Assembly: GCF_023169965.1 (NCBI RefSeq)
Contig: NZ_AP025592.1
Coordinates: forward strand, 1,860,001-1,924,000
Direction: 5' to 3'
Length of the DNA: 64,000 bases
Source: Anaeromyxobacter paludicola
GTDB taxonomy: Bacteria > Myxococcota > Myxococcia > Myxococcales > Anaeromyxobacteraceae
Part shown: in pieces, positions 1 to 64,000 of the stretch
How positions within the stretch are numbered: position 1 is the stretch's first letter
How the letters are laid out: each line of letters starts with the position of its first letter
Notes under the pieces: generated by a model
Databases searched by the model: none
The model's input: only the letters and a program-made list of their open reading frames with translations
What the model was told of the DNA's origin: nothing
Program-made: the position numbers and the translations under genes

Positions 1-1653
1 GAGGCGCTCCAGCCGTTCGCGAACCAGTGGGCATTCCTCGCGGCGTTGCCTCGCATCCCTGGGACGACCGTGGAACTCGTCGCCCGGGAGGCCCACCACC
101 AGGGCCGCGTGCTCGGAGTCCGCTTCGCCGCCGTCGAAGAAGATGACTTTCCTTGGGCGCGCTCGCCATCCGGCCGCCCTCCCCCCACGAGCATCGGCGC
201 GCCACTATCAGCACCGGTACGCCTCGTACGCGGGGAGCGCCTCTTCGTTGAGAAGCATGGGATGCCTGCTGGCCTACTCACCGAACTCCGCCGCCTCGCC
301 GCATTCCAGAACCCGGAGTTCTACAAGAAGCAGGCGATGCGGCTCTCCACCAACGGAACGCCGCGCGTCCTCACCTGCGCGGAGGACCCCGGCCCGTTCC
401 TGAGCCTGCCGCGCGGATGCGAGCAAGACGTCGCGTCACTCCTCCGCGAGTGGGGCGGCGGGCTCACAGTCGAGGACCAGCGCAGTTCCGGAAGTCCTCT
501 GGATGTCGAGTTCCGCGGCGAGCTCTCCGACGTCCAGGCTCGCGCCACCGCGGCCGTCCTCCCCCACGATATCGGCATCGTCGTTGCGCCCCCGGGCACC
601 GGCAAGACCGTCCTGGGCGCAGCGCTCGTGGCGAAGCGCGGCGTGAGCACGCTGGTGCTCGTGCATCGAAAGCCCCTGCTCGAGCAGTGGGTCGCCCAGC
701 TATCGGAGTTCCTCGACATCGCCAGGAAGGAGATCGGAGTCGTTGGCGGCGGCAAGCGGCGCCCGACGGGCCGCCTTGACGTCGCGATGATCCAGAGCCT
801 GGTCCAGAAGGGCGTCGTGGACGACCTCGTGGCCTCCTACGGTCACGTGATTGTGGACGAGTGCCACCATGTCTCGGCGAGCTCATTCGAAGGCGTCCTC
901 TCGGAGGTCAAGGCGCGGTACGTCCTCGGCCTCACCGCCACGCCGAGGCGCCGCGACGGGCACGACCCCATCATCGAGATGCAACTCGGCCCGGTGCGGT
1001 TCACGGTCACCGCCAAGGCAGCGGCGCAGGCCCGGGGCTTGGCGCACCGCCTCGTCATCAGCGATACCGGATTCTCGTCCGTGTGGAAGCCAGGCGACGC
1101 CGTTCAGGATCTTTACGCCTCGATGGCGAAGGACGAAGCCAGGAACGCCCTCATCATCGACGACGTCCTTGCAGCGCTCGAGCAGGATCGCTCCCCGATC
1201 GTGCTCACCGAGCGCCGCGACCACCTCGAGTATCTGGTGGAGAAGTTGACCCCCTCCACCCCGAACCTCGTCGCCCTCCACGGCGGCCTCTCCGCGAAGC
1301 AGCGCCGCGAGGCGCTGGCCCGATTGGCGGCGATTCCGGCGGAGGTCGAGCGACTGGTCATCGCCACCGGACGTTACGTCGGTGAGGGCTTCGACGACCC
1401 GCGCCTCGACACGCTGGTGCTCGCCTTGCCGGTGGCATGGCGCGGCACCGTCGTCCAGTACGCTGGCCGGCTCCACCGTACCCACGCAGGGAAGACCGAG
1501 GTCCGCATTCACGACTACCGCGACGGCGCGGTGCCAGTGCTGGTCAGGATGCTGGACAAGAGACTCCGGGCGTACCGGGCGATCGGCTATGAGGCTGACT
1601 TCGCCGTCCCCTCGCCGACCCGCGGCGAGCACACCATCGAGTACGACGAGTAG
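1..1653 (+). CDS. TOTE conflict-system primase-helicase, C-terminal part (cut by window start)
   Basis: The frame is open from base 1, so the N-terminus lies outside the window; an internal TTG at 46 is not needed as a start. The visible 550 residues hold a superfamily 2 helicase. Walker A reads APPGTGKT, motif II is DECH and motif III is LTATP, followed by a C-terminal helicase domain with GRYVGEGFDDP and a YAGRLHRT motif VI. The segment before the helicase (NQWAFLAALPRI, then LAAFQNPEFYKKQAMR and LPRGC) matches, from memory, the linker between the archaeo-eukaryotic primase domain and the helicase in TOTE conflict proteins. These are proposed to act in conflicts with mobile elements. The family call is recognition of conserved blocks; the primase domain itself is not visible here. 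Confidence 0.75.
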   Translation, partial: EALQPFANQWAFLAALPRIPGTTVELVAREAHHQGRVLGVRFAAVEEDDFPWARSPSGRPPPTSIGAPLSAPVRLVRGERLFVEKHGMPAGLLTELRRLAAFQNPEFYKKQAMRLSTNGTPRVLTCAEDPGPFLSLPRGCEQDVASLLREWGGGLTVEDQRSSGSPLDVEFRGELSDVQARATAAVLPHDIGIVVAPPGTGKTVLGAALVAKRGVSTLVLVHRKPLLEQWVAQLSEFLDIARKEIGVVGGGKRRPTGRLDVAMIQSLVQKGVVDDLVASYGHVIVDECHHVSASSFEGVLSEVKARYVLGLTATPRRRDGHDPIIEMQLGPVRFTVTAKAAAQARGLAHRLVISDTGFSSVWKPGDAVQDLYASMAKDEARNALIIDDVLAALEQDRSPIVLTERRDHLEYLVEKLTPSTPNLVALHGGLSAKQRREALARLAAIPAEVERLVIATGRYVGEGFDDPRLDTLVLALPVAWRGTVVQYAGRLHRTHAGKTEVRIHDYRDGAVPVLVRMLDKRLRAYRAIGYEADFAVPSPTRGEHTIEYDE

Positions 1654-2064
1654 TCGAACGGGGTCATCGGCAGAAGCGGGGCCGGCGATATTGGCGCTCG
1701 ACGTCGGAGCTCGTCCTCAATCAGCGGCTCTTCGAGGATCTCCTCCCACTCCCCCGTGCCGGCCGACCTCGGCGTCGGCCGCTAGCTCGCACTGCAGCAC
1801 AACTGCCTCGGTATCGACCTCCACGGTCGGCTCACGCGCAAGCATTTCCAGCACGAACCCGCAGGTCCGCCTGGCACTCCGGGCGCTACGGTAGGAAACC
1901 GGCCGGCCAGCGGCACGTCGGTGCCAGTGCAAACGGCGAGGTGATGCTGGGGAGTACCTCCTTCGCCCAGGAAGACAGGATCCAGGGTCGCGCACGGAGC
2001 GAGCCGCCGCCGGAACCCGCCGATTTCCTTGAGCCGGCGAAGTAGATCTTGCCCTGAAAGTGGA
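1654..2064. other. No supported gene
   Basis: Short open frames exist on both strands but none has a convincing start, ribosome binding site or recognisable motif. The stretch ends at a strong inverted repeat and may be decayed integrated DNA. Confidence 0.4.
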
Positions 2065-2103
2065 GCGGCCGCTGGGGCTCTCAACAAAAACCCCAGCGGC
2101 CGC
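2065..2103. terminator. Perfect 13-bp inverted repeat, terminator-like
   Basis: GCGGCCGCTGGGG at 2065-2077 pairs exactly with CCCCAGCGGCCGC at 2091-2103 across a 13-base loop containing a run of five A (T on the minus strand). It lies immediately downstream, on the minus strand, of a tRNA 3'-end-like fragment. This is the normal place for a tRNA terminator. Confidence 0.6.
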
Positions 2104-2116
2104 GGGCGCTTAGAAA

Positions 2117-2140
2117 TCGGGGAGACAGGATTTGAACGGA
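2117..2140 (-). other. tRNA 3'-end-like fragment, possible attachment-site remnant
   Basis: On the minus strand the sequence reads as a T-loop (TTCAAATCC) followed by an acceptor-like strand ending CTCCCCGA. The 5' stem of the T-arm does not pair properly and no complete cloverleaf can be drawn upstream. It therefore looks like the 3' piece left when an element integrates at a tRNA gene. No partner copy was found in the window. Confidence 0.35.
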
Positions 2141-2347
2141 CAGTGACCACGGTTCTTTAACAGGCGAGGGCGCTTCACTTTCTCCGGATTCGCCCGTGGA
2201 CACGGTCATTTCAGCGCTCCCCTCCCCGTCTCGACCCTCCGCCGCATTCCCCTCGGATCCTCCTCCGGCGTGGAGCAGGCATGGAGCAGGCTCCGCGGGA
2301 CGAAACAGCCAGAGACGGCGGCGGACAAACCTAGACGCCCCGGTCGC

Positions 2348-2647
2348 CTACCTCCGCCAGAGCTGGTCGAATCGGGACAGCATGGTCTCGAGGTCGAACG
2401 CGGGCGCATCGGCGCGCAGGACGGCTGGCAGATCGAGAGCCAGGCCCGCCTCCACCTTGCGACGTCGGTTCGCGTCCAGGGCGAACGATCTGCCCTGACG
2501 CGCGAGCGGGCCGGCATTCCACTCGGCGGTTTCGGCCGGACGAGCAGCGGCGTCCTTGAGGACTGCGGTAATCTCCTGGACATCCCGCCGAAGGCCCCTG
2601 ATTTCCTCGATGGCCGCTCGCCAGAGGTCCTGCGCCATTCTGTCCAT
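2348..2647 (-). CDS. Small hypothetical protein, 99 aa
   Basis: Unrecognised. The start is well supported: GGGAGG lies six bases before the ATG. The N-terminal half is charged and helical, with a heptad-like run of Leu, Ile and Val (residues 5-35) suggesting a short coiled coil. The C-terminal half has acidic and leucine-rich stretches. No enzyme motif or membrane segment is visible. It lies between the tRNA-like remnant and another unknown gene, consistent with accessory DNA. Confidence 0.55.
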   Translation of the reverse strand: MDRMAQDLWRAAIEEIRGLRRDVQEITAVLKDAAARPAETAEWNAGPLARQGRSFALDANRRRKVEAGLALDLPAVLRADAPAFDLETMLSRFDQLWRR

Positions 2648-2790
2648 GCCGAACCTCCCGGTGCATTCTAATATCAGGCGTCCTGAACTACCCTGACGCG
2701 TAAGTGGCTCAAACTTCCCCGGTGACTCGATCCTCGACCTGACGAAGGTCGTAAGGAGCCAAGCGGAGCCGCCGCGAACTGGAGGAAGCT

Positions 2791-3276
2791 GTGAAGTCTA
2801 AGAGGGACGCCAGGGCCATCAGGGCATCGAACAGGTCGGTATACGAGTTGGCCCACGACTACGACCAGCGCGCAGAAATGCCCGTGACGCCCGAAGAGGC
2901 GGCCCGGGCCGGCCGCGACGCTCTCGTCGTCGCCCGCCAGCTTCTCGCGGCGCACGTCAAGGCGCCCTCGAATACGGGCAAGATGCGGCTCAGGGCTGCG
3001 GCCGCTCTCATCTGGCTGGCACTCCTGAGCGCCTGTCAGGTCGTCATCCTTCGCCGGAGCAACCGGGATAGACCGGATGGCGGACCCAAAGATGTCGAGG
3101 ACGCGATGGACCTTGCGCGCACGAAACGAGAACGCGACGCCGCGTGGAACGCCCACACGGCCATGTCGGCCCTCTACGTCCAGGGATTCAGTAGAGAAGA
3201 CATCGACCCGAGGCGGATCACCTACTGGCTAAGAACCGCACAGGCGGCGCTTCGCGCCGTAGCCCGCGGCAGCTGA
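2791..3276 (+). CDS. Hypothetical protein, 161 aa
   Basis: Unrecognised. It starts with GTG preceded by GGAGG at good spacing. The N-terminal 65 residues are polar and rich in Arg, Ala and Glu. Residues about 67-86 form a hydrophobic Leu/Ala segment that could be a single membrane helix, followed by a charged C-terminal domain of about 75 residues. The Cys in that hydrophobic stretch is not at a normal lipobox position. No function can be assigned. Confidence 0.5.
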   Translation: MKSKRDARAIRASNRSVYELAHDYDQRAEMPVTPEEAARAGRDALVVARQLLAAHVKAPSNTGKMRLRAAAALIWLALLSACQVVILRRSNRDRPDGGPKDVEDAMDLARTKRERDAAWNAHTAMSALYVQGFSREDIDPRRITYWLRTAQAALRAVARGS

Positions 3277-3424
3277 ACGAGAGAGTCGAGCGGAAGGCAG
3301 CTGCGTAGGGCGTCGCGGAGGCCATAGTAACCAACTTAGAACCTGCAGCCCCTTGGTCCCGAAAAGTGCATGAGGGCGTCCGATACGGTCGGCCCGCCTC
3401 GGATGGCGTCGGAAGTAGCCGATT

Positions 3425-3691
3425 TTGTTGAGATCGACTCTGGCGCCGGATCCGATACAGCCGGCCCAAAATGGATACGTTGTGCCAGCCTTAGGCACAA
3501 TCCAGGCACACTGGAACCCGAGTACGTCACCCTCGTTTTCGACTGTGCCGCAGGTCGCAGCGCTGCTCCAGGTCTGCCGCGCGACCGTCCACAAGCTGAT
3601 CGATCGCGGCGATCTGCAGCACGTGAGGGTGTCGGGAGCCATCAGGGTGCCGGTTCGGGCTCTGAGGGCCTACCTCGAGCGTCGGAAGTGA
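3425..3691 (+). CDS. Excisionase-like helix-turn-helix DNA-binding protein
   Basis: The C-terminal half is a typical MerR/excisionase-type HTH: a TVPQVAALLQVC recognition region, then ATVHKLIDRGDL, then a strand reading VRVSGAIRVPVRAL and a terminal YLERRK. These small proteins usually direct recombination or bind operators in integrative elements. The TTG start at 3425 is weak and a GTG at 3482 would give a more usual length. No integrase follows, so the element, if there was one, is incomplete. Confidence 0.6.
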   Translation: MLRSTLAPDPIQPAQNGYVVPALGTIQAHWNPSTSPSFSTVPQVAALLQVCRATVHKLIDRGDLQHVRVSGAIRVPVRALRAYLERRK

Positions 3692-3872
3692 CTCGAGTCG
3701 CAGGTTCGAATTCGAATCGGGGGTCCGCAACTGCCCTCGCAGATCCCCGCTCCTGAGCCGCTCTCACTGTTCGTGCCGAGGTTGCGCCTCGGAGCGCGCG
3801 GTTCTGACCGCGGTGGCGCTGGAAGCGCCCGCATTCTGTAGCGAGGCGTTCCGGTCACTGGCGCGGATCCCG

Positions 3873-6494
3873 TTACGCCGACACCTTCACCCGCTCGATC
3901 TCTCGTACGAAGATGGGAGATAGACCGACTCGGTCCCAAGGTTCGGCAGCCAGCCACTTCTTCGCTTCCACCCGCGTCATGTCCTGGTTGACGCTGCGCT
4001 GGGCGACAACGCTCGCAGTCGTTCGCGACAAGCCTAGGCCGACAAGGTTCACCATCGTCTTCGATGCTGCACCGAGCTCCAAGAACAGAGGGAGCGCCGG
4101 GATGCGCTCGACAAGAGAGGCGTGCCCCGTCCGCTGGAATGCGGCGGCTAGAAGGTCGGTGTAGCAGGCCGTGTACTTCACCAGCCGAAAGCGCAGCTCG
4201 TTTTCGATGTCTTCGAGTACGTCCCGAATGACTGTTGGAACATTAAACCCGCGCTTTGCCTTCTTCTCTCGGAACTTGATCGCGCCGTCGATCATCTCCG
4301 GGAGCGGAGTCCCCCGCATCCACCGCAGAGCGAAAGGAGCGAAATAGGTGTGCGACTTGTCGTCTCGCCGTTTCTTCTCGAAATAATTATGTATGCGCTT
4401 GATGATGGCGATCAGGCCCTGATGCGCCTCATCCCACTGCCTCAGTGGGTGGACAGGCATGTACCGCTCAGGGCCGTTTGTGCTGATGCCGTCCAATAGG
4501 TACTCGAACATCTCTTGCTGCCGGAACACAGACACCGTGATGTGCTTGTGCGTGATCTCGACGGGGACGGTCATGGCTACCGCAACTTTCGTCACGGCAC
4601 TGGCGATTCGGTTCCGCACTGGTTGCGCTTCCAAGTCCGGGAACACACGGTCGAGCGCCGCGGCAAGCCCCCCTTGGCGGGCCGCGTTGACGAGCTTCAC
4701 GAATGCGCCTTCTGCGCCTTGGTGCTTACCTGATGGATGGTCGCGGTCTTGAATGAATTCCAGCAACTGATCCGTCTTCGTCTTTAGCGTGCTCTCGAAC
4801 GAGGGCGTAACGATCTCGTCGCGGTCTCCGTTCAGGGGTTTGCCCTTCCATCTTGCGTAGTCAATAAGATGGACGTGCCCGGCGAATTCTCGCCCCATCC
4901 GGCCGGCTCGGCCCGCTAGGTTCCAAAAATCTAGCGCCGAAACAGGTTCATCTTCGGCGGATCCCCACTCTCTTCCCTTCGTGGGATTGTAGAGGAAGAG
5001 ATTCTTGGCGGGGAGATTCACGCCGTGAAGCAGCGTGCTCGTACACACCAAGACATCGAGCTTCGACTCATCGAAGTAGTCTTCGACCGTTCGCCGTATG
5101 ATGGCTGGCATGTTGCCATAGTGGAACCCGACTCCGGCTCGGACCGCGTCAGCAAGTGGATACTGCGCATGAACGTGGGCTTGAACGAAATCCGCAAACT
5201 CATCTCGGGCCTTCTGAAGCTCCAACGTCGCAGGCTTTCCATAAGTCTGTGTGAGTTGCCGAAGCATGCCAGCGAGCTTCTCGCACCCCGCCTTGCCGCT
5301 CGCGTACACAAGGCTCTTGTTCCCTCCCCCGAAGAAGTAGGTAATGGCAGCGAGCGTCTGTTCCTCCCCGAGCAATTGGAGTGGCAGCTTTCTAATCCCC
5401 AACGACTCGCGGACGCCACGCAACTCCGTGCTAACCGAAACTTCATCAGTGCGAACCGCGTCGGTATCGAGGAAGAGCAGGTGCTGCGCTACAGGCCGCT
5501 CGGGCGGTGCCAGCGCGACTACGTCTGCTCGCTGGAACACTCTTCCGAAGACGGCCGGATTCTTCGTGTGCGGAGAACCGAACAGGAGCTGCATATTCGG
5601 TGCGCGCGCCAACATCTCCTCGATCACCGTCTGAAGAATTACTCCGCGAGATGGCTCCGAGATGAGGTGAGCTTCGTCGATGACCGCCAAGTCGAAGCGC
5701 AACTTGGGCGCAGCTTCGAGCAAAATCTGAAGGCGTTCCTGAGTGACAACGTAGATCCCTGCGTCGATCCCTAGCTCCACTGGCGCCACAGGCACGGTGA
5801 CAACGGGCAGAACGGCAGCATGTATCGCCGCGGCCGTGTCGAGCAGATCCGAAGAGACCTCGTTCACTAGCGCCCGGGTAGGAACGACATAGACCCCCCA
5901 TCTGCCACTTCCCGGCGCCAGGGATGTAACGAGATACCGACCCAGCGCGTATGACTTCCCGGCGGAGGTCGGGGCAGAGACGGCAGCGGATTGGCCATCA
6001 CGAAGAACCCGCCACAGATCACGCTGAAAATCCGTCAATGTCAGCTTCATACCGTCCGCGACCTGAACGGAGTTGGTTTGTGCATGGCCCTCCAGCTCGA
6101 GCCACGCAGGCAGCGGCATGTTCTTTCCCCGCGCCTTGGCCGGCACGCCTTTGAGAAGGAAGTCAGCAGCGGGAAAGTTTCCGAGCCGTCCGAAGACGAA
6201 GTGAACGAGATCTCGGAGTGGTCCCGATACTGCTTCGTTCCGACAGTGGACGGTCCAGGCAGCGATACAAATTCGGTACGCGGACTCTCTTAGCGCGATG
6301 TCAGACGAGGCGGCGAAAATCGCCGCGCTTTGAAGAAGACGCCCCAGGGCTGCTTCATCAACCCCGTTGCGTTGCCCTTCCGCCACTTGGCCGGCGCCAC
6401 GCACTTCGATGGCAATCGCGGCCCGCTCCAATGAGCGGTACTCCGCATGGAACTGAGCGCGGCCCCATACCTGCCGACATAGCTCCTCGATCAC
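3873..6494 (-). CDS. hamB: Hachiman helicase HamB
   Basis: This is a superfamily 2 (Ski2-like) helicase of 873 residues, the effector-partner helicase of the Hachiman anti-phage system. Walker A APTSAGKS lies at 174-181, DEAH in AVIDEAHLIS near 272, and motif VI NLAGRAGRMG in the second RecA domain. A long C-terminal region without other recognisable motifs follows. The start is the GTG at 6494, which overlaps the hamA stop as GTGA; a longer frame to 6623 would run 133 bases into hamA and is unlikely. HamB is known to survey DNA and restrain HamA until damaged or phage DNA is met. Both genes form one translationally coupled unit. Confidence 0.85.
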   Translation of the reverse strand: MIEELCRQVWGRAQFHAEYRSLERAAIAIEVRGAGQVAEGQRNGVDEAALGRLLQSAAIFAASSDIALRESAYRICIAAWTVHCRNEAVSGPLRDLVHFVFGRLGNFPAADFLLKGVPAKARGKNMPLPAWLELEGHAQTNSVQVADGMKLTLTDFQRDLWRVLRDGQSAAVSAPTSAGKSYALGRYLVTSLAPGSGRWGVYVVPTRALVNEVSSDLLDTAAAIHAAVLPVVTVPVAPVELGIDAGIYVVTQERLQILLEAAPKLRFDLAVIDEAHLISEPSRGVILQTVIEEMLARAPNMQLLFGSPHTKNPAVFGRVFQRADVVALAPPERPVAQHLLFLDTDAVRTDEVSVSTELRGVRESLGIRKLPLQLLGEEQTLAAITYFFGGGNKSLVYASGKAGCEKLAGMLRQLTQTYGKPATLELQKARDEFADFVQAHVHAQYPLADAVRAGVGFHYGNMPAIIRRTVEDYFDESKLDVLVCTSTLLHGVNLPAKNLFLYNPTKGREWGSAEDEPVSALDFWNLAGRAGRMGREFAGHVHLIDYARWKGKPLNGDRDEIVTPSFESTLKTKTDQLLEFIQDRDHPSGKHQGAEGAFVKLVNAARQGGLAAALDRVFPDLEAQPVRNRIASAVTKVAVAMTVPVEITHKHITVSVFRQQEMFEYLLDGISTNGPERYMPVHPLRQWDEAHQGLIAIIKRIHNYFEKKRRDDKSHTYFAPFALRWMRGTPLPEMIDGAIKFREKKAKRGFNVPTVIRDVLEDIENELRFRLVKYTACYTDLLAAAFQRTGHASLVERIPALPLFLELGAASKTMVNLVGLGLSRTTASVVAQRSVNQDMTRVEAKKWLAAEPWDRVGLSPIFVREIERVKVSA

Positions 6495-7591
6495 CGAATT
6501 ACCCCGAGCTGCCGCAGGAACGCCTTCCGGAGAGCGAGCACGCTCGGGACCGGCAGCAAGAAGAGATGCACTGACAGATGATCTAGCTTCGCTGCACTGA
6601 GTTTCGCGGCGAACGCCTTGCACGCCTCGGCCGCTGCTTCTTTGTATCGCGCGACAAGCACTGCATCACGCTTATCTGCTGGGACCTTCGCCAAACCATC
6701 GAATAGGCGCTTATGATCGTACGACACCAGACAAGCGTAGGTCTCTTCGCGCTGGTTGGAGCATTCGTCGTATGGGTCGAAGTACTGCAACAAGGCTTTG
6801 CGGAGCGCTTCGTCCGTCACGTTCAGGTGCGCTCGAATGATGTCGATCTCGCGCCCGCGCTGCGTCTGTCCCTGTTCTTCTTTGACGAACTTGGCAAGAG
6901 AGTCGCACACGCTGGACAGCGCACCGTTCAGGTTCTTCTTCAGCTTTGACTCACCCCAGAGGATCCGAAGGGTTGCAGCGCGAGAACCGACAGTCGCGTG
7001 AATGCTGTCCGCGCCATGCAGATGCATCGAGGTGCTGGTCTTCAGGTACATCTTGCACGCGATCTGGGGTGCCCCGACAACCCCCTCGAGGAAGACGAAC
7101 AGGATTAGTTCGCCCGGTTCGCCTGTACTCTTGCGACTCTTCTTGGCCTTTACGAACAGATTGCGCGCTTGATCAACCAACTCGGCCAGATATCGATGAT
7201 CGCGCGTGGCGTCATACTGCTGTTCCAGCCGCTCACGCTCGGAGCGCGGCACACAGAACGGTATCGCATGGTAGTAGAGAAACGTTGCAAGCTCCTCCAA
7301 CGCCCACGCTCCGTCCGCCGCGAGAGCCGGATAGAAGAAGGTCCCTGCGACGTTGATGTGTGGTTCTTTCCACTCGTACGCGACCTGGCGAAAGCGCACG
7401 CCAAGTCCATCGTATTTCCCGTGGATAGCTGCGCGAAGTTGTTCCGCCAGCTCCGCCATCTCGTCTGGATACACCATCGGAGCAGATCCGTCCAAAATTG
7501 CTGCTCCCCAACGAGCGTAGTCTAGCGACCCACCGTAAACCGGCACACTCGCACCTTCTGTAAGCGCGGACGCCAGAACATGAAGGCTCAC
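6491..7591 (-). CDS. hamA: Hachiman nuclease HamA (DUF1837)
   Basis: At 366 residues it matches the DUF1837 family. The C-terminal half carries a PD-(D/E)XK nuclease core: GELILFVFLEG at 160-170, KTSTSMHLHGADSIH with Asp195, then WGESKL with Glu214 and Lys216. HamA is the DNA-degrading subunit of Hachiman and is held in check by HamB, encoded just downstream with a four-base overlap. The assigned start is GTG at 7591; no strong ribosome binding site is seen there, so the N-terminus is uncertain by some residues. It is the first gene of the operon. Confidence 0.85.
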   Translation of the reverse strand: MSLHVLASALTEGASVPVYGGSLDYARWGAAILDGSAPMVYPDEMAELAEQLRAAIHGKYDGLGVRFRQVAYEWKEPHINVAGTFFYPALAADGAWALEELATFLYYHAIPFCVPRSERERLEQQYDATRDHRYLAELVDQARNLFVKAKKSRKSTGEPGELILFVFLEGVVGAPQIACKMYLKTSTSMHLHGADSIHATVGSRAATLRILWGESKLKKNLNGALSSVCDSLAKFVKEEQGQTQRGREIDIIRAHLNVTDEALRKALLQYFDPYDECSNQREETYACLVSYDHKRLFDGLAKVPADKRDAVLVARYKEAAAEACKAFAAKLSAAKLDHLSVHLFLLPVPSVLALRKAFLRQLGVIR

Positions 7592-7998
7592 CGCTCGCGA
7601 ACACCCGGCGACGGGCTCGCAGCTGCACCGCCCAGGAGTCCCAGTTCGCTTGAAGCCCGGGGGGGCCGCGGCCCTAGGGTCGCCGGTCCCCTCGCGCTAG
7701 ACGAAGCGCGCCCGCCGCCGGCGTTTCATGCCTACCGTGCAGCGGACGGCGAGGTGCGCTCCCCAGGGCCGGGGGGCAGCGGCGCGCGGGCACCTCGCGG
7801 TCGCGCACTCGCGGGCGAACGACCTCGACTCGGTCCAGTGGGCTGGCGCCGCGACGCACCGGGGCCACCCTGTACCTAGGTGCCCGGGAGGAACGGGAGC
7901 AACCGACGTCCTCGGCGCGACAGCAAGACGACCGCTTCGCTGTCACCACTACGGCTGCAGCGACGCTGGGCTCGCTGTGGTCGCGGGGAGCGCTCGCG
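7592..7998. other. No supported gene
   Basis: This stretch between the Hachiman operon and the dapF remnant has long high-GC open frames but none with a family resemblance. It may contain the decayed 5' part of the dapF-like gene in changing frames. Confidence 0.4.
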
Positions 7999-8256
7999 GT
8001 GAACGCGACGTTCGTCCGAGAGGTCGAGCCAGGCAGGCTCGCCGCGCGAACGTTCGAGCGCGGTGTGGGCGAGACCCGCTCCTGCGGCACGGGCGCGATC
8101 GCCGCGGTCCTCGCCGTCGCAGCCCGGCAGACCGCGGACGGCGCGTGGTGCCACCGGGTCGAGTTTACGTCGGGTGAGGCCCTCACGGTACGGCATTGTG
8201 CGGACCTCGCCGCCTTCGAGCTGACCGGCAGGATGCTGCGCCTTGGTCAGCGCTGA
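7999..8256 (+). pseudogene. C-terminal remnant of a diaminopimelate epimerase (dapF-like)
   Basis: The 85-residue frame contains RTFERGVGET followed by RSCGTGA, the second catalytic-cysteine signature of DapF-type epimerases, and ends with a typical terminal beta segment. An intact enzyme has about 270-280 residues in two mirror domains; the first domain with its own catalytic Cys is missing upstream. The fragment is therefore a gene remnant. It could have come in with, or been truncated by, the neighbouring Hachiman insertion. Confidence 0.6.
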
Positions 8257-8585
8257 GGGCGGGAGGCTGCGTGGGGAACGTGAGCGAGGGTCGCAAAGCC
8301 AGCCGCGCGCCAGCCCCGGGGCGACCACGTCCCCCTGCTTCGCTCGCTGCCGCTCCTCGAGCTCGCACGCCGCGTGCTACGTCGCCGTGCGCCCGACTGG
8401 ACTTGATCAAGCCCAGAGTTTCCTCGCCGCCGTCCATGTCGCCTGCCTCTGGATGTGGCTCGTCGATTGAGGACCACCCCTAGGCCGCCCGGGCTGCTCG
8501 CATTGGCTCCCTTCGCCACCCGCCAGGGGTGCCCCGGATCGTTCGCGCGAGGAGCGCCCTCGCTTCGGGCGTGAGGGGCATGCGC
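8257..8585. other. No supported gene
   Basis: High-GC stretch between the dapF remnant and a small minus-strand gene. No motif, ribosome binding site or repeat stands out. Confidence 0.4.
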
Positions 8586-8780
8586 TTAGGAGACGATCAG
8601 CGTCGGGAGTTGGTTGCCCGAGCCGACGATACGGCCCGTGTGGTCGCGGGTCTTGTCGTCCTTCGGATCGTACGTGCCGCGCAGCCTGCCGCTCGCGTCG
8701 CGGCCCTCGAACTTTCCGTTCCCGACCTGCTTTACCTTCCCGAGCATTCGCCCGGTTCTGTCACGGAGCACCTGTTCCAT
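8586..8780 (-). CDS. Small beta-repeat protein, 64 aa
   Basis: The ATG is preceded by GGGAGG at suitable spacing. The sequence is built of short repeats around G-R/K-x-x-G (DRTGRMLGKV, ASGRLRGTYD, HTGRIVGSGN), the pattern of small beta-propeller or beta-flower proteins found widely in bacteria. No catalytic residues are evident. It lies directly downstream of the EcsC-family gene on the same strand and may be cotranscribed with it. Confidence 0.6.
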   Translation of the reverse strand: MEQVLRDRTGRMLGKVKQVGNGKFEGRDASGRLRGTYDPKDDKTRDHTGRIVGSGNQLPTLIVS

Positions 8781-8798
8781 CGAGCATCCTCCCGTTGT

Positions 8799-9626
8799 TC
8801 ACGCCGCGCGAGCGGCGAGCTTCCCATGATCCTCGAGCCATCGCTTCTGAAATGACCGCCGCGCCGCCCAACCGACCTCCTTCAGCCACCAGCCGTTTGC
8901 AGACCCGCCCACGACCGCGCCGACCGCGGGCACGACCTGGAGAGCCTTACGCTTCGTAAGGTTCACGCCGAGCTGCTTCGCGAGATTGCGAAGCGCGATC
9001 AGGGCGCCTTCCTTGCTGACCTGAGTCGCCGCGACCTTCTCCGACATCGCTTTCCAGGTCTGGCGGACCAAGATGACGCGGAGCTCCCGAAGAAACGCGA
9101 GTGCCGCCACCTTCTCCTTCACGGAGTTCGCGCCTGAGGCCGAGAGCACCGCGTACACAAACTGCGCGTCCCCCTCGTCCTTGCACTCGTAGCCGTAGCA
9201 GAGACCGATCTTGTGGATCGTCCTCAGCGCGATAGTGATCACGACCGGCACATCGATAACCATTCCGGGAAGGCCGGTCGCGCCAGTGCCCGCTCCCTCG
9301 CCCGTGGCGAGAGTAATGGCCCAATTGTGGACCTCGTTCGCAAGCTCGTCGAGGCGCTCCAGCGGTAGCTGCTTCAGCTCAGCCAGACTCGATACCTGCG
9401 CGTCGCGCAGAAGATCGTCCGAGTCGGCCAGGAACTTGGCGGCCGAGTTGCTGAAATCGAGCGCACCGCGGATCGCTGCTTCAGGAATGGCCTTCTGGGC
9501 AAGCCACGCGAGTGGCGCGGTCACGAAACCTAGCGCCTTAGAAACGACCCCTGGCTCTTCGCGCTCCCATTGCTCGATGCGCTCGAGCTGCTCCGCTTCG
9601 TAATCCGTCAACCTCTGCCCGCTCAT
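8799..9626 (-). CDS. EcsC family protein
   Basis: The start chosen is ATG at 9626 because GGAGGGGGAGA lies just upstream; the frame stays open further but without a ribosome binding site. The 275-residue product has the EcsC-family layout: a polar helical N-terminus, a glycine-rich hydrophobic centre (GLPGMVIDVPVVITIALRTI), a conserved YGYEC segment, and a second Gly/Ala-rich helix near the end (VVPAVGAVVGGSANGW). The biochemical role of the family is unclear; B. subtilis EcsC is linked to secretion. Here it is followed upstream by a nuclease-like gene, so an accessory role is possible. Confidence 0.7.
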   Translation of the reverse strand: MSGQRLTDYEAEQLERIEQWEREEPGVVSKALGFVTAPLAWLAQKAIPEAAIRGALDFSNSAAKFLADSDDLLRDAQVSSLAELKQLPLERLDELANEVHNWAITLATGEGAGTGATGLPGMVIDVPVVITIALRTIHKIGLCYGYECKDEGDAQFVYAVLSASGANSVKEKVAALAFLRELRVILVRQTWKAMSEKVAATQVSKEGALIALRNLAKQLGVNLTKRKALQVVPAVGAVVGGSANGWWLKEVGWAARRSFQKRWLEDHGKLAARAA

Positions 9627-9744
9627 GTTGTCTCCCCCTCCGTTGCTTTCGTCGTGGTCTTGACCCGCCCCCAGAAAACTAGACGGATCTGAAGGCCAGT
9701 TCTCTATGCCCGATAAACTCAAGCATACCGAATCTCCGTGAGCG

Positions 9745-10734
9745 TCAGGGAGCAAGCGTCTTAGTCACGTTGCGGAGGCGCATGTCCGTCTCCGTTGCGA
9801 CCCACACCTCAAGGTCATGTAAGGGCGCGCCGGCGGACTTCGCTGCTCGAATGGCCTTGTCGAGAAGGCCAGCGGCGCCCCACACCGGCGACGCCGCCTT
9901 CGGCGCCCCGACGACGAGTAGCGGGATGCACTTCGGGTTCGTCCTCACGCGCGGGAACAGAGAGGAGAGAAGGCCGATTCGCTGCCTCTGCTCGATCATG
10001 GCGTTCAGGTTGCCGACGGTGTCACGGTCCTGCGCCAGGAGCTCCTGCCAGAGGGCAACGTAGCCTCCGACCTGAACTGGGCCGTAGTAGATCCCCGCCC
10101 CGTTTGACCCGTGCTTTACTTCGATGATCCCTAAGTCACCCGTCGGCAGGACGGCAAGGAAGTCGGGAGAAGCGCCGGGGTCCACGCCTTGAACAGCGTT
10201 GCGCTGGCGGGGCATCTCTTCAGCCATCGCAGCCTTCCACGGCGCCCGCTTGGCGGCGAGCCACTGCTGGATCTTCCTATCGACCCCCTCCGGCTGCGCT
10301 TCCCGGTCGAGGACGGCCCAGGGCTCATGAAGTCCCAGGAATCCGCGTCGCGCAAGCCACGCCTGCCAAGTACCTTCTTTCACCCATGCCGCGTCAACAT
10401 TGACGGCGCCGAAGAAGGAATACCAAGCGTCAAGGTGTGTGGGCAGATCGTCGTTGGAGAAGGTTCCGAAGACTCCGGCTCCGGCCTGCTTCACATAGGT
10501 CGCTGCGGCCGACGCACGAAGCTTCCCCGCAGAGGTCTGGCGGATGTCGAGGACCTTCGTCGCGCCGGCGTAGACAGTTACGAGGTCACCGAGGCGGAGC
10601 TGAGCGTCGAGGACCACTGGCGGTCGGGTGGGGACGCTCCCCAGGGCTCCGGGACTGCCCAGGAACCGGCGCAGCGCTTCACTCTGAAGGATAAATCGCT
10701 CGAACCGCTCGGTGATCCGCCGGTCATACTTCAC
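9745..10734 (-). CDS. Orphan PD-(D/E)XK-like nuclease, 329 aa
   Basis: Not a family I can name. The C-terminal half contains SPDFLAVLPTGD and IIEVKHG, that is Pro190-Asp191 and Glu205-x-Lys207, the spacing of a PD-(D/E)XK nuclease active site. The N-terminal 180 residues have no recognised domain and could provide specificity. It ends 118 bases before the EcsC-family gene and begins 12 bases after the metallo-beta-lactamase gene, all on the minus strand, so the three may be one transcript. Restriction or anti-phage activity is inferred only from the fold signature and context. Confidence 0.55.
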   Translation of the reverse strand: MKYDRRITERFERFILQSEALRRFLGSPGALGSVPTRPPVVLDAQLRLGDLVTVYAGATKVLDIRQTSAGKLRASAAATYVKQAGAGVFGTFSNDDLPTHLDAWYSFFGAVNVDAAWVKEGTWQAWLARRGFLGLHEPWAVLDREAQPEGVDRKIQQWLAAKRAPWKAAMAEEMPRQRNAVQGVDPGASPDFLAVLPTGDLGIIEVKHGSNGAGIYYGPVQVGGYVALWQELLAQDRDTVGNLNAMIEQRQRIGLLSSLFPRVRTNPKCIPLLVVGAPKAASPVWGAAGLLDKAIRAAKSAGAPLHDLEVWVATETDMRLRNVTKTLAP

Positions 10735-10746
10735 GTTTCCCCCCTT

Positions 10747-11985
10747 TCAAATGTGCCACCACTCCCCATCCCGCCGCATCTCGACGCGCGGGAACAGCGA
10801 AGCGTACCTTGCTGGCTCCGCCGTGTGGATCGGAATCACGCGCTCCGGGACCACCGCCTCGACGAGCCGCTGCAAGTCCCGGACGTACGCGTGCCCGGAG
10901 ACGTGGAATACCTCGAGCGGAACCCCGTGGGCATCTAGGTCCTGCCTCATCCGCAGCTCCGATGACTCCCCGAGGTAGCCGCGCCACATCGACCAGATCG
11001 CCAGCGCGCCATCCAGCGCGCCGGCGCGGTCGAGCTCCCGAAGCATCGAAGGCCGGAACATGAGCACGAGCCCTGGAGCTCGTGGCGCCAGGTCCTCCGG
11101 GAAGATGCGCCAAGGGCGGACACCGTTCGTGCGGTGAAACGCCGCCGCCTCCTTCACGTGAACGAGCTCGTTCAAGCGACAGAAGACCTCGAGCCCGTCG
11201 GTTCCAGGCAACGGGATGCCCGGCGCCCCGGCAGCCCGTGCGAGGGTGGCCGTGTAGAGGTCTACCACCAGCGTGCGGCTTGCCTCCCGCGCAGCCTCGT
11301 ACATGGTTCGAAGCCGGTCCAGGTTCTGGGACGACCATGACGCGAGGACGAGGCCCGGCCACTCTCGGAAGCGGCTTGCGAGCTTCTGGCGCAGCTGTTC
11401 CTCGCCGGGCCCCTCCCCTTCTCGACCATCGCCTATCTGCGTCCCCTCCATCATCAGGGCGTGGACACTCCTCGGTGGATCGCGCAGGAGCCGCGCGAAC
11501 GGCTCCCTGTCGTTCCCGTGGGCCCGGAAGTCACCCGTGTAGAACAGGCGTCGGCCATCCGCCTCCACAAGCAGCGCGAAGGCATCAAAGGCACTGTGCT
11601 CGACCTGGTAGGGCGTGATGTGGAACGGCCCGATGTCGAACGGTTGCCGGTCCAACAGCGACCAGCGCGGCTTCGGGAGAGACGGGCGCCCGGTGAAGAA
11701 CTCCGCCTGGCGCAGGATGTCGGCCGCGACAGGCCCCATCGCCAGCGGGACTTCTGGACTCGTGTAGGGGACAAGTCCGCAGTGGTCGCCATGTAGGTGC
11801 GAAATGACTACCCCGAGCAAGCTCGGATCACCTCCCCGCAGCCCAGGAACGTCGGGGAGCGGTACTTCGCCCTCCTCTGCGTCGAGAGGCATCCCGAGAT
11901 CGAGGAGGATCCGAGAACCGTGGCACTCGAGTTCGACGCAGCTACCGCCGACCTGGGCGGCGCCACGGTGGATGCGGACCTTCAC
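10747..11985 (-). CDS. RNase J-like metallo-beta-lactamase-fold hydrolase
   Basis: The 412-residue product carries the MBL metal-binding motif SHLHGDH (His63, His65, Asp67, His68), a later EHS motif, YTGDFRAHG and a C-terminal HVSGHA followed by IPIHT. This arrangement is that of RNase J/CPSF-type nucleases and hydrolases. It starts with GTG that shares one base with the stop of the upstream gene. Cellular RNase J is usually longer (about 550 aa) with a C-terminal domain, so this is a shorter accessory relative. The substrate may be RNA or DNA but is not determined here. Confidence 0.75.
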   Translation of the reverse strand: MKVRIHRGAAQVGGSCVELECHGSRILLDLGMPLDAEEGEVPLPDVPGLRGGDPSLLGVVISHLHGDHCGLVPYTSPEVPLAMGPVAADILRQAEFFTGRPSLPKPRWSLLDRQPFDIGPFHITPYQVEHSAFDAFALLVEADGRRLFYTGDFRAHGNDREPFARLLRDPPRSVHALMMEGTQIGDGREGEGPGEEQLRQKLASRFREWPGLVLASWSSQNLDRLRTMYEAAREASRTLVVDLYTATLARAAGAPGIPLPGTDGLEVFCRLNELVHVKEAAAFHRTNGVRPWRIFPEDLAPRAPGLVLMFRPSMLRELDRAGALDGALAIWSMWRGYLGESSELRMRQDLDAHGVPLEVFHVSGHAYVRDLQRLVEAVVPERVIPIHTAEPARYASLFPRVEMRRDGEWWHI

Positions 11986-12458
11986 TACCAGTCCTCCAGC
12001 AACTCATCCGGCTTCCACCAGTCCAGCCCAAGGTCGAAGAGCTCCGTTTTGCGGGCATGGCAGCCGACGATTGCGGGGGCAAGCGTCCGCACGACCTCCG
12101 CCACGACCTCACGGCACGCTCGCCTTAGATCCTCGTCAATCTTCTCGAAGACTGGCCTGTGGCGACCCTCGAAGTCGGCAACCAGAGGGTGCGGTCGGCC
12201 CTCCATGTGCAGAACGAACGGAGCCCCGACAAGCGCGTGCTTGTCGACGGCGCTCTGCGCAGCGCTCCGGAGTTGCCACGCGACGCCGTCTGGGAGCGAG
12301 GCTCCCGCATCCTTCAGGGAGAAGCTGAGCAGTTTCTCCAAGAGCTCGACGCGCTTGCCCCACCACGCTCCCGCATTCGGAAGGTAGCTATACTCATGCC
12401 GCGCGAGGTAGGCATCCACGAGGGCCAGGTAGTCGAGCTCGACGTCGAGCACGTCCAC
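11985..12458 (-). CDS. Hypothetical protein, 157 aa (N-terminus possibly frameshifted)
   Basis: Unrecognised, mostly helical and acidic, with aromatic segments (YLARHEYSYLP, WWGKRVELLEKLL) and a C-terminal WWKPDELLEDW. It sits directly before the MBL gene, overlapping it by one base. The GTG at 12458 has no ribosome binding site. The frame stays open upstream without a usual start until a stop near 12550. A better-looking beginning (ATG at 12589, MSGPPRDLDWGDARVYDEKG) lies in another frame and would connect through a single shift around 12505-12515. The gene may be broken, or the assembly may carry an indel. Confidence 0.5.
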   Translation of the reverse strand: MDVLDVELDYLALVDAYLARHEYSYLPNAGAWWGKRVELLEKLLSFSLKDAGASLPDGVAWQLRSAAQSAVDKHALVGAPFVLHMEGRPHPLVADFEGRHRPVFEKIDEDLRRACREVVAEVVRTLAPAIVGCHARKTELFDLGLDWWKPDELLEDW

Positions 12459-12598
12459 CCAGCGCTTGCCCGCCGGCGGAGACAGGGGCTCCAGCCCCTG
12501 TCCTTCCGCGCCTCCGGAGACAGTGGGCCGCCCTTCTCATCGTAGACGCGGGCGTCACCCCAATCGAGATCCCTTGGCGGTCCTGACATACTGAGAGA

Positions 12599-13038
12599 CT
12601 ACCGTCGAGTCGGACACGCTCGGTCGATCAGCCGCGCGAGGAGGTCACTTACCGCGTCCGGCACCTGTCGCGCCTCTAGCTCAATGACGAGCATCCCAAT
12701 GGCGGCGCTGGTCGATTGAGCCGACTCCTCCCTCGCCGGATCGAGCGACTGCCACCGGCGTGCCCAGCGTCGGACCTCGCTCGAGATCCACGCGTCGAGA
12801 AGCCGAAGGTCGTTGAACCCGAGCACCTCACGGAGCGCAGGCCCTTCGCCCGCGTAGTACGTGGCGACAGCCACCCGCGCGCCCGGGCAGAGGGCGACGA
12901 GCGCGGCGTCGGTTGGGCTCCTCGCATCGAGCCCGCGGACGAGCTCCCCGAGCAGCGTCCTAACGCCGACCTCCTCGCGAGCGACGCGTGCGTCCGACGC
13001 AGGACGGAGCGAGCGATCCAGGGAGCTTCCTCCGCCAT
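12599..13038 (-). pseudogene. Hypothetical gene with probable frameshift
   Basis: A frame ending at 12599 encodes a plausible protein C-terminus (YYAGEGPALREVLGFNDLRLLDAW). It stays open upstream to about 13065, yet the only in-frame usual start is a GTG at 12874 without a ribosome binding site. An ATG at 13038 begins a compatible N-terminus in a neighbouring frame (MAEEAPWIARSVLRRT) and would join by a shift somewhere between about 12960 and 13010. The product is unrecognised. It ends ten bases before the next gene on the same strand. Confidence 0.4.
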
Positions 13039-13226
13039 CACTTGTCTTGCTTTCGCTCGACCTTCACGCGACGAGGCGCTGCATACAGCGCGCCAGCGGC
13101 CCCGCTTGGTGGGCGTGAACCCCCTCGCGACGACCACGCCGATCCGGGCGCGGCTTTCGCGAGCTCGCGCAGATACGCCAGCACTGCGGATACCACCAGC
13201 GGCTTCACAGGTATGGGCCGGCCGAA

Positions 13227-14261
13227 TCAGCCCCCTCCCGAGTACCGGGCAACCAGCTCGCGTCCGAGGGCCGCCAGTTCTCGCCGTAGCTTCTTCGGCG
13301 CCAGGACTTCGACCCCCTCCCGCCAGTTGGCCACCCAGCTCGTCACCTCGTACGACTCGCCGCAGGTGAACCGCAGTTCCACTTCGCCGCCGCGTAGCTC
13401 CCTCAGCTCCTGGCTGGGGTGCCATACTCGTTCCCGGATGAACGGAGCCACGGTCTGGTCGAAGCGCAGCACATACGTGGTCGGCCCGTCTCCCGGGTAG
13501 ATGCTGAACGCCGGCTCGGCCCACTTCGCCGGGTCGAAGCCGGCCGGCACCTTGCCCACGCGCCCCGTCACCTCGAGGTGCTCGAGCCGGTGGAGGTTCA
13601 GCGTCCCGACTTCCCGATGGCCCTGAAACTGGCAGAGCAGGTACGCGGCCCGGTCGTGCACGAACAGCCGGAGGGGAAGCACTTCATAGCTACGCGCCTC
13701 GCCGCCCCCTGACGCCGCGTGGTACCGGACCCGGCAGATCCGGCGCTCCTCGATGGCCTTCACGAGCGGCCAGAGGTGCTCCTTGCCGGCGCTCCGATAC
13801 GCGTGCTTGTCCCAGGAGATGAAGCAGCGCTCGATCGCGGCGAGCTGTCCCCTGCCCCTCGGTCCGACGGCCCGCTCGATCTTCCCGGCCAGGTCCTCGA
13901 GCGCTCCGTAGAGCCCGGTCTCGCGCGCGAGCGCGCCGGCGTCGTTCATTGCGACGCGCAGCGCGAGGTAGTGGCTCGCGTCGAGCAGGGCAGCGAGATC
14001 GCCGCGTTGGTCGCGACCGGGCTCGAGGCGCCAGCGCATCCTCTTGCCGTCGGGAGACGGCTCACGGGCGAGGGGCAGGCCCGCCGCCTCGAGCGCCCCG
14101 AGATCGCGGCGGATGGTGCGCACAGTCGCGCCGTAGCGCTCCGCGAGCTCATAGAGCTCCACTCCGTCGAGCCGGGACAGGTCGCGGAGGATGTTGAGCA
14201 CCCGCTCGAGCTGGGCGTTTCGGCCCCTGGCGATCGGCTTCCCCCTCATAGGCGCAAGCAT
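13227..14261 (-). CDS. WYL-domain transcriptional regulator
   Basis: The 344-residue protein has an N-terminal DeoR/HTH_11-type winged helix (residues about 15-75, LYELAERYGATVRTIRRDLGAL). A WYL domain follows in the middle (RRICRVRYHA, VLPLRLFVHDRAAYLLCQF, LNLHRLEHLEVTGR) and a C-terminal WCX extension ends in EGVEVLAPKKLRRELAALG. Such proteins bind DNA and sense nucleic acid or nucleotide ligands, and often control defence or DNA-repair genes. It is divergent from a small HTH gene at 14365 with about 100 bases between them, a likely shared control region. The minus-strand genes below it are candidate targets. Confidence 0.85.
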   Translation of the reverse strand: MLAPMRGKPIARGRNAQLERVLNILRDLSRLDGVELYELAERYGATVRTIRRDLGALEAAGLPLAREPSPDGKRMRWRLEPGRDQRGDLAALLDASHYLALRVAMNDAGALARETGLYGALEDLAGKIERAVGPRGRGQLAAIERCFISWDKHAYRSAGKEHLWPLVKAIEERRICRVRYHAASGGGEARSYEVLPLRLFVHDRAAYLLCQFQGHREVGTLNLHRLEHLEVTGRVGKVPAGFDPAKWAEPAFSIYPGDGPTTYVLRFDQTVAPFIRERVWHPSQELRELRGGEVELRFTCGESYEVTSWVANWREGVEVLAPKKLRRELAALGRELVARYSGGG

Positions 14262-14364
14262 ATCCAGGCCTCGGACAACGGTGACCCATTACGTCACGGC
14301 TTGCCCCTAGGCTCTCCTCGCGGTGCGTCGGCGGAGTGGTCGTCGCCGAAGCCTCGCCCGGATC

Positions 14365-14583
14365 ATGGACGCATTCGCTCGCAGGATCGCCCTCTGGAGA
14401 ATTCTGGCCCACGCGCCGGAGCCGGTGCTCGTGCGCGCGCTCGCCGAGCGGCTTGGGGTATCCAAGCACACGGTCCAGCGCGATCTCGACGCGCTGACCC
14501 GCGCCGGCGTACCGGTCCAGGAGAAGCGCGCCGGCCAGGCGATCCGCTATGTCATCCGCGAACCATTCCGCGAGACCCCTTGA
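14365..14583 (+). CDS. Small HTH (DeoR/HTH_11 type) DNA-binding protein, 72 aa
   Basis: Almost the whole protein is a winged helix: VRALAERLGVSKHTVQRDLDALTRAGVPV followed by a wing ending in AIRYVI. It resembles the N-terminal domain of the WYL regulator encoded divergently, without any ligand domain. The ATG at 14365 gives a compact single-domain protein; an upstream in-frame start at 14323 would add an Arg-rich tail. The metallophosphoesterase gene begins one base after its stop, so the two are coupled. Confidence 0.65.
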   Translation: MDAFARRIALWRILAHAPEPVLVRALAERLGVSKHTVQRDLDALTRAGVPVQEKRAGQAIRYVIREPFRETP

Positions 14584-14584
14584 G

Positions 14585-15208
14585 ATGAAGCTTCGACTCC
14601 TCTGCTTCTCGGACCTGCACCGGGATCTCGGCGCCGCCCAGGCGCTCTCCCGAACCGGGCTCGTGGGTGGCTTCGACCTCCTCCTCTGCGCCGGCGACCT
14701 CGCGGTCGATGGCGCGCACGAGCCGGGGTTGACCACCCTCCTCTCTCGAGCCGGCACCGAGATCCTTGCGGTCCCGGGGAACCACGACGGCGAAGGTTAC
14801 CCCGCAGAGCTGGCGGCCGCCGGCTGGACGGACCTCCACGACCAACTCCTTCAGCGGGGGCAGTGGTGGTTCGCCGGATTCGGCCTGGTGGGCTCGCCTC
14901 CCGGCACGGGCGAGGAGCCGGCAGATGCGGACCGCATGCTGTCCCTCCTGCGCCGCGCCGAGGCCGTGCCCAAGGACCGGCTCGTGCTCGTGACTCACCT
15001 CCCGCCGGCGGGCACGCTCGCCGCACGGGACCGCCGCTTCGTCGACCGAGGGAGCGCGCTGCTCGCTGAGTGGGTCGCCCGGCACCAGCCGGCCGCGCTC
15101 GTCTGCGGACACGTCCACCATCCGGAGCCGGTGGTGGACAGGATCGGCGGGACCGTCGTGGTCCTCGGCGGTCCGCGGGGTCACGCGCTCACCTGCCAGG
15201 CGCCGTGA
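14585..15208 (+). CDS. Calcineurin-like metallophosphoesterase
   Basis: The 207-residue protein has all metal-binding motifs of the family in order: FSDLH (Asp10, His12), AGDL (Asp38), PGNHDGE (Asn66, His67), THLPPAG near 139 and CGHVHH near 178. It probably hydrolyses a phosphoester, phosphodiester or nucleotide in the cytoplasm, since no signal peptide is present. The start at 14585 is chosen over an earlier in-frame ATG because the latter would overlap the HTH gene. Confidence 0.8.
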   Translation: MKLRLLCFSDLHRDLGAAQALSRTGLVGGFDLLLCAGDLAVDGAHEPGLTTLLSRAGTEILAVPGNHDGEGYPAELAAAGWTDLHDQLLQRGQWWFAGFGLVGSPPGTGEEPADADRMLSLLRRAEAVPKDRLVLVTHLPPAGTLAARDRRFVDRGSALLAEWVARHQPAALVCGHVHHPEPVVDRIGGTVVVLGGPRGHALTCQAP

Positions 15209-15233
15209 GGGGCGTCGGGGAGCAGGCCCTGCC

Positions 15234-16691
15234 CTATGGACCTCCCTTGCTCTGGCGCTGATTCTCCACGAACTTGGTCTGCGGCCGGAAGAAGACAAGG
15301 TCGATGGTCCCGGGCGGCCCCTGGCGCTGCTTCGCGATGATGAGCTGGAGCTCCTCCACGTCGCCCCTCGGCCGCTCCTCCTTGTCGTCGTCGCCCGGCC
15401 GGTGCAGGAACATCACGATGTCCGCGTCCTGCTCGATGGCGCCCGACTCGCGAAGATCGGAGAGCATCGGCTGCTCGTTCTTTCCCTTGCGCTTCTCGAC
15501 TCCGCGGTTGAGCTGAGAAAGGGCAACCACTGGCACCTGGAGCTCCTTGGCGAGCCCTTTGAGTGAGCGGCTGATGGTGGCGATCTCCTGCTCGCGCGAC
15601 TGGGTGGCGCGGTCGCTCGGGGCGTGCATGAGCTGGAGGTAGTCCACGACCACGAGGTCGAGCCCGGACTCCCGTTTGATCTTCCGGCACTTGGCCCGGA
15701 GCTCGACCGGGCTCAAGAGGAAGCTGTCGTCGAGCCAGAAGCGGGAGGTCCCGATCCGCTCGGCGTGCAGGCCGATCTTGTCCCAGTCGTCCTTCCCGAG
15801 CATCTGCTGCCGCACCTTGAGCAGATCGAGCTTCGCCTCGGCTGCGAGGACGCGCAGCGCGAGTTGCTCCGACGGCATCTCGAGCGAGAAGAAGGCCACC
15901 CGCTTCTCACAGCGCACCGCCGCATGGGTGGCGATGGTGAGCGCGAGCGCGGTCTTTCCCACCGAGGGCCGCGCCGCCAGGATGACGAGGGCCCCAGGCT
16001 GGAGCCCGAGGGTGTTCCGGTCGAGCGTGGGGAGGCCAGTCGGGACGCCTGTAATGGTCGACCCGCCGGCCAGCACCCGCCGCTGCGCTGCGTCGAGCTC
16101 CTCGACCGCTCGGACCAGTGGGTGCTTGATTTCGCTAAGCGTGTCGAGGTTCGCGCCCTGGGCGGCGCCGAAGATCTCCTGCTGCGCCGCTTCCAGGAAC
16201 GGTTGAACCGCGGCCCCCGAGGAGTACCCCTTCTCCACCACCCGCTGGGCGGTGAGCATCATCTTCCTGAGCCGCGAGAGGTCCTGCACCACGCGGGCGT
16301 AGTGGGTGACGTTGCCTGCAGTGCCGAGCGCCCGGAAGAGACTTGGGACGAGGTCGGGCGGAACGGTGCGCCCGAGCAGTCCCTTCGCCTCGAGCCGCTG
16401 GTTCACGATCACCGGATCGAGGGTGTGCGCTTCCTTGGAGAGCTCCAGGCAGGTGGCAAACACCTGCTGGTGCGCGAGGAGATGGAAGTCGTCCGCGCCG
16501 ATCATCGGCGAAACGAGATCGATGGCGGTCTCGTCGATGAGCAACGCTCCCAGCACGGCCTGCTCCGCCTCCAGGCTGTGGGGCATCTCGCGGTCGCCGT
16601 GAGCCTGGCGCCGGGTCTTGAATCGAGAAGGAGCGGACTGTTCGTCGGGCATGGAGCGCACGCGGCTCGCCGAAGAGGAGGAGGGCTCCAT
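15234..16691 (-). CDS. dnaB: Replicative DNA helicase DnaB
   Basis: This is the hexameric replication-fork helicase. The N-terminal domain begins at PHSLEAEQAVLGALLID (about residue 37), the RecA-like domain has Walker A AARPSVGKT near 240, FFSLEMPSEQLALR, VVVDYLQLM (Walker B), and SQLNRGVEKR/LSDLRESGAIEQDAD. Length (485) fits the family. Two starts are possible, ATG 16691 and ATG 16652; neither has a strong ribosome binding site. It is a backbone gene lying between accessory blocks. Confidence 0.93.
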   Translation of the reverse strand: MEPSSSSASRVRSMPDEQSAPSRFKTRRQAHGDREMPHSLEAEQAVLGALLIDETAIDLVSPMIGADDFHLLAHQQVFATCLELSKEAHTLDPVIVNQRLEAKGLLGRTVPPDLVPSLFRALGTAGNVTHYARVVQDLSRLRKMMLTAQRVVEKGYSSGAAVQPFLEAAQQEIFGAAQGANLDTLSEIKHPLVRAVEELDAAQRRVLAGGSTITGVPTGLPTLDRNTLGLQPGALVILAARPSVGKTALALTIATHAAVRCEKRVAFFSLEMPSEQLALRVLAAEAKLDLLKVRQQMLGKDDWDKIGLHAERIGTSRFWLDDSFLLSPVELRAKCRKIKRESGLDLVVVDYLQLMHAPSDRATQSREQEIATISRSLKGLAKELQVPVVALSQLNRGVEKRKGKNEQPMLSDLRESGAIEQDADIVMFLHRPGDDDKEERPRGDVEELQLIIAKQRQGPPGTIDLVFFRPQTKFVENQRQSKGGP

Positions 16692-16759
16692 TCAACGCCG
16701 GAACCGCGTCGGATCCCGGCGCGGTCCACTCGTTGCGCAAGGGCGGACCGGCTGACGGC

Positions 16760-16891
16760 TCACGCCTCTTCCCGCCTCATCAGCCCCCCGCACTCGGGGC
16801 AGCGCTTCGTCGCAGCGGGCGCGAAGTTGGTGAGCTCCACGTGTCCGCAGGTGGTGCGAACGCAGACGTACATCCACTTCACCTTCGACAT
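16760..16891 (-). CDS. Small zinc-ribbon protein, 43 aa
   Basis: The ATG at 16891 is preceded by GAGGAGGA. The product has two cysteine knuckles (YVCVRTTCGH and CPECGGLM), the layout of a zinc ribbon, and a basic acidic-tailed end. Its function is unknown. It sits between dnaB and the divergent addB gene, about 180 bases from the addB start. Confidence 0.7.
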   Translation of the reverse strand: MSKVKWMYVCVRTTCGHVELTNFAPAATKRCPECGGLMRREEA

Positions 16892-17071
16892 GGCGTCCTC
16901 CTCAGCCAGCCTCCGAGCGCCGGGGACTGACCCTCATCACAGCATCGGGCCCGGACGGACCTGGACCGCTCGGAGCAGGACACGCCGCCACGACCCGTCC
17001 CAAGTGAGCGCCACCACGTCTATTTCTGGCTGCCGTACTCCACGTCCGCCCCCCTGCTAGCATGGCGTTCC

Positions 17072-20000
17072 ATGCCCGCGCTCGTCCTTCGCTCCCTCGC
17101 CGATCTGGCCAACGCCGTTGCGGCGCTCCCCGTCGCCGGCCCCCTGCCCGTCCGCACGGTCCTGGTCTCTTCGGAGCGCCAGGCCCACGCCCTGCGGCGA
17201 GCGCTGGTTGAGTCGGGGCGCGAGGGGGTGCTGGCCGGCACCCGCTTCACCTCGGCGGTCGCGCTGGCGGAGGAGGTGCTGCACGGCGCGGGCACCCGCT
17301 TCCAGCCGGGAGAGGATGGCCTGCGCGGCGCGCGGCTCCTCACCCTCTTCGACGACCCGCCCCCGCTCGAGTACTTCGACCCCGAGCTCCTGCGGAGCCG
17401 GCCGGGTTGGGACGAGGCCTTCGCGCGCACGCTCTCGGACCTAGAAGGCGCGGGGCTCCGGCCGGACACTTTGCCGGTGGACCGACCCCAGTGGCGGGAC
17501 GTGGCGGCCATATGGAGGCGGCTCGAGGAGACTGCGGGAACGAGCTTCACGGCGGCCCGCATCCTCGCCGAGGCCGCAGCGGTCCTGCGGCGTGGTGGCG
17601 CAGCGCCGGAAGGTCCCGCGCTCGCCGTGGTGACGGGGCACGAGCGGGCAGTCCACGGGGCCTTCCTGCGCGCGCTACCGGGCGCGGCCCTGGGGATCTG
17701 GGCGGTGCGGCCGCTGACCGACAGGTTCCTGCAGCGGGTGGAGGCGCTGTACGGCGAGCAGGCGCGGAGAGCGCTGGAGCTCTCACCCCCTTCCCCGGCT
17801 GGCGCGCCCTCCCACGAGCTCGACCTCCTCCAGCGCCACCTCTTCGGCTCCGCCGCGGACCTCGCCGACCCGTCGCGCCCCCGCAGTACGGGGCCGGACG
17901 GCACGGTGCACCTCGAGGAACACGCCGGGGTCGAGGCGGAGGTGGAGGCGGCGGTGGACTGGGTGGCGCGACAGGTGCTGGAGCACGGCACCGCACTGCA
18001 GGAGGTCGCCGTCCTCACGGCGCAGCCCGGACCTGTGACGGCACTCCTCGCCGCGCGCATCGCCCGGTTGCCCTTCCCGGGCGGACCGCTCCCGGTGTAC
18101 GTCGCGGGCGGCATCTCGACCACGGCCACTGCCGCCGGCGCGCGGCTCCTCGCGCTCCTGCAGGCGCTCGCAGGCTGGCTGCCGGCCGAGGCAGTCGCGG
18201 CGGTCCTGCCGTCACTCCGGGCCGAGCAGGATGGGAGCAATCACCTCTCGCACGCCGAGGCGATCCGGGTCGCCTTCGCGCTCGGCACCGCTGGAGGCAA
18301 CGCCGCCCACCCGCAGGGCGCGCTCGAGTGGCCGGTGCGCGCCGCGGCGCGGGAGGCGGAGCTCGAGACGGCGCTTGCGGCCGCGGAGGAGAACGCGCAA
18401 CGCGTCGGGGGACCAGCGGTCAGGGAGGTGCGGGAGATCCAGGCGCTCCTCGCCCTCGTCCGCGCGGCCCGTCCTGCCCTCGAGGCGCTCGGAGGACTGG
18501 CGCGGCTCGTCTACAAGGGCGCCCCGATCGGAGCGCTCCTCGACGCCCTCGAGACCTTCGCCGGCAACTTCCTGCTCGAGCCGGGCACCGGCCCCAAGGT
18601 CTCGCAGCTCCTCGCGGACTCGTTCGACGCCGCCCGCAGCGACCTCCTCGCGAAGACCCTCCGCGGCCCGGACGCGCTCCGGCTCATCGAGGACCGGCTC
18701 CGCGGACTCTCCCTCGCCCAGGGGCGCTTCGGCGCGCCGGCGGTCTTCGTGGGCACGGTTGCCGAGGCGGCCGGCCTCGAGTTCGCGGCGGTGCGCGTGG
18801 TCGGCCTCTGCGAGGGCGCCCTCCCCTCCGCCGTGCGCCAGGATCCGGTGCTCCCGGACGCGCTCCGCCACGGCGCGGCGCCGCTCTTGCCGCTCGCCGA
18901 AGACCGCGCCCTGGCGCAGCTGCACGGGCTCGCCCGGGTGGTGGCCGGCACGCGGAGCGCCCTCGCGCTCTCCGCTCCCCGCACCGGGCTCGACCGCGGC
19001 GAGCGCGAGCCGGCGTCGATCTTCGTCGAGGCGGGCGCGGCGCTGGCGCGCCCGAACGCCGCCACCGGAGCGCGCGGCGCGCTCGTGCCGGGCCTGAAGG
19101 CCCTCCGCCGCGACGCCTTCCGGCCCGCCCGCGCCGACGCGGCCGGCTTCCGCGAGGTCCATCCGGTCGTCGCCCGCGCCTGGCTCGAGCGCGCCGCGGC
19201 AGAGGGCGAGCTGCACCCCTCCTGGCGGGACGAGCCCGCCCTCGACCTCGGGCGGGTGGCCGCGCTCTCCGACCTGGAAGCGCCGCCCGGTCCGGCCGAT
19301 GGGCTCCTGGGCGAGAGCGGCGCGGCGCCGGTCATGCCGGGCCTCACCCCGGAGAAGCCCATCTCGGCCTCGGCGCTCGGCCAGCTCCTCGGCTGCCCCC
19401 GGCGCTTCCTCTACGGGCGCGTCCTCCACCTCGACGACCCTGCCGCCGCGCCCTCGATGAACGAGCTCGACGCGCTCACCTACGGCACCCTCTTCCACGG
19501 CGTGATGGAGGCCTTCTTCTGCGCCCACGGCGCGGCGTTCGCGGCGAGAGGGAAGAGCCTGGAGCGCTGGCAGGAGGTGGCGGGCGAGCTCGCCGACGCG
19601 CACCTCGACGCGCTCCTCTCCGAGGTGCCGCTCGCCGGCGAGGGTATCCGCGAAAAGGAGCGGAACCGGCTGCGGGACGACGTGCGCTCGTTCCTGGCCT
19701 ACGACCGGGAGGGCGCCCAGGGCCGCGCCTTCGTCGACGTGGAGCGCCCCTTCGGCTACGACGCGCCCCTGGCACTCCCGGCCGGCGAGCGCACGCTCTA
19801 CGTCCGCGGCTGCATCGACCGGCTCGACGTCCAGGATGGAGTCACCCTGCTCCGCGACCTCAAGACCGGCAAGCCGCACCCGCGCACCGGCGACGAGGCC
19901 GGGCCCACGGCGGTGCGCGACGTCCAGCTGGCGCTCTACGCGCTCGTGACGAAGCAGCTCGCGAGGAAGTGGGGCCTGCCTGGGAAGGTCCAGGCGGCCT

Positions 20001-20275
20001 ACGCCTACGCAGCCGACCGCGGCGAGCGGGAGCGCGCCTTCCGCGAGGACGTGAAGGCGCTCACCGACGCCGGCAAGGGGTGGCTGTCGCTCGCGGCCAA
20101 GCTGCTCGCCACGCGCACCTTCCCCGCCACCACCAACTCCAAAGGCTGCACCTTCTGCGGGTTCAAACCGCTCTGCGGCGGCGAGGCGCCGGAGCGCTCG
20201 GGCCGTATCCTGGGCCAGGCCAACGGGCCAGCGGCCGCCTTCTACGCGCTCGAGAACGGAACGGATCAGCCATGA
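17072..20275 (+). CDS. addB: AddB-like helicase-nuclease subunit
   Basis: The 1067-residue protein has the AddB layout: a degenerate N-terminal helicase-like region and a C-terminal RecB-type nuclease. The nuclease shows GCIDRLD, then RDLKTGK. The four iron-sulfur cysteines of AddB are at C775 (LGCPRRF), C1026, C1029 and C1035 (GCTFCGFKPLCGG). With AddA it would process double-strand breaks into 3' single strands for RecA loading and degrade foreign linear DNA. Its stop overlaps the addA start as ATGA. Confidence 0.85.
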   Translation: MPALVLRSLADLANAVAALPVAGPLPVRTVLVSSERQAHALRRALVESGREGVLAGTRFTSAVALAEEVLHGAGTRFQPGEDGLRGARLLTLFDDPPPLEYFDPELLRSRPGWDEAFARTLSDLEGAGLRPDTLPVDRPQWRDVAAIWRRLEETAGTSFTAARILAEAAAVLRRGGAAPEGPALAVVTGHERAVHGAFLRALPGAALGIWAVRPLTDRFLQRVEALYGEQARRALELSPPSPAGAPSHELDLLQRHLFGSAADLADPSRPRSTGPDGTVHLEEHAGVEAEVEAAVDWVARQVLEHGTALQEVAVLTAQPGPVTALLAARIARLPFPGGPLPVYVAGGISTTATAAGARLLALLQALAGWLPAEAVAAVLPSLRAEQDGSNHLSHAEAIRVAFALGTAGGNAAHPQGALEWPVRAAAREAELETALAAAEENAQRVGGPAVREVREIQALLALVRAARPALEALGGLARLVYKGAPIGALLDALETFAGNFLLEPGTGPKVSQLLADSFDAARSDLLAKTLRGPDALRLIEDRLRGLSLAQGRFGAPAVFVGTVAEAAGLEFAAVRVVGLCEGALPSAVRQDPVLPDALRHGAAPLLPLAEDRALAQLHGLARVVAGTRSALALSAPRTGLDRGEREPASIFVEAGAALARPNAATGARGALVPGLKALRRDAFRPARADAAGFREVHPVVARAWLERAAAEGELHPSWRDEPALDLGRVAALSDLEAPPGPADGLLGESGAAPVMPGLTPEKPISASALGQLLGCPRRFLYGRVLHLDDPAAAPSMNELDALTYGTLFHGVMEAFFCAHGAAFAARGKSLERWQEVAGELADAHLDALLSEVPLAGEGIREKERNRLRDDVRSFLAYDREGAQGRAFVDVERPFGYDAPLALPAGERTLYVRGCIDRLDVQDGVTLLRDLKTGKPHPRTGDEAGPTAVRDVQLALYALVTKQLARKWGLPGKVQAAYAYAADRGERERAFREDVKALTDAGKGWLSLAAKLLATRTFPATTNSKGCTFCGFKPLCGGEAPERSGRILGQANGPAAAFYALENGTDQP

Positions 20276-23200
20276 GCAGGAAGCTTCCCCCCGACCACGA
20301 GGCTCGCCGCCGCATCGTCGAGGAGCGCGCCAGGAACGTGCTCGTCGGCGCTGGCGCCGGCACCGGCAAGACCACCACCATCGTGGAGCGGCTGGCCGGG
20401 ATGGTCGCGCCCGCGGACGACGGGCCGGCGCTGCCGCTGGAGCGGATCGCCGCCATCACCTTCACCCGCAAGGCGGCCGGGGAGCTGCGGCTCCGGCTGC
20501 GCGAGGAGATCCTCACCCGGCTGGCGACGGCGGACCTCTCCGCCACCCGCCGCGAACGGCTCTCCCGCGCCGCCGCCGCGTTCGACACCGCAGCGGTGGG
20601 GACCATCCACTCCTTCGCCGATCGGCTGCTCCGGCTGCGGCCGGTCGAGGCTCGCCTCTCGCCCTCCTACTCGTTGGTGGAGGACGGCGACGCGCTGGTC
20701 GAGGAGACCTGCCGGGTCCTGCTGCACGCGGCGCAGGCGCGGACGCTGGCGCAGGAACTGGCGGGCCACGAGGCGCTCTGCGACGCCGCTCGCGCGGAGG
20801 AGGCCCAGGAGTCGATCCGGGCGGCGCTCGACGCCGGCCTGCCGGTGGACTCGAAGGAGTACGAGTTCGCCACCAAGAACGGCCTGTGGGCGCTCTTCGC
20901 GGGCTTCATCGCCCAGCGCGACGTCCCGCCGCCGGAAGCGCCGCCGGCGAAATTCCAGGCTGCCCGGATCCGCGCGCTGGTGGAGGAGTTCCAGGAATGG
21001 ACCCGCGGCGTCGGCGATGGCACGCCGGGCGGCAAGTGGCTCCGCCGGACCGCGAAGCGGCTCGACAAGCTCGACGTGGGGGCTGGCCCGGCGACGGTCC
21101 TCCACGAGCTGCAGTCGATCGAGCGCTCCGAGCCCGAGAAGATGCGGAAGACGGTCGAGTTCAAGGGCGACCCGGCGGCCTACCGAGCCTGGCAGGCCTG
21201 GGCCGGCGACACGACCCAGCACCCGGCGCGTGAGCGGCCGCTGCGCGACGACCTCGCCGCCCCGGCGCAGCGGTGGCTCGCCACCCGCCTCGTCCGCACC
21301 TTCCCGGCGGTGATCGCCGCCTACGAGAAGGTGAAGGCGCGCCACCGGGCGGTGGACCAGCTCGACCTCCTGCTCCGGCTGCGCGACCTCCTGCGCGACG
21401 ACCGGGCGGTCCGCACCGAGTACCAGGCGCTCTTCGACCACCTCTTCGTGGACGAGTTCCAGGACACCGACCCCTTGCAGGCGGAGATCGTCCTCTACCT
21501 CTGCGAGGACGGCGCCCGCGCCGCTGCCTGGCAGGAGGTGGCGGTGAAGCCGGGCAAGCTCACGCTGGTCGGCGACCCGAAGCAGTCGATCTACCGGTTC
21601 CGGCGCGCCGACATCGCGGTTTACGACGCGGTGCGCGAGCAGGTGAAGCGCGGGCCGTGCCTCGAGGAGGCGCTCTCCGCCAACTTCCGCAGCGAGCCCG
21701 CACTCATCTCCTTCTTCAACGACCGCTTCGACGAGGTACTGGGGAAGGCTGAGGCCGGAGAGCCGGTCTTCGATCCGGCCGCGGGAACCGTCAAGAACGA
21801 GCGGCTCCTGGCCGGGCTCGACGGGCACCCGGGACCCGTGGTGACGGTGCTCCCCTACCAGTCGGCGGACGGCAAGACGCAGTCGGACCGGGAGCAGGAA
21901 GGCCGCGCCCTGGCGGCGTGGCTGCGGTCGATGGTCGGCGAGGGCGAGGTGGAGATCACCGATCCCTCCACCGGTGCCCGGCGCCCCGCAGGCTACGGTG
22001 ACGTGGCGGTGCTGGCGCGCTCCACCTGGCACCTGGGGCTCCTCTTCGCGCCGCTCGACGAGCTCGGGGTCCCCTACTCCGCCCGCGGCGGCACGCTCTT
22101 CCTGGAAGACCCGCTCCACCGGCAGTTCCTGCTCGCGCTGCGCGCGCTCGCCGACCGGGACGACGGCGTGGCCGTGGCGGCGCTGCTCCGGCCGCCATTC
22201 TTCGCCCTCGACCTGGGCGACCTGGTGGCGCAGCGGGCGGCGGCGCCCGAAGCAGACGGCGACGAGCGGGTGACCCGGGCCCGCGCGGCGCAGGCGTTCG
22301 TGTCGGCGTTGCGGCGCGAGCGGCACGCGCGCCCCGCCGGCGACACCGCGCGCGACCTCCTGGAGCGGACCGCCTTCGGCCGGACGGCGGCGCTGGGGCC
22401 GAACGGGGCGCAGCGGCTGGAGCGGCTGAGGGAGCTCTGCCTGGAGCTGGAGCGGCTCTCCGCCGAGGAGGGGCTCGACTTCGACGCGGCCACCCTGCGG
22501 CTGCGCGAGTGGGCGGTGGAGCCGGTGGGCTTCGATCCACCGCGGCCGGTGGCGACCGAGGCGGTGCAGGTGATGAGCATCCACCAGGCGAAGGGGCTCG
22601 AGTTCCCGGTGGTGATCCTGTGGGACGGGCGCGACGAGCTGCAGCCCAAGAAGAAGGGCACCGCCCAGGCCTGGACGGTGGACCGCGAGGGCGAGAGCTG
22701 GGCACTCGGGCTCGACGGCCTGGACTGGGAGGAACCGGCCGACGCAGGCGTGCTCGAGCGCGAGCAGAAGTACCTCGACGCCGAGCGGAGGCGGCTCGTC
22801 TACGTGGCCGCGACCCGGGCGCGCGACCGGCTCCTGCTGCCGGTACCGGCGGCGAGCCCGCCCACGCGCGTGACGGCGTGCCTCGCCGCGGGCGAGGGGC
22901 CGCCGGAGGTGCTCGAGACCTTCGGGCCCGACGCGAAGCCAGCCTGGGCCAAGGCGGCGGTGCCGCCCACGCCGAAGAAGCAGCGCGCCGCGATGAAGCT
23001 GGCGCGCGAGGTGGAGGAGGCGTGGAGCAAGGCGGCCGCGGCCGCCGGGGAGCCCCGGCTCGCGCCGGCGGGAGTGTCCGCGGAGGCGCACGCGGCGTGG
23101 GAGCCGGCGAGCGCCGCGGAAGCTGACCCCGCTGCCGAGCCCGCGCCTCCCCGGAAGTACCGCCCCGGCCGCTTCGGCAACGTCTTCGGCGACACGGTGC

Positions 23201-23643
23201 ACCGGGCCATCGGCGTGGCTCTCCGTCAGCCGGCGCTCGCTCCCGGGGCGGCGGTGGAGCGTGCCCGTACCGAGACCGGTCTCGAAGAGCACCTCGATGA
23301 AGCGGCCGACGACGTGGAGCGCGCCCTCGCGGCGCTCACCGCGGCTGGCCTGCGCCGCCCGCCCGGCAACGACCTCCGGCTCGAGTACCCGGTCGCTGCC
23401 GCGGCCGGCAAGAAACTCCTCGCGGGTTACGTCGACCTGCTCTCGGCCGCGGACGGCGCGCTCGAGGTGATCGACTTCAAGACCGACCAGCCGCCCGAGG
23501 GCGACGTACAGGATAGCCACCCGGACTACGTGGCCCAGGTCCGGCGGTACGGTGAGATCCTGGCCCAACTCGGGCTCTCCCAGGGCCGGACGGTGCGCTG
23601 CGGCCTGCTCTTCACGGCGGACGGGGGGCTTAGATGGACGTGA
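20272..23643 (+). CDS. addA: AddA-like UvrD-family helicase-nuclease
   Basis: The 1123-residue protein begins with a superfamily 1A helicase: Walker A GAGAGTGKTT at 27-36, motif Ia AAITFTRKAAGELRLRL, FVDEFQDTDP near 393-402, GDPKQSIYRFR, the SIHQAKGLEFPVVIL block and VAATRARDRLLL. A C-terminal PD-(D/E)XK nuclease carries EVIDFKTDQ near 1066. It is the motor and nuclease partner of AddB. Its last bases overlap the start of an inserted nuclease-like gene. A second, diverged copy of its final codons lies at 24944-25018, showing that the 3' end has been rebuilt around an insertion. Confidence 0.88.
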   Translation: MSRKLPPDHEARRRIVEERARNVLVGAGAGTGKTTTIVERLAGMVAPADDGPALPLERIAAITFTRKAAGELRLRLREEILTRLATADLSATRRERLSRAAAAFDTAAVGTIHSFADRLLRLRPVEARLSPSYSLVEDGDALVEETCRVLLHAAQARTLAQELAGHEALCDAARAEEAQESIRAALDAGLPVDSKEYEFATKNGLWALFAGFIAQRDVPPPEAPPAKFQAARIRALVEEFQEWTRGVGDGTPGGKWLRRTAKRLDKLDVGAGPATVLHELQSIERSEPEKMRKTVEFKGDPAAYRAWQAWAGDTTQHPARERPLRDDLAAPAQRWLATRLVRTFPAVIAAYEKVKARHRAVDQLDLLLRLRDLLRDDRAVRTEYQALFDHLFVDEFQDTDPLQAEIVLYLCEDGARAAAWQEVAVKPGKLTLVGDPKQSIYRFRRADIAVYDAVREQVKRGPCLEEALSANFRSEPALISFFNDRFDEVLGKAEAGEPVFDPAAGTVKNERLLAGLDGHPGPVVTVLPYQSADGKTQSDREQEGRALAAWLRSMVGEGEVEITDPSTGARRPAGYGDVAVLARSTWHLGLLFAPLDELGVPYSARGGTLFLEDPLHRQFLLALRALADRDDGVAVAALLRPPFFALDLGDLVAQRAAAPEADGDERVTRARAAQAFVSALRRERHARPAGDTARDLLERTAFGRTAALGPNGAQRLERLRELCLELERLSAEEGLDFDAATLRLREWAVEPVGFDPPRPVATEAVQVMSIHQAKGLEFPVVILWDGRDELQPKKKGTAQAWTVDREGESWALGLDGLDWEEPADAGVLEREQKYLDAERRRLVYVAATRARDRLLLPVPAASPPTRVTACLAAGEGPPEVLETFGPDAKPAWAKAAVPPTPKKQRAAMKLAREVEEAWSKAAAAAGEPRLAPAGVSAEAHAAWEPASAAEADPAAEPAPPRKYRPGRFGNVFGDTVHRAIGVALRQPALAPGAAVERARTETGLEEHLDEAADDVERALAALTAAGLRRPPGNDLRLEYPVAAAAGKKLLAGYVDLLSAADGALEVIDFKTDQPPEGDVQDSHPDYVAQVRRYGEILAQLGLSQGRTVRCGLLFTADGGLRWT

Positions 23644-24452
23644 CGAAAGGGAACCCGACCTGGGCCTTTCTGCGGCGGTTCCGCGTTGAGACCGAGGCAT
23701 CGTGGCGATCCCTGCATCACTGGATCACTTCAGCGACGGCCGCTCTCGAGGACATTCAACGAGAGTTGGACGAGCTCGAGCGACGGTGGGCCGAGGCGCT
23801 TGCTCCGCTGGACGAAGTGTCCGCGATCGACTGGCGCAACTTCCGGCCTCTTCGCCTCGGTCGCGAGGAAGCCTGGAGCGACTGGCTCGCTCACCTGCTG
23901 GAGCAATCGGCGACCGGCGAGCTTGCACGATGTTTCTTGGGAACCGAGTTTGCGGTTGCCGATACCCGACGTCCCAACGTACTGCGCGAGGTTCGTACGG
24001 CGAACGGCGAACGGCGGGCCGATCTCGTCATCGAATGGAAGTCGGGTGAAGTCCTGCACATCGAGGTCAAGACCGGCGATCAGGATTTCGACAAGACCTT
24101 CGAGACGGCCGACCTGCTCAGCGCAAAGTACGGAAGCGGCCGAACATGGACTGATGCCATCTTGCTTCCACCCGAGGACGAGGGCCGCTGGCATCAGGCC
24201 GCAGAGAAAGTCGCAAACCCGCGCCAGATACGGACGTTGACCTGGCGCGGCGTTGCAGTGGGCGCACGGCGAGCGCTCCTAGAGAGTAAGGAGTCCACCT
24301 CCTGGCGCGCTTGGGCCCAGTCCTTCTGCGGCGCCGTCGAGCAGAGAATCTTGGGCTGTCAGCCGGCAGACTTTCGAGGGAGTCAGCACGGCCTCGCGCG
24401 GCGCGCGGCAGTTGTGTTGCAACTTGACCTGCTGAGGGAGGCTAGCAAGTGA
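23634..24452 (+). CDS. PD-(D/E)XK-like nuclease protein inserted at the addA 3' end
   Basis: Not a named family. Residues 78-90 (REEAWSDWLAHLL) with Glu79, then RADLVIE (Asp130), then LHIEVKTGD (Glu144, Lys146), form the pattern of a PD-(D/E)XK nuclease. The first 60 residues are helical and may be a coiled coil (LEDIQRELDELERRW). It begins inside addA with a ten-base overlap and its end overlaps the next gene by four bases, so both would be translated with addA. Codon use is less extremely GC-biased than in addA. A DNA-cleaving accessory role is inferred. Confidence 0.6.
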   Translation: MDVTKGNPTWAFLRRFRVETEASWRSLHHWITSATAALEDIQRELDELERRWAEALAPLDEVSAIDWRNFRPLRLGREEAWSDWLAHLLEQSATGELARCFLGTEFAVADTRRPNVLREVRTANGERRADLVIEWKSGEVLHIEVKTGDQDFDKTFETADLLSAKYGSGRTWTDAILLPPEDEGRWHQAAEKVANPRQIRTLTWRGVAVGARRALLESKESTSWRAWAQSFCGAVEQRILGCQPADFRGSQHGLARRAAVVLQLDLLREASK

Positions 24453-24931
24453 CTACGAACCGAGATTTCGTCAGCGAAGGCCTCACTGCCTATCCAGAGG
24501 CGAGACTTGCGGCAGCGACCTTCGAGATGGAGCTTCTGGAGCGAATCCGCCAATTTCTATCAACTTACAATTGGGGCCCTTTCACACCCGGAAGTCAGCG
24601 GTCCGAAGCCAGCGGCAACCTGAAGAATGGCTGGTGGATCTGCATGACACAGCCTTTGAAACTGGGCCGAGATGCCGCGATCATCGACGTTGGCTACTGG
24701 TGGAACGGTCCGGGAGCGCCCTACCCTGCGCTCATCTACTCGGCCTTCCACAAAGAGCCGGAGCAGCTCCTTGCGTTCCAGTATGACAACTCGGAACCGT
24801 CGGTGCGCAGCTTCTCCTGCTTCGACAAGACGTTCCTGACTTCACCGATGCCGAGCGACCTGGAACCGGGATCAATGCTGAGTGTCCAGGTCGGGAAGCT
24901 CATGGAAGTCTTGAAGAAGTCGCACCTTTGA
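24449..24931 (+). CDS. Hypothetical protein, 160 aa, partner of the preceding nuclease
   Basis: Unrecognised. It begins with GTG at 24449, overlapping the previous stop, so it is translationally coupled. It is a globular-looking protein with aromatic and proline-rich segments (TYNWGPFTPG, NGWWICMTQPL, VGYWWNGPG) and no membrane helix. Immunity or regulatory function for the upstream nuclease is possible but there is no direct evidence. Confidence 0.55.
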   Translation: MTTNRDFVSEGLTAYPEARLAAATFEMELLERIRQFLSTYNWGPFTPGSQRSEASGNLKNGWWICMTQPLKLGRDAAIIDVGYWWNGPGAPYPALIYSAFHKEPEQLLAFQYDNSEPSVRSFSCFDKTFLTSPMPSDLEPGSMLSVQVGKLMEVLKKSHL

Positions 24932-24943
24932 GCTCCAGGAGCA

Positions 24944-25018
24944 CTCGGGCTCGCGCGAGGCCGCACGGTTCGCTGCGGGCTCCTCTTCACCGCCGATGGC
25001 GGGATGCGCTGGGTCTGA
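24944..25018 (+). pseudogene. Second copy of the addA 3' end
   Basis: This 25-codon stretch reads LGLARGRTVRCGLLFTADGG followed by MRWV and stop. The true addA terminus reads LGLSQGRTVRCGLLFTADGG followed by LRWT and stop. The two copies differ mostly at silent positions. It has no start and is not a gene. It appears to be the displaced original terminus of addA, separated from the gene body by the two-gene insertion. Confidence 0.75.
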
Positions 25019-25044
25019 GCCGCCTGGCCCTGGTCACATGAAAC

Positions 25045-25079
25045 GAGGGCGGCGCGCCCCCGCAAGGCCGCGCGCCCTC
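25045..25079. terminator. GC-rich hairpin between convergent genes
   Basis: GAGGGCGGCGCG at 25045-25056 pairs, with one bulged G, with CGCGCGCCCTC at 25069-25079. It lies between the end of the addA block and the stop of the convergent VWA gene, the expected place for a bidirectional terminator. There is no clear T-run. Confidence 0.5.
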
Positions 25080-25092
25080 CCCCCTCCAACGC

Positions 25093-26532
25093 CTACCAGC
25101 GCTTCGACTTCTTCCGCGTGAGCGAGCCGCGCGACCGCTTGCCCGCGGCCGGCGCGCTCCCCGTCTTGCCGCTCGCCGCCTTCGCCTTCGGCGCGCCGAA
25201 CGACTCCGACATCACCTCCTGCGCGGAGGTGGTGGTCTCGAGGCCCGACTGACGCAGGACCGTGCAGGCGTCCTCGTCGAACATCCCCGCCACGCTCCGG
25301 CTCATGCCCTTGCGCATGCTGGCGCGGAAGGCGGTGCTCCCGGCGTAGGCGTCCTGGTCCTCGAGCCTGTCCATGATCATGCCGCAGGCGCGAGCCACCG
25401 CGTCGCGGCCGCGCCCCCGCAGCGAGCAGAGCAGCGTCCCGAGCACCTCCCGCGCGCCGGCGAAGTCGCCGCGCTGCGCGCGCTCCTCGGCCTCGATCTG
25501 CGCCCGGACGAGCTGCGCCAGCGCCACCAACTCGTCCACCGTCGGCGTGGCCGCGAGCTGCTCCTCCCCCGCCGCCACCCTGTCCACCTCCAGGGCGATC
25601 TCGAACCGCTCGCTCCGCGTCCGGCCGGAGTCGCCGTCCACCACCCGGTAGCTCCCCTCGACGAGCGCCACCGGGGTCCGCCCCGGCGCCGCTCGCTGGC
25701 CGAGCTGGAGGCCGAGGACGAGATGGCGCGCCTCCTCCGAGAGGAGGTCGGGCACGCTGATCTGGACCGCTCCCCCATCCACCTCGTGCGACTCCACGTC
25801 GGAGACCACGCTGGTGAGCCGCGTCCCCTCGGCTGGCCGGATCACGAGCTCGAGATCACGCGCGTAAGTCGAGAGGAGGCCGCCGAGCTCGCGCGCGAAG
25901 GCGGTGAGGGCATCCTCCGGGCTCTTCACGAAGGCGTAGTTGCCCTTCCCCTTGGTGGAGAGGTCGCGCAGGAGCTCCTGGTCCGCGTCCGCGCCGTACC
26001 CGAAGGCCGACACGGTCGCCTGGCCGAGGTTGCCTTCGAGCAGGTGGAGCAGGTCCGTCGACTTGGTCGCCACGCCGACGTTGGCGAGCCCGTCGGTGAA
26101 CATGATCACCCGCCGCACCATGCCAGGCGGCAGGGCGAGCTCGTTCGCGAGCCGGAGCCCCTCGAACAGGCCTCCCGCGAAGTTGGTCGAGCCCTGGGGC
26201 CCGAGCTGGCCGATGGCTGCCTGGAGCGGCGCCTTGGCGTCGGGGCTCATCGCCGCCGGGGCCGCCACCACCCGCACCTCGTCGGTGAAGGTGACCACGC
26301 CGCAGAAGTCGCCGGGCGCGAGGTGCTCGACGAGCTTCATCACCGACTGCTTGGCGTAGTGCAGCTTCTCCCCGGACATCGAGCCGGAGACATCGATCAC
26401 CGGAATGACGCAGACGGCGGGCCGGCGCGCCTGCCAGTCGATGGCGGGCGCCTCCAGCGTGACGGCGAGGTGGAGGTCCTGGGGCTGGTCGTGGCGGAGC
26501 TTCTCGTGGGTGAAGCGGGCGGTGGTCTTCAT
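25093..26532 (-). CDS. VWA-domain protein
   Basis: The 479-residue protein (start ATG 26532; a longer frame has no support) contains a von Willebrand A domain with the metal site DVSGSMSG (Asp47, Ser49, Ser51), a later TFTDEV and MFTDGLANVG. A beta-rich middle domain follows, then a basic Lys/Ser/Arg tail (RSRGSLTRKKSKRW). VWA proteins act through metal-dependent protein contacts and often work with AAA ATPases; a double-AAA ATPase lies at 29.1-31.2 kb on the same strand. There is no signal peptide, so it is probably cytoplasmic. Confidence 0.8.
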   Translation of the reverse strand: MKTTARFTHEKLRHDQPQDLHLAVTLEAPAIDWQARRPAVCVIPVIDVSGSMSGEKLHYAKQSVMKLVEHLAPGDFCGVVTFTDEVRVVAAPAAMSPDAKAPLQAAIGQLGPQGSTNFAGGLFEGLRLANELALPPGMVRRVIMFTDGLANVGVATKSTDLLHLLEGNLGQATVSAFGYGADADQELLRDLSTKGKGNYAFVKSPEDALTAFARELGGLLSTYARDLELVIRPAEGTRLTSVVSDVESHEVDGGAVQISVPDLLSEEARHLVLGLQLGQRAAPGRTPVALVEGSYRVVDGDSGRTRSERFEIALEVDRVAAGEEQLAATPTVDELVALAQLVRAQIEAEERAQRGDFAGAREVLGTLLCSLRGRGRDAVARACGMIMDRLEDQDAYAGSTAFRASMRKGMSRSVAGMFDEDACTVLRQSGLETTTSAQEVMSESFGAPKAKAASGKTGSAPAAGKRSRGSLTRKKSKRW

Positions 26533-26572
26533 GCGCTCTGGTCTACGCGTCGGACGGACACGCCCTGGCACT

Positions 26573-26674
26573 TCACTTCCAGGACAGCCACAGCAACCAT
26601 CCAATCAGGGCCAAGAGACTCAAGAAGGCCGATAGCGCCCACAGACTATCGTTTGGAATCCGGGCTCGCGGCAT
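26573..26674 (-). CDS. Possible 33-aa single-pass membrane peptide
   Basis: An ATG at 26674 opens a 33-codon frame with a polar start (MPRARIPNDS) and one hydrophobic helix (LWALSAFLSLLALIGWLLWL). GGGAG lies about nine bases upstream. It overlaps the end of the metalloprotein gene and ends 40 bases before the VWA gene, all on the same strand. The membrane prediction is strong but expression is unproven. Confidence 0.4.
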   Translation of the reverse strand: MPRARIPNDSLWALSAFLSLLALIGWLLWLSWK

Positions 26675-27479
26675 TGCTTGGAGCTCCCTCCTTGTCCATG
26701 GCGCAAAGGATTGTCTTCGCTGCGCGCTGGACCCTGCCCATGGAGCGCAGCACCCCGGCGCCGTCACCGCCTTGCCAGGCGATGTAGGTGGGCGAGGGAG
26801 CCCGCACCCCCAGCACGGCGCAGACGACCCAGGCGGTCGCGTCGGCCTCCGTCTCGCGCTCGGCGTGGCTCCTGCGCGGGGGTGGCCGCTTGGCCGCCAG
26901 CGCTCGCCGCCGCTCCTCCTGGTGCAGGATCTCGTGCGCGAGCTCGTGTGCCAGGGCGCGCAGACGCATGCGGCCCGAGAGGCCTGGCTCGATCTCGATC
27001 CGGCCGCCACAGGACCGGGCGAGGCTGTCTCCGCCGCCGCGCACGGTGACGACCTCGATGCCGAGCCTGGCCGCGGCCCGCTCCATCCGGCGGGCCTGGC
27101 GGCTCGGCCCACGAAGGTCGAGGCTGAGGCGTGGCACTTTCCGTCCGCGCGTCTGACGCACGTCCCACACAGACACGAGGGTGTAGGCAGCGCCCCGACG
27201 AACCGGCGCGAACACGCCGATGGGCCGCTCGCCGTCCTGCACGCGGCGGCCCAGCGACTCCCAGATGCGCCTTCCCGCGACGAGGGATGCGTCGCGCCGC
27301 TGCAGGAGGATGCAGAACTGGTTGAAGGGCGAGTAGCGCCAGAAGCGCGACATCGCGTCGAGCGCGGCGAGGAAGCCCGCGTCGCGCTTGACCGCATCCA
27401 CCTCGGCGGCGAGCCGGGTCAGGTTGTCCCGCAGCGCCTGCCGGAGGCGCCTGCCGTCGAGCCGAGTCAGGTCGTCCAT
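26646..27479 (-). CDS. ArdC/IrrE-like zinc metalloprotein
   Basis: The 277-residue protein combines an ArdC-N-like domain (residues about 12-125, with FWRYSPFNQFCILLQR and GRRIWESLGRRV) with a gluzincin core HELAHEILH (His178, Glu179, His182) and a third-ligand region ERETEADATAW (Glu211). ArdC-type proteins from plasmids bind DNA and counter restriction; IrrE/ImmA relatives cleave repressors. The ATG is preceded by GAGGAGG. It begins a minus-strand group with the small membrane peptide and the VWA gene. Confidence 0.7.
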   Translation of the reverse strand: MDDLTRLDGRRLRQALRDNLTRLAAEVDAVKRDAGFLAALDAMSRFWRYSPFNQFCILLQRRDASLVAGRRIWESLGRRVQDGERPIGVFAPVRRGAAYTLVSVWDVRQTRGRKVPRLSLDLRGPSRQARRMERAAARLGIEVVTVRGGGDSLARSCGGRIEIEPGLSGRMRLRALAHELAHEILHQEERRRALAAKRPPPRRSHAERETEADATAWVVCAVLGVRAPSPTYIAWQGGDGAGVLRSMGRVQRAAKTILCAMDKEGAPSNAASPDSKR

Positions 27480-27510
27480 CCGCGCCTCCTCGCCGGGACC
27501 CCGGCGCTCG

Positions 27511-27852
27511 CTACTTCTCGTCCACGAAGAGGGTGCCCGCCGGCTTGCCGGCCTCGCACGTGCCGATCCGCCAGCGGCCGTCCGGCGACTCGTGCCAGCA
27601 GCTCCCCTCGATCACGGGCAGGTCGCCTGGGCAGGGCAGCGCGTGCCTGGCGCCGTCCCTAGCCCTCTGCTCCTGCTCCAGCACTTGGGCCGCCGTCGGC
27701 AGCGCGCGAGGAGGAGCGGCCTCGCAGCGCAGGTGAGCCGGACAGGGCTCCGACGCGGCGGCCCTCTTCGGCAGTGGCGCAGCCACTTCCTGGGCGGTGA
27801 CGCAGCCGGTGGCCACAACGAGCAGCACGCTGAGCACGGTGATTCGATTCAT
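27511..27852 (-). CDS. Small predicted lipoprotein, 113 aa
   Basis: Starting at ATG 27852, the product has a signal peptide with a lipobox (VLLVVATGC, Cys17), so the mature protein should be lipid-anchored outside the cytoplasmic membrane. The mature part has cysteines in pairs (EPCPAHLRC, LPCPG, SCWHE, GTCEAG) that may form disulfides. Its function is unknown. It is divergent from the ADP-ribosylglycohydrolase gene. Confidence 0.65.
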   Translation of the reverse strand: MNRITVLSVLLVVATGCVTAQEVAAPLPKRAAASEPCPAHLRCEAAPPRALPTAAQVLEQEQRARDGARHALPCPGDLPVIEGSCWHESPDGRWRIGTCEAGKPAGTLFVDEK

Positions 27853-27988
27853 GGTTGGGCCCCCCCGGCCTGTAGCTGCGGCCACCCTAGACCGCCGACG
27901 GACATGCGCCGGGAGGGCGGCGTCAACTCGGAGAACGGCGCGTCCGCCCGCCGCGTACACTCCTCTTCTCAGTGGAAAGGAGGCCATC

Positions 27989-29035
27989 ATGCCGACAACG
28001 ATTCCGCCGGAGGGACCCGCGAGGTCGCGCGCCCGTGGCGCCGTGCTCGGCCTGGCGGTGGGCGACGCGCTCGGGACCACCCTCGAGTTCACCACCCCGG
28101 CGCCGTGCTCTTTTCGGGCACTCATTTCGGGACCTCACGACGAGCTGACGGGCGGCGGCCCCTTCTCGCTCGAGGCGGGCCAGATCACCGACGACACCCA
28201 GATGGCCAGCTGCCTCGCCCTCTCGCTGCGAGAGCGGCGCGGCTTCGACGCCGACGACGTCGCGTCCCGCTACCTGGCCTGGAGGGATCACGCCTTCGAC
28301 ATCGGGAGCCAGACCAGCGCGGCGCTCGCGGCCATCGCCAACGGGACCCGCCCCGCCGACGCAGGCCGCGAGGTCTGGCAGGGCCGTCACCCTCGCCCGG
28401 CAGGGAACGGGTCGCTCATGCGCACCGCCCCGATCGGCGTGGCCTTCGCCATGGACCCGGCGGCGCGGCGCGACGCCGCCCTGCGCGACTCGGCGCTCAC
28501 CCACTACGACCCGCGCTGCCTCCTCGCCTGCACGGCCTTCGACGCGGCGCTGGCGGCCGCGATCACCGGGGCAGCAGGCACCCGAGAGGAAGTTTTGGCA
28601 GCGGCGCGCGAGGAGCTCGAGCCGGCACTCCTGGCGCTGCGGGGCGCGCCCGGGCTCACCGATCAGGAGGTCCGCGAGGCCGCCGAGGCACTGGCGGGCG
28701 ACCTGCACCTCGCCTCGCGCAGCGACCCGCTCCTCTACGGACCGGACCTCCACCTGCACACGCACCAAGGCTTCGTGCGCGTCGCCTTCCGGCTCGCCTT
28801 CTGGGAGCTTCTGCACGCGCCCGATTTCCGCTCGGGGCTCGTGGACGTCGTGAACCGCGGCGGCGACGCCGACACCAACGGCGCCATCGCGGGCGCGCTC
28901 CTCGGCGCATTCTTCGGAGCGGCCGCCATCCCGCGCCGCTGGACGGAGCGGGTGCTGGGCGCCCTCGAGGATCGGCCGGGGCCGCTGCGCGACCTCTACC
29001 ATCCGCGGCGACTGCTGGAGCTGGTAGACGGTTGA
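27989..29035 (+). CDS. ADP-ribosylglycohydrolase family protein
   Basis: The start ATG 27989 has AAAGGAGG upstream. The 348-residue protein carries the metal-binding motifs of the DraG/ARH family: GLAVGDALGT at 21-30, ITDDTQM at 66-72, AGNGSLMRTAP, and GGDADTNGAIAGAL near the end. It should remove ADP-ribose from proteins, nucleic acids or small molecules in the cytoplasm. No dinitrogenase regulation genes are near, so a role in reversing ADP-ribosylation during stress or conflict is more likely than nitrogen control. Confidence 0.85.
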   Translation: MPTTIPPEGPARSRARGAVLGLAVGDALGTTLEFTTPAPCSFRALISGPHDELTGGGPFSLEAGQITDDTQMASCLALSLRERRGFDADDVASRYLAWRDHAFDIGSQTSAALAAIANGTRPADAGREVWQGRHPRPAGNGSLMRTAPIGVAFAMDPAARRDAALRDSALTHYDPRCLLACTAFDAALAAAITGAAGTREEVLAAAREELEPALLALRGAPGLTDQEVREAAEALAGDLHLASRSDPLLYGPDLHLHTHQGFVRVAFRLAFWELLHAPDFRSGLVDVVNRGGDADTNGAIAGALLGAFFGAAAIPRRWTERVLGALEDRPGPLRDLYHPRRLLELVDG

Positions 29036-29056
29036 GCGGCCGGGGCGCGGCGCCCG

Positions 29057-31189
29057 CTAGAACCCGATGGCACGCGGAGACGCCCGCTTCGCCGCCACCT
29101 CCGCGGCGAGCTCGGCGAGGAGCGCCTCCGGCTCGTAGCTCCCCCCCAGCACCCGCACCCGGCGCGCCACGGCGGCAAAGTCGCCGGGAGCCAGGTTCGG
29201 GAAGTGGCGCAGCTCGTACGCGACGCGGACCTGGTCCTCCGGCGCGAGCGGCCGCGCCAGCAGCGGAGCGAGCCGCGTGCGGAAGAGCAGCAGCGCCTTA
29301 TCCGGGGTGAGCCATCCGAACTCCACCTTGAAGGCGAAGCGGCGCAGCGCCGCCTCGTCGAGGTCGCGGTAGAGGTTGGTGGTGCAGGCCACGAAGCCCG
29401 GGTGCCGCTCCAGCTGTTGCAGGAACTCGTTCACCAGGGTCGTCTCCCAGTGGCGCACCGCCCCCCGCCGGTCGCGCAGGAAGGAGTCCGCCTCGTCGAA
29501 GAGGAGCACGGCGTCGCTGGCCGCCGCCTCGCGGAAGGCCTGGGCCAAATTCTGCTCCGACTCGCCCAGCCACTTGCTCTCGATGTCCGACACCCGCCGC
29601 GCCACCACCCGCTGGCCCATCCGATGCGCCAGATGGTGCACGTACTCCGACTTGCCGGTGCCCGACGGGCCGTAGAGGCAGAGCGAGAGCCCGGGCCCCC
29701 CTCCGGCGCGCCACCCGGCCAGCCGGTCGGCGAGCGCGGCGAGATCGACCGAAGAGCACGCCGCCTCAACCCGGTACGCAGCCGGATCGAAGGCCCACTC
29801 CTCCCCGCCGCGGCCGCCCAGCAGCCCCACCATCGGCGAGAGCACCGCCTCGATCATGGCGCGCTCCGGCGCTCCGCCTTCCGCCACCAGCCGGGCGGCG
29901 GCCACCGCGCTCCCGATCTCGGCCGGGCTCACCGCGAAGCGGGCGGCGAGCCGGCTCACCTCGGGCTCGGGCAGCGCGCCTGCGCCGAGGTGGCGCCTCC
30001 AGACCCGCTCCCGCTGGAGCGCGCCCAGCGGCCGGAACTCGATGGCGTAGGTGAAGCGGCGCCGGAAGGCCGGATCGAAGCTGGCGTCGTTGGTGGCCCA
30101 GATGCACGGCACCGGGTTCTGCTCCAGCAGGCGAGTCATCCACTGCTTCGAGGCTCGCATCGTCCGCTCGGTGCTGAAGAAGGACGCGGGCTCGAGAAGG
30201 TCCTCCAGCTCGTCGAAAAGGAGCACGGCGTCGGTGGCGGCGAGGACCCGGTTGCCGAGCAGGAGCGAGGCGAGCCGCTCCTGGGAGGACGGCGACTGGC
30301 CGGCGCCGTCCTGGAGCCCGGCCACGTGCACCTGCGCGCCTACCGCCCGGGCGAGGAGTCGGGCCAGCTCGGTCTTCCCGGTACCGGTCGGGCCGTGGAA
30401 GAGGAGGTTCACGCCCGGCCGGCGCTGCGCCAGGGCCGCCTTGAGGAGGCGGCGCGCCACTTCCACCTCGGCCCCGAGGTGCGCGAAGTCGTCCGGCGCG
30501 AGCGTGGGCGGCGGCGCCAGCGGCAGGAAGGTAGCGAGGAGCCGGTCCCGGTCGAGCGCGGGAGTGACCACCAGCTCGAGCACCCGTGCGTCCACGACGA
30601 GCTTGTGCTCGAGATGGCCGAACTCGTCGTCGATCCTGACGATCCCCGAGGTGAGGAGCCGCCCGGCAGGCGAGAGCGACTCCGCCACCTCCGCACGGGT
30701 GAGGCCGGTGGCCACCGAGACGAGCTCGATGCAGCCGAGGCGCGACAGCGCCGGGTAGGCGTCGGTGACGTCCTCCAGGTCTGGCGAGAGCCGCTGCGCG
30801 GCCACGAACTGGAGCACCGCCCGCTCCGGGTCGGTGAGCCCGACGGTGTCGGCGAGGAGCGCCAGGTTCGCGGCCGCCGGCTCGGCGGGCGGTGGGATCT
30901 CCGCTCCCTCGCGACGGCGCCGGAACGCCTTGAGCCGCTCCCGGAACTCCTTGGCGTCCCGGGGGGCGGTGCGCTCGCGGCCGCCCTTCAGCGCCTGCGC
31001 CAGCAAGGGGTACTCCTCGGGGCTGCGGCCGGAGTTCCGCTCCAGCCGCGCGAGCAGGTTGCCGGCCAGGAGCAGGTTCCTGGCGTAGGCGACGAGCGCG
31101 CTGGCGAAGAGCTCCTGGTCGTCGCCGCCCCGCCTGCGGTTGCGGCCAGTGCGCCGCCGGATCATGTCGAAGGGGTTGTGGCCCGCCAT
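29057..31189 (-). CDS. ATPase with two AAA domains
   Basis: The 710-residue protein (start ATG 31189) has an N-terminal helical region and two AAA modules. The first has Walker A HGPTGTGKTE near 265-273 with LLFDELEDLL; the second has YGPSGTGKSE near 505 with LLFDEADSFL, followed by RRFAFKVEF. Such proteins remodel or move protein or nucleic-acid substrates. It is divergent from the NERD-helicase gene with about 95 bases between starts, so both probably share a promoter region. Confidence 0.82.
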   Translation of the reverse strand: MAGHNPFDMIRRRTGRNRRRGGDDQELFASALVAYARNLLLAGNLLARLERNSGRSPEEYPLLAQALKGGRERTAPRDAKEFRERLKAFRRRREGAEIPPPAEPAAANLALLADTVGLTDPERAVLQFVAAQRLSPDLEDVTDAYPALSRLGCIELVSVATGLTRAEVAESLSPAGRLLTSGIVRIDDEFGHLEHKLVVDARVLELVVTPALDRDRLLATFLPLAPPPTLAPDDFAHLGAEVEVARRLLKAALAQRRPGVNLLFHGPTGTGKTELARLLARAVGAQVHVAGLQDGAGQSPSSQERLASLLLGNRVLAATDAVLLFDELEDLLEPASFFSTERTMRASKQWMTRLLEQNPVPCIWATNDASFDPAFRRRFTYAIEFRPLGALQRERVWRRHLGAGALPEPEVSRLAARFAVSPAEIGSAVAAARLVAEGGAPERAMIEAVLSPMVGLLGGRGGEEWAFDPAAYRVEAACSSVDLAALADRLAGWRAGGGPGLSLCLYGPSGTGKSEYVHHLAHRMGQRVVARRVSDIESKWLGESEQNLAQAFREAAASDAVLLFDEADSFLRDRRGAVRHWETTLVNEFLQQLERHPGFVACTTNLYRDLDEAALRRFAFKVEFGWLTPDKALLLFRTRLAPLLARPLAPEDQVRVAYELRHFPNLAPGDFAAVARRVRVLGGSYEPEALLAELAAEVAAKRASPRAIGF

Positions 31190-31284
31190 GCGCTCGAGAC
31201 TAAGCCTGCGACGGACACGCCCGGAGCGGCGGGCTGAATGCGCCGGATCATGGCGGGCTTCCCGCTTTCCCGTACCGTGGACCC

Positions 31285-32916
31285 ATGCCACCCACGGTCC
31301 GCGTCCACCCCGCCGATACGCTCCGCCCGAGCCTGTCGCAGGCCGAGCGAGCGGTCCACGCCGCCATGAAGAGGGGGCTGCCGCCGGGCTGGACCGCCTG
31401 GCACTCGCTCCGCATCCGCACCAAGGACGGCTACCTGGGCGAGGGCGACTTCGTGCTGGCGCACCCGGAGCACGGGCTCCTGGCCCTCGAGGTGAAGGGC
31501 GGGCGCATCGAGCAGCGCGACGGCGTCTGGCGGCAGAACGGCGTGCTCATGGAGCAGTCGCCGCTCGACCAGGCGCACGGCTTCCTGAGGAAGCTCACGA
31601 AGCGGCTCTCCGACGACGGCTGCCAGGCCCCGGCCTTCGGCGCCGCGGTCTGCTTCCCCGACATCGACTTCGACCGCCCACCGACGCAGGACGACCTCGC
31701 CGGGGTGGTGATCACCGGTCGCGAGCTGCAGTGGTTCTCCGAGGCGCTGCCGCCGGTGGCGGCGCGCGCGCTCCCCGCGCCGGGCCAGGCCGTGGGCGCC
31801 TGGATCGACCGGATCCACCGCTACTGGGGCGAGTCGACCGTCTCGGCGCTCTCGCTCGGCACACGGGTGAGCGCGGTCAACGAGCAGCGCTTCGAGCTCG
31901 ACCCGCTGCAGCTCCTGGCCCTCGACAACCTGCTCGCGAGCGACCGGCTCCTCGTGCAGGGCGGCGCCGGCTCGGGCAAGACGCTCCTCGCCGCCGAGGC
32001 CGCCAGGCGGGCCGCGGAGCGCGGCGAGAAGGTGCTGCTCCTCTGCTTCACCGCGCCGCTCCAGCGCTTCCTCGCGGCCCGGCTCGAGGGGACCGGCGTG
32101 GAGGTGCACACCGTCAGCGGGTTCGCGAAGCAGCTCGTGGACGCCGCCGACGGCGCGGTGCGGTTCGAGGACCCGTTCGATTCGAATTGCTGGAACGCCG
32201 CCCTGCTCCGCGCCAGCGAGGTCTGCGAGCAGCGCTGGGACACGGTGGTGGTCGACGAGGCGCAGGATCTGCAAGACGAGGCCTGGTACCTGGTGGAGGG
32301 GCTGGCGCGCGGGAAGCGGCTCTGGGGGTTCCACGACCCGGCGCAGACCTTCTGGCAGAACCGCAAGCCGCCGGCGGAGCTCTTCGGGCGCCCCTTCCTG
32401 CTCACCCGCGGACAGCGCTGCCCGCCCGGGATCCAGGATCTCGCCAATGTCTACGCCGGCGCCGCCTACGACGAGGGGGCCATCCGCAAGGCCCAGGCCG
32501 AGGGCACGCTCAAGCTCCTCCAGGCGCCGAGCGCCTCGTCGGTGCAGGACAAGGTGGGGGACGAGGTCGATCGCCTGCTCGGGGCGGGGCTCGCCCCGAG
32601 CGACATCGCCATCGTCTCCCTGCGCGGGCAGACCGCGGCAGGAACCATCTACGAGTCGGGACAGGTGGGCCGGCATTCGGTCGCCCGGGCCGACGCGCCC
32701 GACGCGGCCGAGCGGCTCGTCGCCGACAGCTTCCTGCGCTGGAAGGGGCTGGAGCGGCCGGCGGTGATCGTGGCCGACCTCCCCGACGGCGAGCTCGCAC
32801 AGCGCGGCGTGCGCACCTACGTGGCGCTGACGCGGGCGCTGGTGGCGGTGCGGGTGGTGGCACCGCGGGAGAGGCTGGCGCTCGACCCGGTGCTGCGCCG
32901 CTTCCTCGAAGCCTGA
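31285..32916 (+). CDS. NERD nuclease-related domain fused to UvrD-like helicase
   Basis: The 543-residue protein begins with a NERD domain (GEGDFVLAH with Asp55, LLALEVKGG with Glu69 and Lys71), a PD-(D/E)XK-like fold. A compact superfamily 1 ATPase follows: QGGAGSGKT at 225-233, VVVDEAQDLQDE near 325, LTRGQRCPPGIQDLANVY, SFLRWKGLERPAVIV and TYVALTRALVAVRVV. Proteins of this design are thought to act on DNA in repair or defence. Confidence 0.82.
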   Translation: MPPTVRVHPADTLRPSLSQAERAVHAAMKRGLPPGWTAWHSLRIRTKDGYLGEGDFVLAHPEHGLLALEVKGGRIEQRDGVWRQNGVLMEQSPLDQAHGFLRKLTKRLSDDGCQAPAFGAAVCFPDIDFDRPPTQDDLAGVVITGRELQWFSEALPPVAARALPAPGQAVGAWIDRIHRYWGESTVSALSLGTRVSAVNEQRFELDPLQLLALDNLLASDRLLVQGGAGSGKTLLAAEAARRAAERGEKVLLLCFTAPLQRFLAARLEGTGVEVHTVSGFAKQLVDAADGAVRFEDPFDSNCWNAALLRASEVCEQRWDTVVVDEAQDLQDEAWYLVEGLARGKRLWGFHDPAQTFWQNRKPPAELFGRPFLLTRGQRCPPGIQDLANVYAGAAYDEGAIRKAQAEGTLKLLQAPSASSVQDKVGDEVDRLLGAGLAPSDIAIVSLRGQTAAGTIYESGQVGRHSVARADAPDAAERLVADSFLRWKGLERPAVIVADLPDGELAQRGVRTYVALTRALVAVRVVAPRERLALDPVLRRFLEA

Positions 32917-32958
32917 GGCCGCGAGGCGCGTGTCCGTCCGGGATGTAGGAGCCATCAC

Positions 32959-33630
32959 ATGACCACTGAAACGATTCCACTCGAGTTCGAGGGCGGGCAC
33001 GTTCTGCTGAACCTCGGCGGGGTTCGCACGTTCCTCGACACCGGTTCTCAGTTCAGCTTCGGAGACGTACCTTCGCTCCGGCTGCTCGGCCGGGACCACC
33101 CGATCCAGCCGGACCTGCTCGGGCAAGCGACGATCGCTTCGCTGCGAAGCGGGCTGCAGAGTCACACCCCGCTACCGAGGAGCGCCGTCTTCGATGCCCT
33201 CGTCGGTCTCGACGTACTCAGAGGGACGACGTTGGAGTTCAACTGGTCTGCCAAGGAGCTACGGGTGACGGCCTCCAGCCAGCACTCGAACGGGAGCGCC
33301 GTTCCCCACCTGCCGATGGGCACCATCGAGGTGAACGGCAAGACCGTCACTGCTGCGCTCGATACCGGCGCGTGGCGTTCGTACCTCGTGCCAGAGCTGG
33401 CCGAGGAAGTGCCCCGGACCGGCGCCTTCGAGGACTACAATCCGATCCTGGGCGTGTTGCGGCCGGAGCTGGTGCGGACCCGAACGGTCTTCCTCGGACA
33501 AGAGCAAACGCTGGACCTCGGGGTGGCACCGCCCCGCCTCGCCGAACTCATCAGGACGATGGGGGCGTCGGTGCTCGTCGGGAACGACCTGATGTCGCAC
33601 GTGCCCAGGCTGACGATGGAGATCTTCTAG
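32959..33630 (+). CDS. Aspartyl protease-like protein with two DTG motifs
   Basis: The 223-residue protein has two retropepsin-like half domains in one chain: FLDTGSQ at 25-31 and ALDTGAW at 133-139. Each is followed by a hydrophobic strand, then L(V)GLDVL or LVGNDLM, the second catalytic-loop signature. One chain could thus make a pepsin-like active site without dimerising. A ribosome binding site (TAGGAG) precedes the ATG and there is no signal peptide, so it is predicted to be cytoplasmic. The substrate is unknown. Confidence 0.7.
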   Translation: MTTETIPLEFEGGHVLLNLGGVRTFLDTGSQFSFGDVPSLRLLGRDHPIQPDLLGQATIASLRSGLQSHTPLPRSAVFDALVGLDVLRGTTLEFNWSAKELRVTASSQHSNGSAVPHLPMGTIEVNGKTVTAALDTGAWRSYLVPELAEEVPRTGAFEDYNPILGVLRPELVRTRTVFLGQEQTLDLGVAPPRLAELIRTMGASVLVGNDLMSHVPRLTMEIF

Positions 33631-33682
33631 GCCGCTCTGAGCCGGACCCGACCGCCCCGAGGCGCGTGCTAGGGTCAGCCGC

Positions 33683-34453
33683 ATGCCTGAGGCCGCTACT
33701 CAGAACTGGGAGGCACTCCTCCCCGCCGACAAGGGCCCGCTCCCCCTGGGCGGCCGGCTCGTCCGGACCGATCCCCGCGGCCCCGTGCCCGCGCCGATCG
33801 CCATCGTCGGCCTTTACCCCGCACTCACGCGCATGGCGAACTGGGAGCGGGCCGACGGCGTGCGAAAGCTTCCGGTGGAGGTGGAGCGCCAGAGCTTCGA
33901 GGGCTCCGCGTCGGCGAGGGAGCTCAAGGAGCAGTACTTCACGCCGCTCGGAATCGCGGGAGACCGCGCCTTCCTCATCGACCTCTACCCGTACTACCTC
34001 GCCAACGCGGCAGCGACCGGTGAGCGGGGCCGGAGCATGTGGGACAACGTGATGACGTGGCAGGAGGAGAAGAAGAGCTGCCTCGACCTCCGCTGCCGGC
34101 CGGCACCGGACGAGATGATCGACTGGTGCCGGGAGCTCGAGGGGAACGAAGCCCGGCTCGCCTACTGGTTCTCGCGCTGCCAGCCCAGGCTCATGCTCAC
34201 ACTGGGCGCGGAAGCGGCCGCGTTCGCGCGCGGCTTCCGGGGCGATGGAGCTGCGAGGCGGGGTCAGGAACAGCTGTACCAGGAGCCGTTCGCGTCGACT
34301 GCGTTCGGACCTGCGCCTCTGGCCGTCGTGCACTGCGCTCACCCGGGCGTGCTGATGCGGACGAAGAAGGGCGGGTGGCGGAAGACGCACGCAGACTGGT
34401 GCGCCGGGAGGGGTCGCGAGCTGGTGCGGGCGGCGCTCGACGGTCGGCCGTGA
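33683..34453 (+). CDS. Uracil-DNA glycosylase superfamily-like protein
   Basis: The 256-residue protein shows a strand-loop IAIVGLYPA at 39-47 in the position of the water-activating loop, a central LMLTLGAEAAAF strand and a C-terminal VVHCAHPGVLMR resembling the HPS minor-groove loop. This order fits the uracil-DNA glycosylase superfamily, but the motifs are atypical and the target base cannot be predicted. Other hydrolase folds are not excluded. Confidence 0.45.
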   Translation: MPEAATQNWEALLPADKGPLPLGGRLVRTDPRGPVPAPIAIVGLYPALTRMANWERADGVRKLPVEVERQSFEGSASARELKEQYFTPLGIAGDRAFLIDLYPYYLANAAATGERGRSMWDNVMTWQEEKKSCLDLRCRPAPDEMIDWCRELEGNEARLAYWFSRCQPRLMLTLGAEAAAFARGFRGDGAARRGQEQLYQEPFASTAFGPAPLAVVHCAHPGVLMRTKKGGWRKTHADWCAGRGRELVRAALDGRP

Positions 34454-34549
34454 CCAACTCGTAACGCGGGTTGTGCATCACGGCCTTCCAGGCCCGCCCA
34501 TGTCCGTCCGCTCCGTATAACGGCTCTGTCCCCAACGAGAGGAGAGCCA

Positions 34550-35170
34550 ATGAATCGCCTGTCCGACCCGCGCATCGAGCGGATGCTCGCCGACATGCGC
34601 CGAGCCTACGAACTCACGCAGGAGCATCAGCCGGAGGAGGGGCTCAAGCTCTATCGCGAGGTGCTCAAGCAGGCGCAGGGGCTGACCCTCGAGTCGGCCT
34701 ACCTGCTCTGGTCCGTCGCGGTCGCGGCCGACTACTCGGGAGATCTAGAGATGGCCTTCACCTACGTCGTGCAAGCGGTCGAAACAGACCCGCTCACGCC
34801 CCCCTTCCGCAACTCGTTCGAGGTGATCTCGAATCGGCTCCGCGCCGCGCTCGCCGACCCCGCCCGTCCCGCCGACGACGCCTCCACGCCGCGGCTCTGC
34901 GAGCTCTTGACCCGCGCCGGAGAGGCGGACGTCGCCACCCACCTCGCCCTGGTGCGCTTCCACGCCGCCACCGGCGACACGGGGAAGGCCACCGAGCTGG
35001 TGCAGGCAGTCACCCTCCTATTCCCGGCGGCGCGGGAGGCCTGGATCTGCGCCGCCGAATTGGCGAGCGCCCGGGGCGACGCCGAAACTGCCGCCCGCTG
35101 CACCGCCGAGGCGGCGCTGCTGGAGGGCGACCCGGTCCCGTTCGCGGTGCCGGGGGTGGCGCGTGGGTAG
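34550..35170 (+). CDS. TPR-like helical hypothetical protein, 206 aa
   Basis: It is helical with Ala/Leu pairs in tetratricopeptide style (LKLYREVLKQAQ, AYLLWSVAVAADYSGDLEMAFTYVVQAVE, AREAWICAAELASARGDAETAARC). A ribosome binding site (AGAGGAGAG) precedes the ATG. It is probably a protein-binding scaffold. It starts a plus-strand group with a small unknown gene and metK, the next start lying inside its last codons. Confidence 0.55.
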   Translation: MNRLSDPRIERMLADMRRAYELTQEHQPEEGLKLYREVLKQAQGLTLESAYLLWSVAVAADYSGDLEMAFTYVVQAVETDPLTPPFRNSFEVISNRLRAALADPARPADDASTPRLCELLTRAGEADVATHLALVRFHAATGDTGKATELVQAVTLLFPAAREAWICAAELASARGDAETAARCTAEAALLEGDPVPFAVPGVARG

Positions 35171-35489
35171 CGACGCTCCATCGGCTCTTCTCGCCAACCC
35201 GGCGTACGACCCGTCCATGAGTGGCCTGCGTGACAGTTGGCACGCTCAGGATCCCATCGTCCGCAAAGCCATCGCCCATCTCGTCGATGATCCGCGCGTG
35301 CGACTCGACCTCTCGTACTACCTCGGCTACCTCGGCGCGCTGGAGACGCTCGCCGGGCGGGTCACCCTGCCTCTGAAGCTCCTCGACGGCGTGAGCCCGC
35401 ACTCCTGCCTCGTCGCCGCCATGATCCAGTACTGCGGAGCTCGCATCTGCGATCTCGCCCCGACTACGCCGCTGAGGGAGAAAGAATGA
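35163..35489 (+). CDS. Hypothetical protein, 108 aa
   Basis: Unrecognised. GTG at 35163 overlaps the previous gene by eight bases; an in-frame ATG at 35217 would give a 90-residue product. It is mixed helical, with RLDLSYYLGYLGALETLAGRV and a cysteine-containing C-terminus. Its stop overlaps the metK start as ATGA, so it is translationally coupled to metK. Confidence 0.5.
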   Translation: MGSDAPSALLANPAYDPSMSGLRDSWHAQDPIVRKAIAHLVDDPRVRLDLSYYLGYLGALETLAGRVTLPLKLLDGVSPHSCLVAAMIQYCGARICDLAPTTPLREKE

Positions 35490-36637
35490 GCTACGACCTC
35501 CGCACCAGCGAATCGGTCTCCGAGGGCCACCCGGACAAGGTGGCCGACCTCATCTCCGATACCATCCTCGACGCCGCGCTCCGAGACAACCGGCAGGCGC
35601 GCGTGGCGGTGGAGGCGCTGGTCACGCGCGGACGAGTCGTTCTGGCCGGCGAGGTCGGCGGCCTCTCGAAACCGCTCGACTACGCGGCCTTAGCCCGGGG
35701 CGCGATCCGGGAAATCGGCTACCTGGAAGGCGACTTCTCCGCCGACGAGGTCTTCGTGGAGACCTTGGTCCACGAGCAGTCGCCGGAGATCGCCGCCGCG
35801 GTCGCGGGCTCCGATGGCGAGGAGGGCGCGGGCGACCAGGGCATCATGTTCGGCTACGCCTGCAAGGAGACGCCGGAGCTGATGCCGGCGCCCATCCACT
35901 TCGCCCACCGCATCGTCGAGCGGCTCGCTTCGTTGCGCAAAGCAGGTGAGCCGCGGCTCAAGCCGGACGCGAAGTGCCAGGTCACCGTCGAATACGTGGA
36001 CGGCGTTCCGCAGCGCGCCCACACGGTCGTGGTCTCGCACCAGCACGCGCCCGACTTCAAGGGGGCGCCGCTCGAGGCGCTGGTGCGCGAGGTGGTCCGG
36101 ATGGTGCTGCCCCCGGGTTGGTTCGACGCCAACACGCGCCTGCTCGTGAACCCCTCCGGCTCATTCGTCCAGGGCGGGCCGGCGGTCGACACGGGACTTA
36201 CCGGGCGCAAGATCATCGTGGACACCTACGGCGGGGCGGCGCCCCACGGCGGCGGCGCCTTCTCCGGCAAGGATCCGAGCAAGGTGGACCGATCGGCCGC
36301 CTACGCCGCGCGCTGGCTCGCCAAGAACGTGGTCGCCTCCGGCCTCGCCGACCGCTGCCTCATCCAGCTCGCCTATGCCATCGGGGTGGCCAAGCCGGTC
36401 GCCGTCCGGGTGGAAACCTTCGGGAGCGGACCCGAGGCCGACTGGACCATCGCCCGCGCCATCGAGCGGTGCGTGGACCTCACCCCGCGCGCCATCCGCG
36501 AGCGACTCGGCCTCGACTTCCCCAGGTACGCGCCGACCGCCGCCTACGGCCACTTCGGGCGGCGTCCAGTGTTCTGGGGGACCTTCAGCTGGGAGAAGAT
36601 CGACCTCATCGACCCCCTTCTCCAGAACCTCGCCTAG
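35486..36637 (+). CDS. metK: S-adenosylmethionine synthetase
   Basis: The 383-residue protein has the full set of MetK signatures: SEGHPDKVADLISD near the start, GAGDQGIMFGYA in the centre and GGGAFSGKDPSKVDRSAAY late. It makes S-adenosylmethionine from ATP and methionine in the cytoplasm. The gene lies in a small operon with unrecognised genes, not with methionine or one-carbon genes. It could be an accessory second copy supplying methyl donor or cofactor to a neighbouring process. Confidence 0.93.
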   Translation: MSYDLRTSESVSEGHPDKVADLISDTILDAALRDNRQARVAVEALVTRGRVVLAGEVGGLSKPLDYAALARGAIREIGYLEGDFSADEVFVETLVHEQSPEIAAAVAGSDGEEGAGDQGIMFGYACKETPELMPAPIHFAHRIVERLASLRKAGEPRLKPDAKCQVTVEYVDGVPQRAHTVVVSHQHAPDFKGAPLEALVREVVRMVLPPGWFDANTRLLVNPSGSFVQGGPAVDTGLTGRKIIVDTYGGAAPHGGGAFSGKDPSKVDRSAAYAARWLAKNVVASGLADRCLIQLAYAIGVAKPVAVRVETFGSGPEADWTIARAIERCVDLTPRAIRERLGLDFPRYAPTAAYGHFGRRPVFWGTFSWEKIDLIDPLLQNLA

Positions 36638-36647
36638 GAGGTGACGC

Positions 36648-37166
36648 ATGCGGGACGAGATCCCCGAGGTCGGCGACGGCGCGACCATTCACGACAACGG
36701 CCATTCCTACCCGGCCACAGTAGTCAGGGTCGCCTTCGAGGGGCGCGCCATCTGGCTCCAGCGCGACGCGGTGGTGGAGGAAGCGCCGGGGCAGGGCCGC
36801 TTCCTGGCCGACCCGACCGCCTTCACCTGCCGCGCCCTCCGCCAGCCGGACGGCGGCTACCGCGAGGACCACGAGAAGCGAAAGGTGGCGGTGGGGCGCC
36901 GCGAGCTCAGGTGGTCCCGCGTGTCGGTCGGTATCCCCGGCGAGCGCGGCCCCACCGAGTTCGGCGAGCTCTTCGCGAACATCGAGCCCTGGCTGCTCCG
37001 TACCCGTTGGTATCCCATGACCTACATGATGATCCCGAGCGTCCTCTCGCGCGCCGACGAGCTCATCGCCGAGATGGACGCCTACCGCGGGCCGGAGCGT
37101 GAGACGGTACAGGAGCTGCGCAGCAGGTTGGCGGCGCGACGGGACGGGTTCAAGCGGATCCCATAG
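36648..37166 (+). CDS. Hypothetical protein, 172 aa
   Basis: Unrecognised. A near-perfect ribosome binding site (GGAGGTGA) precedes the ATG ten bases after metK. The N-terminal 40 residues look like a small beta domain (GHSYPATVVRVAFEGRAIWL) and the C-terminal 70 residues are helical. No catalytic motif is seen. Coupling to metK suggests a related job. Confidence 0.5.
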   Translation: MRDEIPEVGDGATIHDNGHSYPATVVRVAFEGRAIWLQRDAVVEEAPGQGRFLADPTAFTCRALRQPDGGYREDHEKRKVAVGRRELRWSRVSVGIPGERGPTEFGELFANIEPWLLRTRWYPMTYMMIPSVLSRADELIAEMDAYRGPERETVQELRSRLAARRDGFKRIP

Positions 37167-37280
37167 CGCACCCGCGATGCAGAGATCGTCGAACGAGGGA
37201 ACGTGCAGCCGCGCCGATTGGTCGACCGCTGCCCCGATACCGCGCCAAGCCCTGTCGTACTCCTGCCGTAGGCTACCGTC

Positions 37281-37883
37281 ATGAGGACGTCGCGGACGCG
37301 ATACCCGCCCGACGGGTGGGCCGAACAGGCCTCGCTGCAACCGCTGGCCCGCGCCTGTCTGAGTGGTCGATTAGCCCGCATCCGCTACCGAGCAGCCGAC
37401 GGCGAGGTGACCGAGCGGGAGGTGGCGGTGCTCGGGCTGGGCTGGCGGCACGACGGCTGGCTCTTCGCGGCCTTCTGCCAGCTACGCGGGAGCTTCCGGC
37501 TCTTCCGCGCGGACCGCGTGCTGTCGGCCACGGTGACGCGGCGGCCGGCGCCCGCCACTCCCGGCCACTTCGACGCCCGCGCCTTCGCCAGTGCGGAGCT
37601 GGTCGAGCCACCCAACGCCCCTACCCGCCGCGTCGCCATACGGCTCACGCTGCCCATCGCCCAGGTCGCTGGCGCCCTCCTGCCCACGGCACTCGCGGAG
37701 CAGCTCGCCGATGGCGGGCAGCTATGCCACCTGCGCACCACCTCGCTGGAAGGGATCGCCGGCCTCGTCCTGTCGTTGGGACGATTCGCCCAGGCCACCT
37801 CACCGCCCGAGCTCCGGTCGATCGTGGAGGGCTTCTCCGCCGCCCTGGCCCGCCAGCGCGAGCGCGAGGTGCCCGAAGCGTGA
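37281..37883 (+). CDS. WYL-domain protein without HTH
   Basis: The 200-residue protein carries a WYL core (LARIRYRAADGEVTEREVAVLGLGWRHDGWLFAAFCQL, FRLFRADRVLSATV) and a WCX-like C-terminal segment, but no DNA-binding domain. It could act as a ligand-sensing partner of the two full regulators encoded immediately downstream. No strong ribosome binding site is visible. Confidence 0.65.
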   Translation: MRTSRTRYPPDGWAEQASLQPLARACLSGRLARIRYRAADGEVTEREVAVLGLGWRHDGWLFAAFCQLRGSFRLFRADRVLSATVTRRPAPATPGHFDARAFASAELVEPPNAPTRRVAIRLTLPIAQVAGALLPTALAEQLADGGQLCHLRTTSLEGIAGLVLSLGRFAQATSPPELRSIVEGFSAALARQREREVPEA

Positions 37884-37937
37884 CGCGATGAGCCAGATCA
37901 TGCCTCAGCGCCCTTCTCGGTGATACCCTCCGTCCGC

Positions 37938-38948
37938 ATGCCTCCTCCTCCCGAGCAACGCCTGCTGTCGATCGCGACGTTCCTGCTGAGACAGGAGGAG
38001 CCGGTGAGCTGGGAGCGCATCCGAGAGGAGTTCTCCGAGGAGTACGGCGGGAGCGACGACGCGGCCGAGCGCAAGTGGTCCCGCGACAAGGACGCGCTCC
38101 GGGAGGTCGGCATCCCGGTCGAGTGCATCAAGGGGGACGGCGAGCTGAAGGACGGCTACCTCATCCGGCCCGACGCCTTCCGGCTGCGCGATCTGCGGCT
38201 CACCTCCGACGAGGCGACCACGCTCTGGACCGCCGGGCGGGCCGCCCTCATCGACGGCAACCCGTGGCGCGACCAGGTGGCCACCGCCCTCGACAAGCTG
38301 CGCGTCGCCTGCCGCGCGCTGCCGCCGTCGTCGAGCGGCCTGCCCATCCGGCACGCCACGACGCCGCGCGAGCGGTCGCGCCAGGTGCTCGCCAGGCTCG
38401 GCGCGGCGCTCAAGGGCCGCAAGCGGCTCACCCTGGACTACTTCACCGCCGCCCGGAACGAGGTCACCCGCCGCGACGTGGACCTCTACGGCTTCGCGCT
38501 GCGGCGCGGCACCTGGCTCTTCGCCGGCTTCTGCCACCTCCGCAAGGAGCGGCGCGTGTTCTACGTGGATCACGTGCGAGAGCTCACCGTGAACGCGAAG
38601 CGGCCCGCGGAGCACGACTACGAGATCCCGGGCGACTTCGACATCACCACCTACTCGAGCCAGCAGACCTGGGACTACCTCGTGCACGCGCCGCTCGAGG
38701 CGGAGGTCCGGCTGCGGGGGCCGCTCGCGCCCCTCGCCGCCCAGCTCCTCCTCGGCGCCGCCGTCACAGCGTCCGGGTCCGAGTCGCTGGCCCGGCTCAA
38801 GGTCCGCAACCTGGAGGCGCTCGTGCGTTACGTCCTGTCGCTCGGGCCCGACGCCGAGCTCGTGTCGCCGGAGGCGGGCCGGCAGCGCGCGAGAGAGATG
38901 CTCGACGGCCTCGCGGCCCGGCTCGGCAGTGAGGGGAGGCTCGCGTGA
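37938..38948 (+). CDS. WYL-domain regulator, first of a PafBC-like pair
   Basis: The protein (ATG 37938, 336 residues; a GTG 18 bases upstream is also possible) has an N-terminal HTH-like region (RLLSIATFLLRQEEPVSWERIREEF). A WYL core follows (RLTLDYFTAARNE, VDLYGFALRRGTWLFAGFCHLR, RVFYVDHVRELTV), then a WCX tail. The next gene starts within its stop (GTGA). Tandem, coupled WYL regulators of this form resemble PafB-PafC, which bind DNA-damage signals and control repair genes. Confidence 0.75.
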   Translation: MPPPPEQRLLSIATFLLRQEEPVSWERIREEFSEEYGGSDDAAERKWSRDKDALREVGIPVECIKGDGELKDGYLIRPDAFRLRDLRLTSDEATTLWTAGRAALIDGNPWRDQVATALDKLRVACRALPPSSSGLPIRHATTPRERSRQVLARLGAALKGRKRLTLDYFTAARNEVTRRDVDLYGFALRRGTWLFAGFCHLRKERRVFYVDHVRELTVNAKRPAEHDYEIPGDFDITTYSSQQTWDYLVHAPLEAEVRLRGPLAPLAAQLLLGAAVTASGSESLARLKVRNLEALVRYVLSLGPDAELVSPEAGRQRAREMLDGLAARLGSEGRLA

Positions 38949-39925
38949 AGCTCGAACGTCTGCGGCGCCTGCTGCTCCTCATCCCGCTGGCCCGCCGCCA
39001 CGGCGAGGCCGGCATCCCAGTGGCCGAGGCCCTCGCCGCGCTGGAGCTCGAGAGCGCGGAGCAGCTCTACGAGGACATCGAGCTCCTCTGCGGCGTCGGC
39101 ACCCCCGACGGCAGCCCCGACGAGTTCGTCGAGGTCTACGTCGAGAACGACCGGATCCGGGTCGTCCTGCCCCAGGGGCTCACCGACCCCCCACGCTTCA
39201 CCGCCGTGGAGGGCGCCGCGCTGCTGGCGGCGCTGAAGCCGCTCGCCGGAGCCGGAATCGGCCCTGTCGAGTCGGCCGCGCAGAAGCTCTCGGCCGCGAT
39301 GCCCGCGCTCCAAGAGGACGAGCTCGAGCTTCGCCTCTTGCACCGGACCACCGCCATCGAGGTGCCCCCTCCCCCCGGCTTCCGCGAGCTGCTGCTGGAG
39401 GCCGTCGAGAAGCGGCTCGTGGTCGAGGTGGACTACTTCGCGCTCGCCGAGGGCGAGGCCGCGCACAAGCGGCTCGAGCCGCACGCGGTGCTGCTGAACG
39501 GGGGGCGCTGGTACCTCTCCGCCTGGAACCCCGAGAAGAGCGCCGAGCACCTGTACCGGCTCGACCGCATGAGCGCCGTGCGCGTGGGTACGCGCTGCTT
39601 CGGCGAGCACAAGGGACCGCCCATCGAGCGCTACGACGGGCTCGAGCACCTCTACATCCCCTCCGGCGCAGAGCGGGACGTCGCGGTGCGCTTCACCGGC
39701 GGCGCCGCCCCGTTGGCGCTCCAGACCTGGGGCGAGTCGGCAGTGAAGAGCGACGACGGCTCGGTCAGCGTCCGCGTCTACCTCGCCGGGCTGAACTACA
39801 TCGCGTCCTGGGTCCTGGGCTACGGGGGGGAGGCGGAGGTCATGGGCCCAGCGGCGCCGCGGGAGGCGCTTGCGAAGAGAGTCGCGGAGTTGCGGGGGGT
39901 CTACTCCACGAGTCAGGCTGGCTGA
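38945..39925 (+). CDS. WYL-domain regulator, second of a PafBC-like pair
   Basis: The 326-residue protein starts with GTG in a four-base overlap with the previous gene. It has an N-terminal winged-helix-like domain (residues about 1-75, with a degenerate recognition helix), a WYL domain (LVVEVDYFALAEGE, LEPHAVLLNGGRWYLSAW, LYRLDRMSAVRV) and a WCX-like end (GGEAEVMGPAAPREALAKRV). It likely works as a heterodimer with its neighbour. Candidate targets are the defence genes on either side. Confidence 0.75.
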   Translation: MKLERLRRLLLLIPLARRHGEAGIPVAEALAALELESAEQLYEDIELLCGVGTPDGSPDEFVEVYVENDRIRVVLPQGLTDPPRFTAVEGAALLAALKPLAGAGIGPVESAAQKLSAAMPALQEDELELRLLHRTTAIEVPPPPGFRELLLEAVEKRLVVEVDYFALAEGEAAHKRLEPHAVLLNGGRWYLSAWNPEKSAEHLYRLDRMSAVRVGTRCFGEHKGPPIERYDGLEHLYIPSGAERDVAVRFTGGAAPLALQTWGESAVKSDDGSVSVRVYLAGLNYIASWVLGYGGEAEVMGPAAPREALAKRVAELRGVYSTSQAG

Positions 39926-40034
39926 CGCCGGCACCGGCGCCGTGACAGGGCAGCGCGCAGTCACGCTGTCTGCGACATCGGATCACTTCCAGTTGACAGG
40001 ATTGCATTCCTCGACGGGCCCCAACGGAGACGCG

Positions 40035-40676
40035 ATGCCCATGACTGCCGCGAAGCTCGCAACCGAGGTTCAGTCGATCATGTCGCAGGTGCTCGTGCAC
40101 CAGCGCCAGCGATGGGCCACGGCGGTCGCTCACCAGAGAGGCTACGAGGCTTGGTGGAAGGTCGAATTCGCCACGGCCCTTGAATCGTGGTGCTGGCGAG
40201 CCGACGACTCCGGATTTGGCGTCCTGCCTGAGGCGCGCTTCTCGGACTTTGGCCTGAGGACGGACCAGGCCGCCGACATTCTCGTCGCGCCATGGAACTC
40301 GAAAGAAGGCTCGATACGGCGCGACGAGTACCCGCGCGTTTGGGTCGAGTTGAAAGAACGGGGGACGTGGTGGGGGGGGCCTGCTAAAGCGTTCGGTCCT
40401 GCGAACAAAGGCCTTCTTTCAGACTTTGAGAAACTGGAGACGCAGGCCTGGAGCGATGACGAGGTCGCCATTGCATGTCAGATTGTGACGCACGACGGAA
40501 CCATCGACGAGCGCCTTCCAAGATCGTGGCTAGACGCACTGAACGGCTTCGAAATGAAGCACCGTAGGATGGCACACCACGCGGCTGTGGGGTTCCCGCT
40601 TGGTCGGGACGCAGAAGGCGTGCCGCGGGTGAGATGGACGAGCCTCTATTTTTTTCAGGTTCGAGGAATCCTATAG
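40035..40676 (+). CDS. Hypothetical protein with PD-(D/E)XK-like signature, 213 aa
   Basis: The start ATG 40035 has GGAGAC upstream. GYEAWWKVEFATAL (Glu39, Glu44), then QAADILVAP (Asp81), then RVWVELKERG (Glu105, Lys107), give the order helix-Glu, Asp, E-x-K found in PD-(D/E)XK nucleases. The match is by pattern only. It is the last gene before the Dpd locus and has weaker GC bias than the WYL genes, so it may belong to the accessory DNA. Confidence 0.5.
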   Translation: MPMTAAKLATEVQSIMSQVLVHQRQRWATAVAHQRGYEAWWKVEFATALESWCWRADDSGFGVLPEARFSDFGLRTDQAADILVAPWNSKEGSIRRDEYPRVWVELKERGTWWGGPAKAFGPANKGLLSDFEKLETQAWSDDEVAIACQIVTHDGTIDERLPRSWLDALNGFEMKHRRMAHHAAVGFPLGRDAEGVPRVRWTSLYFFQVRGIL

Positions 40677-41124
40677 AGCATCGCCCGTAATTCGCGACAA
40701 CGCTTCGCGACCCGCGTCGCGGATCGCAGAGAGAAGGAGCGGCAGGGATAGAGAAGGCCGGAACGATGAACGGGAAGTTCGTGCTTCTTCCGACCCGGCA
40801 CCACGCGAACGGGGCGGTACAGGCGCTCGGCTTCGGAACCTAATCGGCGCTATACACACTACCGGAGGCTCGCGAGCGCGCCGGTGTTGCACCGACGACC
40901 ACGTCAGCGACAACGTACCGACCGTCATTTTCCCACTGCGCGTCCGCCCGCTTGACCCCTGTCACCAGGGGTTTGCTCGCGCAGTGTCATACGACAGGGG
41001 AAACTCGCAGCACGACCCCGCCCTCCCGCCCTTGCCCGCTCCCCGTTGGCTCTTTATTCGCCTGTCCGCCCGGCGCGTACGGTATGATCGAAAGCGACGT
41101 TAAGGTGTCGTTCGGCCCTCGGGC
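40677..41124. promoter_or_regulatory. Non-coding region upstream of the dpdE operon
   Basis: About 450 bases without a supported gene. It must hold the promoter of the seven-gene plus-strand Dpd operon. The only clear element is a short palindrome at 40955-40972. No convincing sigma-70 pair was identified. Confidence 0.45.
40955..40972. repeat. Perfect inverted repeat ACCCCTG-TCAC-CAGGGGT
   Basis: Seven-base arms with a four-base spacer, about 150 bases before the dpdE start. A further CAGGGG occurs near 40995. It could be a regulator operator or a short hairpin; there is no T-run for termination. Confidence 0.45.
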
Positions 41125-44100
41125 GTGGGGGATTCCGTGATCGGTCGGAAGGTTGTTGCACGCAGCGCAGTGGAACTGGGGTTGGGAGAGATCGCGTCTT
41201 CTCCCGACGCAAAGCAGTTCGTACAGGTCGACTTCTATGTCGGCCCCGTCAACAAAGTCTCCCGCCGATTCCCGAAGCAGGTCCTTGTCCCCGCACTTAT
41301 TCCGGCCCAGACGCGCTGCTACTTCGCGAACTCGAGTGCTACTCACCTCGGTCGCGTCCTTGGGGTCGCGGACGGCGCGGCGGAGAGAGCCTACGCGGTC
41401 CATTTCCCGAACGGAACCGAGCGCGTTCTTAAGGAGACGGAGTTCCACGTCCGATCCCACCTGAGCGGTTCGGATCCTGTCGACACGCTCGCTGCCCTTG
41501 CTCACGAGTCGCCGTACCTGTTCGACCGACGAAACAGGTGGCTCCGGGAGTACTTCAAGCAGGAATCTGCCACTCGAGGACTCATCGGACTCGTATCATC
41601 GAAGATTGAACTGTTCCCGCATCAGGTCGAGGTCGTTCGGCGCGTTCTGAGCGATCCGACGGTCCGCTTTCTTCTGGCTGACGAGGTCGGACTCGGAAAG
41701 ACCATCGAAGCAGGGGCGATTCTTCGGCAACTGAGTCTCGACGCCCCCGACCTGAAGATTGAAGTGTTTGTGCCGCGCCCACTAGTCCAACAGTGGACGA
41801 AAGAGCTCGAGGACCGATTCGGCATCCTCGAAGCGGAAGTTCACGAGCACGAAGAACTGAAGATCCAGCCCGCGACCTCGGCTGGGGTCATCGTTATCGA
41901 CGAAGCACATCGGATCGTCGACGACGAATTCTATCGAGCAGTTCGCGCCCGTACCCATCCCAAGCAGACAAAGCACCTCCTCCTTCTTTCTGCAACTCCG
42001 GTCCTACACCACGAGAAGCAACTCCTCGCGCTGCTTGAACTGCTCGACCCCGACCAGTTCCGCCTGGAGGACCTGGACTCATTTTGCCGCCAACTTGAAG
42101 GAAGGAAGGACCTCGGTCGCACCCTCCTGGCCCTTTCGAGGACCTCTCAGCCCGCATTCATTCTTCGGCACGTGCGCCGGTGCGCCGAACTTCTGCCTGA
42201 TGACCCTGTTGTCACGCGAATCGCCGCTGAATGCGCAGCGGCACCGAAGGACACAGATCGCGTCTCATCTCTGTCGTCGTCTCTTCGCATCCACCTGACA
42301 GAGAGCTATCGCCTTCATCGACGTCTGTTGCGCACGCGTCGCGCTGTGCTTCTCGAAGAAGGCGACCTGCAGCAACGTCGCGTCGAGCAACCGCCGGTCG
42401 CCGATTCCGCGGGAACGGCGTTTCGTGACCTGTGGCTTGCACTCGACGAATGGCGCAGCCAGGCATCGGCGTTCGCGCACGAGAAGGGTCCCGAAACTCA
42501 CAAACGTCTCGTCCGGGAGTATCTGGAACTCGCCGCGCTCGTTGCAGCCCGCCCCGGTGCGCTACCCGATGCGGTGAAGCGTAGGCAGCCCAGGTTCCCA
42601 GCAGAAGCGATCGCTCTTGAGCAATTGGCCGTCCATGCGCGCCGGATCCCGAAGGACACCCGACTGCGCTCTCTGAGCGAAGTTCTGCGTAAACTCGACA
42701 CAGGGCGTTGGGTGGGGTTCCTCACGGACACGAAAGCCGTTGCAGAGACCGCCCAGTCACTCGCGAAGCTTTGGGGAGGGAAGATCTTCACACTCACGGC
42801 CGATCACGACCCGGAGGAGTGCGCGGAAACGCTCGATGCGTTCCTCTCGTCCAGTCGTGCTCTTCTCTTGGCGGATCATACGGCCGAGGAAGGGCTCAAT
42901 CTTCAGTCAGCGGATGGCGTCTTCCAGTTGGACCTACCGTTCGCGCCGATGCGCGTCGAACAGCGCCTCGGCCGCCTCGACCGCCTCGACCGAGTGAAAC
43001 TGATCCGATGCTTCTCGTTCTTGTCGACCACGGACTCGGCCGTAGCCTTTGATGCAGCTTGGTACGAGGTGCTTAGCAAGGGCCTGGGCGTCTTCCGCGC
43101 GTCGGTTGCGGACCTTCAGTTCCTCGTCGAGAAGGAAGTCACTCGACTGTCTCGCCTCGCTTTTGATGGAGGACCTCAGGCACTCGTCGCAGAATCAGCT
43201 GCGATCGCCGCTCGACTCGATGCGGAGCGAGAGGCGGCGGCCGAGCAGGACATCCTTGATGGTCTCTACGTAGGTGACCTTCGGAAGTCTGCTGTGTGGG
43301 AATCGATCGAAGAGGCTGACCAGGATGAGGTCGAATTCGGCAACGCGCTCGTGGATTACTGTGAGGACTGCCTGCGTCTCAAGGCATGGAAGAAGGATGG
43401 TGGTGCACGGGCCGGTGTCGCTATTCAGTTCCAGCGTCACAAGAACGAACAGGATCCCCTGATTCCTGCGGAGATGCTGACGGCCCTTGGGATGGCCGCT
43501 ACAACACCGGGGACGGCGAATCGCTCGCTCGCAGCGAAGCGTATCGATCTTGAACTGTTTCGCCCGGGCCAAGTGCTCGTAGATGAGGTCCGGAAGATCG
43601 CGGAGTGGGATGAACGCGGTCAGGCATTCGCGATGTGGCGCAAAGCACCTGCCTTCCAGGAACCCCGACTTGTTTTTCGCGTCACCGTCCGCTCGCAGGT
43701 GCGTCTTCAGGCGGTTGAGGAGCGGCTAGAGAAGATGAACTGGGACCCGATCTCGCGTGAGTCCCTATACCGCCTTCTGCTCAGTTGGGTTCCCACTCAG
43801 GAGACTGAGGTGCTCTTGAACTCGGACGGAACCGGCGCAACTGAAGATGTCGCTCACCTCTGCTCGCTTCCCTACCGGAACACCTCTGACATCAACCTGG
43901 GCGGGAAGCGCGCGCCCACCCTCACGAAACTCACCGGCGAAGCAGCGTGGGGCACGCTCTGCCGCGAAATGGCCCAACTGGCTCGTGATGCGGTTCACCA
44001 GAGTGGACGCTACCAGCAGCAACTGATGGAGGGGCGCCGCCTCGCCGCCGAGCATTTCGAGATGGTTCTTTCCCGGCTTCGCGCGCGGGCCGTCCGAAGC

Positions 44101-44241
44101 GGAACAACTGAACCGGGTCCAGAACTCCAGAACCAACAGACGCTCCGTGAACTCGTGTTCGGCGTTCTCGAGCATCCGTCACATGAAGTGGACACGATCG
44201 GAGTGTACGTCCTGTCTCGAGAACCGGTCTGTCAGCGATGA
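41125..44241 (+). CDS. dpdE: DpdE, SNF2/RapA-like helicase of the Dpd system
   Basis: The 1038-residue protein is an SNF2-type ATPase. Walker A FLLADEVGLGKTIEAG lies near 183-197, VIDEAH near 255-260, then LLSATPVL and a C-terminal domain with ADHTAEEGLNLQ and RVEQRLGRLDRL. The N-terminal 130 residues carry a small beta-rich region. In the Salmonella dpd cluster, dpdE is among the genes needed for restriction of unmodified DNA. GTG 41125 is used; a second GTG at 41137 is possible. The next gene overlaps by four bases. Confidence 0.8.
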   Translation: MGDSVIGRKVVARSAVELGLGEIASSPDAKQFVQVDFYVGPVNKVSRRFPKQVLVPALIPAQTRCYFANSSATHLGRVLGVADGAAERAYAVHFPNGTERVLKETEFHVRSHLSGSDPVDTLAALAHESPYLFDRRNRWLREYFKQESATRGLIGLVSSKIELFPHQVEVVRRVLSDPTVRFLLADEVGLGKTIEAGAILRQLSLDAPDLKIEVFVPRPLVQQWTKELEDRFGILEAEVHEHEELKIQPATSAGVIVIDEAHRIVDDEFYRAVRARTHPKQTKHLLLLSATPVLHHEKQLLALLELLDPDQFRLEDLDSFCRQLEGRKDLGRTLLALSRTSQPAFILRHVRRCAELLPDDPVVTRIAAECAAAPKDTDRVSSLSSSLRIHLTESYRLHRRLLRTRRAVLLEEGDLQQRRVEQPPVADSAGTAFRDLWLALDEWRSQASAFAHEKGPETHKRLVREYLELAALVAARPGALPDAVKRRQPRFPAEAIALEQLAVHARRIPKDTRLRSLSEVLRKLDTGRWVGFLTDTKAVAETAQSLAKLWGGKIFTLTADHDPEECAETLDAFLSSSRALLLADHTAEEGLNLQSADGVFQLDLPFAPMRVEQRLGRLDRLDRVKLIRCFSFLSTTDSAVAFDAAWYEVLSKGLGVFRASVADLQFLVEKEVTRLSRLAFDGGPQALVAESAAIAARLDAEREAAAEQDILDGLYVGDLRKSAVWESIEEADQDEVEFGNALVDYCEDCLRLKAWKKDGGARAGVAIQFQRHKNEQDPLIPAEMLTALGMAATTPGTANRSLAAKRIDLELFRPGQVLVDEVRKIAEWDERGQAFAMWRKAPAFQEPRLVFRVTVRSQVRLQAVEERLEKMNWDPISRESLYRLLLSWVPTQETEVLLNSDGTGATEDVAHLCSLPYRNTSDINLGGKRAPTLTKLTGEAAWGTLCREMAQLARDAVHQSGRYQQQLMEGRRLAAEHFEMVLSRLRARAVRSGTTEPGPELQNQQTLRELVFGVLEHPSHEVDTIGVYVLSREPVCQR

Positions 44242-46736
44242 ACGATTCGTCTTCATTGTTGGACTGGCTCGACCGCGCTTGGCGCGATGCTGGGGGGGCG
44301 ATTGAGTCTGAGCCTTCTCAACAGGGCCCCGCGCCACATCGTCGTCTCATCGCGGCCCGCGTGCAGCACCGGCGGGGAGATTCGCCACTGAACGGACGCG
44401 ATCTGGCTTCGCTCGTCCGAGCGGTGGCACTATGGGAACAGTCGCGTAACGGCCCGGGATACGGAACCCGCGTGCCGATCGACGTCGTAGAAAGCATCGA
44501 TCCGGCCTTCCTGAACGATGCCGCTCTGACCGTCCTCCGCCGCGAGGGGGCCTACGCGTGGGTCGGGGCGCGGGAGTGGAGACCACCATGGCTCATCTCG
44601 GGTGACGGGGTCGGCCCCGAGGCAGGGCTGTACGACGGGCAAGCGCGGCGCAACGATCCCCGAGAGCCGCCTGATCCCCCGCTGCTGACGTTCGGTTGGG
44701 GGAGTTACCACTCACGCGCTCAGCGGAGTTCGGTTCGCACCGTTCTCTCCGCTCCTCCGGGAAGCACGGTTATCGTCAACTTCCCGACGGGGAGCGGGAA
44801 GAGCTTGTGTTTCCTTCTGCCGTCCCTGATGCCCCTTCCCGACGAAAGCGGGCTGAGGGGCGTAACTCCGATCGTTGTACCGACCGTAGCGCTCGCACTA
44901 GACCTCGAGAAGCGGGTCCGCTCCCGCGTCGAACACGCAACCGCCTACCGGCCCGGTTCTCCGGAAGCCGACAACATTGCCGCGCGCATTCGAGCAGGTA
45001 TCCAAGGGCCCGTGTTCGTAGCACCGGAGTCCCTCACGGGCGCACTGCAGCTGCCTTTCATGGATGCCGCGCGGTCGGGTTTTCTCAAGTACTTCGTGGT
45101 CGATGAAGCCCACATGATCACTGCCTGGGGGGACGATTTCCGTCCGGCGTTCCAGCACATCGCCGCGCTCCGAAACGAACTACTCCGCGCTAGTAAGATC
45201 CCTTTCATTACTCTCCTGATGTCGGCCACCCTCACCGGCTACAGCCTTCGTGCGCTCTTCGACCTGTTCCGCCACCCGGGACCGGTCAAACAAGTTCACG
45301 CGGTGCGGCTACGACCGGAGCCCGCTTATTGGCTTCGCAAGGCCCGCAACGAGGATGAGCGTCGAGGCTTCGTTTGCGAAGCCGTTCACCATCTGCCTCG
45401 GCCTCTCATTCTCTACGTGACGCGGAGAGCCCATGCCGTCGCTTGGCGAGACCGGCTGGTCGAACTCGGATACCGTCGGGTCGGCATGATGCACGGTGAC
45501 ACTGACGACGATACCCGCGCTCGCCTGCTTCGAGACTGGGACTCAGACGCGCTCGACATCATGGTCGCCACCTCGGCCTTCGGCCTTGGCGTCGACAAGC
45601 CAGACGTTCGCTCGGTCATTCACGCGACATGCCCGGAGGACATCGATCGCTTCTATCAAGACGTCGGGCGGACCGGACGGGACGGACATTCATCGATTTC
45701 GCTGATGGTCTGGACCGATGCAGACGTGAAGACAGCTCGCAGTCTCGCGATTCCGACGTTCATCGGCATCGAACGAGGACGAGAACGGTGGGACGCCATG
45801 TTCGCGTCCAAGGAGCGCTCCGCTCTCGACGGGTTCCATTTCGATGTCCCTCTTGATGTCTCGCCTGACATCGACATGGAGAACGACGAGAACGAACGCT
45901 GGAACCTGAGAACGCTTCTGCTGATGAGTCGGGCGGGAATGATCGACGTCCACGGGACGAGAATCACCCAGAGCCGCCGCTGGGTCACCGTTGGGATCGA
46001 GGCCGAAGGCCTTCTGGAACCCAAACAGTGGGAAACAAAGGTCGAACCGCTCCGCACAGACCTGCTGGAGTCGAATCGCAAGGCCTGGGATGGCCTTCAG
46101 GAACTACTCGAAGCGAAGACATGCTTCGCGAAATCGTTCAAGCAAGCGTATTCGGTCGATGCGTACGACGTGAACGTCGTGGAAGCCTGCGGAGGGTGCC
46201 CGCAATGCCGGGCACAGGGAACGGCACCGCACTGCGGTCACCTGTTCGCCCGTACGGAAGACCCCAAGCCATGGCCGTCCGCACCGGTCGGTGCGGAGCT
46301 CAGGGGGTGGCTCTCGAAGTCATCCACCGGGTTCATCTTCTTTGACCCGCGGGACGCGCACGACCTCGTGCCGACTCTCGCGCCTGTCGTGGAGTGGGCC
46401 TGCGCTCAAGGAATCCGGAACATCATCGTCCGCAACGAGTACCGCGAAACGTGGACCGCCGTCCTACGTCCACTCGGGAGAAGGCCGCTCTTCGTTTCCG
46501 ATACTATTCCGCGAGGGGTCGAGCAGGCACAGGCAACGCTCGTCCTCGCAACGGGGACCTTTCATCGAGAGTGGTCGAGCGAGTGGGCGGCCGCTCTTGC
46601 GCTCAACTCCGTGACGATCTTCGCGCTGCCTCATGACTCGCGCGATCCAACTGATCCCAGGCGGCTTCTCGTTGAGACCGCTCTACGGATTCCGCATCTC
46701 TCGATCGCGGAGTGGAGGGAACAGTACCTGGTATGA
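44238..46736 (+). CDS. dpdF: DpdF, RecQ-like helicase of the Dpd system
   Basis: The 832-residue protein has a RecQ-type core: Walker A FPTGSGKS at 182-189, VVDEAHMITAWGDDFRPAF from about 288, MSATLTG and TSAFGLGVDKPDVRSVIH with QDVGRTGRDGH. A zinc-type cluster CGGCPQC and HCGH follows near 645-660. It is tightly coupled to dpdE and dpdG (ATGA overlaps at both ends). It probably unwinds or translocates on DNA in the restriction step. Confidence 0.8.
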   Translation: MNDSSSLLDWLDRAWRDAGGAIESEPSQQGPAPHRRLIAARVQHRRGDSPLNGRDLASLVRAVALWEQSRNGPGYGTRVPIDVVESIDPAFLNDAALTVLRREGAYAWVGAREWRPPWLISGDGVGPEAGLYDGQARRNDPREPPDPPLLTFGWGSYHSRAQRSSVRTVLSAPPGSTVIVNFPTGSGKSLCFLLPSLMPLPDESGLRGVTPIVVPTVALALDLEKRVRSRVEHATAYRPGSPEADNIAARIRAGIQGPVFVAPESLTGALQLPFMDAARSGFLKYFVVDEAHMITAWGDDFRPAFQHIAALRNELLRASKIPFITLLMSATLTGYSLRALFDLFRHPGPVKQVHAVRLRPEPAYWLRKARNEDERRGFVCEAVHHLPRPLILYVTRRAHAVAWRDRLVELGYRRVGMMHGDTDDDTRARLLRDWDSDALDIMVATSAFGLGVDKPDVRSVIHATCPEDIDRFYQDVGRTGRDGHSSISLMVWTDADVKTARSLAIPTFIGIERGRERWDAMFASKERSALDGFHFDVPLDVSPDIDMENDENERWNLRTLLLMSRAGMIDVHGTRITQSRRWVTVGIEAEGLLEPKQWETKVEPLRTDLLESNRKAWDGLQELLEAKTCFAKSFKQAYSVDAYDVNVVEACGGCPQCRAQGTAPHCGHLFARTEDPKPWPSAPVGAELRGWLSKSSTGFIFFDPRDAHDLVPTLAPVVEWACAQGIRNIIVRNEYRETWTAVLRPLGRRPLFVSDTIPRGVEQAQATLVLATGTFHREWSSEWAAALALNSVTIFALPHDSRDPTDPRRLLVETALRIPHLSIAEWREQYLV

Positions 46737-47638
46737 AGATCTACACACATTTCGAGGCCGTCCCGAGCCGCGTTCTCGGAGTACTTCGCCTTCTCCGCTC
46801 CGCGGGAACTCAGGGAGTCCCGGACGAATCCATTACGCGTCTGCTTCAGCCGCTCCCTTTGCGAAGGGACAACGACGCAGACACGATGAGTACGAAGACG
46901 TTGGCTGCCCTTAAGGAACTCTCGTCAGACGGTCATGCACTCATCGACGAACGAGCGGACAAGCGTGGACGCGTCGGTCTGGTTCTGGCGGATTCACTCC
47001 TCGCCGTTCCCGACGACGGGTTCGACTCCGCCGCGCGTGCAGCGATCAAGCGCGCCGTGTTGAGGCCGACAGTTGGGGGTCTTCCGAACCAGTTCGTCGA
47101 TGTGATGGCTTGGATGTCCTGGCTCCCCGCCTGTTCCATGCCTGAGGACCACGCTGCCTTCAAACTGCGCCTGGCGGCGAGTGGCCTCGATTTGGACGCG
47201 TACGGTCTCGGAAACGATCAGCGTTGGGACAACGTGATCTACTGGGGAAGATTCACCGGACTCTTGTGGCAGAGAACGCGCGAAGCGTGCGCCGGAGTTG
47301 TAGCAGACGCCACAACCTTCCTGCGCGAAGCGACGAACGTCATCTTCGCTTCGAACTCCACCCTGCAGGTACATGAATTTCGAACCCGCCTGGGAGAAGC
47401 CTGCTCCGCGCTGGATGGCGGGGCGAGCAGTACTCGCATCGCTTCGGTGATGGCTTCGAGACAAGTGATCGGCGACGACCACGAAACGCGCCTTTCGCCA
47501 TCGGTCTGTCTCGCCCTGCGTACTCTCAAGCAAGCGGGAGCGCTCGACTACGGGTGCCCGGACGACCAGCGAAAGTTCTTACTCATGACCGGAAACGAGA
47601 AGATCTCCTTTGTCTCACGCGGGAGCGCCACGCCGTGA
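46733..47638 (+). CDS. dpdG: DpdG-like protein
   Basis: Assigned by position between dpdF and dpdH. The 301-residue protein (ATG 46733, overlapping the dpdF stop) is mainly helical. Its N-terminus looks like a winged-helix module (VLGVLRLLRSAGTQGVPDESITRLL, then TLAALKELSSDGHALIDE) and a repeat-like helical C-terminus follows. No catalytic residues are visible. In Salmonella, dpdG contributes to the restriction-like phenotype. Confidence 0.6.
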   Translation: MKIYTHFEAVPSRVLGVLRLLRSAGTQGVPDESITRLLQPLPLRRDNDADTMSTKTLAALKELSSDGHALIDERADKRGRVGLVLADSLLAVPDDGFDSAARAAIKRAVLRPTVGGLPNQFVDVMAWMSWLPACSMPEDHAAFKLRLAASGLDLDAYGLGNDQRWDNVIYWGRFTGLLWQRTREACAGVVADATTFLREATNVIFASNSTLQVHEFRTRLGEACSALDGGASSTRIASVMASRQVIGDDHETRLSPSVCLALRTLKQAGALDYGCPDDQRKFLLMTGNEKISFVSRGSATP

Positions 47639-50600
47639 GCCCGCTCAAGGACTCGGTCACCCCCTCGGCGATCTGCTGGGACCCCTCAAGTCGTTCGGAG
47701 GTGATGGATACAATTGCGTTGAATGTTCCGGACCCCGTATTCCGAGCGACCCATTCGCCGAGTTTCATCCAGCAGCAGGGGGCGCGTGCTGGAGCTTTTG
47801 TCTCTCTGAGCGAAGCAACGTTCCTTTCCGACTTCCTCGATGCCAAGCACAACCATGTGTTTGATATTGCGGTTGGCGACAACGGGACCGGGAAGTCTCA
47901 CTTCATCAAGTGGCTCTACCTCGAAATACAGAAGCGGATTCGTGACGAACAGGCGCCCTACTGGCTCGTTCTCGTCCCTCGCTCGAGTTCCAACTTGGCA
48001 GACGTTGTGGCCCGTGTACTTGCGGGATTCCACGGTGAGATAGTCACACGTCTTTCGGAGGAACTGAAGAAGCACCACAAACTCGATCTTGGACAGGCCA
48101 AGAACCGCGTCATCGACGAACTCGCCTATGTCCTGGAACTTCCAGAGACTCCTAGACCCGGCGACGGGCTCGAGAGCGAAGAGGAGAGCCTGGTCCGAAC
48201 CGGCCTACCCGCGCTCGTACGCGATCAGGCACTCCGAGCGGTCCTGATTTCTCGAGACGACGGCGTCGTGACCCGCGTCGCTCGTCACGTTCTTGGGCAG
48301 CGCGAACGGGCCGGCGATGACGATGAACTCCGCTGGAAGCCCGACGACTTCTTGTTCACCGCAGCGCAAGCTGAGCGCTCCGGGGGAGACGCCCGCGAAC
48401 TCAGTTATCTGCTCCGGGACGACGAGCGCCTCCGGGGTATTGCCGCGACTCTGGTCAACCGAAGCCAGCCTCAGGCTCTCCGACAGCTCCTTCGCTTCAA
48501 GTCGGGAGACATGAAGGCGGCCCTGACCGAGATTCGACAGGAACTTCTAGTCCGTGGGAAGGAACTAGTTCTCCTCATCGAGGATCTCTCCATCACAGAG
48601 GGACTCGACGCCGAACTCGTTGAGGCATTGCAGATTCGCACGATCGATAGCGGGACCACGTTGTGCCGCCTGCGAAGCATCGTCGGAGTCACGAACGACG
48701 ACTACGCGCGCATGCGGGAGAACATCGCTGAGGGGCGCACGCATCGCACGGTGTTCTTCAATATGCCGGTTGGGGGCAACGAGGGCCGCGGCGTTACGCG
48801 CCGCGATTTGGACGCATTCGCTTCGCGGTACCTCAATGCCTCGCGTTACGCGAAGGCAGAACTCGAGTCGTGGAGCGCCTCCGCAAGCGGAGGCGAACTC
48901 CCTTCCGCATGCGATGAATGCTCGGCTCGCATTCACTGCCACAAGAACTTTGGCGAGGTCGACGGAAGGGGACTTTTCCCGTTCACTGCCGCCTCGGTGT
49001 CCCGCCTGTATGACCAGGTTGCGTCATCGCGCTCCCGCGCGGATCGAGCGTTCAATCCGCGCATTCTGGTAGGCAGAGTCTTGAACGGTGTGATGGAGGA
49101 GGCAGAACAGTCGCTTCGCTCCGGCACCTATCCTCGCGGCACGCTCTTGGACTCTTTCGGCCTTCACAACGTCCGTTCGGACGTTGAACTCGAACTCCAG
49201 TCGTTCGGCGAGGAGGCCTCGCGGTTGAGGCGGGCGATCGAACTCTACTCGCCCGATCCCTCGTCACCTCAACCCTTTTTTTCAAGCGGGATCAGCGCTG
49301 CCCTCGGTCTTCCGGTCCTCTCCTGGAAAGCTTCAGCGCCTCCCAAGGGACCTTCAGGGCCCTCTCCGACGTCTTCCGGCAAGACCGGGTCGGGGTCGCA
49401 AGAGGGAACGCGTGGACGAGAGACCGAGAAGCAGACCGCTACGCCTTCCCTCGACCTCTTCGATCGGTGGCGGCAGGGGGAAGCACTGCCGGATGCCGAC
49501 CTCAACCGGTGGCGATCGGCTGTCCATTCGGCGGTCTGTGGCTGGATCGATTGGGATGGAGACGGTATCGCGCACGCGTACTCCCGATTTAAGAATGTGG
49601 GGATCTACTTCGAGGGTCAGTTCACACAACGGGGTCGGACCGACGTCCCACTTGAGATTGGGCGTTCGCCGGAGACTGCGCTCACGTTGAGAGCGCTTGT
49701 CAATGGCCTCGATCGTGACCCTGCCAAGGCCGAGAAGCAGTTGGTGTTGGTGCGGCGCTCCGTTGAAACCTGGGCAACAGTGGTCACCGATCAGATACGC
49801 CGGTTGATCTCCCACTCTGGAACTCCGTCCCCGCTCCAACTGGCGGCGCACACACTGGCTCTCGGGGCGCTCGTTCGCGGACTTGTCCGCCCGGACTCGA
49901 AACCCGAAGACCACATTGCAGCTGCCCTGACCCCCTGGCCCGAAGAAAAGGATCGACCGAGCAAGCGATCCTCGGCATGGATGGCTTTGTGGGATGCATT
50001 TTCGAACCATCACGAGGCGGTTCTTGAACTGGTGACACAGGCGATCGCATGCACGAAGGGGCGAAGGGCCGGCTCTTTCATCGACTCTTCTCGGATCCAG
50101 GACGCCATCGCGGCCGCGTTTCAGACGGGGGTACCGCTTTCTGCCCCTCCTGAGGCCTCGGCCTGGTCCTACTGGAAAGACATCAGGGAACTCGCCACCT
50201 CTGTTTCGAATACTTTCGCGAGTGCGGTTGCATCGGAGCGCGCTTACGCAGAAGGCCTTCGTGCTGAGTTGTCCGCATCGCTCGGAAGTTCGGACGTAAA
50301 GACCGTCGCGGTCCAGGTCCAGCAGGCAGTTCACGCTGCCCTCGCAGCTGACATCCTCCGTAGCGGTGGCGCGCCGAACGTAAAGAACGAGGACCTCGAA
50401 CGTTGGACCGCGCAGAGCGGGGCGCCTCGGATCCGCGAAGTTGAAAACGTGTCCGGCTCCTCACCGCCTTCCGTGTTGTACGCACTCGCGCGACTAGACC
50501 GGCCGTACTTCGAAGACCTTTCGCGTTTTCTCGATACGGCCACCACGGTATGCAAGGCAAGCCTTCAGTACGCTGAGGGGCGGATGAAGGAGATCGGCCA

Positions 50601-50691
50601 GGGCACGGACCCAGAGACCTTGGAGGCCGAGGTGTTGGCCCTCGTCGAGTCGATCGGGGCTGACTTGGAGTCGCTTGCGGAGGGATCCTAA
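47635..50691 (+). CDS. dpdH: DpdH-like P-loop ATPase
   Basis: The start is placed at GTG 47635, overlapping the dpdG stop; the frame is open further upstream but inside dpdG. The 1018-residue protein has Walker A GDNGTGKSHF at 81-90 and a Walker B-like LLIEDLSIT near 325. A cysteine cluster follows at ACDECSARIHC near 430. The long C-terminal region is helical with a low-complexity Ser/Gly/Thr linker near 580-620. It resembles large STAND-like or AAA-type ATPases that couple nucleotide use to assembly. Assignment as DpdH is by order and size. Confidence 0.65.
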   Translation: MSPLKDSVTPSAICWDPSSRSEVMDTIALNVPDPVFRATHSPSFIQQQGARAGAFVSLSEATFLSDFLDAKHNHVFDIAVGDNGTGKSHFIKWLYLEIQKRIRDEQAPYWLVLVPRSSSNLADVVARVLAGFHGEIVTRLSEELKKHHKLDLGQAKNRVIDELAYVLELPETPRPGDGLESEEESLVRTGLPALVRDQALRAVLISRDDGVVTRVARHVLGQRERAGDDDELRWKPDDFLFTAAQAERSGGDARELSYLLRDDERLRGIAATLVNRSQPQALRQLLRFKSGDMKAALTEIRQELLVRGKELVLLIEDLSITEGLDAELVEALQIRTIDSGTTLCRLRSIVGVTNDDYARMRENIAEGRTHRTVFFNMPVGGNEGRGVTRRDLDAFASRYLNASRYAKAELESWSASASGGELPSACDECSARIHCHKNFGEVDGRGLFPFTAASVSRLYDQVASSRSRADRAFNPRILVGRVLNGVMEEAEQSLRSGTYPRGTLLDSFGLHNVRSDVELELQSFGEEASRLRRAIELYSPDPSSPQPFFSSGISAALGLPVLSWKASAPPKGPSGPSPTSSGKTGSGSQEGTRGRETEKQTATPSLDLFDRWRQGEALPDADLNRWRSAVHSAVCGWIDWDGDGIAHAYSRFKNVGIYFEGQFTQRGRTDVPLEIGRSPETALTLRALVNGLDRDPAKAEKQLVLVRRSVETWATVVTDQIRRLISHSGTPSPLQLAAHTLALGALVRGLVRPDSKPEDHIAAALTPWPEEKDRPSKRSSAWMALWDAFSNHHEAVLELVTQAIACTKGRRAGSFIDSSRIQDAIAAAFQTGVPLSAPPEASAWSYWKDIRELATSVSNTFASAVASERAYAEGLRAELSASLGSSDVKTVAVQVQQAVHAALAADILRSGGAPNVKNEDLERWTAQSGAPRIREVENVSGSSPPSVLYALARLDRPYFEDLSRFLDTATTVCKASLQYAEGRMKEIGQGTDPETLEAEVLALVESIGADLESLAEGS

Positions 50692-51440
50692 TGGCCTTAG
50701 TGCGCCGAAAGAAGACGGAAGCTGATGCTCCCTCTCCCGGGGCCCTCCTTGAGTACTCAGCCCGTCTAACGAAGGCCTCCTCCGAGGCCGAGACCTGGAA
50801 GAAGCGCGAGGGTGACGCGAAGAAGTTACTTGAGCGTCGCGAGGCTCTTCAGCAGTATAAGAGTGCGCTCGCTAGACTTTCCGCCGCCATTCAGGCTTTG
50901 CGCACCGTAAAAAGCCTGAAACCGGCGGTTTCCAGCGCCGTGCAGCGGCTCACCCCGCATCGGCGGGCTGCCGAGAAGCTCGTCCAGCGTTGCCGTGCGG
51001 ACACGGCGTCGATCACTCAAGCCAAGGCGCTCGAAGGTCTCCGGGTCAGCGACTTCGAGGACATCGAGGCAGCGCTGCTAACAGCTTGGTTGGCGTATGC
51101 CGGTGCGGAAGAGCAGTCTGGCGTCGAGGTAGTCCTAGAGAAGTTCCCGAAGTTGCGCGGGGCGGCGAAGACCGTATCGGCCGCGCGCGCCGCGCTCAAC
51201 AAAGAGGCAGAAGTCCTTCCGCGCTCCACCGCGAGCATCGCGGCCTGTGAGACGGCGCGAAAGAAGCTGGCAGAAGCTATGGCTAATGTCGAAGAAGGCG
51301 GCATCGACACCGACACGCTCGACTTTCTTCGCTCCTCGTTTACTGGCGTGTCCCTCGACAAGGTGCTGTCCAACAAGCGGATCCTCTCTTGGATCCAGGA
51401 CAACGACCTCGCGAACCAGTTCGTTGTGCGCAGCCGCTAG
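50691..51440 (+). CDS. dpdI: DpdI-like helical protein
   Basis: Assigned by position. The 249-residue protein is almost entirely helical and rich in Ala, Leu, Lys and Glu. Coiled-coil-like runs are evident (AETWKKREGDAKKLLERREALQ, SALARLSAAIQALRTV). It begins one base inside the dpdH stop (TAATG), so it is coupled. It may be a structural or bridging subunit; it has no catalytic motif. Confidence 0.55.
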   Translation: MALVRRKKTEADAPSPGALLEYSARLTKASSEAETWKKREGDAKKLLERREALQQYKSALARLSAAIQALRTVKSLKPAVSSAVQRLTPHRRAAEKLVQRCRADTASITQAKALEGLRVSDFEDIEAALLTAWLAYAGAEEQSGVEVVLEKFPKLRGAAKTVSAARAALNKEAEVLPRSTASIAACETARKKLAEAMANVEEGGIDTDTLDFLRSSFTGVSLDKVLSNKRILSWIQDNDLANQFVVRSR

Positions 51441-51461
51441 GAATTCCCGGACATCATCCCC

Positions 51462-54400
51462 ATGACTACCGACGAACAGGCCGTCCTCCAAGCACTCTAC
51501 GACGCCGAGCGACCCTTCCTGGAAATGGGCCAGTTCGACGTCTGGTCGACTCCCCAGTCCATTGCTGACGCCCTTCCGGAAGGCAATACTCGCCGGTTCG
51601 ATGCAACTTGGGTGCGGTCGGTGCTTGAGCGGCTGTGGACGGATCGCAGAGTTTTGCAGGTTCCGATCGGGACTGGGAACTACGCCCTCCAAGACGTGGT
51701 CTTGCGAGACCGCGACTCTTTCGGAACCGGCGAATCGCGCCTTCCGGTTGAGCAGAATGACTGCCGAGGCGACGACCCCCACCCGTTCGAGCGCGTTGCT
51801 ATATACGCTACTTCCGTTGGCACGCAGTACCGGTCTCGTGTTGCCGAAGTGGCGCGACTCCTTGGGCGCAACTACCAGCGCTTCAAAATGCTTCCGAGCA
51901 CCGGAATGCTGCGGTATGAGCGGCGGCCTCAGAAGCGCCCGGAGTACGTCGTAGACCTCGGCGAACTCGCCAAGCGGCTATCGGCGGAGATCAAGGCCGG
52001 TACTCTGTCACTTGAGCCCGATGATACTGCGCACAAACTCGCCGCGAACGTCGATCGGCCACTTCTCACGAAGGCGACGGAAGCTGTCCTGCTTGCGCTC
52101 GCGGAGATGTTTGTTTCCCGCGGACAACCTCCATGCCTCGCCCCATTCCAGGAGCGGTCGATCGTCGCGACCCTCTGTGGTCTCTACTCGCCTGGGTTCC
52201 GCACGCAGTTTGACGGGCAGGTCGTCACGGCGGGCGTTGGTTCCGGTAAGTCCTTTGCGTTCCAGATCGGCGCCCTCATCCACGTGGCGTATCATGCGCT
52301 ACGAGGTCTGCGCCGGGTTCGCGTTCTGCTTCTGTACCCGCGCGTCGTTCTGGCGGCGAACCAGTTCCAGGACCTCGAGTTCCTTCTCCATCGCGTCGAA
52401 CAACGACTCGGTGCGCCGATCGGTCAACCCATTCTCGATGCTGGCGGGCAACTGGCCGAACTCACCGGTGGCGACTCCGGCCCGGTCAAGGGGAAGTTGT
52501 TCAACGCGATCAAGGATGCCTACCAGGGAAGTAACCAGATTCTGATCTCGAATCTAGACACCCTTGCAAATCGGCTCGTTCATCCTGAGGCATCCGAGGG
52601 GTTGTGCAAAGACCTGGACCTGATCGTGTTCGACGAGGTCCACCTTCTGAGCGGGCTGTATGGAGCTCACGCGCGCATGCTCTTGCGCCGCCTGGCACTG
52701 CTCCGGGCGGCATGGACTGAGCGCCGCAAACGGCCAGCGGATCCATTCTCTGCGCTTCTTGGACATTTACATGCCGTTACTCCAGCTTACCTGATTGGCG
52801 CCAGCGCGACGATCGCTGAGCCCTGCCAGCATTTCGCTCGACTCGCCTCTCGCGAACCATCACGCTTCCTCCACGTCGACGTAGACAGCCCCGAAGAGAC
52901 CGGATGGGTTCACCATCTGTTCCTGCGCCAGCGCCCCGAGGCGAGCAGCATGACCGCGGCCACGAACGCGGTGAGTTGCCTCATTCACAATCGACGCGAC
53001 GGCCTGCATCACGAGTACTACGCCGACGGCGACGGTGGCCTTGCGTCTCTGGATCGCCTCCCCAACCCGGTTCAGCCCGGTAGCGTGGTTGCTCGTCCGA
53101 CCCCGCTGATTCACAAGACCCTTGGGTTCAGCGACTCGCTCGACGGAGTCAATCGATGGGCTGACCTCGTCCTTGACAATGAACGCTCGAAGTCGATGGC
53201 GATGAACAGCAGTCCCAATCCTGCGACTTCGGGACTGCCGTATTTTGTTCGCTTTCAAGAGCCGCTCTGGCGCACCGTTCACCACCTGACCTTTGGTGAC
53301 AAGACGCCCGTTTGGCAGAAGCGGCTCTTCGCGGAGTACGGATCGCTGTGCCGGGACTGTAAACGTGGCGTCCGCCGCGAGACGGCCAGAGTTCCAGCCG
53401 GCCTTACGCAGGCGCAGCGCGACGCCATCCAGCGCCTTTGGGACATCAACCCCGAGAATGGGGAATGCTATCTCAATCGACTCGGGATCGCTTCGGAGCG
53501 TTTCGATAACCCGCTTTTCGAGCCGATTCGCGCGATGGCCCAGACCCCGCAGGTCGCTAATCTTGACCGTTGCGGGTTTTTCAGCACGGGGCTGTGTTGG
53601 TGGTGGTCGCGGGACCACCTCGGGAATAATCACCCCGAACCGGCAACGGGCGCGCAACCGGTCTCCGGGTTCAAGAAGCCTCAGCAGAATGCGGCCGGGA
53701 AGTACATGCCGCTAAACGCCATTCGGACTCGCGCGTTCACATCCAAGTCGGAGTTCGAGGCCGGCAACTCGATCAACGACATCTTCCGGGCGTCGCCGGT
53801 CCGTCTCTTCCGGGATCGTGGGTTCGCCGACACGCTGGGCGAGAACTGTTCGTTCGTTATCGGATCACCGCGCATCGAGGTCGGGGTCGACCTCGCGCGG
53901 GTTTCCGACGGCATCACGTTCCGTGCAATGCGGGACCCGGCAAGCCTCCAACAGAAGGTCGGACGCGTCGGCCGCGAACGGCAGTCAGACAGCGTTCTTG
54001 TCCATGTCGTTACCGAGAACACGCGCGATCATTTCTACGCTCGGAATCCGCGCATCGCGCTGGACCCCGACTATCTCCAGCCGATCCCGCTCCATGAAGG
54101 CAACCTGATCGTTGCTCGGAATCACTTCTTCATGGGCCTCTTCGACTTCCTGGTCCTTATGGGAGCGGACCCCGCCGCCGATCGTATTGCCGATGACGGA
54201 GACCGAATCGCCCTCATCAACGATCACAAGAACAAGGACTCCTTCAGCGGTTGGGACAGGAAGGTCCAGGCAGTGTACAGGTTCCTGTTCAGCGCTGATC
54301 CGAGTTCGGCAGGCCACCGCGCATGCGCAAGTCGCTACCTCGAACTCCTCGGTGCCAGGCCCGGTGACATCGAATGTGCCGGTCATGACGCGAGTCTCGC

Positions 54401-56972
54401 TCCCGCGGACGCCCCTCTGTCGCGCGAGGCGGGCGCCCTCGATGTTCTTCGGCATGAGTTCGGCCCCAAGTTCTTGCTGACGCCGCTACCGTTCAAGGGC
54501 AAGGCGGTCACCCTCGCTGAACTCTGCGCAACGAGATTCAGCCCGCCGTTCAAGGATGTGCCGGGCCTGCCGCGGCACAGCGACTTCTTGCGCGCACTCC
54601 CGCAGGACGAACCTCTTCAGAAGCGCTCGTATCTGTTCCAATTGCTGACGCAACCGCTGTTCCGGCGCGGGATCCCGCTCGCGAAGGGACTGCCAGGAAA
54701 TCAGCCGTACCTCTGGACTCCGAACTTCTTCGAGGCGGTAGGAAAAGAGTACATCCGGATCTTCGATCAGGGTCCGAACTGGCAGAAGGATCTGGCCTAC
54801 GAGACGTACGGGTTGGCCCTGTCTCTGCTTCCTCCCGGGACGGTCTCGTACCGATACAAGGAAGTGCCACAGAAGGTGCCGGTGAACCGCTGTGGGGCCG
54901 TGGGGGTCAACGTAGAAGTCCCGCAACTTGCGGGCGTGCGTCTCGACACGACCAACGCAGAGTTCTTCGAACCTGCGAACTGCCCCGACCTGACCGATGC
55001 TGATCTTCCGGTCGAGTTCGGCTCTGAAGGCACGCCGGTTCCGGTCGTAAGGCAGCGACAGATCGGGCTCACTCCTGCGTCGAGCGAACCGCTCATCACG
55101 TCTGAGGGCCTCCTCGCAGATGGCGACGAGCGCGCTGCGACCGGGGACCAGGGCATCTTTTCGCTTCCGACGCCGCCCCGCTGTTTTGCGCTTCGCTGGT
55201 ACCGGATCACGTCTTCCGATTCGGGCGCCTCCTCGATTGCCTGCCGAGTTGCGGAGCGCTTCCGTTCGCCCGGCGGAACGGCGCTTCCGCCGCTCGCGCT
55301 GCCGCCTGTGAGTCAGTTGTTCCGCTCCATTACGATCGACCGCCAGATGGCGGTTACCGAGTTTGTCTGGGGTCTCGATCGCCACTTCATGACCCGTCAG
55401 GTCGAAGCGGCACGGTTGATCTACCGCGACGCCGACCCCCAGAACTCTCGCCGGGTCGCACTCGGCCACCACTTCGAAACCGTCGGCATGAAGTTCGACA
55501 TCGACTTCGGTTCCGGCTCCCGTTTGGGTGGGTTCATCGATGAGGTGCTTTCGCGCGAATCCTCACCCGCCTTCCAAGCGCTTCTTGCTCACGCACTGCA
55601 CGAGTTCCTGGCGGAGTCTGCGACGAACGCGCCAACGCAGGGCACTGGATGGTGGGTCCAGAGAAGCCGGCCCTCTACGTTTACCGTGCGCACTCTGAAG
55701 ACGATCATCTGGTTCCACCTCCTGGAGAATTGGCACCCCGCACCGAACACGAATAGCCGTCCGACGACACCGCCCAACTTTTCGCTCGACGATGTCGTCG
55801 GGTGCTTTACGCCTGGTCACTCTCGCTACATCGACGATGCACGTTTCGAACGCGTTTGCCGTTGGGTCGCGGGCATCCAGAACCTCACGGCGGCGGACGA
55901 TCGATTGGACACTTTGCTAGGTTACCGTGAGAACTTCCAGTCCGCTGTAGAGAATCGCGCCGGTCTGGATCACTCGCTCTTGCGGCGCACCGCCCGCGAC
56001 CTCCTTTTGAACGGACTGGGGATCACGCTTCAGTCAACTGCACTACGCGTGACGGGGGCAGAGGATCGCGATCTTTCCTACTTCTACAAGGTCGCGAACG
56101 ACACGGATGCGTCCATCTTCCTCTTCGATTCAGACGAGACCGGGAATGGCACCATCGATCTTGTCGCTCGGAACTTCTATGTGTCGCCGGTAGAGCGCCT
56201 TCTCACCGCCAGACTACGCGCTCTTGGCGGGCAGGCGGATCCACTTCCCACAATCGACTTCATGGACGCGCTCGAGGACGCGCTCCAGGAGTGCGACACG
56301 AGCCAGGCCGCGCACCTGGCCTTTCACGGAACTGTCGCCAGCGCAAAGGCGCTTGAAGGGCTCGAGTCGGCCCGGAAGGGCGAACGGCAGATTGCCGGGC
56401 CTGTCTTCGACTTCATTTGCAACGGCCTCGGAGCCCCCTCCTTCGATTACACTCTTCTGCTTCAGGCGTGCCCGGAGTTTCTCGCACACGTGAGCGCCTA
56501 TCCTTGTCACAGCGCTCCCTTGGTCCCGTCGCCGCTCTATCCCAATTTCCAGTCGCTCGAAGCCGCGATGGGATTCTGCGTGGACGGCTGCGTGTCTTGT
56601 GTGGTTGCGCCTGAACAGAACCTGCACGGCCCGCTTTCCGCGAAGGACTCGGTCAGCAAGATCCTGCTCGATGCGCTCTATCGAACCCAAGTGTGCGAGC
56701 GCGGAGATGAATTCACCAAACTCTTCTACCCGGGAGCCCAGGTCGCTCGCACTGAACTCCACAACTCACTCGCGATTCGCGTTGCGGAGAACCTCGGGCG
56801 CAGTCCCTCTCAGTTCCCCCCGTTCACGATCGATCTGAAGGTCGGATCGAAATCCGTTCCCCTGACAGTAGTCCGAGCGACAAGCGTCGGCCCCTGGGCG
56901 CGCGTATTCCGTCCGACTTGGGATCCCGCGCCGGCTCCGACTGACCGAGTTCGCCCGCGGATGCCGCTCTAG
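51462..56972 (+). CDS. dpdJ: DpdJ, giant superfamily 2 helicase of the Dpd system
   Basis: The 1836-residue protein starts with two winged-helix-like segments (residues 1-180). A helicase core follows: Walker A AGVGSGKSFAF at 257-267, VFDEVHLLSG near 390, IGASATIAE, and a C-terminal RecA domain with GSPRIEVGVDLARV and QQKVGRVGRE. Two cysteine pairs (LCRDC near 640 and CVDGCVSC late) suggest zinc sites. A long C-terminal region follows. This organisation resembles the large helicases of DISARM-like systems, but the neighbours identify it as DpdJ. It begins 21 bases after dpdI. Confidence 0.78.
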   Translation: MTTDEQAVLQALYDAERPFLEMGQFDVWSTPQSIADALPEGNTRRFDATWVRSVLERLWTDRRVLQVPIGTGNYALQDVVLRDRDSFGTGESRLPVEQNDCRGDDPHPFERVAIYATSVGTQYRSRVAEVARLLGRNYQRFKMLPSTGMLRYERRPQKRPEYVVDLGELAKRLSAEIKAGTLSLEPDDTAHKLAANVDRPLLTKATEAVLLALAEMFVSRGQPPCLAPFQERSIVATLCGLYSPGFRTQFDGQVVTAGVGSGKSFAFQIGALIHVAYHALRGLRRVRVLLLYPRVVLAANQFQDLEFLLHRVEQRLGAPIGQPILDAGGQLAELTGGDSGPVKGKLFNAIKDAYQGSNQILISNLDTLANRLVHPEASEGLCKDLDLIVFDEVHLLSGLYGAHARMLLRRLALLRAAWTERRKRPADPFSALLGHLHAVTPAYLIGASATIAEPCQHFARLASREPSRFLHVDVDSPEETGWVHHLFLRQRPEASSMTAATNAVSCLIHNRRDGLHHEYYADGDGGLASLDRLPNPVQPGSVVARPTPLIHKTLGFSDSLDGVNRWADLVLDNERSKSMAMNSSPNPATSGLPYFVRFQEPLWRTVHHLTFGDKTPVWQKRLFAEYGSLCRDCKRGVRRETARVPAGLTQAQRDAIQRLWDINPENGECYLNRLGIASERFDNPLFEPIRAMAQTPQVANLDRCGFFSTGLCWWWSRDHLGNNHPEPATGAQPVSGFKKPQQNAAGKYMPLNAIRTRAFTSKSEFEAGNSINDIFRASPVRLFRDRGFADTLGENCSFVIGSPRIEVGVDLARVSDGITFRAMRDPASLQQKVGRVGRERQSDSVLVHVVTENTRDHFYARNPRIALDPDYLQPIPLHEGNLIVARNHFFMGLFDFLVLMGADPAADRIADDGDRIALINDHKNKDSFSGWDRKVQAVYRFLFSADPSSAGHRACASRYLELLGARPGDIECAGHDASLAPADAPLSREAGALDVLRHEFGPKFLLTPLPFKGKAVTLAELCATRFSPPFKDVPGLPRHSDFLRALPQDEPLQKRSYLFQLLTQPLFRRGIPLAKGLPGNQPYLWTPNFFEAVGKEYIRIFDQGPNWQKDLAYETYGLALSLLPPGTVSYRYKEVPQKVPVNRCGAVGVNVEVPQLAGVRLDTTNAEFFEPANCPDLTDADLPVEFGSEGTPVPVVRQRQIGLTPASSEPLITSEGLLADGDERAATGDQGIFSLPTPPRCFALRWYRITSSDSGASSIACRVAERFRSPGGTALPPLALPPVSQLFRSITIDRQMAVTEFVWGLDRHFMTRQVEAARLIYRDADPQNSRRVALGHHFETVGMKFDIDFGSGSRLGGFIDEVLSRESSPAFQALLAHALHEFLAESATNAPTQGTGWWVQRSRPSTFTVRTLKTIIWFHLLENWHPAPNTNSRPTTPPNFSLDDVVGCFTPGHSRYIDDARFERVCRWVAGIQNLTAADDRLDTLLGYRENFQSAVENRAGLDHSLLRRTARDLLLNGLGITLQSTALRVTGAEDRDLSYFYKVANDTDASIFLFDSDETGNGTIDLVARNFYVSPVERLLTARLRALGGQADPLPTIDFMDALEDALQECDTSQAAHLAFHGTVASAKALEGLESARKGERQIAGPVFDFICNGLGAPSFDYTLLLQACPEFLAHVSAYPCHSAPLVPSPLYPNFQSLEAAMGFCVDGCVSCVVAPEQNLHGPLSAKDSVSKILLDALYRTQVCERGDEFTKLFYPGAQVARTELHNSLAIRVAENLGRSPSQFPPFTIDLKVGSKSVPLTVVRATSVGPWARVFRPTWDPAPAPTDRVRPRMPL

Positions 56973-56984
56973 CCGGGAGAGGCG

Positions 56985-57551
56985 ATGCCCAACGTCACTT
57001 GGCAGGAACCACAGGTCCTGGTCGATATCCTCGGTATCAACCTGATGGCCGATGAGAACGAGATGTCGCTTCCCGGGAACCGCCAAATCGCGGTCATCTC
57101 CCCTTGGCTGTCAGACGTTGAAATCTTCCTACGGCCGGGACCGTGGCATCAGCAACTCACGACAGGCGATGCGGTCGGGATGTCGACACTGCATGTTGTG
57201 CTCTCGACCTTCTGCGCGCGCAAGTGGGAGGTTCACGTCGCGGTTCTCGCCTACGGACCAAACCCGTGCGGAATCACGAAGGACCCCGATCAGTACGGGT
57301 CTGAGCGGCGGTTCCTTCGGAAGCTCATTCGCCTTGGCGCTCAGGTCCACCTCGTAACCGACCTCCACGCGAAGGGGGTCGTGACCCCGCTCGGCATCAT
57401 CACCGGGTCTACGAACATCACCAGCAGCGGCATGTTCGCCCAATCTCAAAACGCGAACTACTTCTCTAGCGCCCACCCTGACTACGAGGGGAACCGGATC
57501 CAGCTGCTTGCGCGTTACCAGGGCTTTCCCGCGATCGCGAACCTCGACTGA
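56985..57551 (+). CDS. dpdK: DpdK, phospholipase D-like protein
   Basis: The 188-residue protein has one PLD-type catalytic motif: LHAKG (His128, Lys130) followed by GSTNITSSGMF (Ser142, Asn144). PLD-fold enzymes of this size act as nucleases, often as dimers sharing two HKD motifs, making this a good candidate for the DNA-cutting subunit. It is the last plus-strand gene, 12 bases after dpdJ, and converges with dpdB. Confidence 0.8.
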   Translation: MPNVTWQEPQVLVDILGINLMADENEMSLPGNRQIAVISPWLSDVEIFLRPGPWHQQLTTGDAVGMSTLHVVLSTFCARKWEVHVAVLAYGPNPCGITKDPDQYGSERRFLRKLIRLGAQVHLVTDLHAKGVVTPLGIITGSTNITSSGMFAQSQNANYFSSAHPDYEGNRIQLLARYQGFPAIANLD

Positions 57552-57604
57552 ACTCCAGCGAGCTTCCCTGTGGGTCACGCCATAATATCGAGCCTGACGA
57601 GGGA

Positions 57605-58741
57605 CTACGCAGCGCTTCCCACCCTCGTCTTGTATTGGACGAGCAGGTGGTTCGCGAGCAACTGGATGTCCTTCGAGGTGTTCTGCAATTCGTTCCACTT
57701 CCGTTGTTGCCCGGGCCCGAAGTCCCACACGCCGTCGGTCCAACGGCATACATCGCGGAGAGGTCCGAGATCGCGTGCAAATATGTCCACGGTTGGAAGT
57801 CGCTTCCCCCGGTGGCGGTCTCCAACCCAGTCCATCACGTGACCCATTGAAAGAATCCCCGCTCCATGCATAAGGCGGGACTTCTTTGGGGGCTTTCCCC
57901 AGGCATCCTCGAATACGATCCTAACCGCACCCCAGTAAGCGCAGAGCAACGAGAACATCGCCTCTACATCTGCCCCCTCCTTGGTCTTGTGCCGGTAGAG
58001 AACTCCCTCGCTGAGGCTCGCTTCAAGCATCCGTAGGATGGAGTTATCCTTAATGACTCCCTGAGGGTTAGTCGGCGTCTGGATAAGGCCCTTCATCGGG
58101 GAGTTCTCATCGCGGTTGAGAAGCGTCAGCAACTCAGCCGGGAACCGCCGCTTGTTCAGAGCCGACGAAAGCCTCGCCACGGTGTTCGGCAGCAACTCGT
58201 AGATGAGCCCCTTGGGAAGCGGCTTCGTCGAGTTCACGAGGATGAACTGCTCCGTCTGCTGCTTCAGGTCATCCGTAATGAACGCCGTGACGCACAACGG
58301 GAAAGCCTCCACCTCTGCTTCGCGAACGGCTGCTAGCCTCTGCTGTCCATCGACGATAAACCCGGGCTTGTCTTCCTCCTCCCAGCCATTCTCCATCGGG
58401 ATGATGATCTCGCCAGGCCGTGTGTATGTCCCCGTAGGACCCAACGCGGACTCGAACCTCACACGCTTGTCGAACGCGAGCACCACGGCGTTAGGGATCA
58501 TGGGGTTGTCGCTTTCGACGTACGACCTGATCTCATCGATGTGCGCGAGCACCTCCGGCCGTTGGTATCCGGCGACGTCATGACCAGCGCGTCGAATGCG
58601 CGAGACCGCCGCGAACTTGGGAACAACCTTACCGTCGACGGCGAACACATAGAGCCTTCGCCGAGGCCCCTGCTGCACTTCGAGTGCCGGAAGGCGAAGT
58701 TCATTCTTGGTTCGAGACATTTCGTTAACTCCGCTACTCAT
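57605..58741 (-). CDS. dpdB: DpdB, DGQHR/ParB-like ATPase (copy 1)
   Basis: The 378-residue protein has the DGQHR-domain signature FIVDGQQRLAAVR at 128-140, a preceding AGYQRPEVLAHI, and a conserved SRLMHGAGI near the C-terminus. DpdB helps DpdA place preQ0 into DNA and has ATPase activity in Salmonella. Its start overlaps the dpdA stop as ATGA. A paralogue lies on the other side of dpdA. It ends 53 bases from the convergent dpdK. Confidence 0.8.
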   Translation of the reverse strand: MSSGVNEMSRTKNELRLPALEVQQGPRRRLYVFAVDGKVVPKFAAVSRIRRAGHDVAGYQRPEVLAHIDEIRSYVESDNPMIPNAVVLAFDKRVRFESALGPTGTYTRPGEIIIPMENGWEEEDKPGFIVDGQQRLAAVREAEVEAFPLCVTAFITDDLKQQTEQFILVNSTKPLPKGLIYELLPNTVARLSSALNKRRFPAELLTLLNRDENSPMKGLIQTPTNPQGVIKDNSILRMLEASLSEGVLYRHKTKEGADVEAMFSLLCAYWGAVRIVFEDAWGKPPKKSRLMHGAGILSMGHVMDWVGDRHRGKRLPTVDIFARDLGPLRDVCRWTDGVWDFGPGQQRKWNELQNTSKDIQLLANHLLVQYKTRVGSAA

Positions 58742-60024
58742 GCGGCCGCTTCGGCCGAACGGCCGAGTTCGCGCTGGAGACGCCGATAGAAGACGTACAA
58801 ATTATGGAAGCCGCGACGCCGGTTACGTTCGGCTCCACGGAACAGGATCACGTGGTGACCGAGTTGACGGCACACCTCGCAGGCGCAGTTGCGCCATGGA
58901 GCGACCTCGAGGACTTCCCGATACGCGCTCTCGTTGTCCGTACTCGAGCGTCTGCGCTTGCTTACAGGGGAGTCCGAGCGATGTGGCCGAGCGAGGTGCT
59001 CGTACTCCATGAGAACGCGGACGACGTCCTTTACCCCAGCCTTCCCTGCCTCGTAGTCGCGCATCACGGCGAGGCACGCTCTTTCAAGGCGTCGCGCTAT
59101 TGCCTGGTCGACCGCGCCGGACAACACCAACTTCTGCAACGTCGCGTTCCCTTCCACTTGCGGGATCCGGATGGCCGTGAACGCCCCGTCGAGTGTGTAG
59201 TAGTTGTCGCGATCGTCCTTGAACGCCTGGCGCAGCGGCGACGTGCTGTCGAAACTCGCGACGCCGTAGGAAGCGAAGCGGGGGATCGCCTCTGTGCGGG
59301 TCACGCCGAGCAAGTGCAACTTCGTCGAAGGCTTTCGAACGCCGGCAACGGCAGCAAGTGACGCGAGGATCTCCGGAGTCTTGAGTGGCACCATGCCGCC
59401 CATTGCGATGTAGCGATAGCCCATGGACTGCAGGGCCTTCACTGCGTTCGCATACGAATTTGGACTCCACCCTTGCGCTACTCCAACAGCGGAGAACATC
59501 GGCTTCGACTTCCGATGACGGTCCAAAAACTCCCGTGCAAGCTGAAGCGTGATCGCCTGACGTTCACGGATCTCCGGCGGAACGGCCGCTTCGTCCGCAT
59601 CCCAGGTCGACTTGAACTCAAAGATGACATGGTCAACCGAAAGCCCGAAGTCAAACTGACAGTCGGAGTAGAACTGGATAACCTGGTCAACCGTGTACGG
59701 CGGCACCCTTTCCTTCACATAAGTGAACGCTCCGCAGTCCCCCATGACCGGAAGATCGTACGGTGCGTTATCGAGTCGGAAGAACTCACGGACACCGTTT
59801 CGGAGGAGTCGGTTCCGCTGACCGAGGGAGTACCGACTCCCGACACCACCGAACCCGTCGACGATCCCCTTCGAAACGAGGAGCCCATCGAACGCGCGCT
59901 TGCGAAAGATCTCGTGGGCGTACCGGTCGTCCCGCTGGCGGATGCGCGCCTCCGACCAACGCTCCTTCTCGAAGTCAAACCCAGGGTCCACGAGGTCTTG
60001 ACTATCTGGAAAGAAGAACTTCAT
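58738..60024 (-). CDS. dpdA: DpdA, DNA-guanine transglycosylase (TGT paralogue)
   Basis: This enzyme replaces guanine in DNA by preQ0. The 428-residue protein keeps the landmarks of tRNA-guanine transglycosylases: GDCGAF at 95-100 in place of the general-base loop, MGGMVPL at 208-214, and VASFDSTSPLR at 255-265 whose Asp259 corresponds to the nucleophile. A C-terminal zinc site follows (Cys380, Cys382, Cys385 with a His after). It is coupled by ATGA overlaps to DpdB-like genes at both ends. The sequence is divergent from tRNA-acting TGT and matches the DpdA branch. Confidence 0.87.
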   Translation of the reverse strand: MKFFFPDSQDLVDPGFDFEKERWSEARIRQRDDRYAHEIFRKRAFDGLLVSKGIVDGFGGVGSRYSLGQRNRLLRNGVREFFRLDNAPYDLPVMGDCGAFTYVKERVPPYTVDQVIQFYSDCQFDFGLSVDHVIFEFKSTWDADEAAVPPEIRERQAITLQLAREFLDRHRKSKPMFSAVGVAQGWSPNSYANAVKALQSMGYRYIAMGGMVPLKTPEILASLAAVAGVRKPSTKLHLLGVTRTEAIPRFASYGVASFDSTSPLRQAFKDDRDNYYTLDGAFTAIRIPQVEGNATLQKLVLSGAVDQAIARRLERACLAVMRDYEAGKAGVKDVVRVLMEYEHLARPHRSDSPVSKRRRSSTDNESAYREVLEVAPWRNCACEVCRQLGHHVILFRGAERNRRRGFHNLYVFYRRLQRELGRSAEAAA

Positions 60025-61157
60025 GCCGCACTCCGGCTGCGCTGCAGGTACGCACGGACCAGGAAATTGGAGAGGACCTTAACGTGCGTGGGAACGTTTT
60101 GAACCTCGTTCCATCGAAGGCCGCCGAGTTCCGTCCACTCGCCCTCGGTCCAGTGGCACTCGTCCTTGACGCGCAGGAGTTCCCGCCTGACGAGTTTCTC
60201 TGCCCTCTTGTCGCCGAGTCGCACGACACCCATGACTCGGTCCATTAGGCGCCCCATCGCGCGAATGCCGGCGCCGTGCATGAGACGGCTTCGTGAGGGA
60301 GGGAGTCCCCAGGCCTCGGGGAATACCGACTTCACGCCGTTCCAGTACAGCAGGAGGACGAGTCTGACGCCCGCGAAGTCCGTCTCGCCGGTAGCAATGT
60401 TGCGGTAAGGGAACAGGCATCCGGACGGGGTAGTCAGGCTTTCGTGGATCATCTGGAGCACGGCCGTGTCGCTCACCACCGCCTTGCCCTTGCCCGCGCC
60501 TTTCATCGAGGTCCGATGAATGAGACCCAAAAAAGGTGACTCGGGATCGCGGTTGAGCAACTCCGTCAACTTCGCTGGCGCGTGTCGAGCGGCGAGATGC
60601 GTCGGAAGGACGGTATCCACGTCCGGAAGAAGTTCGTTCACCAGACCGCGAGGCAGCGGCTTGGTGTTGTTGATCCGAAGAAACTGCTCCTTCTGGGACT
60701 CCAGGTCATCGGCGATGAACGCATTAACCGGAACGAGCAAGTCCCGGCGTTGGCACCGCGAAAGCGCAAGGGCCCGCTGCTGACCATCAACGATCCACGC
60801 GGGACGCGGCTGACCATCAGCGGAGAGAACGATCTCGATCGTCCCAGCGTCCGCGAGCGCCTCGTCGATCTTGGGCCCCCTCATCTCCTTGAACACCACG
60901 CTAGACGAAAGGGCCAAGATCACGGAGTTCGGGAAGAGCACCGGACCGCTATCGAGGTATTCGATGATGCCACGAACGTGCTTCTTTACCTCGGGGCGCT
61001 GGTAGCCGATCAACTTGCCGACCTCTGTCCGCGACACACGCGAAACGTCGGCTACCTGTAGCAACTCCGCTGCAGTGAGCGTAAACAAGTACAGAGGATG
61101 CTTCGGGTCCTGAACAATTCTCAGCGCGCGGCGGCGTATCACGGTTTCAGTGGACAC
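60021..61157 (-). CDS. Second DGQHR/DpdB-like protein
   Basis: The 378-residue protein shares with DpdB the IGYQRPEVKKH block, WIVDGQQRALALSR at 121-134, the NNTKPLPRGLVNELLPD segment and SRLMHGAGI, so the two are paralogues. The start is GTG 61157, with GAGG nine bases upstream; a longer frame to 61217 would run 71 bases into the neighbouring gene without a ribosome binding site. It overlaps dpdA by four bases. It may form a heteromer with DpdB or serve a different target sequence. Confidence 0.75.
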   Translation of the reverse strand: MSTETVIRRRALRIVQDPKHPLYLFTLTAAELLQVADVSRVSRTEVGKLIGYQRPEVKKHVRGIIEYLDSGPVLFPNSVILALSSSVVFKEMRGPKIDEALADAGTIEIVLSADGQPRPAWIVDGQQRALALSRCQRRDLLVPVNAFIADDLESQKEQFLRINNTKPLPRGLVNELLPDVDTVLPTHLAARHAPAKLTELLNRDPESPFLGLIHRTSMKGAGKGKAVVSDTAVLQMIHESLTTPSGCLFPYRNIATGETDFAGVRLVLLLYWNGVKSVFPEAWGLPPSRSRLMHGAGIRAMGRLMDRVMGVVRLGDKRAEKLVRRELLRVKDECHWTEGEWTELGGLRWNEVQNVPTHVKVLSNFLVRAYLQRSRSAA

Positions 61158-62100
61158 GGCTGGCGACCTCACGGAAGAGGTTCTTGAAGCGCTTCTGCTC
61201 ACATGCCCTGCCGGCATCGCGCAGCATCCGCAACGCGCGCGTGCAACTGAGGTCCGGTGCAGTGCGAAGTTCTTGCTTGATGAACCGCCTTACTTCGTGG
61301 TCGGTCATCGGCTGGCGCTCAGGGGCGGGGCGAAAGTCAGCCGACTCAGCGAGTTGCTGGTAACGGGCGCGAAGCGTTTCCGAATCGAGACCATGGGTTC
61401 GCGCGCCAGCGAGGATGTGGCGCGCAATCCGCGCGTGCAGAGCCGGGCGAGCTCCCTGCACCTCGGCAAGGAGACGCTCCTGTGACACGACGACATTGCG
61501 GCTCAGCTGGTCGCCTCCCCCGAATTCTTGCGACGTGACGACGATCAGTCGACTCCCGAGGACCTCTGCTGCGCCCCGGAGATCGTCGGCCATGGCCTGG
61601 ACGTATCGCGGGGACGCAACCACCATCACGTGTGCGTGCGGTTCAGCCGACGCGAGATCCGTGACCCGTCGCGGCTGACGGGTCGGTCCGTTCCATCGAG
61701 CAAGTTCGGCCCACCACGCGGAGACCTGCTCAGCTACCGAATAGGGCTCGGCAGTGCACGCAACGGAGTCCGCTTCGCCCACCCTGAACGTGGCCGAGTA
61801 CCCGTGCAACTTGGCGTTGGAAGGCACGAGGCCATACCCGGCCGACGCGACCCACAGCGATGCAGCGATCCGGGAAGCTTCGGCCACGAGTGGCAACTCC
61901 CTAACTACCGCCCAGTAAGGACCAACGTACAGGTCCTTCGCTTCCACGGAGTTACCGCGAGCTGAACTCAGCGCTTTCACGAAACTCGAGAGGCGGGACA
62001 TCGACCCGTGCGCGTGGTGCGACCCGAGCCGACGCTCGCCCGGCACTGCCAGGCGCTTTCGGTCGGCGCAGTTCGCGACGATGTGAAGACGGGTTGCCAT
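61147..62100 (-). CDS. YaaA/DUF6884-like protein, candidate preQ0-DNA processing enzyme
   Basis: The 317-residue protein begins at ATG 62100, two bases after the folE2 stop. The N-terminal part has RLHIVANCADRK, LYVGPYWAVV and LWVASAGYGLVP (82-93), typical of the YaaA/DUF6884 group. A central Rossmann-like region (HVMVVASPRYVQAMADDLR, SRLIVVTSQEF) and a helical C-terminus that may bind DNA follow. Its place in the synthesis operon makes it the best candidate here for the step after preQ0 insertion done by DpdC in Salmonella. I cannot confirm homology to DpdC. Confidence 0.55.
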   Translation of the reverse strand: MATRLHIVANCADRKRLAVPGERRLGSHHAHGSMSRLSSFVKALSSARGNSVEAKDLYVGPYWAVVRELPLVAEASRIAASLWVASAGYGLVPSNAKLHGYSATFRVGEADSVACTAEPYSVAEQVSAWWAELARWNGPTRQPRRVTDLASAEPHAHVMVVASPRYVQAMADDLRGAAEVLGSRLIVVTSQEFGGGDQLSRNVVVSQERLLAEVQGARPALHARIARHILAGARTHGLDSETLRARYQQLAESADFRPAPERQPMTDHEVRRFIKQELRTAPDLSCTRALRMLRDAGRACEQKRFKNLFREVASRVH

Positions 62101-62102
62101 CG

Positions 62103-62906
62103 CTAGACGGAAGGACGCTTCCACTCGATTCGCGCGAAGGCGCTGTGGTTGTGGATGCTCTCCTGGTTCACTGCTTCCACTCTGAACCAGGCAATGCGGT
62201 CGTCCGATTGAAGCTTGGACGCGACGTTACGGACCATATCCTCGACGAACACCGGGTTGTCGTATGCCTGCATGGTGACATGCCGCTCGTCCGCACGCTT
62301 CAGCAGGGGGTACACGGGAGCGGAGCCCGAGGTCTCGGCCACCGCAACCAGTTCTTCGATCCAGATGAGCGCGGGATGACCTTCCGCCTCGCGTTCCCCA
62401 CGAACCTCGATGGTGACAAGGCCTCGTTGGTTGTGCGCGCCGTAGTCGCTGATGGCCTTAGAGCATGGACACAGGCTGGTGACCGGAACGCGAACCCCCA
62501 GCAGGAAGTCATCAGAGCCGCCGTTGACCTCTCCGATGAACCAGCAGTCATAGTCCATCGGCGCGGTGGCGCCACTCACCGGCGCAACGCGCTCGAGGAA
62601 ATACGGAAAACGGACCTCGATGCGCGCACTCTCCGCCTCGAGAACCGCCTTGAGTTGCTTGAGGACCGTCGGCAGCGTCCGCATCGTCACCTCACCGCGG
62701 TGCTCGGAAAGCACCTCGATGAAGCGGCTCATGTGCGTGCCCTTGAAATGATGCGGAAGGTTCACGGACATCGTCAGACTAGCCACTGTCTGCTGCTTCT
62801 CGTGCAACCGGTCGAGAATGACGATCGGGTATTTCAGGTCGGTCACCCCGACCTGATCGATCGCGATCTTCCGGTCGTCGGGCGAACCCTGGAGGTCGAC
62901 CATCAT
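62103..62906 (-). CDS. folE2: GTP cyclohydrolase FolE2
   Basis: The 267-residue protein contains SLCPCSKAISDYGAHNQRG, with the catalytic-metal Cys148, and the conserved early segment VSLTM-like SVNLPHHFKGTHMSRF and the C-terminal PVFVEDMVRN. It converts GTP to dihydroneopterin triphosphate, the first step of preQ0 synthesis. The start at 62906 overlaps the queD stop by one base and has GGAGGAG upstream; the longer frame to 62945 is not needed. FolE2 is metal-flexible and unrelated in sequence to FolE1. Confidence 0.92.
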   Translation of the reverse strand: MMVDLQGSPDDRKIAIDQVGVTDLKYPIVILDRLHEKQQTVASLTMSVNLPHHFKGTHMSRFIEVLSEHRGEVTMRTLPTVLKQLKAVLEAESARIEVRFPYFLERVAPVSGATAPMDYDCWFIGEVNGGSDDFLLGVRVPVTSLCPCSKAISDYGAHNQRGLVTIEVRGEREAEGHPALIWIEELVAVAETSGSAPVYPLLKRADERHVTMQAYDNPVFVEDMVRNVASKLQSDDRIAWFRVEAVNQESIHNHSAFARIEWKRPSV

Positions 62907-63268
62907 CACTCCTCCTCCCCGCGGTAGATGCAGCCCGAAGTGCATGTCTCACGAACGACGATCTCGGACAGAAGCGGAAGTCCGGGCTTCAAACGACGCC
63001 AGATCCAGCGCGCCAGCACCTCGCTCGTGGGGTTCTCGAGGCCGTCAACCTCGTTGAGATAGTAGTGGTCGAGCCTGTCCAGCAGAGGCTGGAACGCCTT
63101 CTTGATATCGCCGAAGTCCATCACCCAACCGGACTCCGAACCCACCGGACCCCGGGCGTGCAACTCGACCATGAACGAATGGCCATGAAGCCTGGAGCAC
63201 TTGTGCCCAGGCGGGACGTTAGGCAACCGGTGCGCCGCCTCGAACGTGAACTGCTTGAAGAGTTCCAC
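62906..63268 (-). CDS. queD: 6-carboxytetrahydropterin synthase QueD
   Basis: The 120-residue protein has the family's zinc histidines (FEAAHRL, His13; HGHSF, His28 and His30), the catalytic Cys24 in [17 protein letters not shown] and DHYYLNE. It converts dihydroneopterin triphosphate to 6-carboxytetrahydropterin. It is the second gene of the preQ0 pathway, seven bases after queE and overlapping folE2. Confidence 0.93.
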
Positions 63269-63275
63269 GGTCCTC

Positions 63276-63917
63276 TCACCGGATTCCGAGCCACTTGTGT
63301 GCCTGGAGACTTACCCGCCATGGTGGATTCGCGAGGCAGTACTCGAGGACGCGCTGCGTGTTCTCAACGCGGCGCGGCCCGTCCATCGGCTGCAGGAAGA
63401 ACTCTGCGAACGGTAGCGAGGCGTATCTCTTCGGCTCCGCACCAAACTGCGGGAAGATGAGCTTGAGCTCGTTGCCCGTGCGCACAGCGAGTTCCGTTCC
63501 CGCTTTTGGGCTGACACACACCCAATCGATTCCGCTGACCAGCGGAACGGTCCCGTTCGTTTCGACGGCGATTTCAAACCCCCTCACATGCAGAGCTCTC
63601 ACGAGTAAAGGGTCGAGTTGGAGACCCGGCTCCCCGCCAGTGCAAACCACGAAAGGCCGCCGGTTCGGCGCAGTCGAGCCAGGCCACGCGTTGCGAACCG
63701 CATCGGCGAGATCATCCGGCGAGGCAAATCGCCCTCCGCCGGGTCCGTCGGTCCCGGAGAAGTCCGTATCGCAGAAGCGACACACGGCTGAAGCGCGGTC
63801 GACTTCCCGCCCAGACCACAAATTGCAACCCGAAAACCGACAGAACACGGCGGGGCGCCCGGCGTGGCCACCCTCGCCCTGAACCGTGTAGAAGATCTCT
63901 TTGACGACGTATGCCAT
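63276..63917 (-). CDS. queE: 7-carboxy-7-deazaguanine synthase QueE
   Basis: The 213-residue radical SAM enzyme has FYTVQGEG, then the cluster GCNLWSGRE...VCRFCDTDF with Cys31, Cys46 and Cys49 (the C-x14-C-x2-C variant known for QueE), [11 protein letters not shown] and ETNGTV. It rearranges carboxytetrahydropterin to the 7-deazaguanine core using S-adenosylmethionine. It begins six bases after the queC stop. Confidence 0.93.
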
Positions 63918-63923
63918 CGGGCT

Positions 63924-64000
63924 CTACGGGGCTCGTCCGTATACCGGGTCGGTCATCCCAAGCTCCTCAAAGCCCTTGTTCCTTAGAAGGCACGAGTCGC
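63924..64000 (-). CDS. queC: 7-cyano-7-deazaguanine synthase QueC, C-terminal end (cut by window end)
   Basis: The minus strand is open from the window edge to TAG at 63926-63924 and reads DSCLLRNKGFEELGMTDPVYG, the typical zinc-site and terminal segment of QueC (the rest of the CxxCxxC site is outside). QueC makes preQ0, the base inserted by DpdA. The spacing of six bases to queE shows it is part of the same operon. Confidence 0.8.
   Translation of the reverse strand, partial: DSCLLRNKGFEELGMTDPVYGRAP

Follow-up and report, generated by a model that had tools for sequence, protein, structure and literature searches.

Apparent horizontal addition of a nuclease-like gene pair behind addA in Anaeromyxobacter paludicola, with the displaced native gene end left downstream

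Within the 64,000-nt stretch of the Anaeromyxobacter paludicola genome analysed here (the window), the last 25 codons of addA occur twice in the same orientation, with only two genes, termed cargo 1 and cargo 2, lying between the copies (Table 1). How did the end of this gene come to be present twice, which of the two copies is native, and what are the genes that they enclose? The addB stop codon overlaps the addA start, and addB, addA, cargo 1 and cargo 2 together form a tightly overlapping four-gene series. The addA product shares approximately 77% amino acid identity with its orthologue in the congener G001. A second addA-like gene of approximately 39% identity is present in the same genome outside the window (G000:C1:248730-250559), so the addAB genes of the window may not encode the organism's sole AddAB/RecB-type enzyme.

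Table 1. Features of the addB-addA locus and the DNA behind it (positions within the window)
Feature	Coordinates	Strand	Basis and remarks
addB-like gene	17072..20275	+	ORF; Pfam PDDEXK_1 6e-33; opens the operon
addA-like helicase-nuclease, 1123 aa, intact	20272..23643	+	Pfam UvrD-helicase 1.2e-47, UvrD_C, PDDEXK_1
Putatively imported addA 3' end, about 40 codons	23521..23643	+	Drop in synonymous identity against G001; left border is a statistical estimate
Tail copy 1 (addA end, stop TGA 23641-23643)	23569..23643	+	25 codons that recur downstream
Cargo 1, candidate PD-(D/E)XK-type nuclease, 272 aa	23634..24452	+	Invariant motifs; ATG 23634, alternative GTG 23640
Cargo 2, partner, 160 aa	24449..24931	+	GTG start overlaps the cargo 1 stop (GTGA); homologues adjoin the nuclease in L117, L129, L130 and L131
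Displaced native addA 3' end, remnant	24930..25018	+	Colinear with the G001 empty site; 1 nt deleted near 24943
Tail copy 2 (stop TGA 25016-25018)	24944..25018	+	Repeat of tail 1, same orientation
GC-rich hairpin in the native addA 3' flank	25045..25086	+	Also directly behind addA in G001

The two tails are identical at 56 of 75 nt and encode the same residue at 21 of 25 codons, the stop counted in, which bears out an earlier sequence-only reading that had described the last 25 codons of addA as present twice, nearly identical as protein and with many silent differences. The best other 75-nt matches to tail 1 in the window reached 39 identities on the forward strand and 43 on the reverse, and a BLASTN comparison between the 3-kb flanks recovered 76 nt at 77.6% identity starting from 24929 (E = 5.5e-11; next best match, E = 0.008). 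The tail repeat is thus far above chance. The second copy had been given as the 25 codons alone and is indeed present there, but the remnant to which it belongs is longer and aligns to G001 addA from 24930.

To assign polarity, the locus was compared with a single congener, G001, in which the site is empty: the end of addA runs directly into DNA matching the sequence behind tail 2. The alignment to G001 is free of any insert from 24930, inside the cargo 2 stop codon, to past 25018, apart from a 1-nt deletion near 24943, and colinearity continues beyond the native stop into downstream non-coding DNA, including the GC-rich hairpin. This hairpin has no T-run, its fold z-scores are weak (−2.0 and −1.6) and it was not called in a terminator scan; it is a possible operon terminator. 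Tail 2 is approximately 90% identical to the G001 addA end and tail 1 approximately 75-76%, with 14 of 18 informative sites, hand-counted on the alignment, siding with tail 2 and four with tail 1 (p = 0.03), and in a small tree tail 2 groups with G001 while tail 1 falls outside, with a moderate support of 79. Because tail 2 is the closer to G001 and is colinear with the empty site, it is the displaced native end, and tail 1 would be the copy that came with the insert; with one congener for comparison, this polarity rests on 75 nt at p = 0.03 together with colinearity. The proposal that an insertion lies between the tails and brought its own addA end is supported by the empty site and by the native continuation of tail 2 and the DNA behind it, and the accompanying prediction of a relative that lacks the insert and ends like the second copy is borne out by G001.

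Divergence along addA indicates that the imported stretch may extend upstream of the repeat. Synonymous identity to G001 averages 0.70 along the gene, and the strongest drop at its 3' end, from 0.71 to 0.42, was located at codon 1083 (approximately 23521), with a significance of 0.003 under full shuffling, 0.01 under block shuffling and 0.027 under circular shifts. The reading frame is continuous across this change point into a tail that is divergent yet homologous, so about 40 foreign addA codons seem to have been imported with the cargo, and there is statistical support for a foreign source of tail 1 as well as for the estimated left border. Third-position GC content is 0.71-0.73 in the cargo genes vs 0.92-0.94 in addAB. 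A DNA search of 195 Myxococcota genomes (one per species, one congener) recovered no close candidate for the donor tail, an absence of little weight given that composition of the collection.

Cargo 1 is a candidate PD-(D/E)XK-type nuclease. Residues E78/E79, D130 and E144-x-K146 are invariant over nine homologues, which provides the conserved D...ExK motif expected of the PD-(D/E)XK superfamily, and an upstream EE-x-WS motif is likewise kept in all nine. The helix-strand order of an AlphaFold model (mean pLDDT 46, low) follows that of PD-(D/E)XK enzymes, and the best Foldseek match of this low-confidence model, to EndoMS (E = 0.014, probability 0.98), falls short of a firm threshold; as the models of both proteins are of low confidence (37 for cargo 2), motif order alone was used for the assignment. 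Neither protein had a significant model match in Pfam, NCBIfam, PHROGs or PADLOC, so that the curated defence models of PADLOC matched neither, and searches of PDB sequences with single sequences and with profiles likewise returned no significant match; one homologue has a weak LmuA match (E = 0.0038). The sequence-only reading had placed the start of cargo 1 inside the addA stop, which holds for the GTG at 23640 (a GTGA overlap) but not for the ATG at 23634, where the overlap is 10 nt.

Homologues of cargo 1 were found at three other Myxococcota loci (in G125, G133 and G109), as a fragment in G043, on one phage contig (L117) and on four haloarchaeal plasmids, a sporadic distribution. No relatives of cargo 1 were found in a scan of genome contigs or in phage records, plasmid records yielded no match to cargo 2, and repeated viral scans returned the one phage contig only. 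Every complete homologous locus comprises the nuclease gene and an overlapping downstream gene. The downstream gene is a clear homologue of cargo 2 in the Myxococcota and on the phage contig, its homology is weak at three of the haloarchaeal loci, and at the fourth (L119) a stop interrupts the downstream frame. An alignment of the partners was too heterogeneous for use as a scan profile, and comparison of the bacterial and haloarchaeal partner profiles gave a probability of 28.6% over the N-terminal 32 residues only; the haloarchaeal partners are likely, though unproven, homologues of cargo 2. The module loci other than L119 occupy unrelated sites and showed no duplicated gene ends, indicating that the element does not carry an addA tail as a fixed component.

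The surroundings of these homologues fit a role in defence. In G125, the neighbours of the pair (L129:7203-9000) are a tyrosine integrase in truncated form (Phage_integrase, 9e-8) and a reading frame for an AlpA-like HTH protein; SduA (Shedu) is encoded approximately 5 kb away, and this region is likely a mobile defence island. On the IMG/VR contig (L117:5803-7637), the pair is accompanied by a third small gene with a NOV_C nuclease-like domain and is flanked by phage capsid/protease genes on one side and by a double DNA methyltransferase-type gene on the other, in the manner of accessory phage cargo. The haloarchaeal copies are found near HEC-05, a restriction-type methyltransferase and cas genes. 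A defence role is supported only by association, in that several homologues lie near defence genes, in a small sample without a control. It is plausible that the pair is a nuclease system directed against phages or plasmids, and it is a reasonable defence-system candidate. The further suggestion that insertion at addA exploits phage attack on AddAB is speculation. With a probability that is low but appreciable, the two genes may instead be selfish hitchhikers, for example a toxin-antitoxin pair in which the partner protects against a toxin-like nuclease. The overlapping two-gene order conserved at the checked loci and the occurrence of the pair on plasmids and a phage contig fit such a pair, but the nuclease-first order and the defence-gene neighbourhoods suit defence at least equally well.

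The history that we favour, with a probability of roughly 60%, is horizontal transfer in which one end was joined by homologous recombination in addA and the other illegitimately, with a cargo that is likely a defence nuclease pair. The incoming DNA would have carried the end of another lineage's addA in front and the two-gene nuclease module behind. Its addA stretch would have recombined with the resident gene near codon 1083, such that the resident addA was completed by the donor tail, and its other end would have formed an illegitimate joint within the resident tail, at the stop codon of cargo 2, so that the final ~30 codons of the native gene were stranded downstream. In the sequence, the cargo 2 stop joins the native tail directly at 24930. 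The outcome would be the overlapping operon addB-addA-cargo1-cargo2, which would allow expression of the cargo as part of the AddAB operon. The arrival of the module is recent; its route of entry, its coexpression with addAB and its function are what we infer.

Whether the end of addA is a recurrent target was assessed in other addA genes. The sequence-only reading had anticipated relatives with different cargo between two tails, an expectation not borne out among six orthologues (G001, G003, G019, G016, G021 and G040), none of which has a second tail, and the status of addA as a hotspot is therefore not supported. A scan of approximately 100 more distant addA-like loci revealed one other repeated end, in a Nanohaloarchaea MAG (L052:2600-3934; JAHENU010000104.1), where an addA-like end recurs about 1.08 kb downstream at 94.6% identity over 130 nt and encloses a small RelE-like ORF, read from the sequence with no Pfam match, and a short ORF in the opposite direction. 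Because the downstream repeat of L052 reaches the contig end, it may be an assembly artefact. In G019 (L040) and G016 (L042), the space behind addA is filled by CTTCGGCTCGCCTACGCTCA-GGTGAGCGG-type repeats.

Other histories would also leave a repeated gene end around an insert. Plain duplication of the addA end at insertion, by a long target duplication or by repair slippage with subsequent divergence of the copies, would account for the direct repeat flanking the insert. However, decay after a duplication should have produced the opposite of the observed identities: the stranded copy, being untranslated, is the one expected to diverge faster, yet it is closer to G001 (90% vs 76%) with its codons kept, and the divergence of addA reaches upstream of the repeat, to codon 1083; plain duplication is accordingly disfavoured and improbable. 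Homing driven by the nuclease is quite improbable as well: cargo 1 would have cleaved an unprotected addA close to the gene's 3' end, and the cassette would have been copied into place along with a divergent tail, thereby keeping AddA whole and abolishing the cleavage site, a scheme put forward for mobile endonuclease ORFs of fungal mitochondria. Its layout of foreign C-terminus, endonuclease ORF and displaced native C-terminus does match the gene hybrids of Allomyces and Glomus (PMC3630166), and cargo 1 carries nuclease motifs, but beyond this architecture and these motifs nothing supports it. Homologous cassettes elsewhere occupy unrelated sites without a duplicated gene end, other addA genes show no tail duplication with such cargo, and a conserved partner gene is atypical of homing endonucleases.

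A site-specific integrative element could have used the 3' end of addA as its attachment site and carried a replacement end. Such elements restore the ends of protein-coding genes at their targets, and the pair does lie beside an integrase fragment in G125. However, no integrase, transposase or other site-specific recombinase gene lies between the tails, the tails differ at 25% of positions and have no long identical core in common, and the insert ends at the cargo 2 stop codon rather than at a conserved core, making integration of this kind very unlikely.

With one homologous and one illegitimate joint, horizontal transfer would place the locus among recombination products of a known kind, here with a nuclease pair not described before. 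The locus provides an unusually legible record of accessory genes being appended to an operon whose integrity seems worth preserving: nothing would be broken, because the incoming DNA replaces the end of the gene, and the old addA end that remains downstream is a fossil recording the insertion event. The two-gene module itself represents an uncharacterised, sporadic nuclease family. Cargo 1 has the E...D...ExK order and, in its low-confidence model, the core strand-helix order of the PD-(D/E)XK superfamily (MmcB-like, Cas4 and EndoMS-type folds), with no significant sequence match to a named family.

The closest layouts in the literature come from several kinds of system. Fungal mitochondrial gene hybrids (Allomyces atp6; Glomus atp6, atp9, cox2 and nad3) likewise have a foreign gene end, a nuclease ORF and a displaced native end that is nearer to the sister species, with identities to the relative of 91% for the native and 64% for the inserted end, an architecture attributed to mobile endonucleases (PMC3630166). 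Those hybrids use LAGLIDADG/GIY-YIG homing endonucleases, whereas the protein at the addA locus is bacterial, of PD-(D/E)XK type and accompanied by a partner, and signs of repeated homing are absent. Homology-facilitated illegitimate recombination, in which one-sided homologous and one-sided illegitimate integration has been documented in several bacteria (Acinetobacter, Streptococcus pneumoniae, Pseudomonas stutzeri and E. coli; PMC3240628), would involve the same pair of joints and the same addition of new DNA beside a conserved stretch, although the myxobacterial case is read from a natural product rather than from an observed donor and event. Integration of this kind has also been proposed for T6SS immunity-gene arrays, with the displaced gene 3' end left downstream (PMC5361080). 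In this stepwise displacement of Vibrio cholerae effector-immunity modules, the incoming module has the same homologous upstream anchor and likewise pushes the old gene 3' end or immunity gene downstream; whereas there a toxin module is displaced, the addA case swaps the end of a repair gene for an equivalent and adds unrelated genes.
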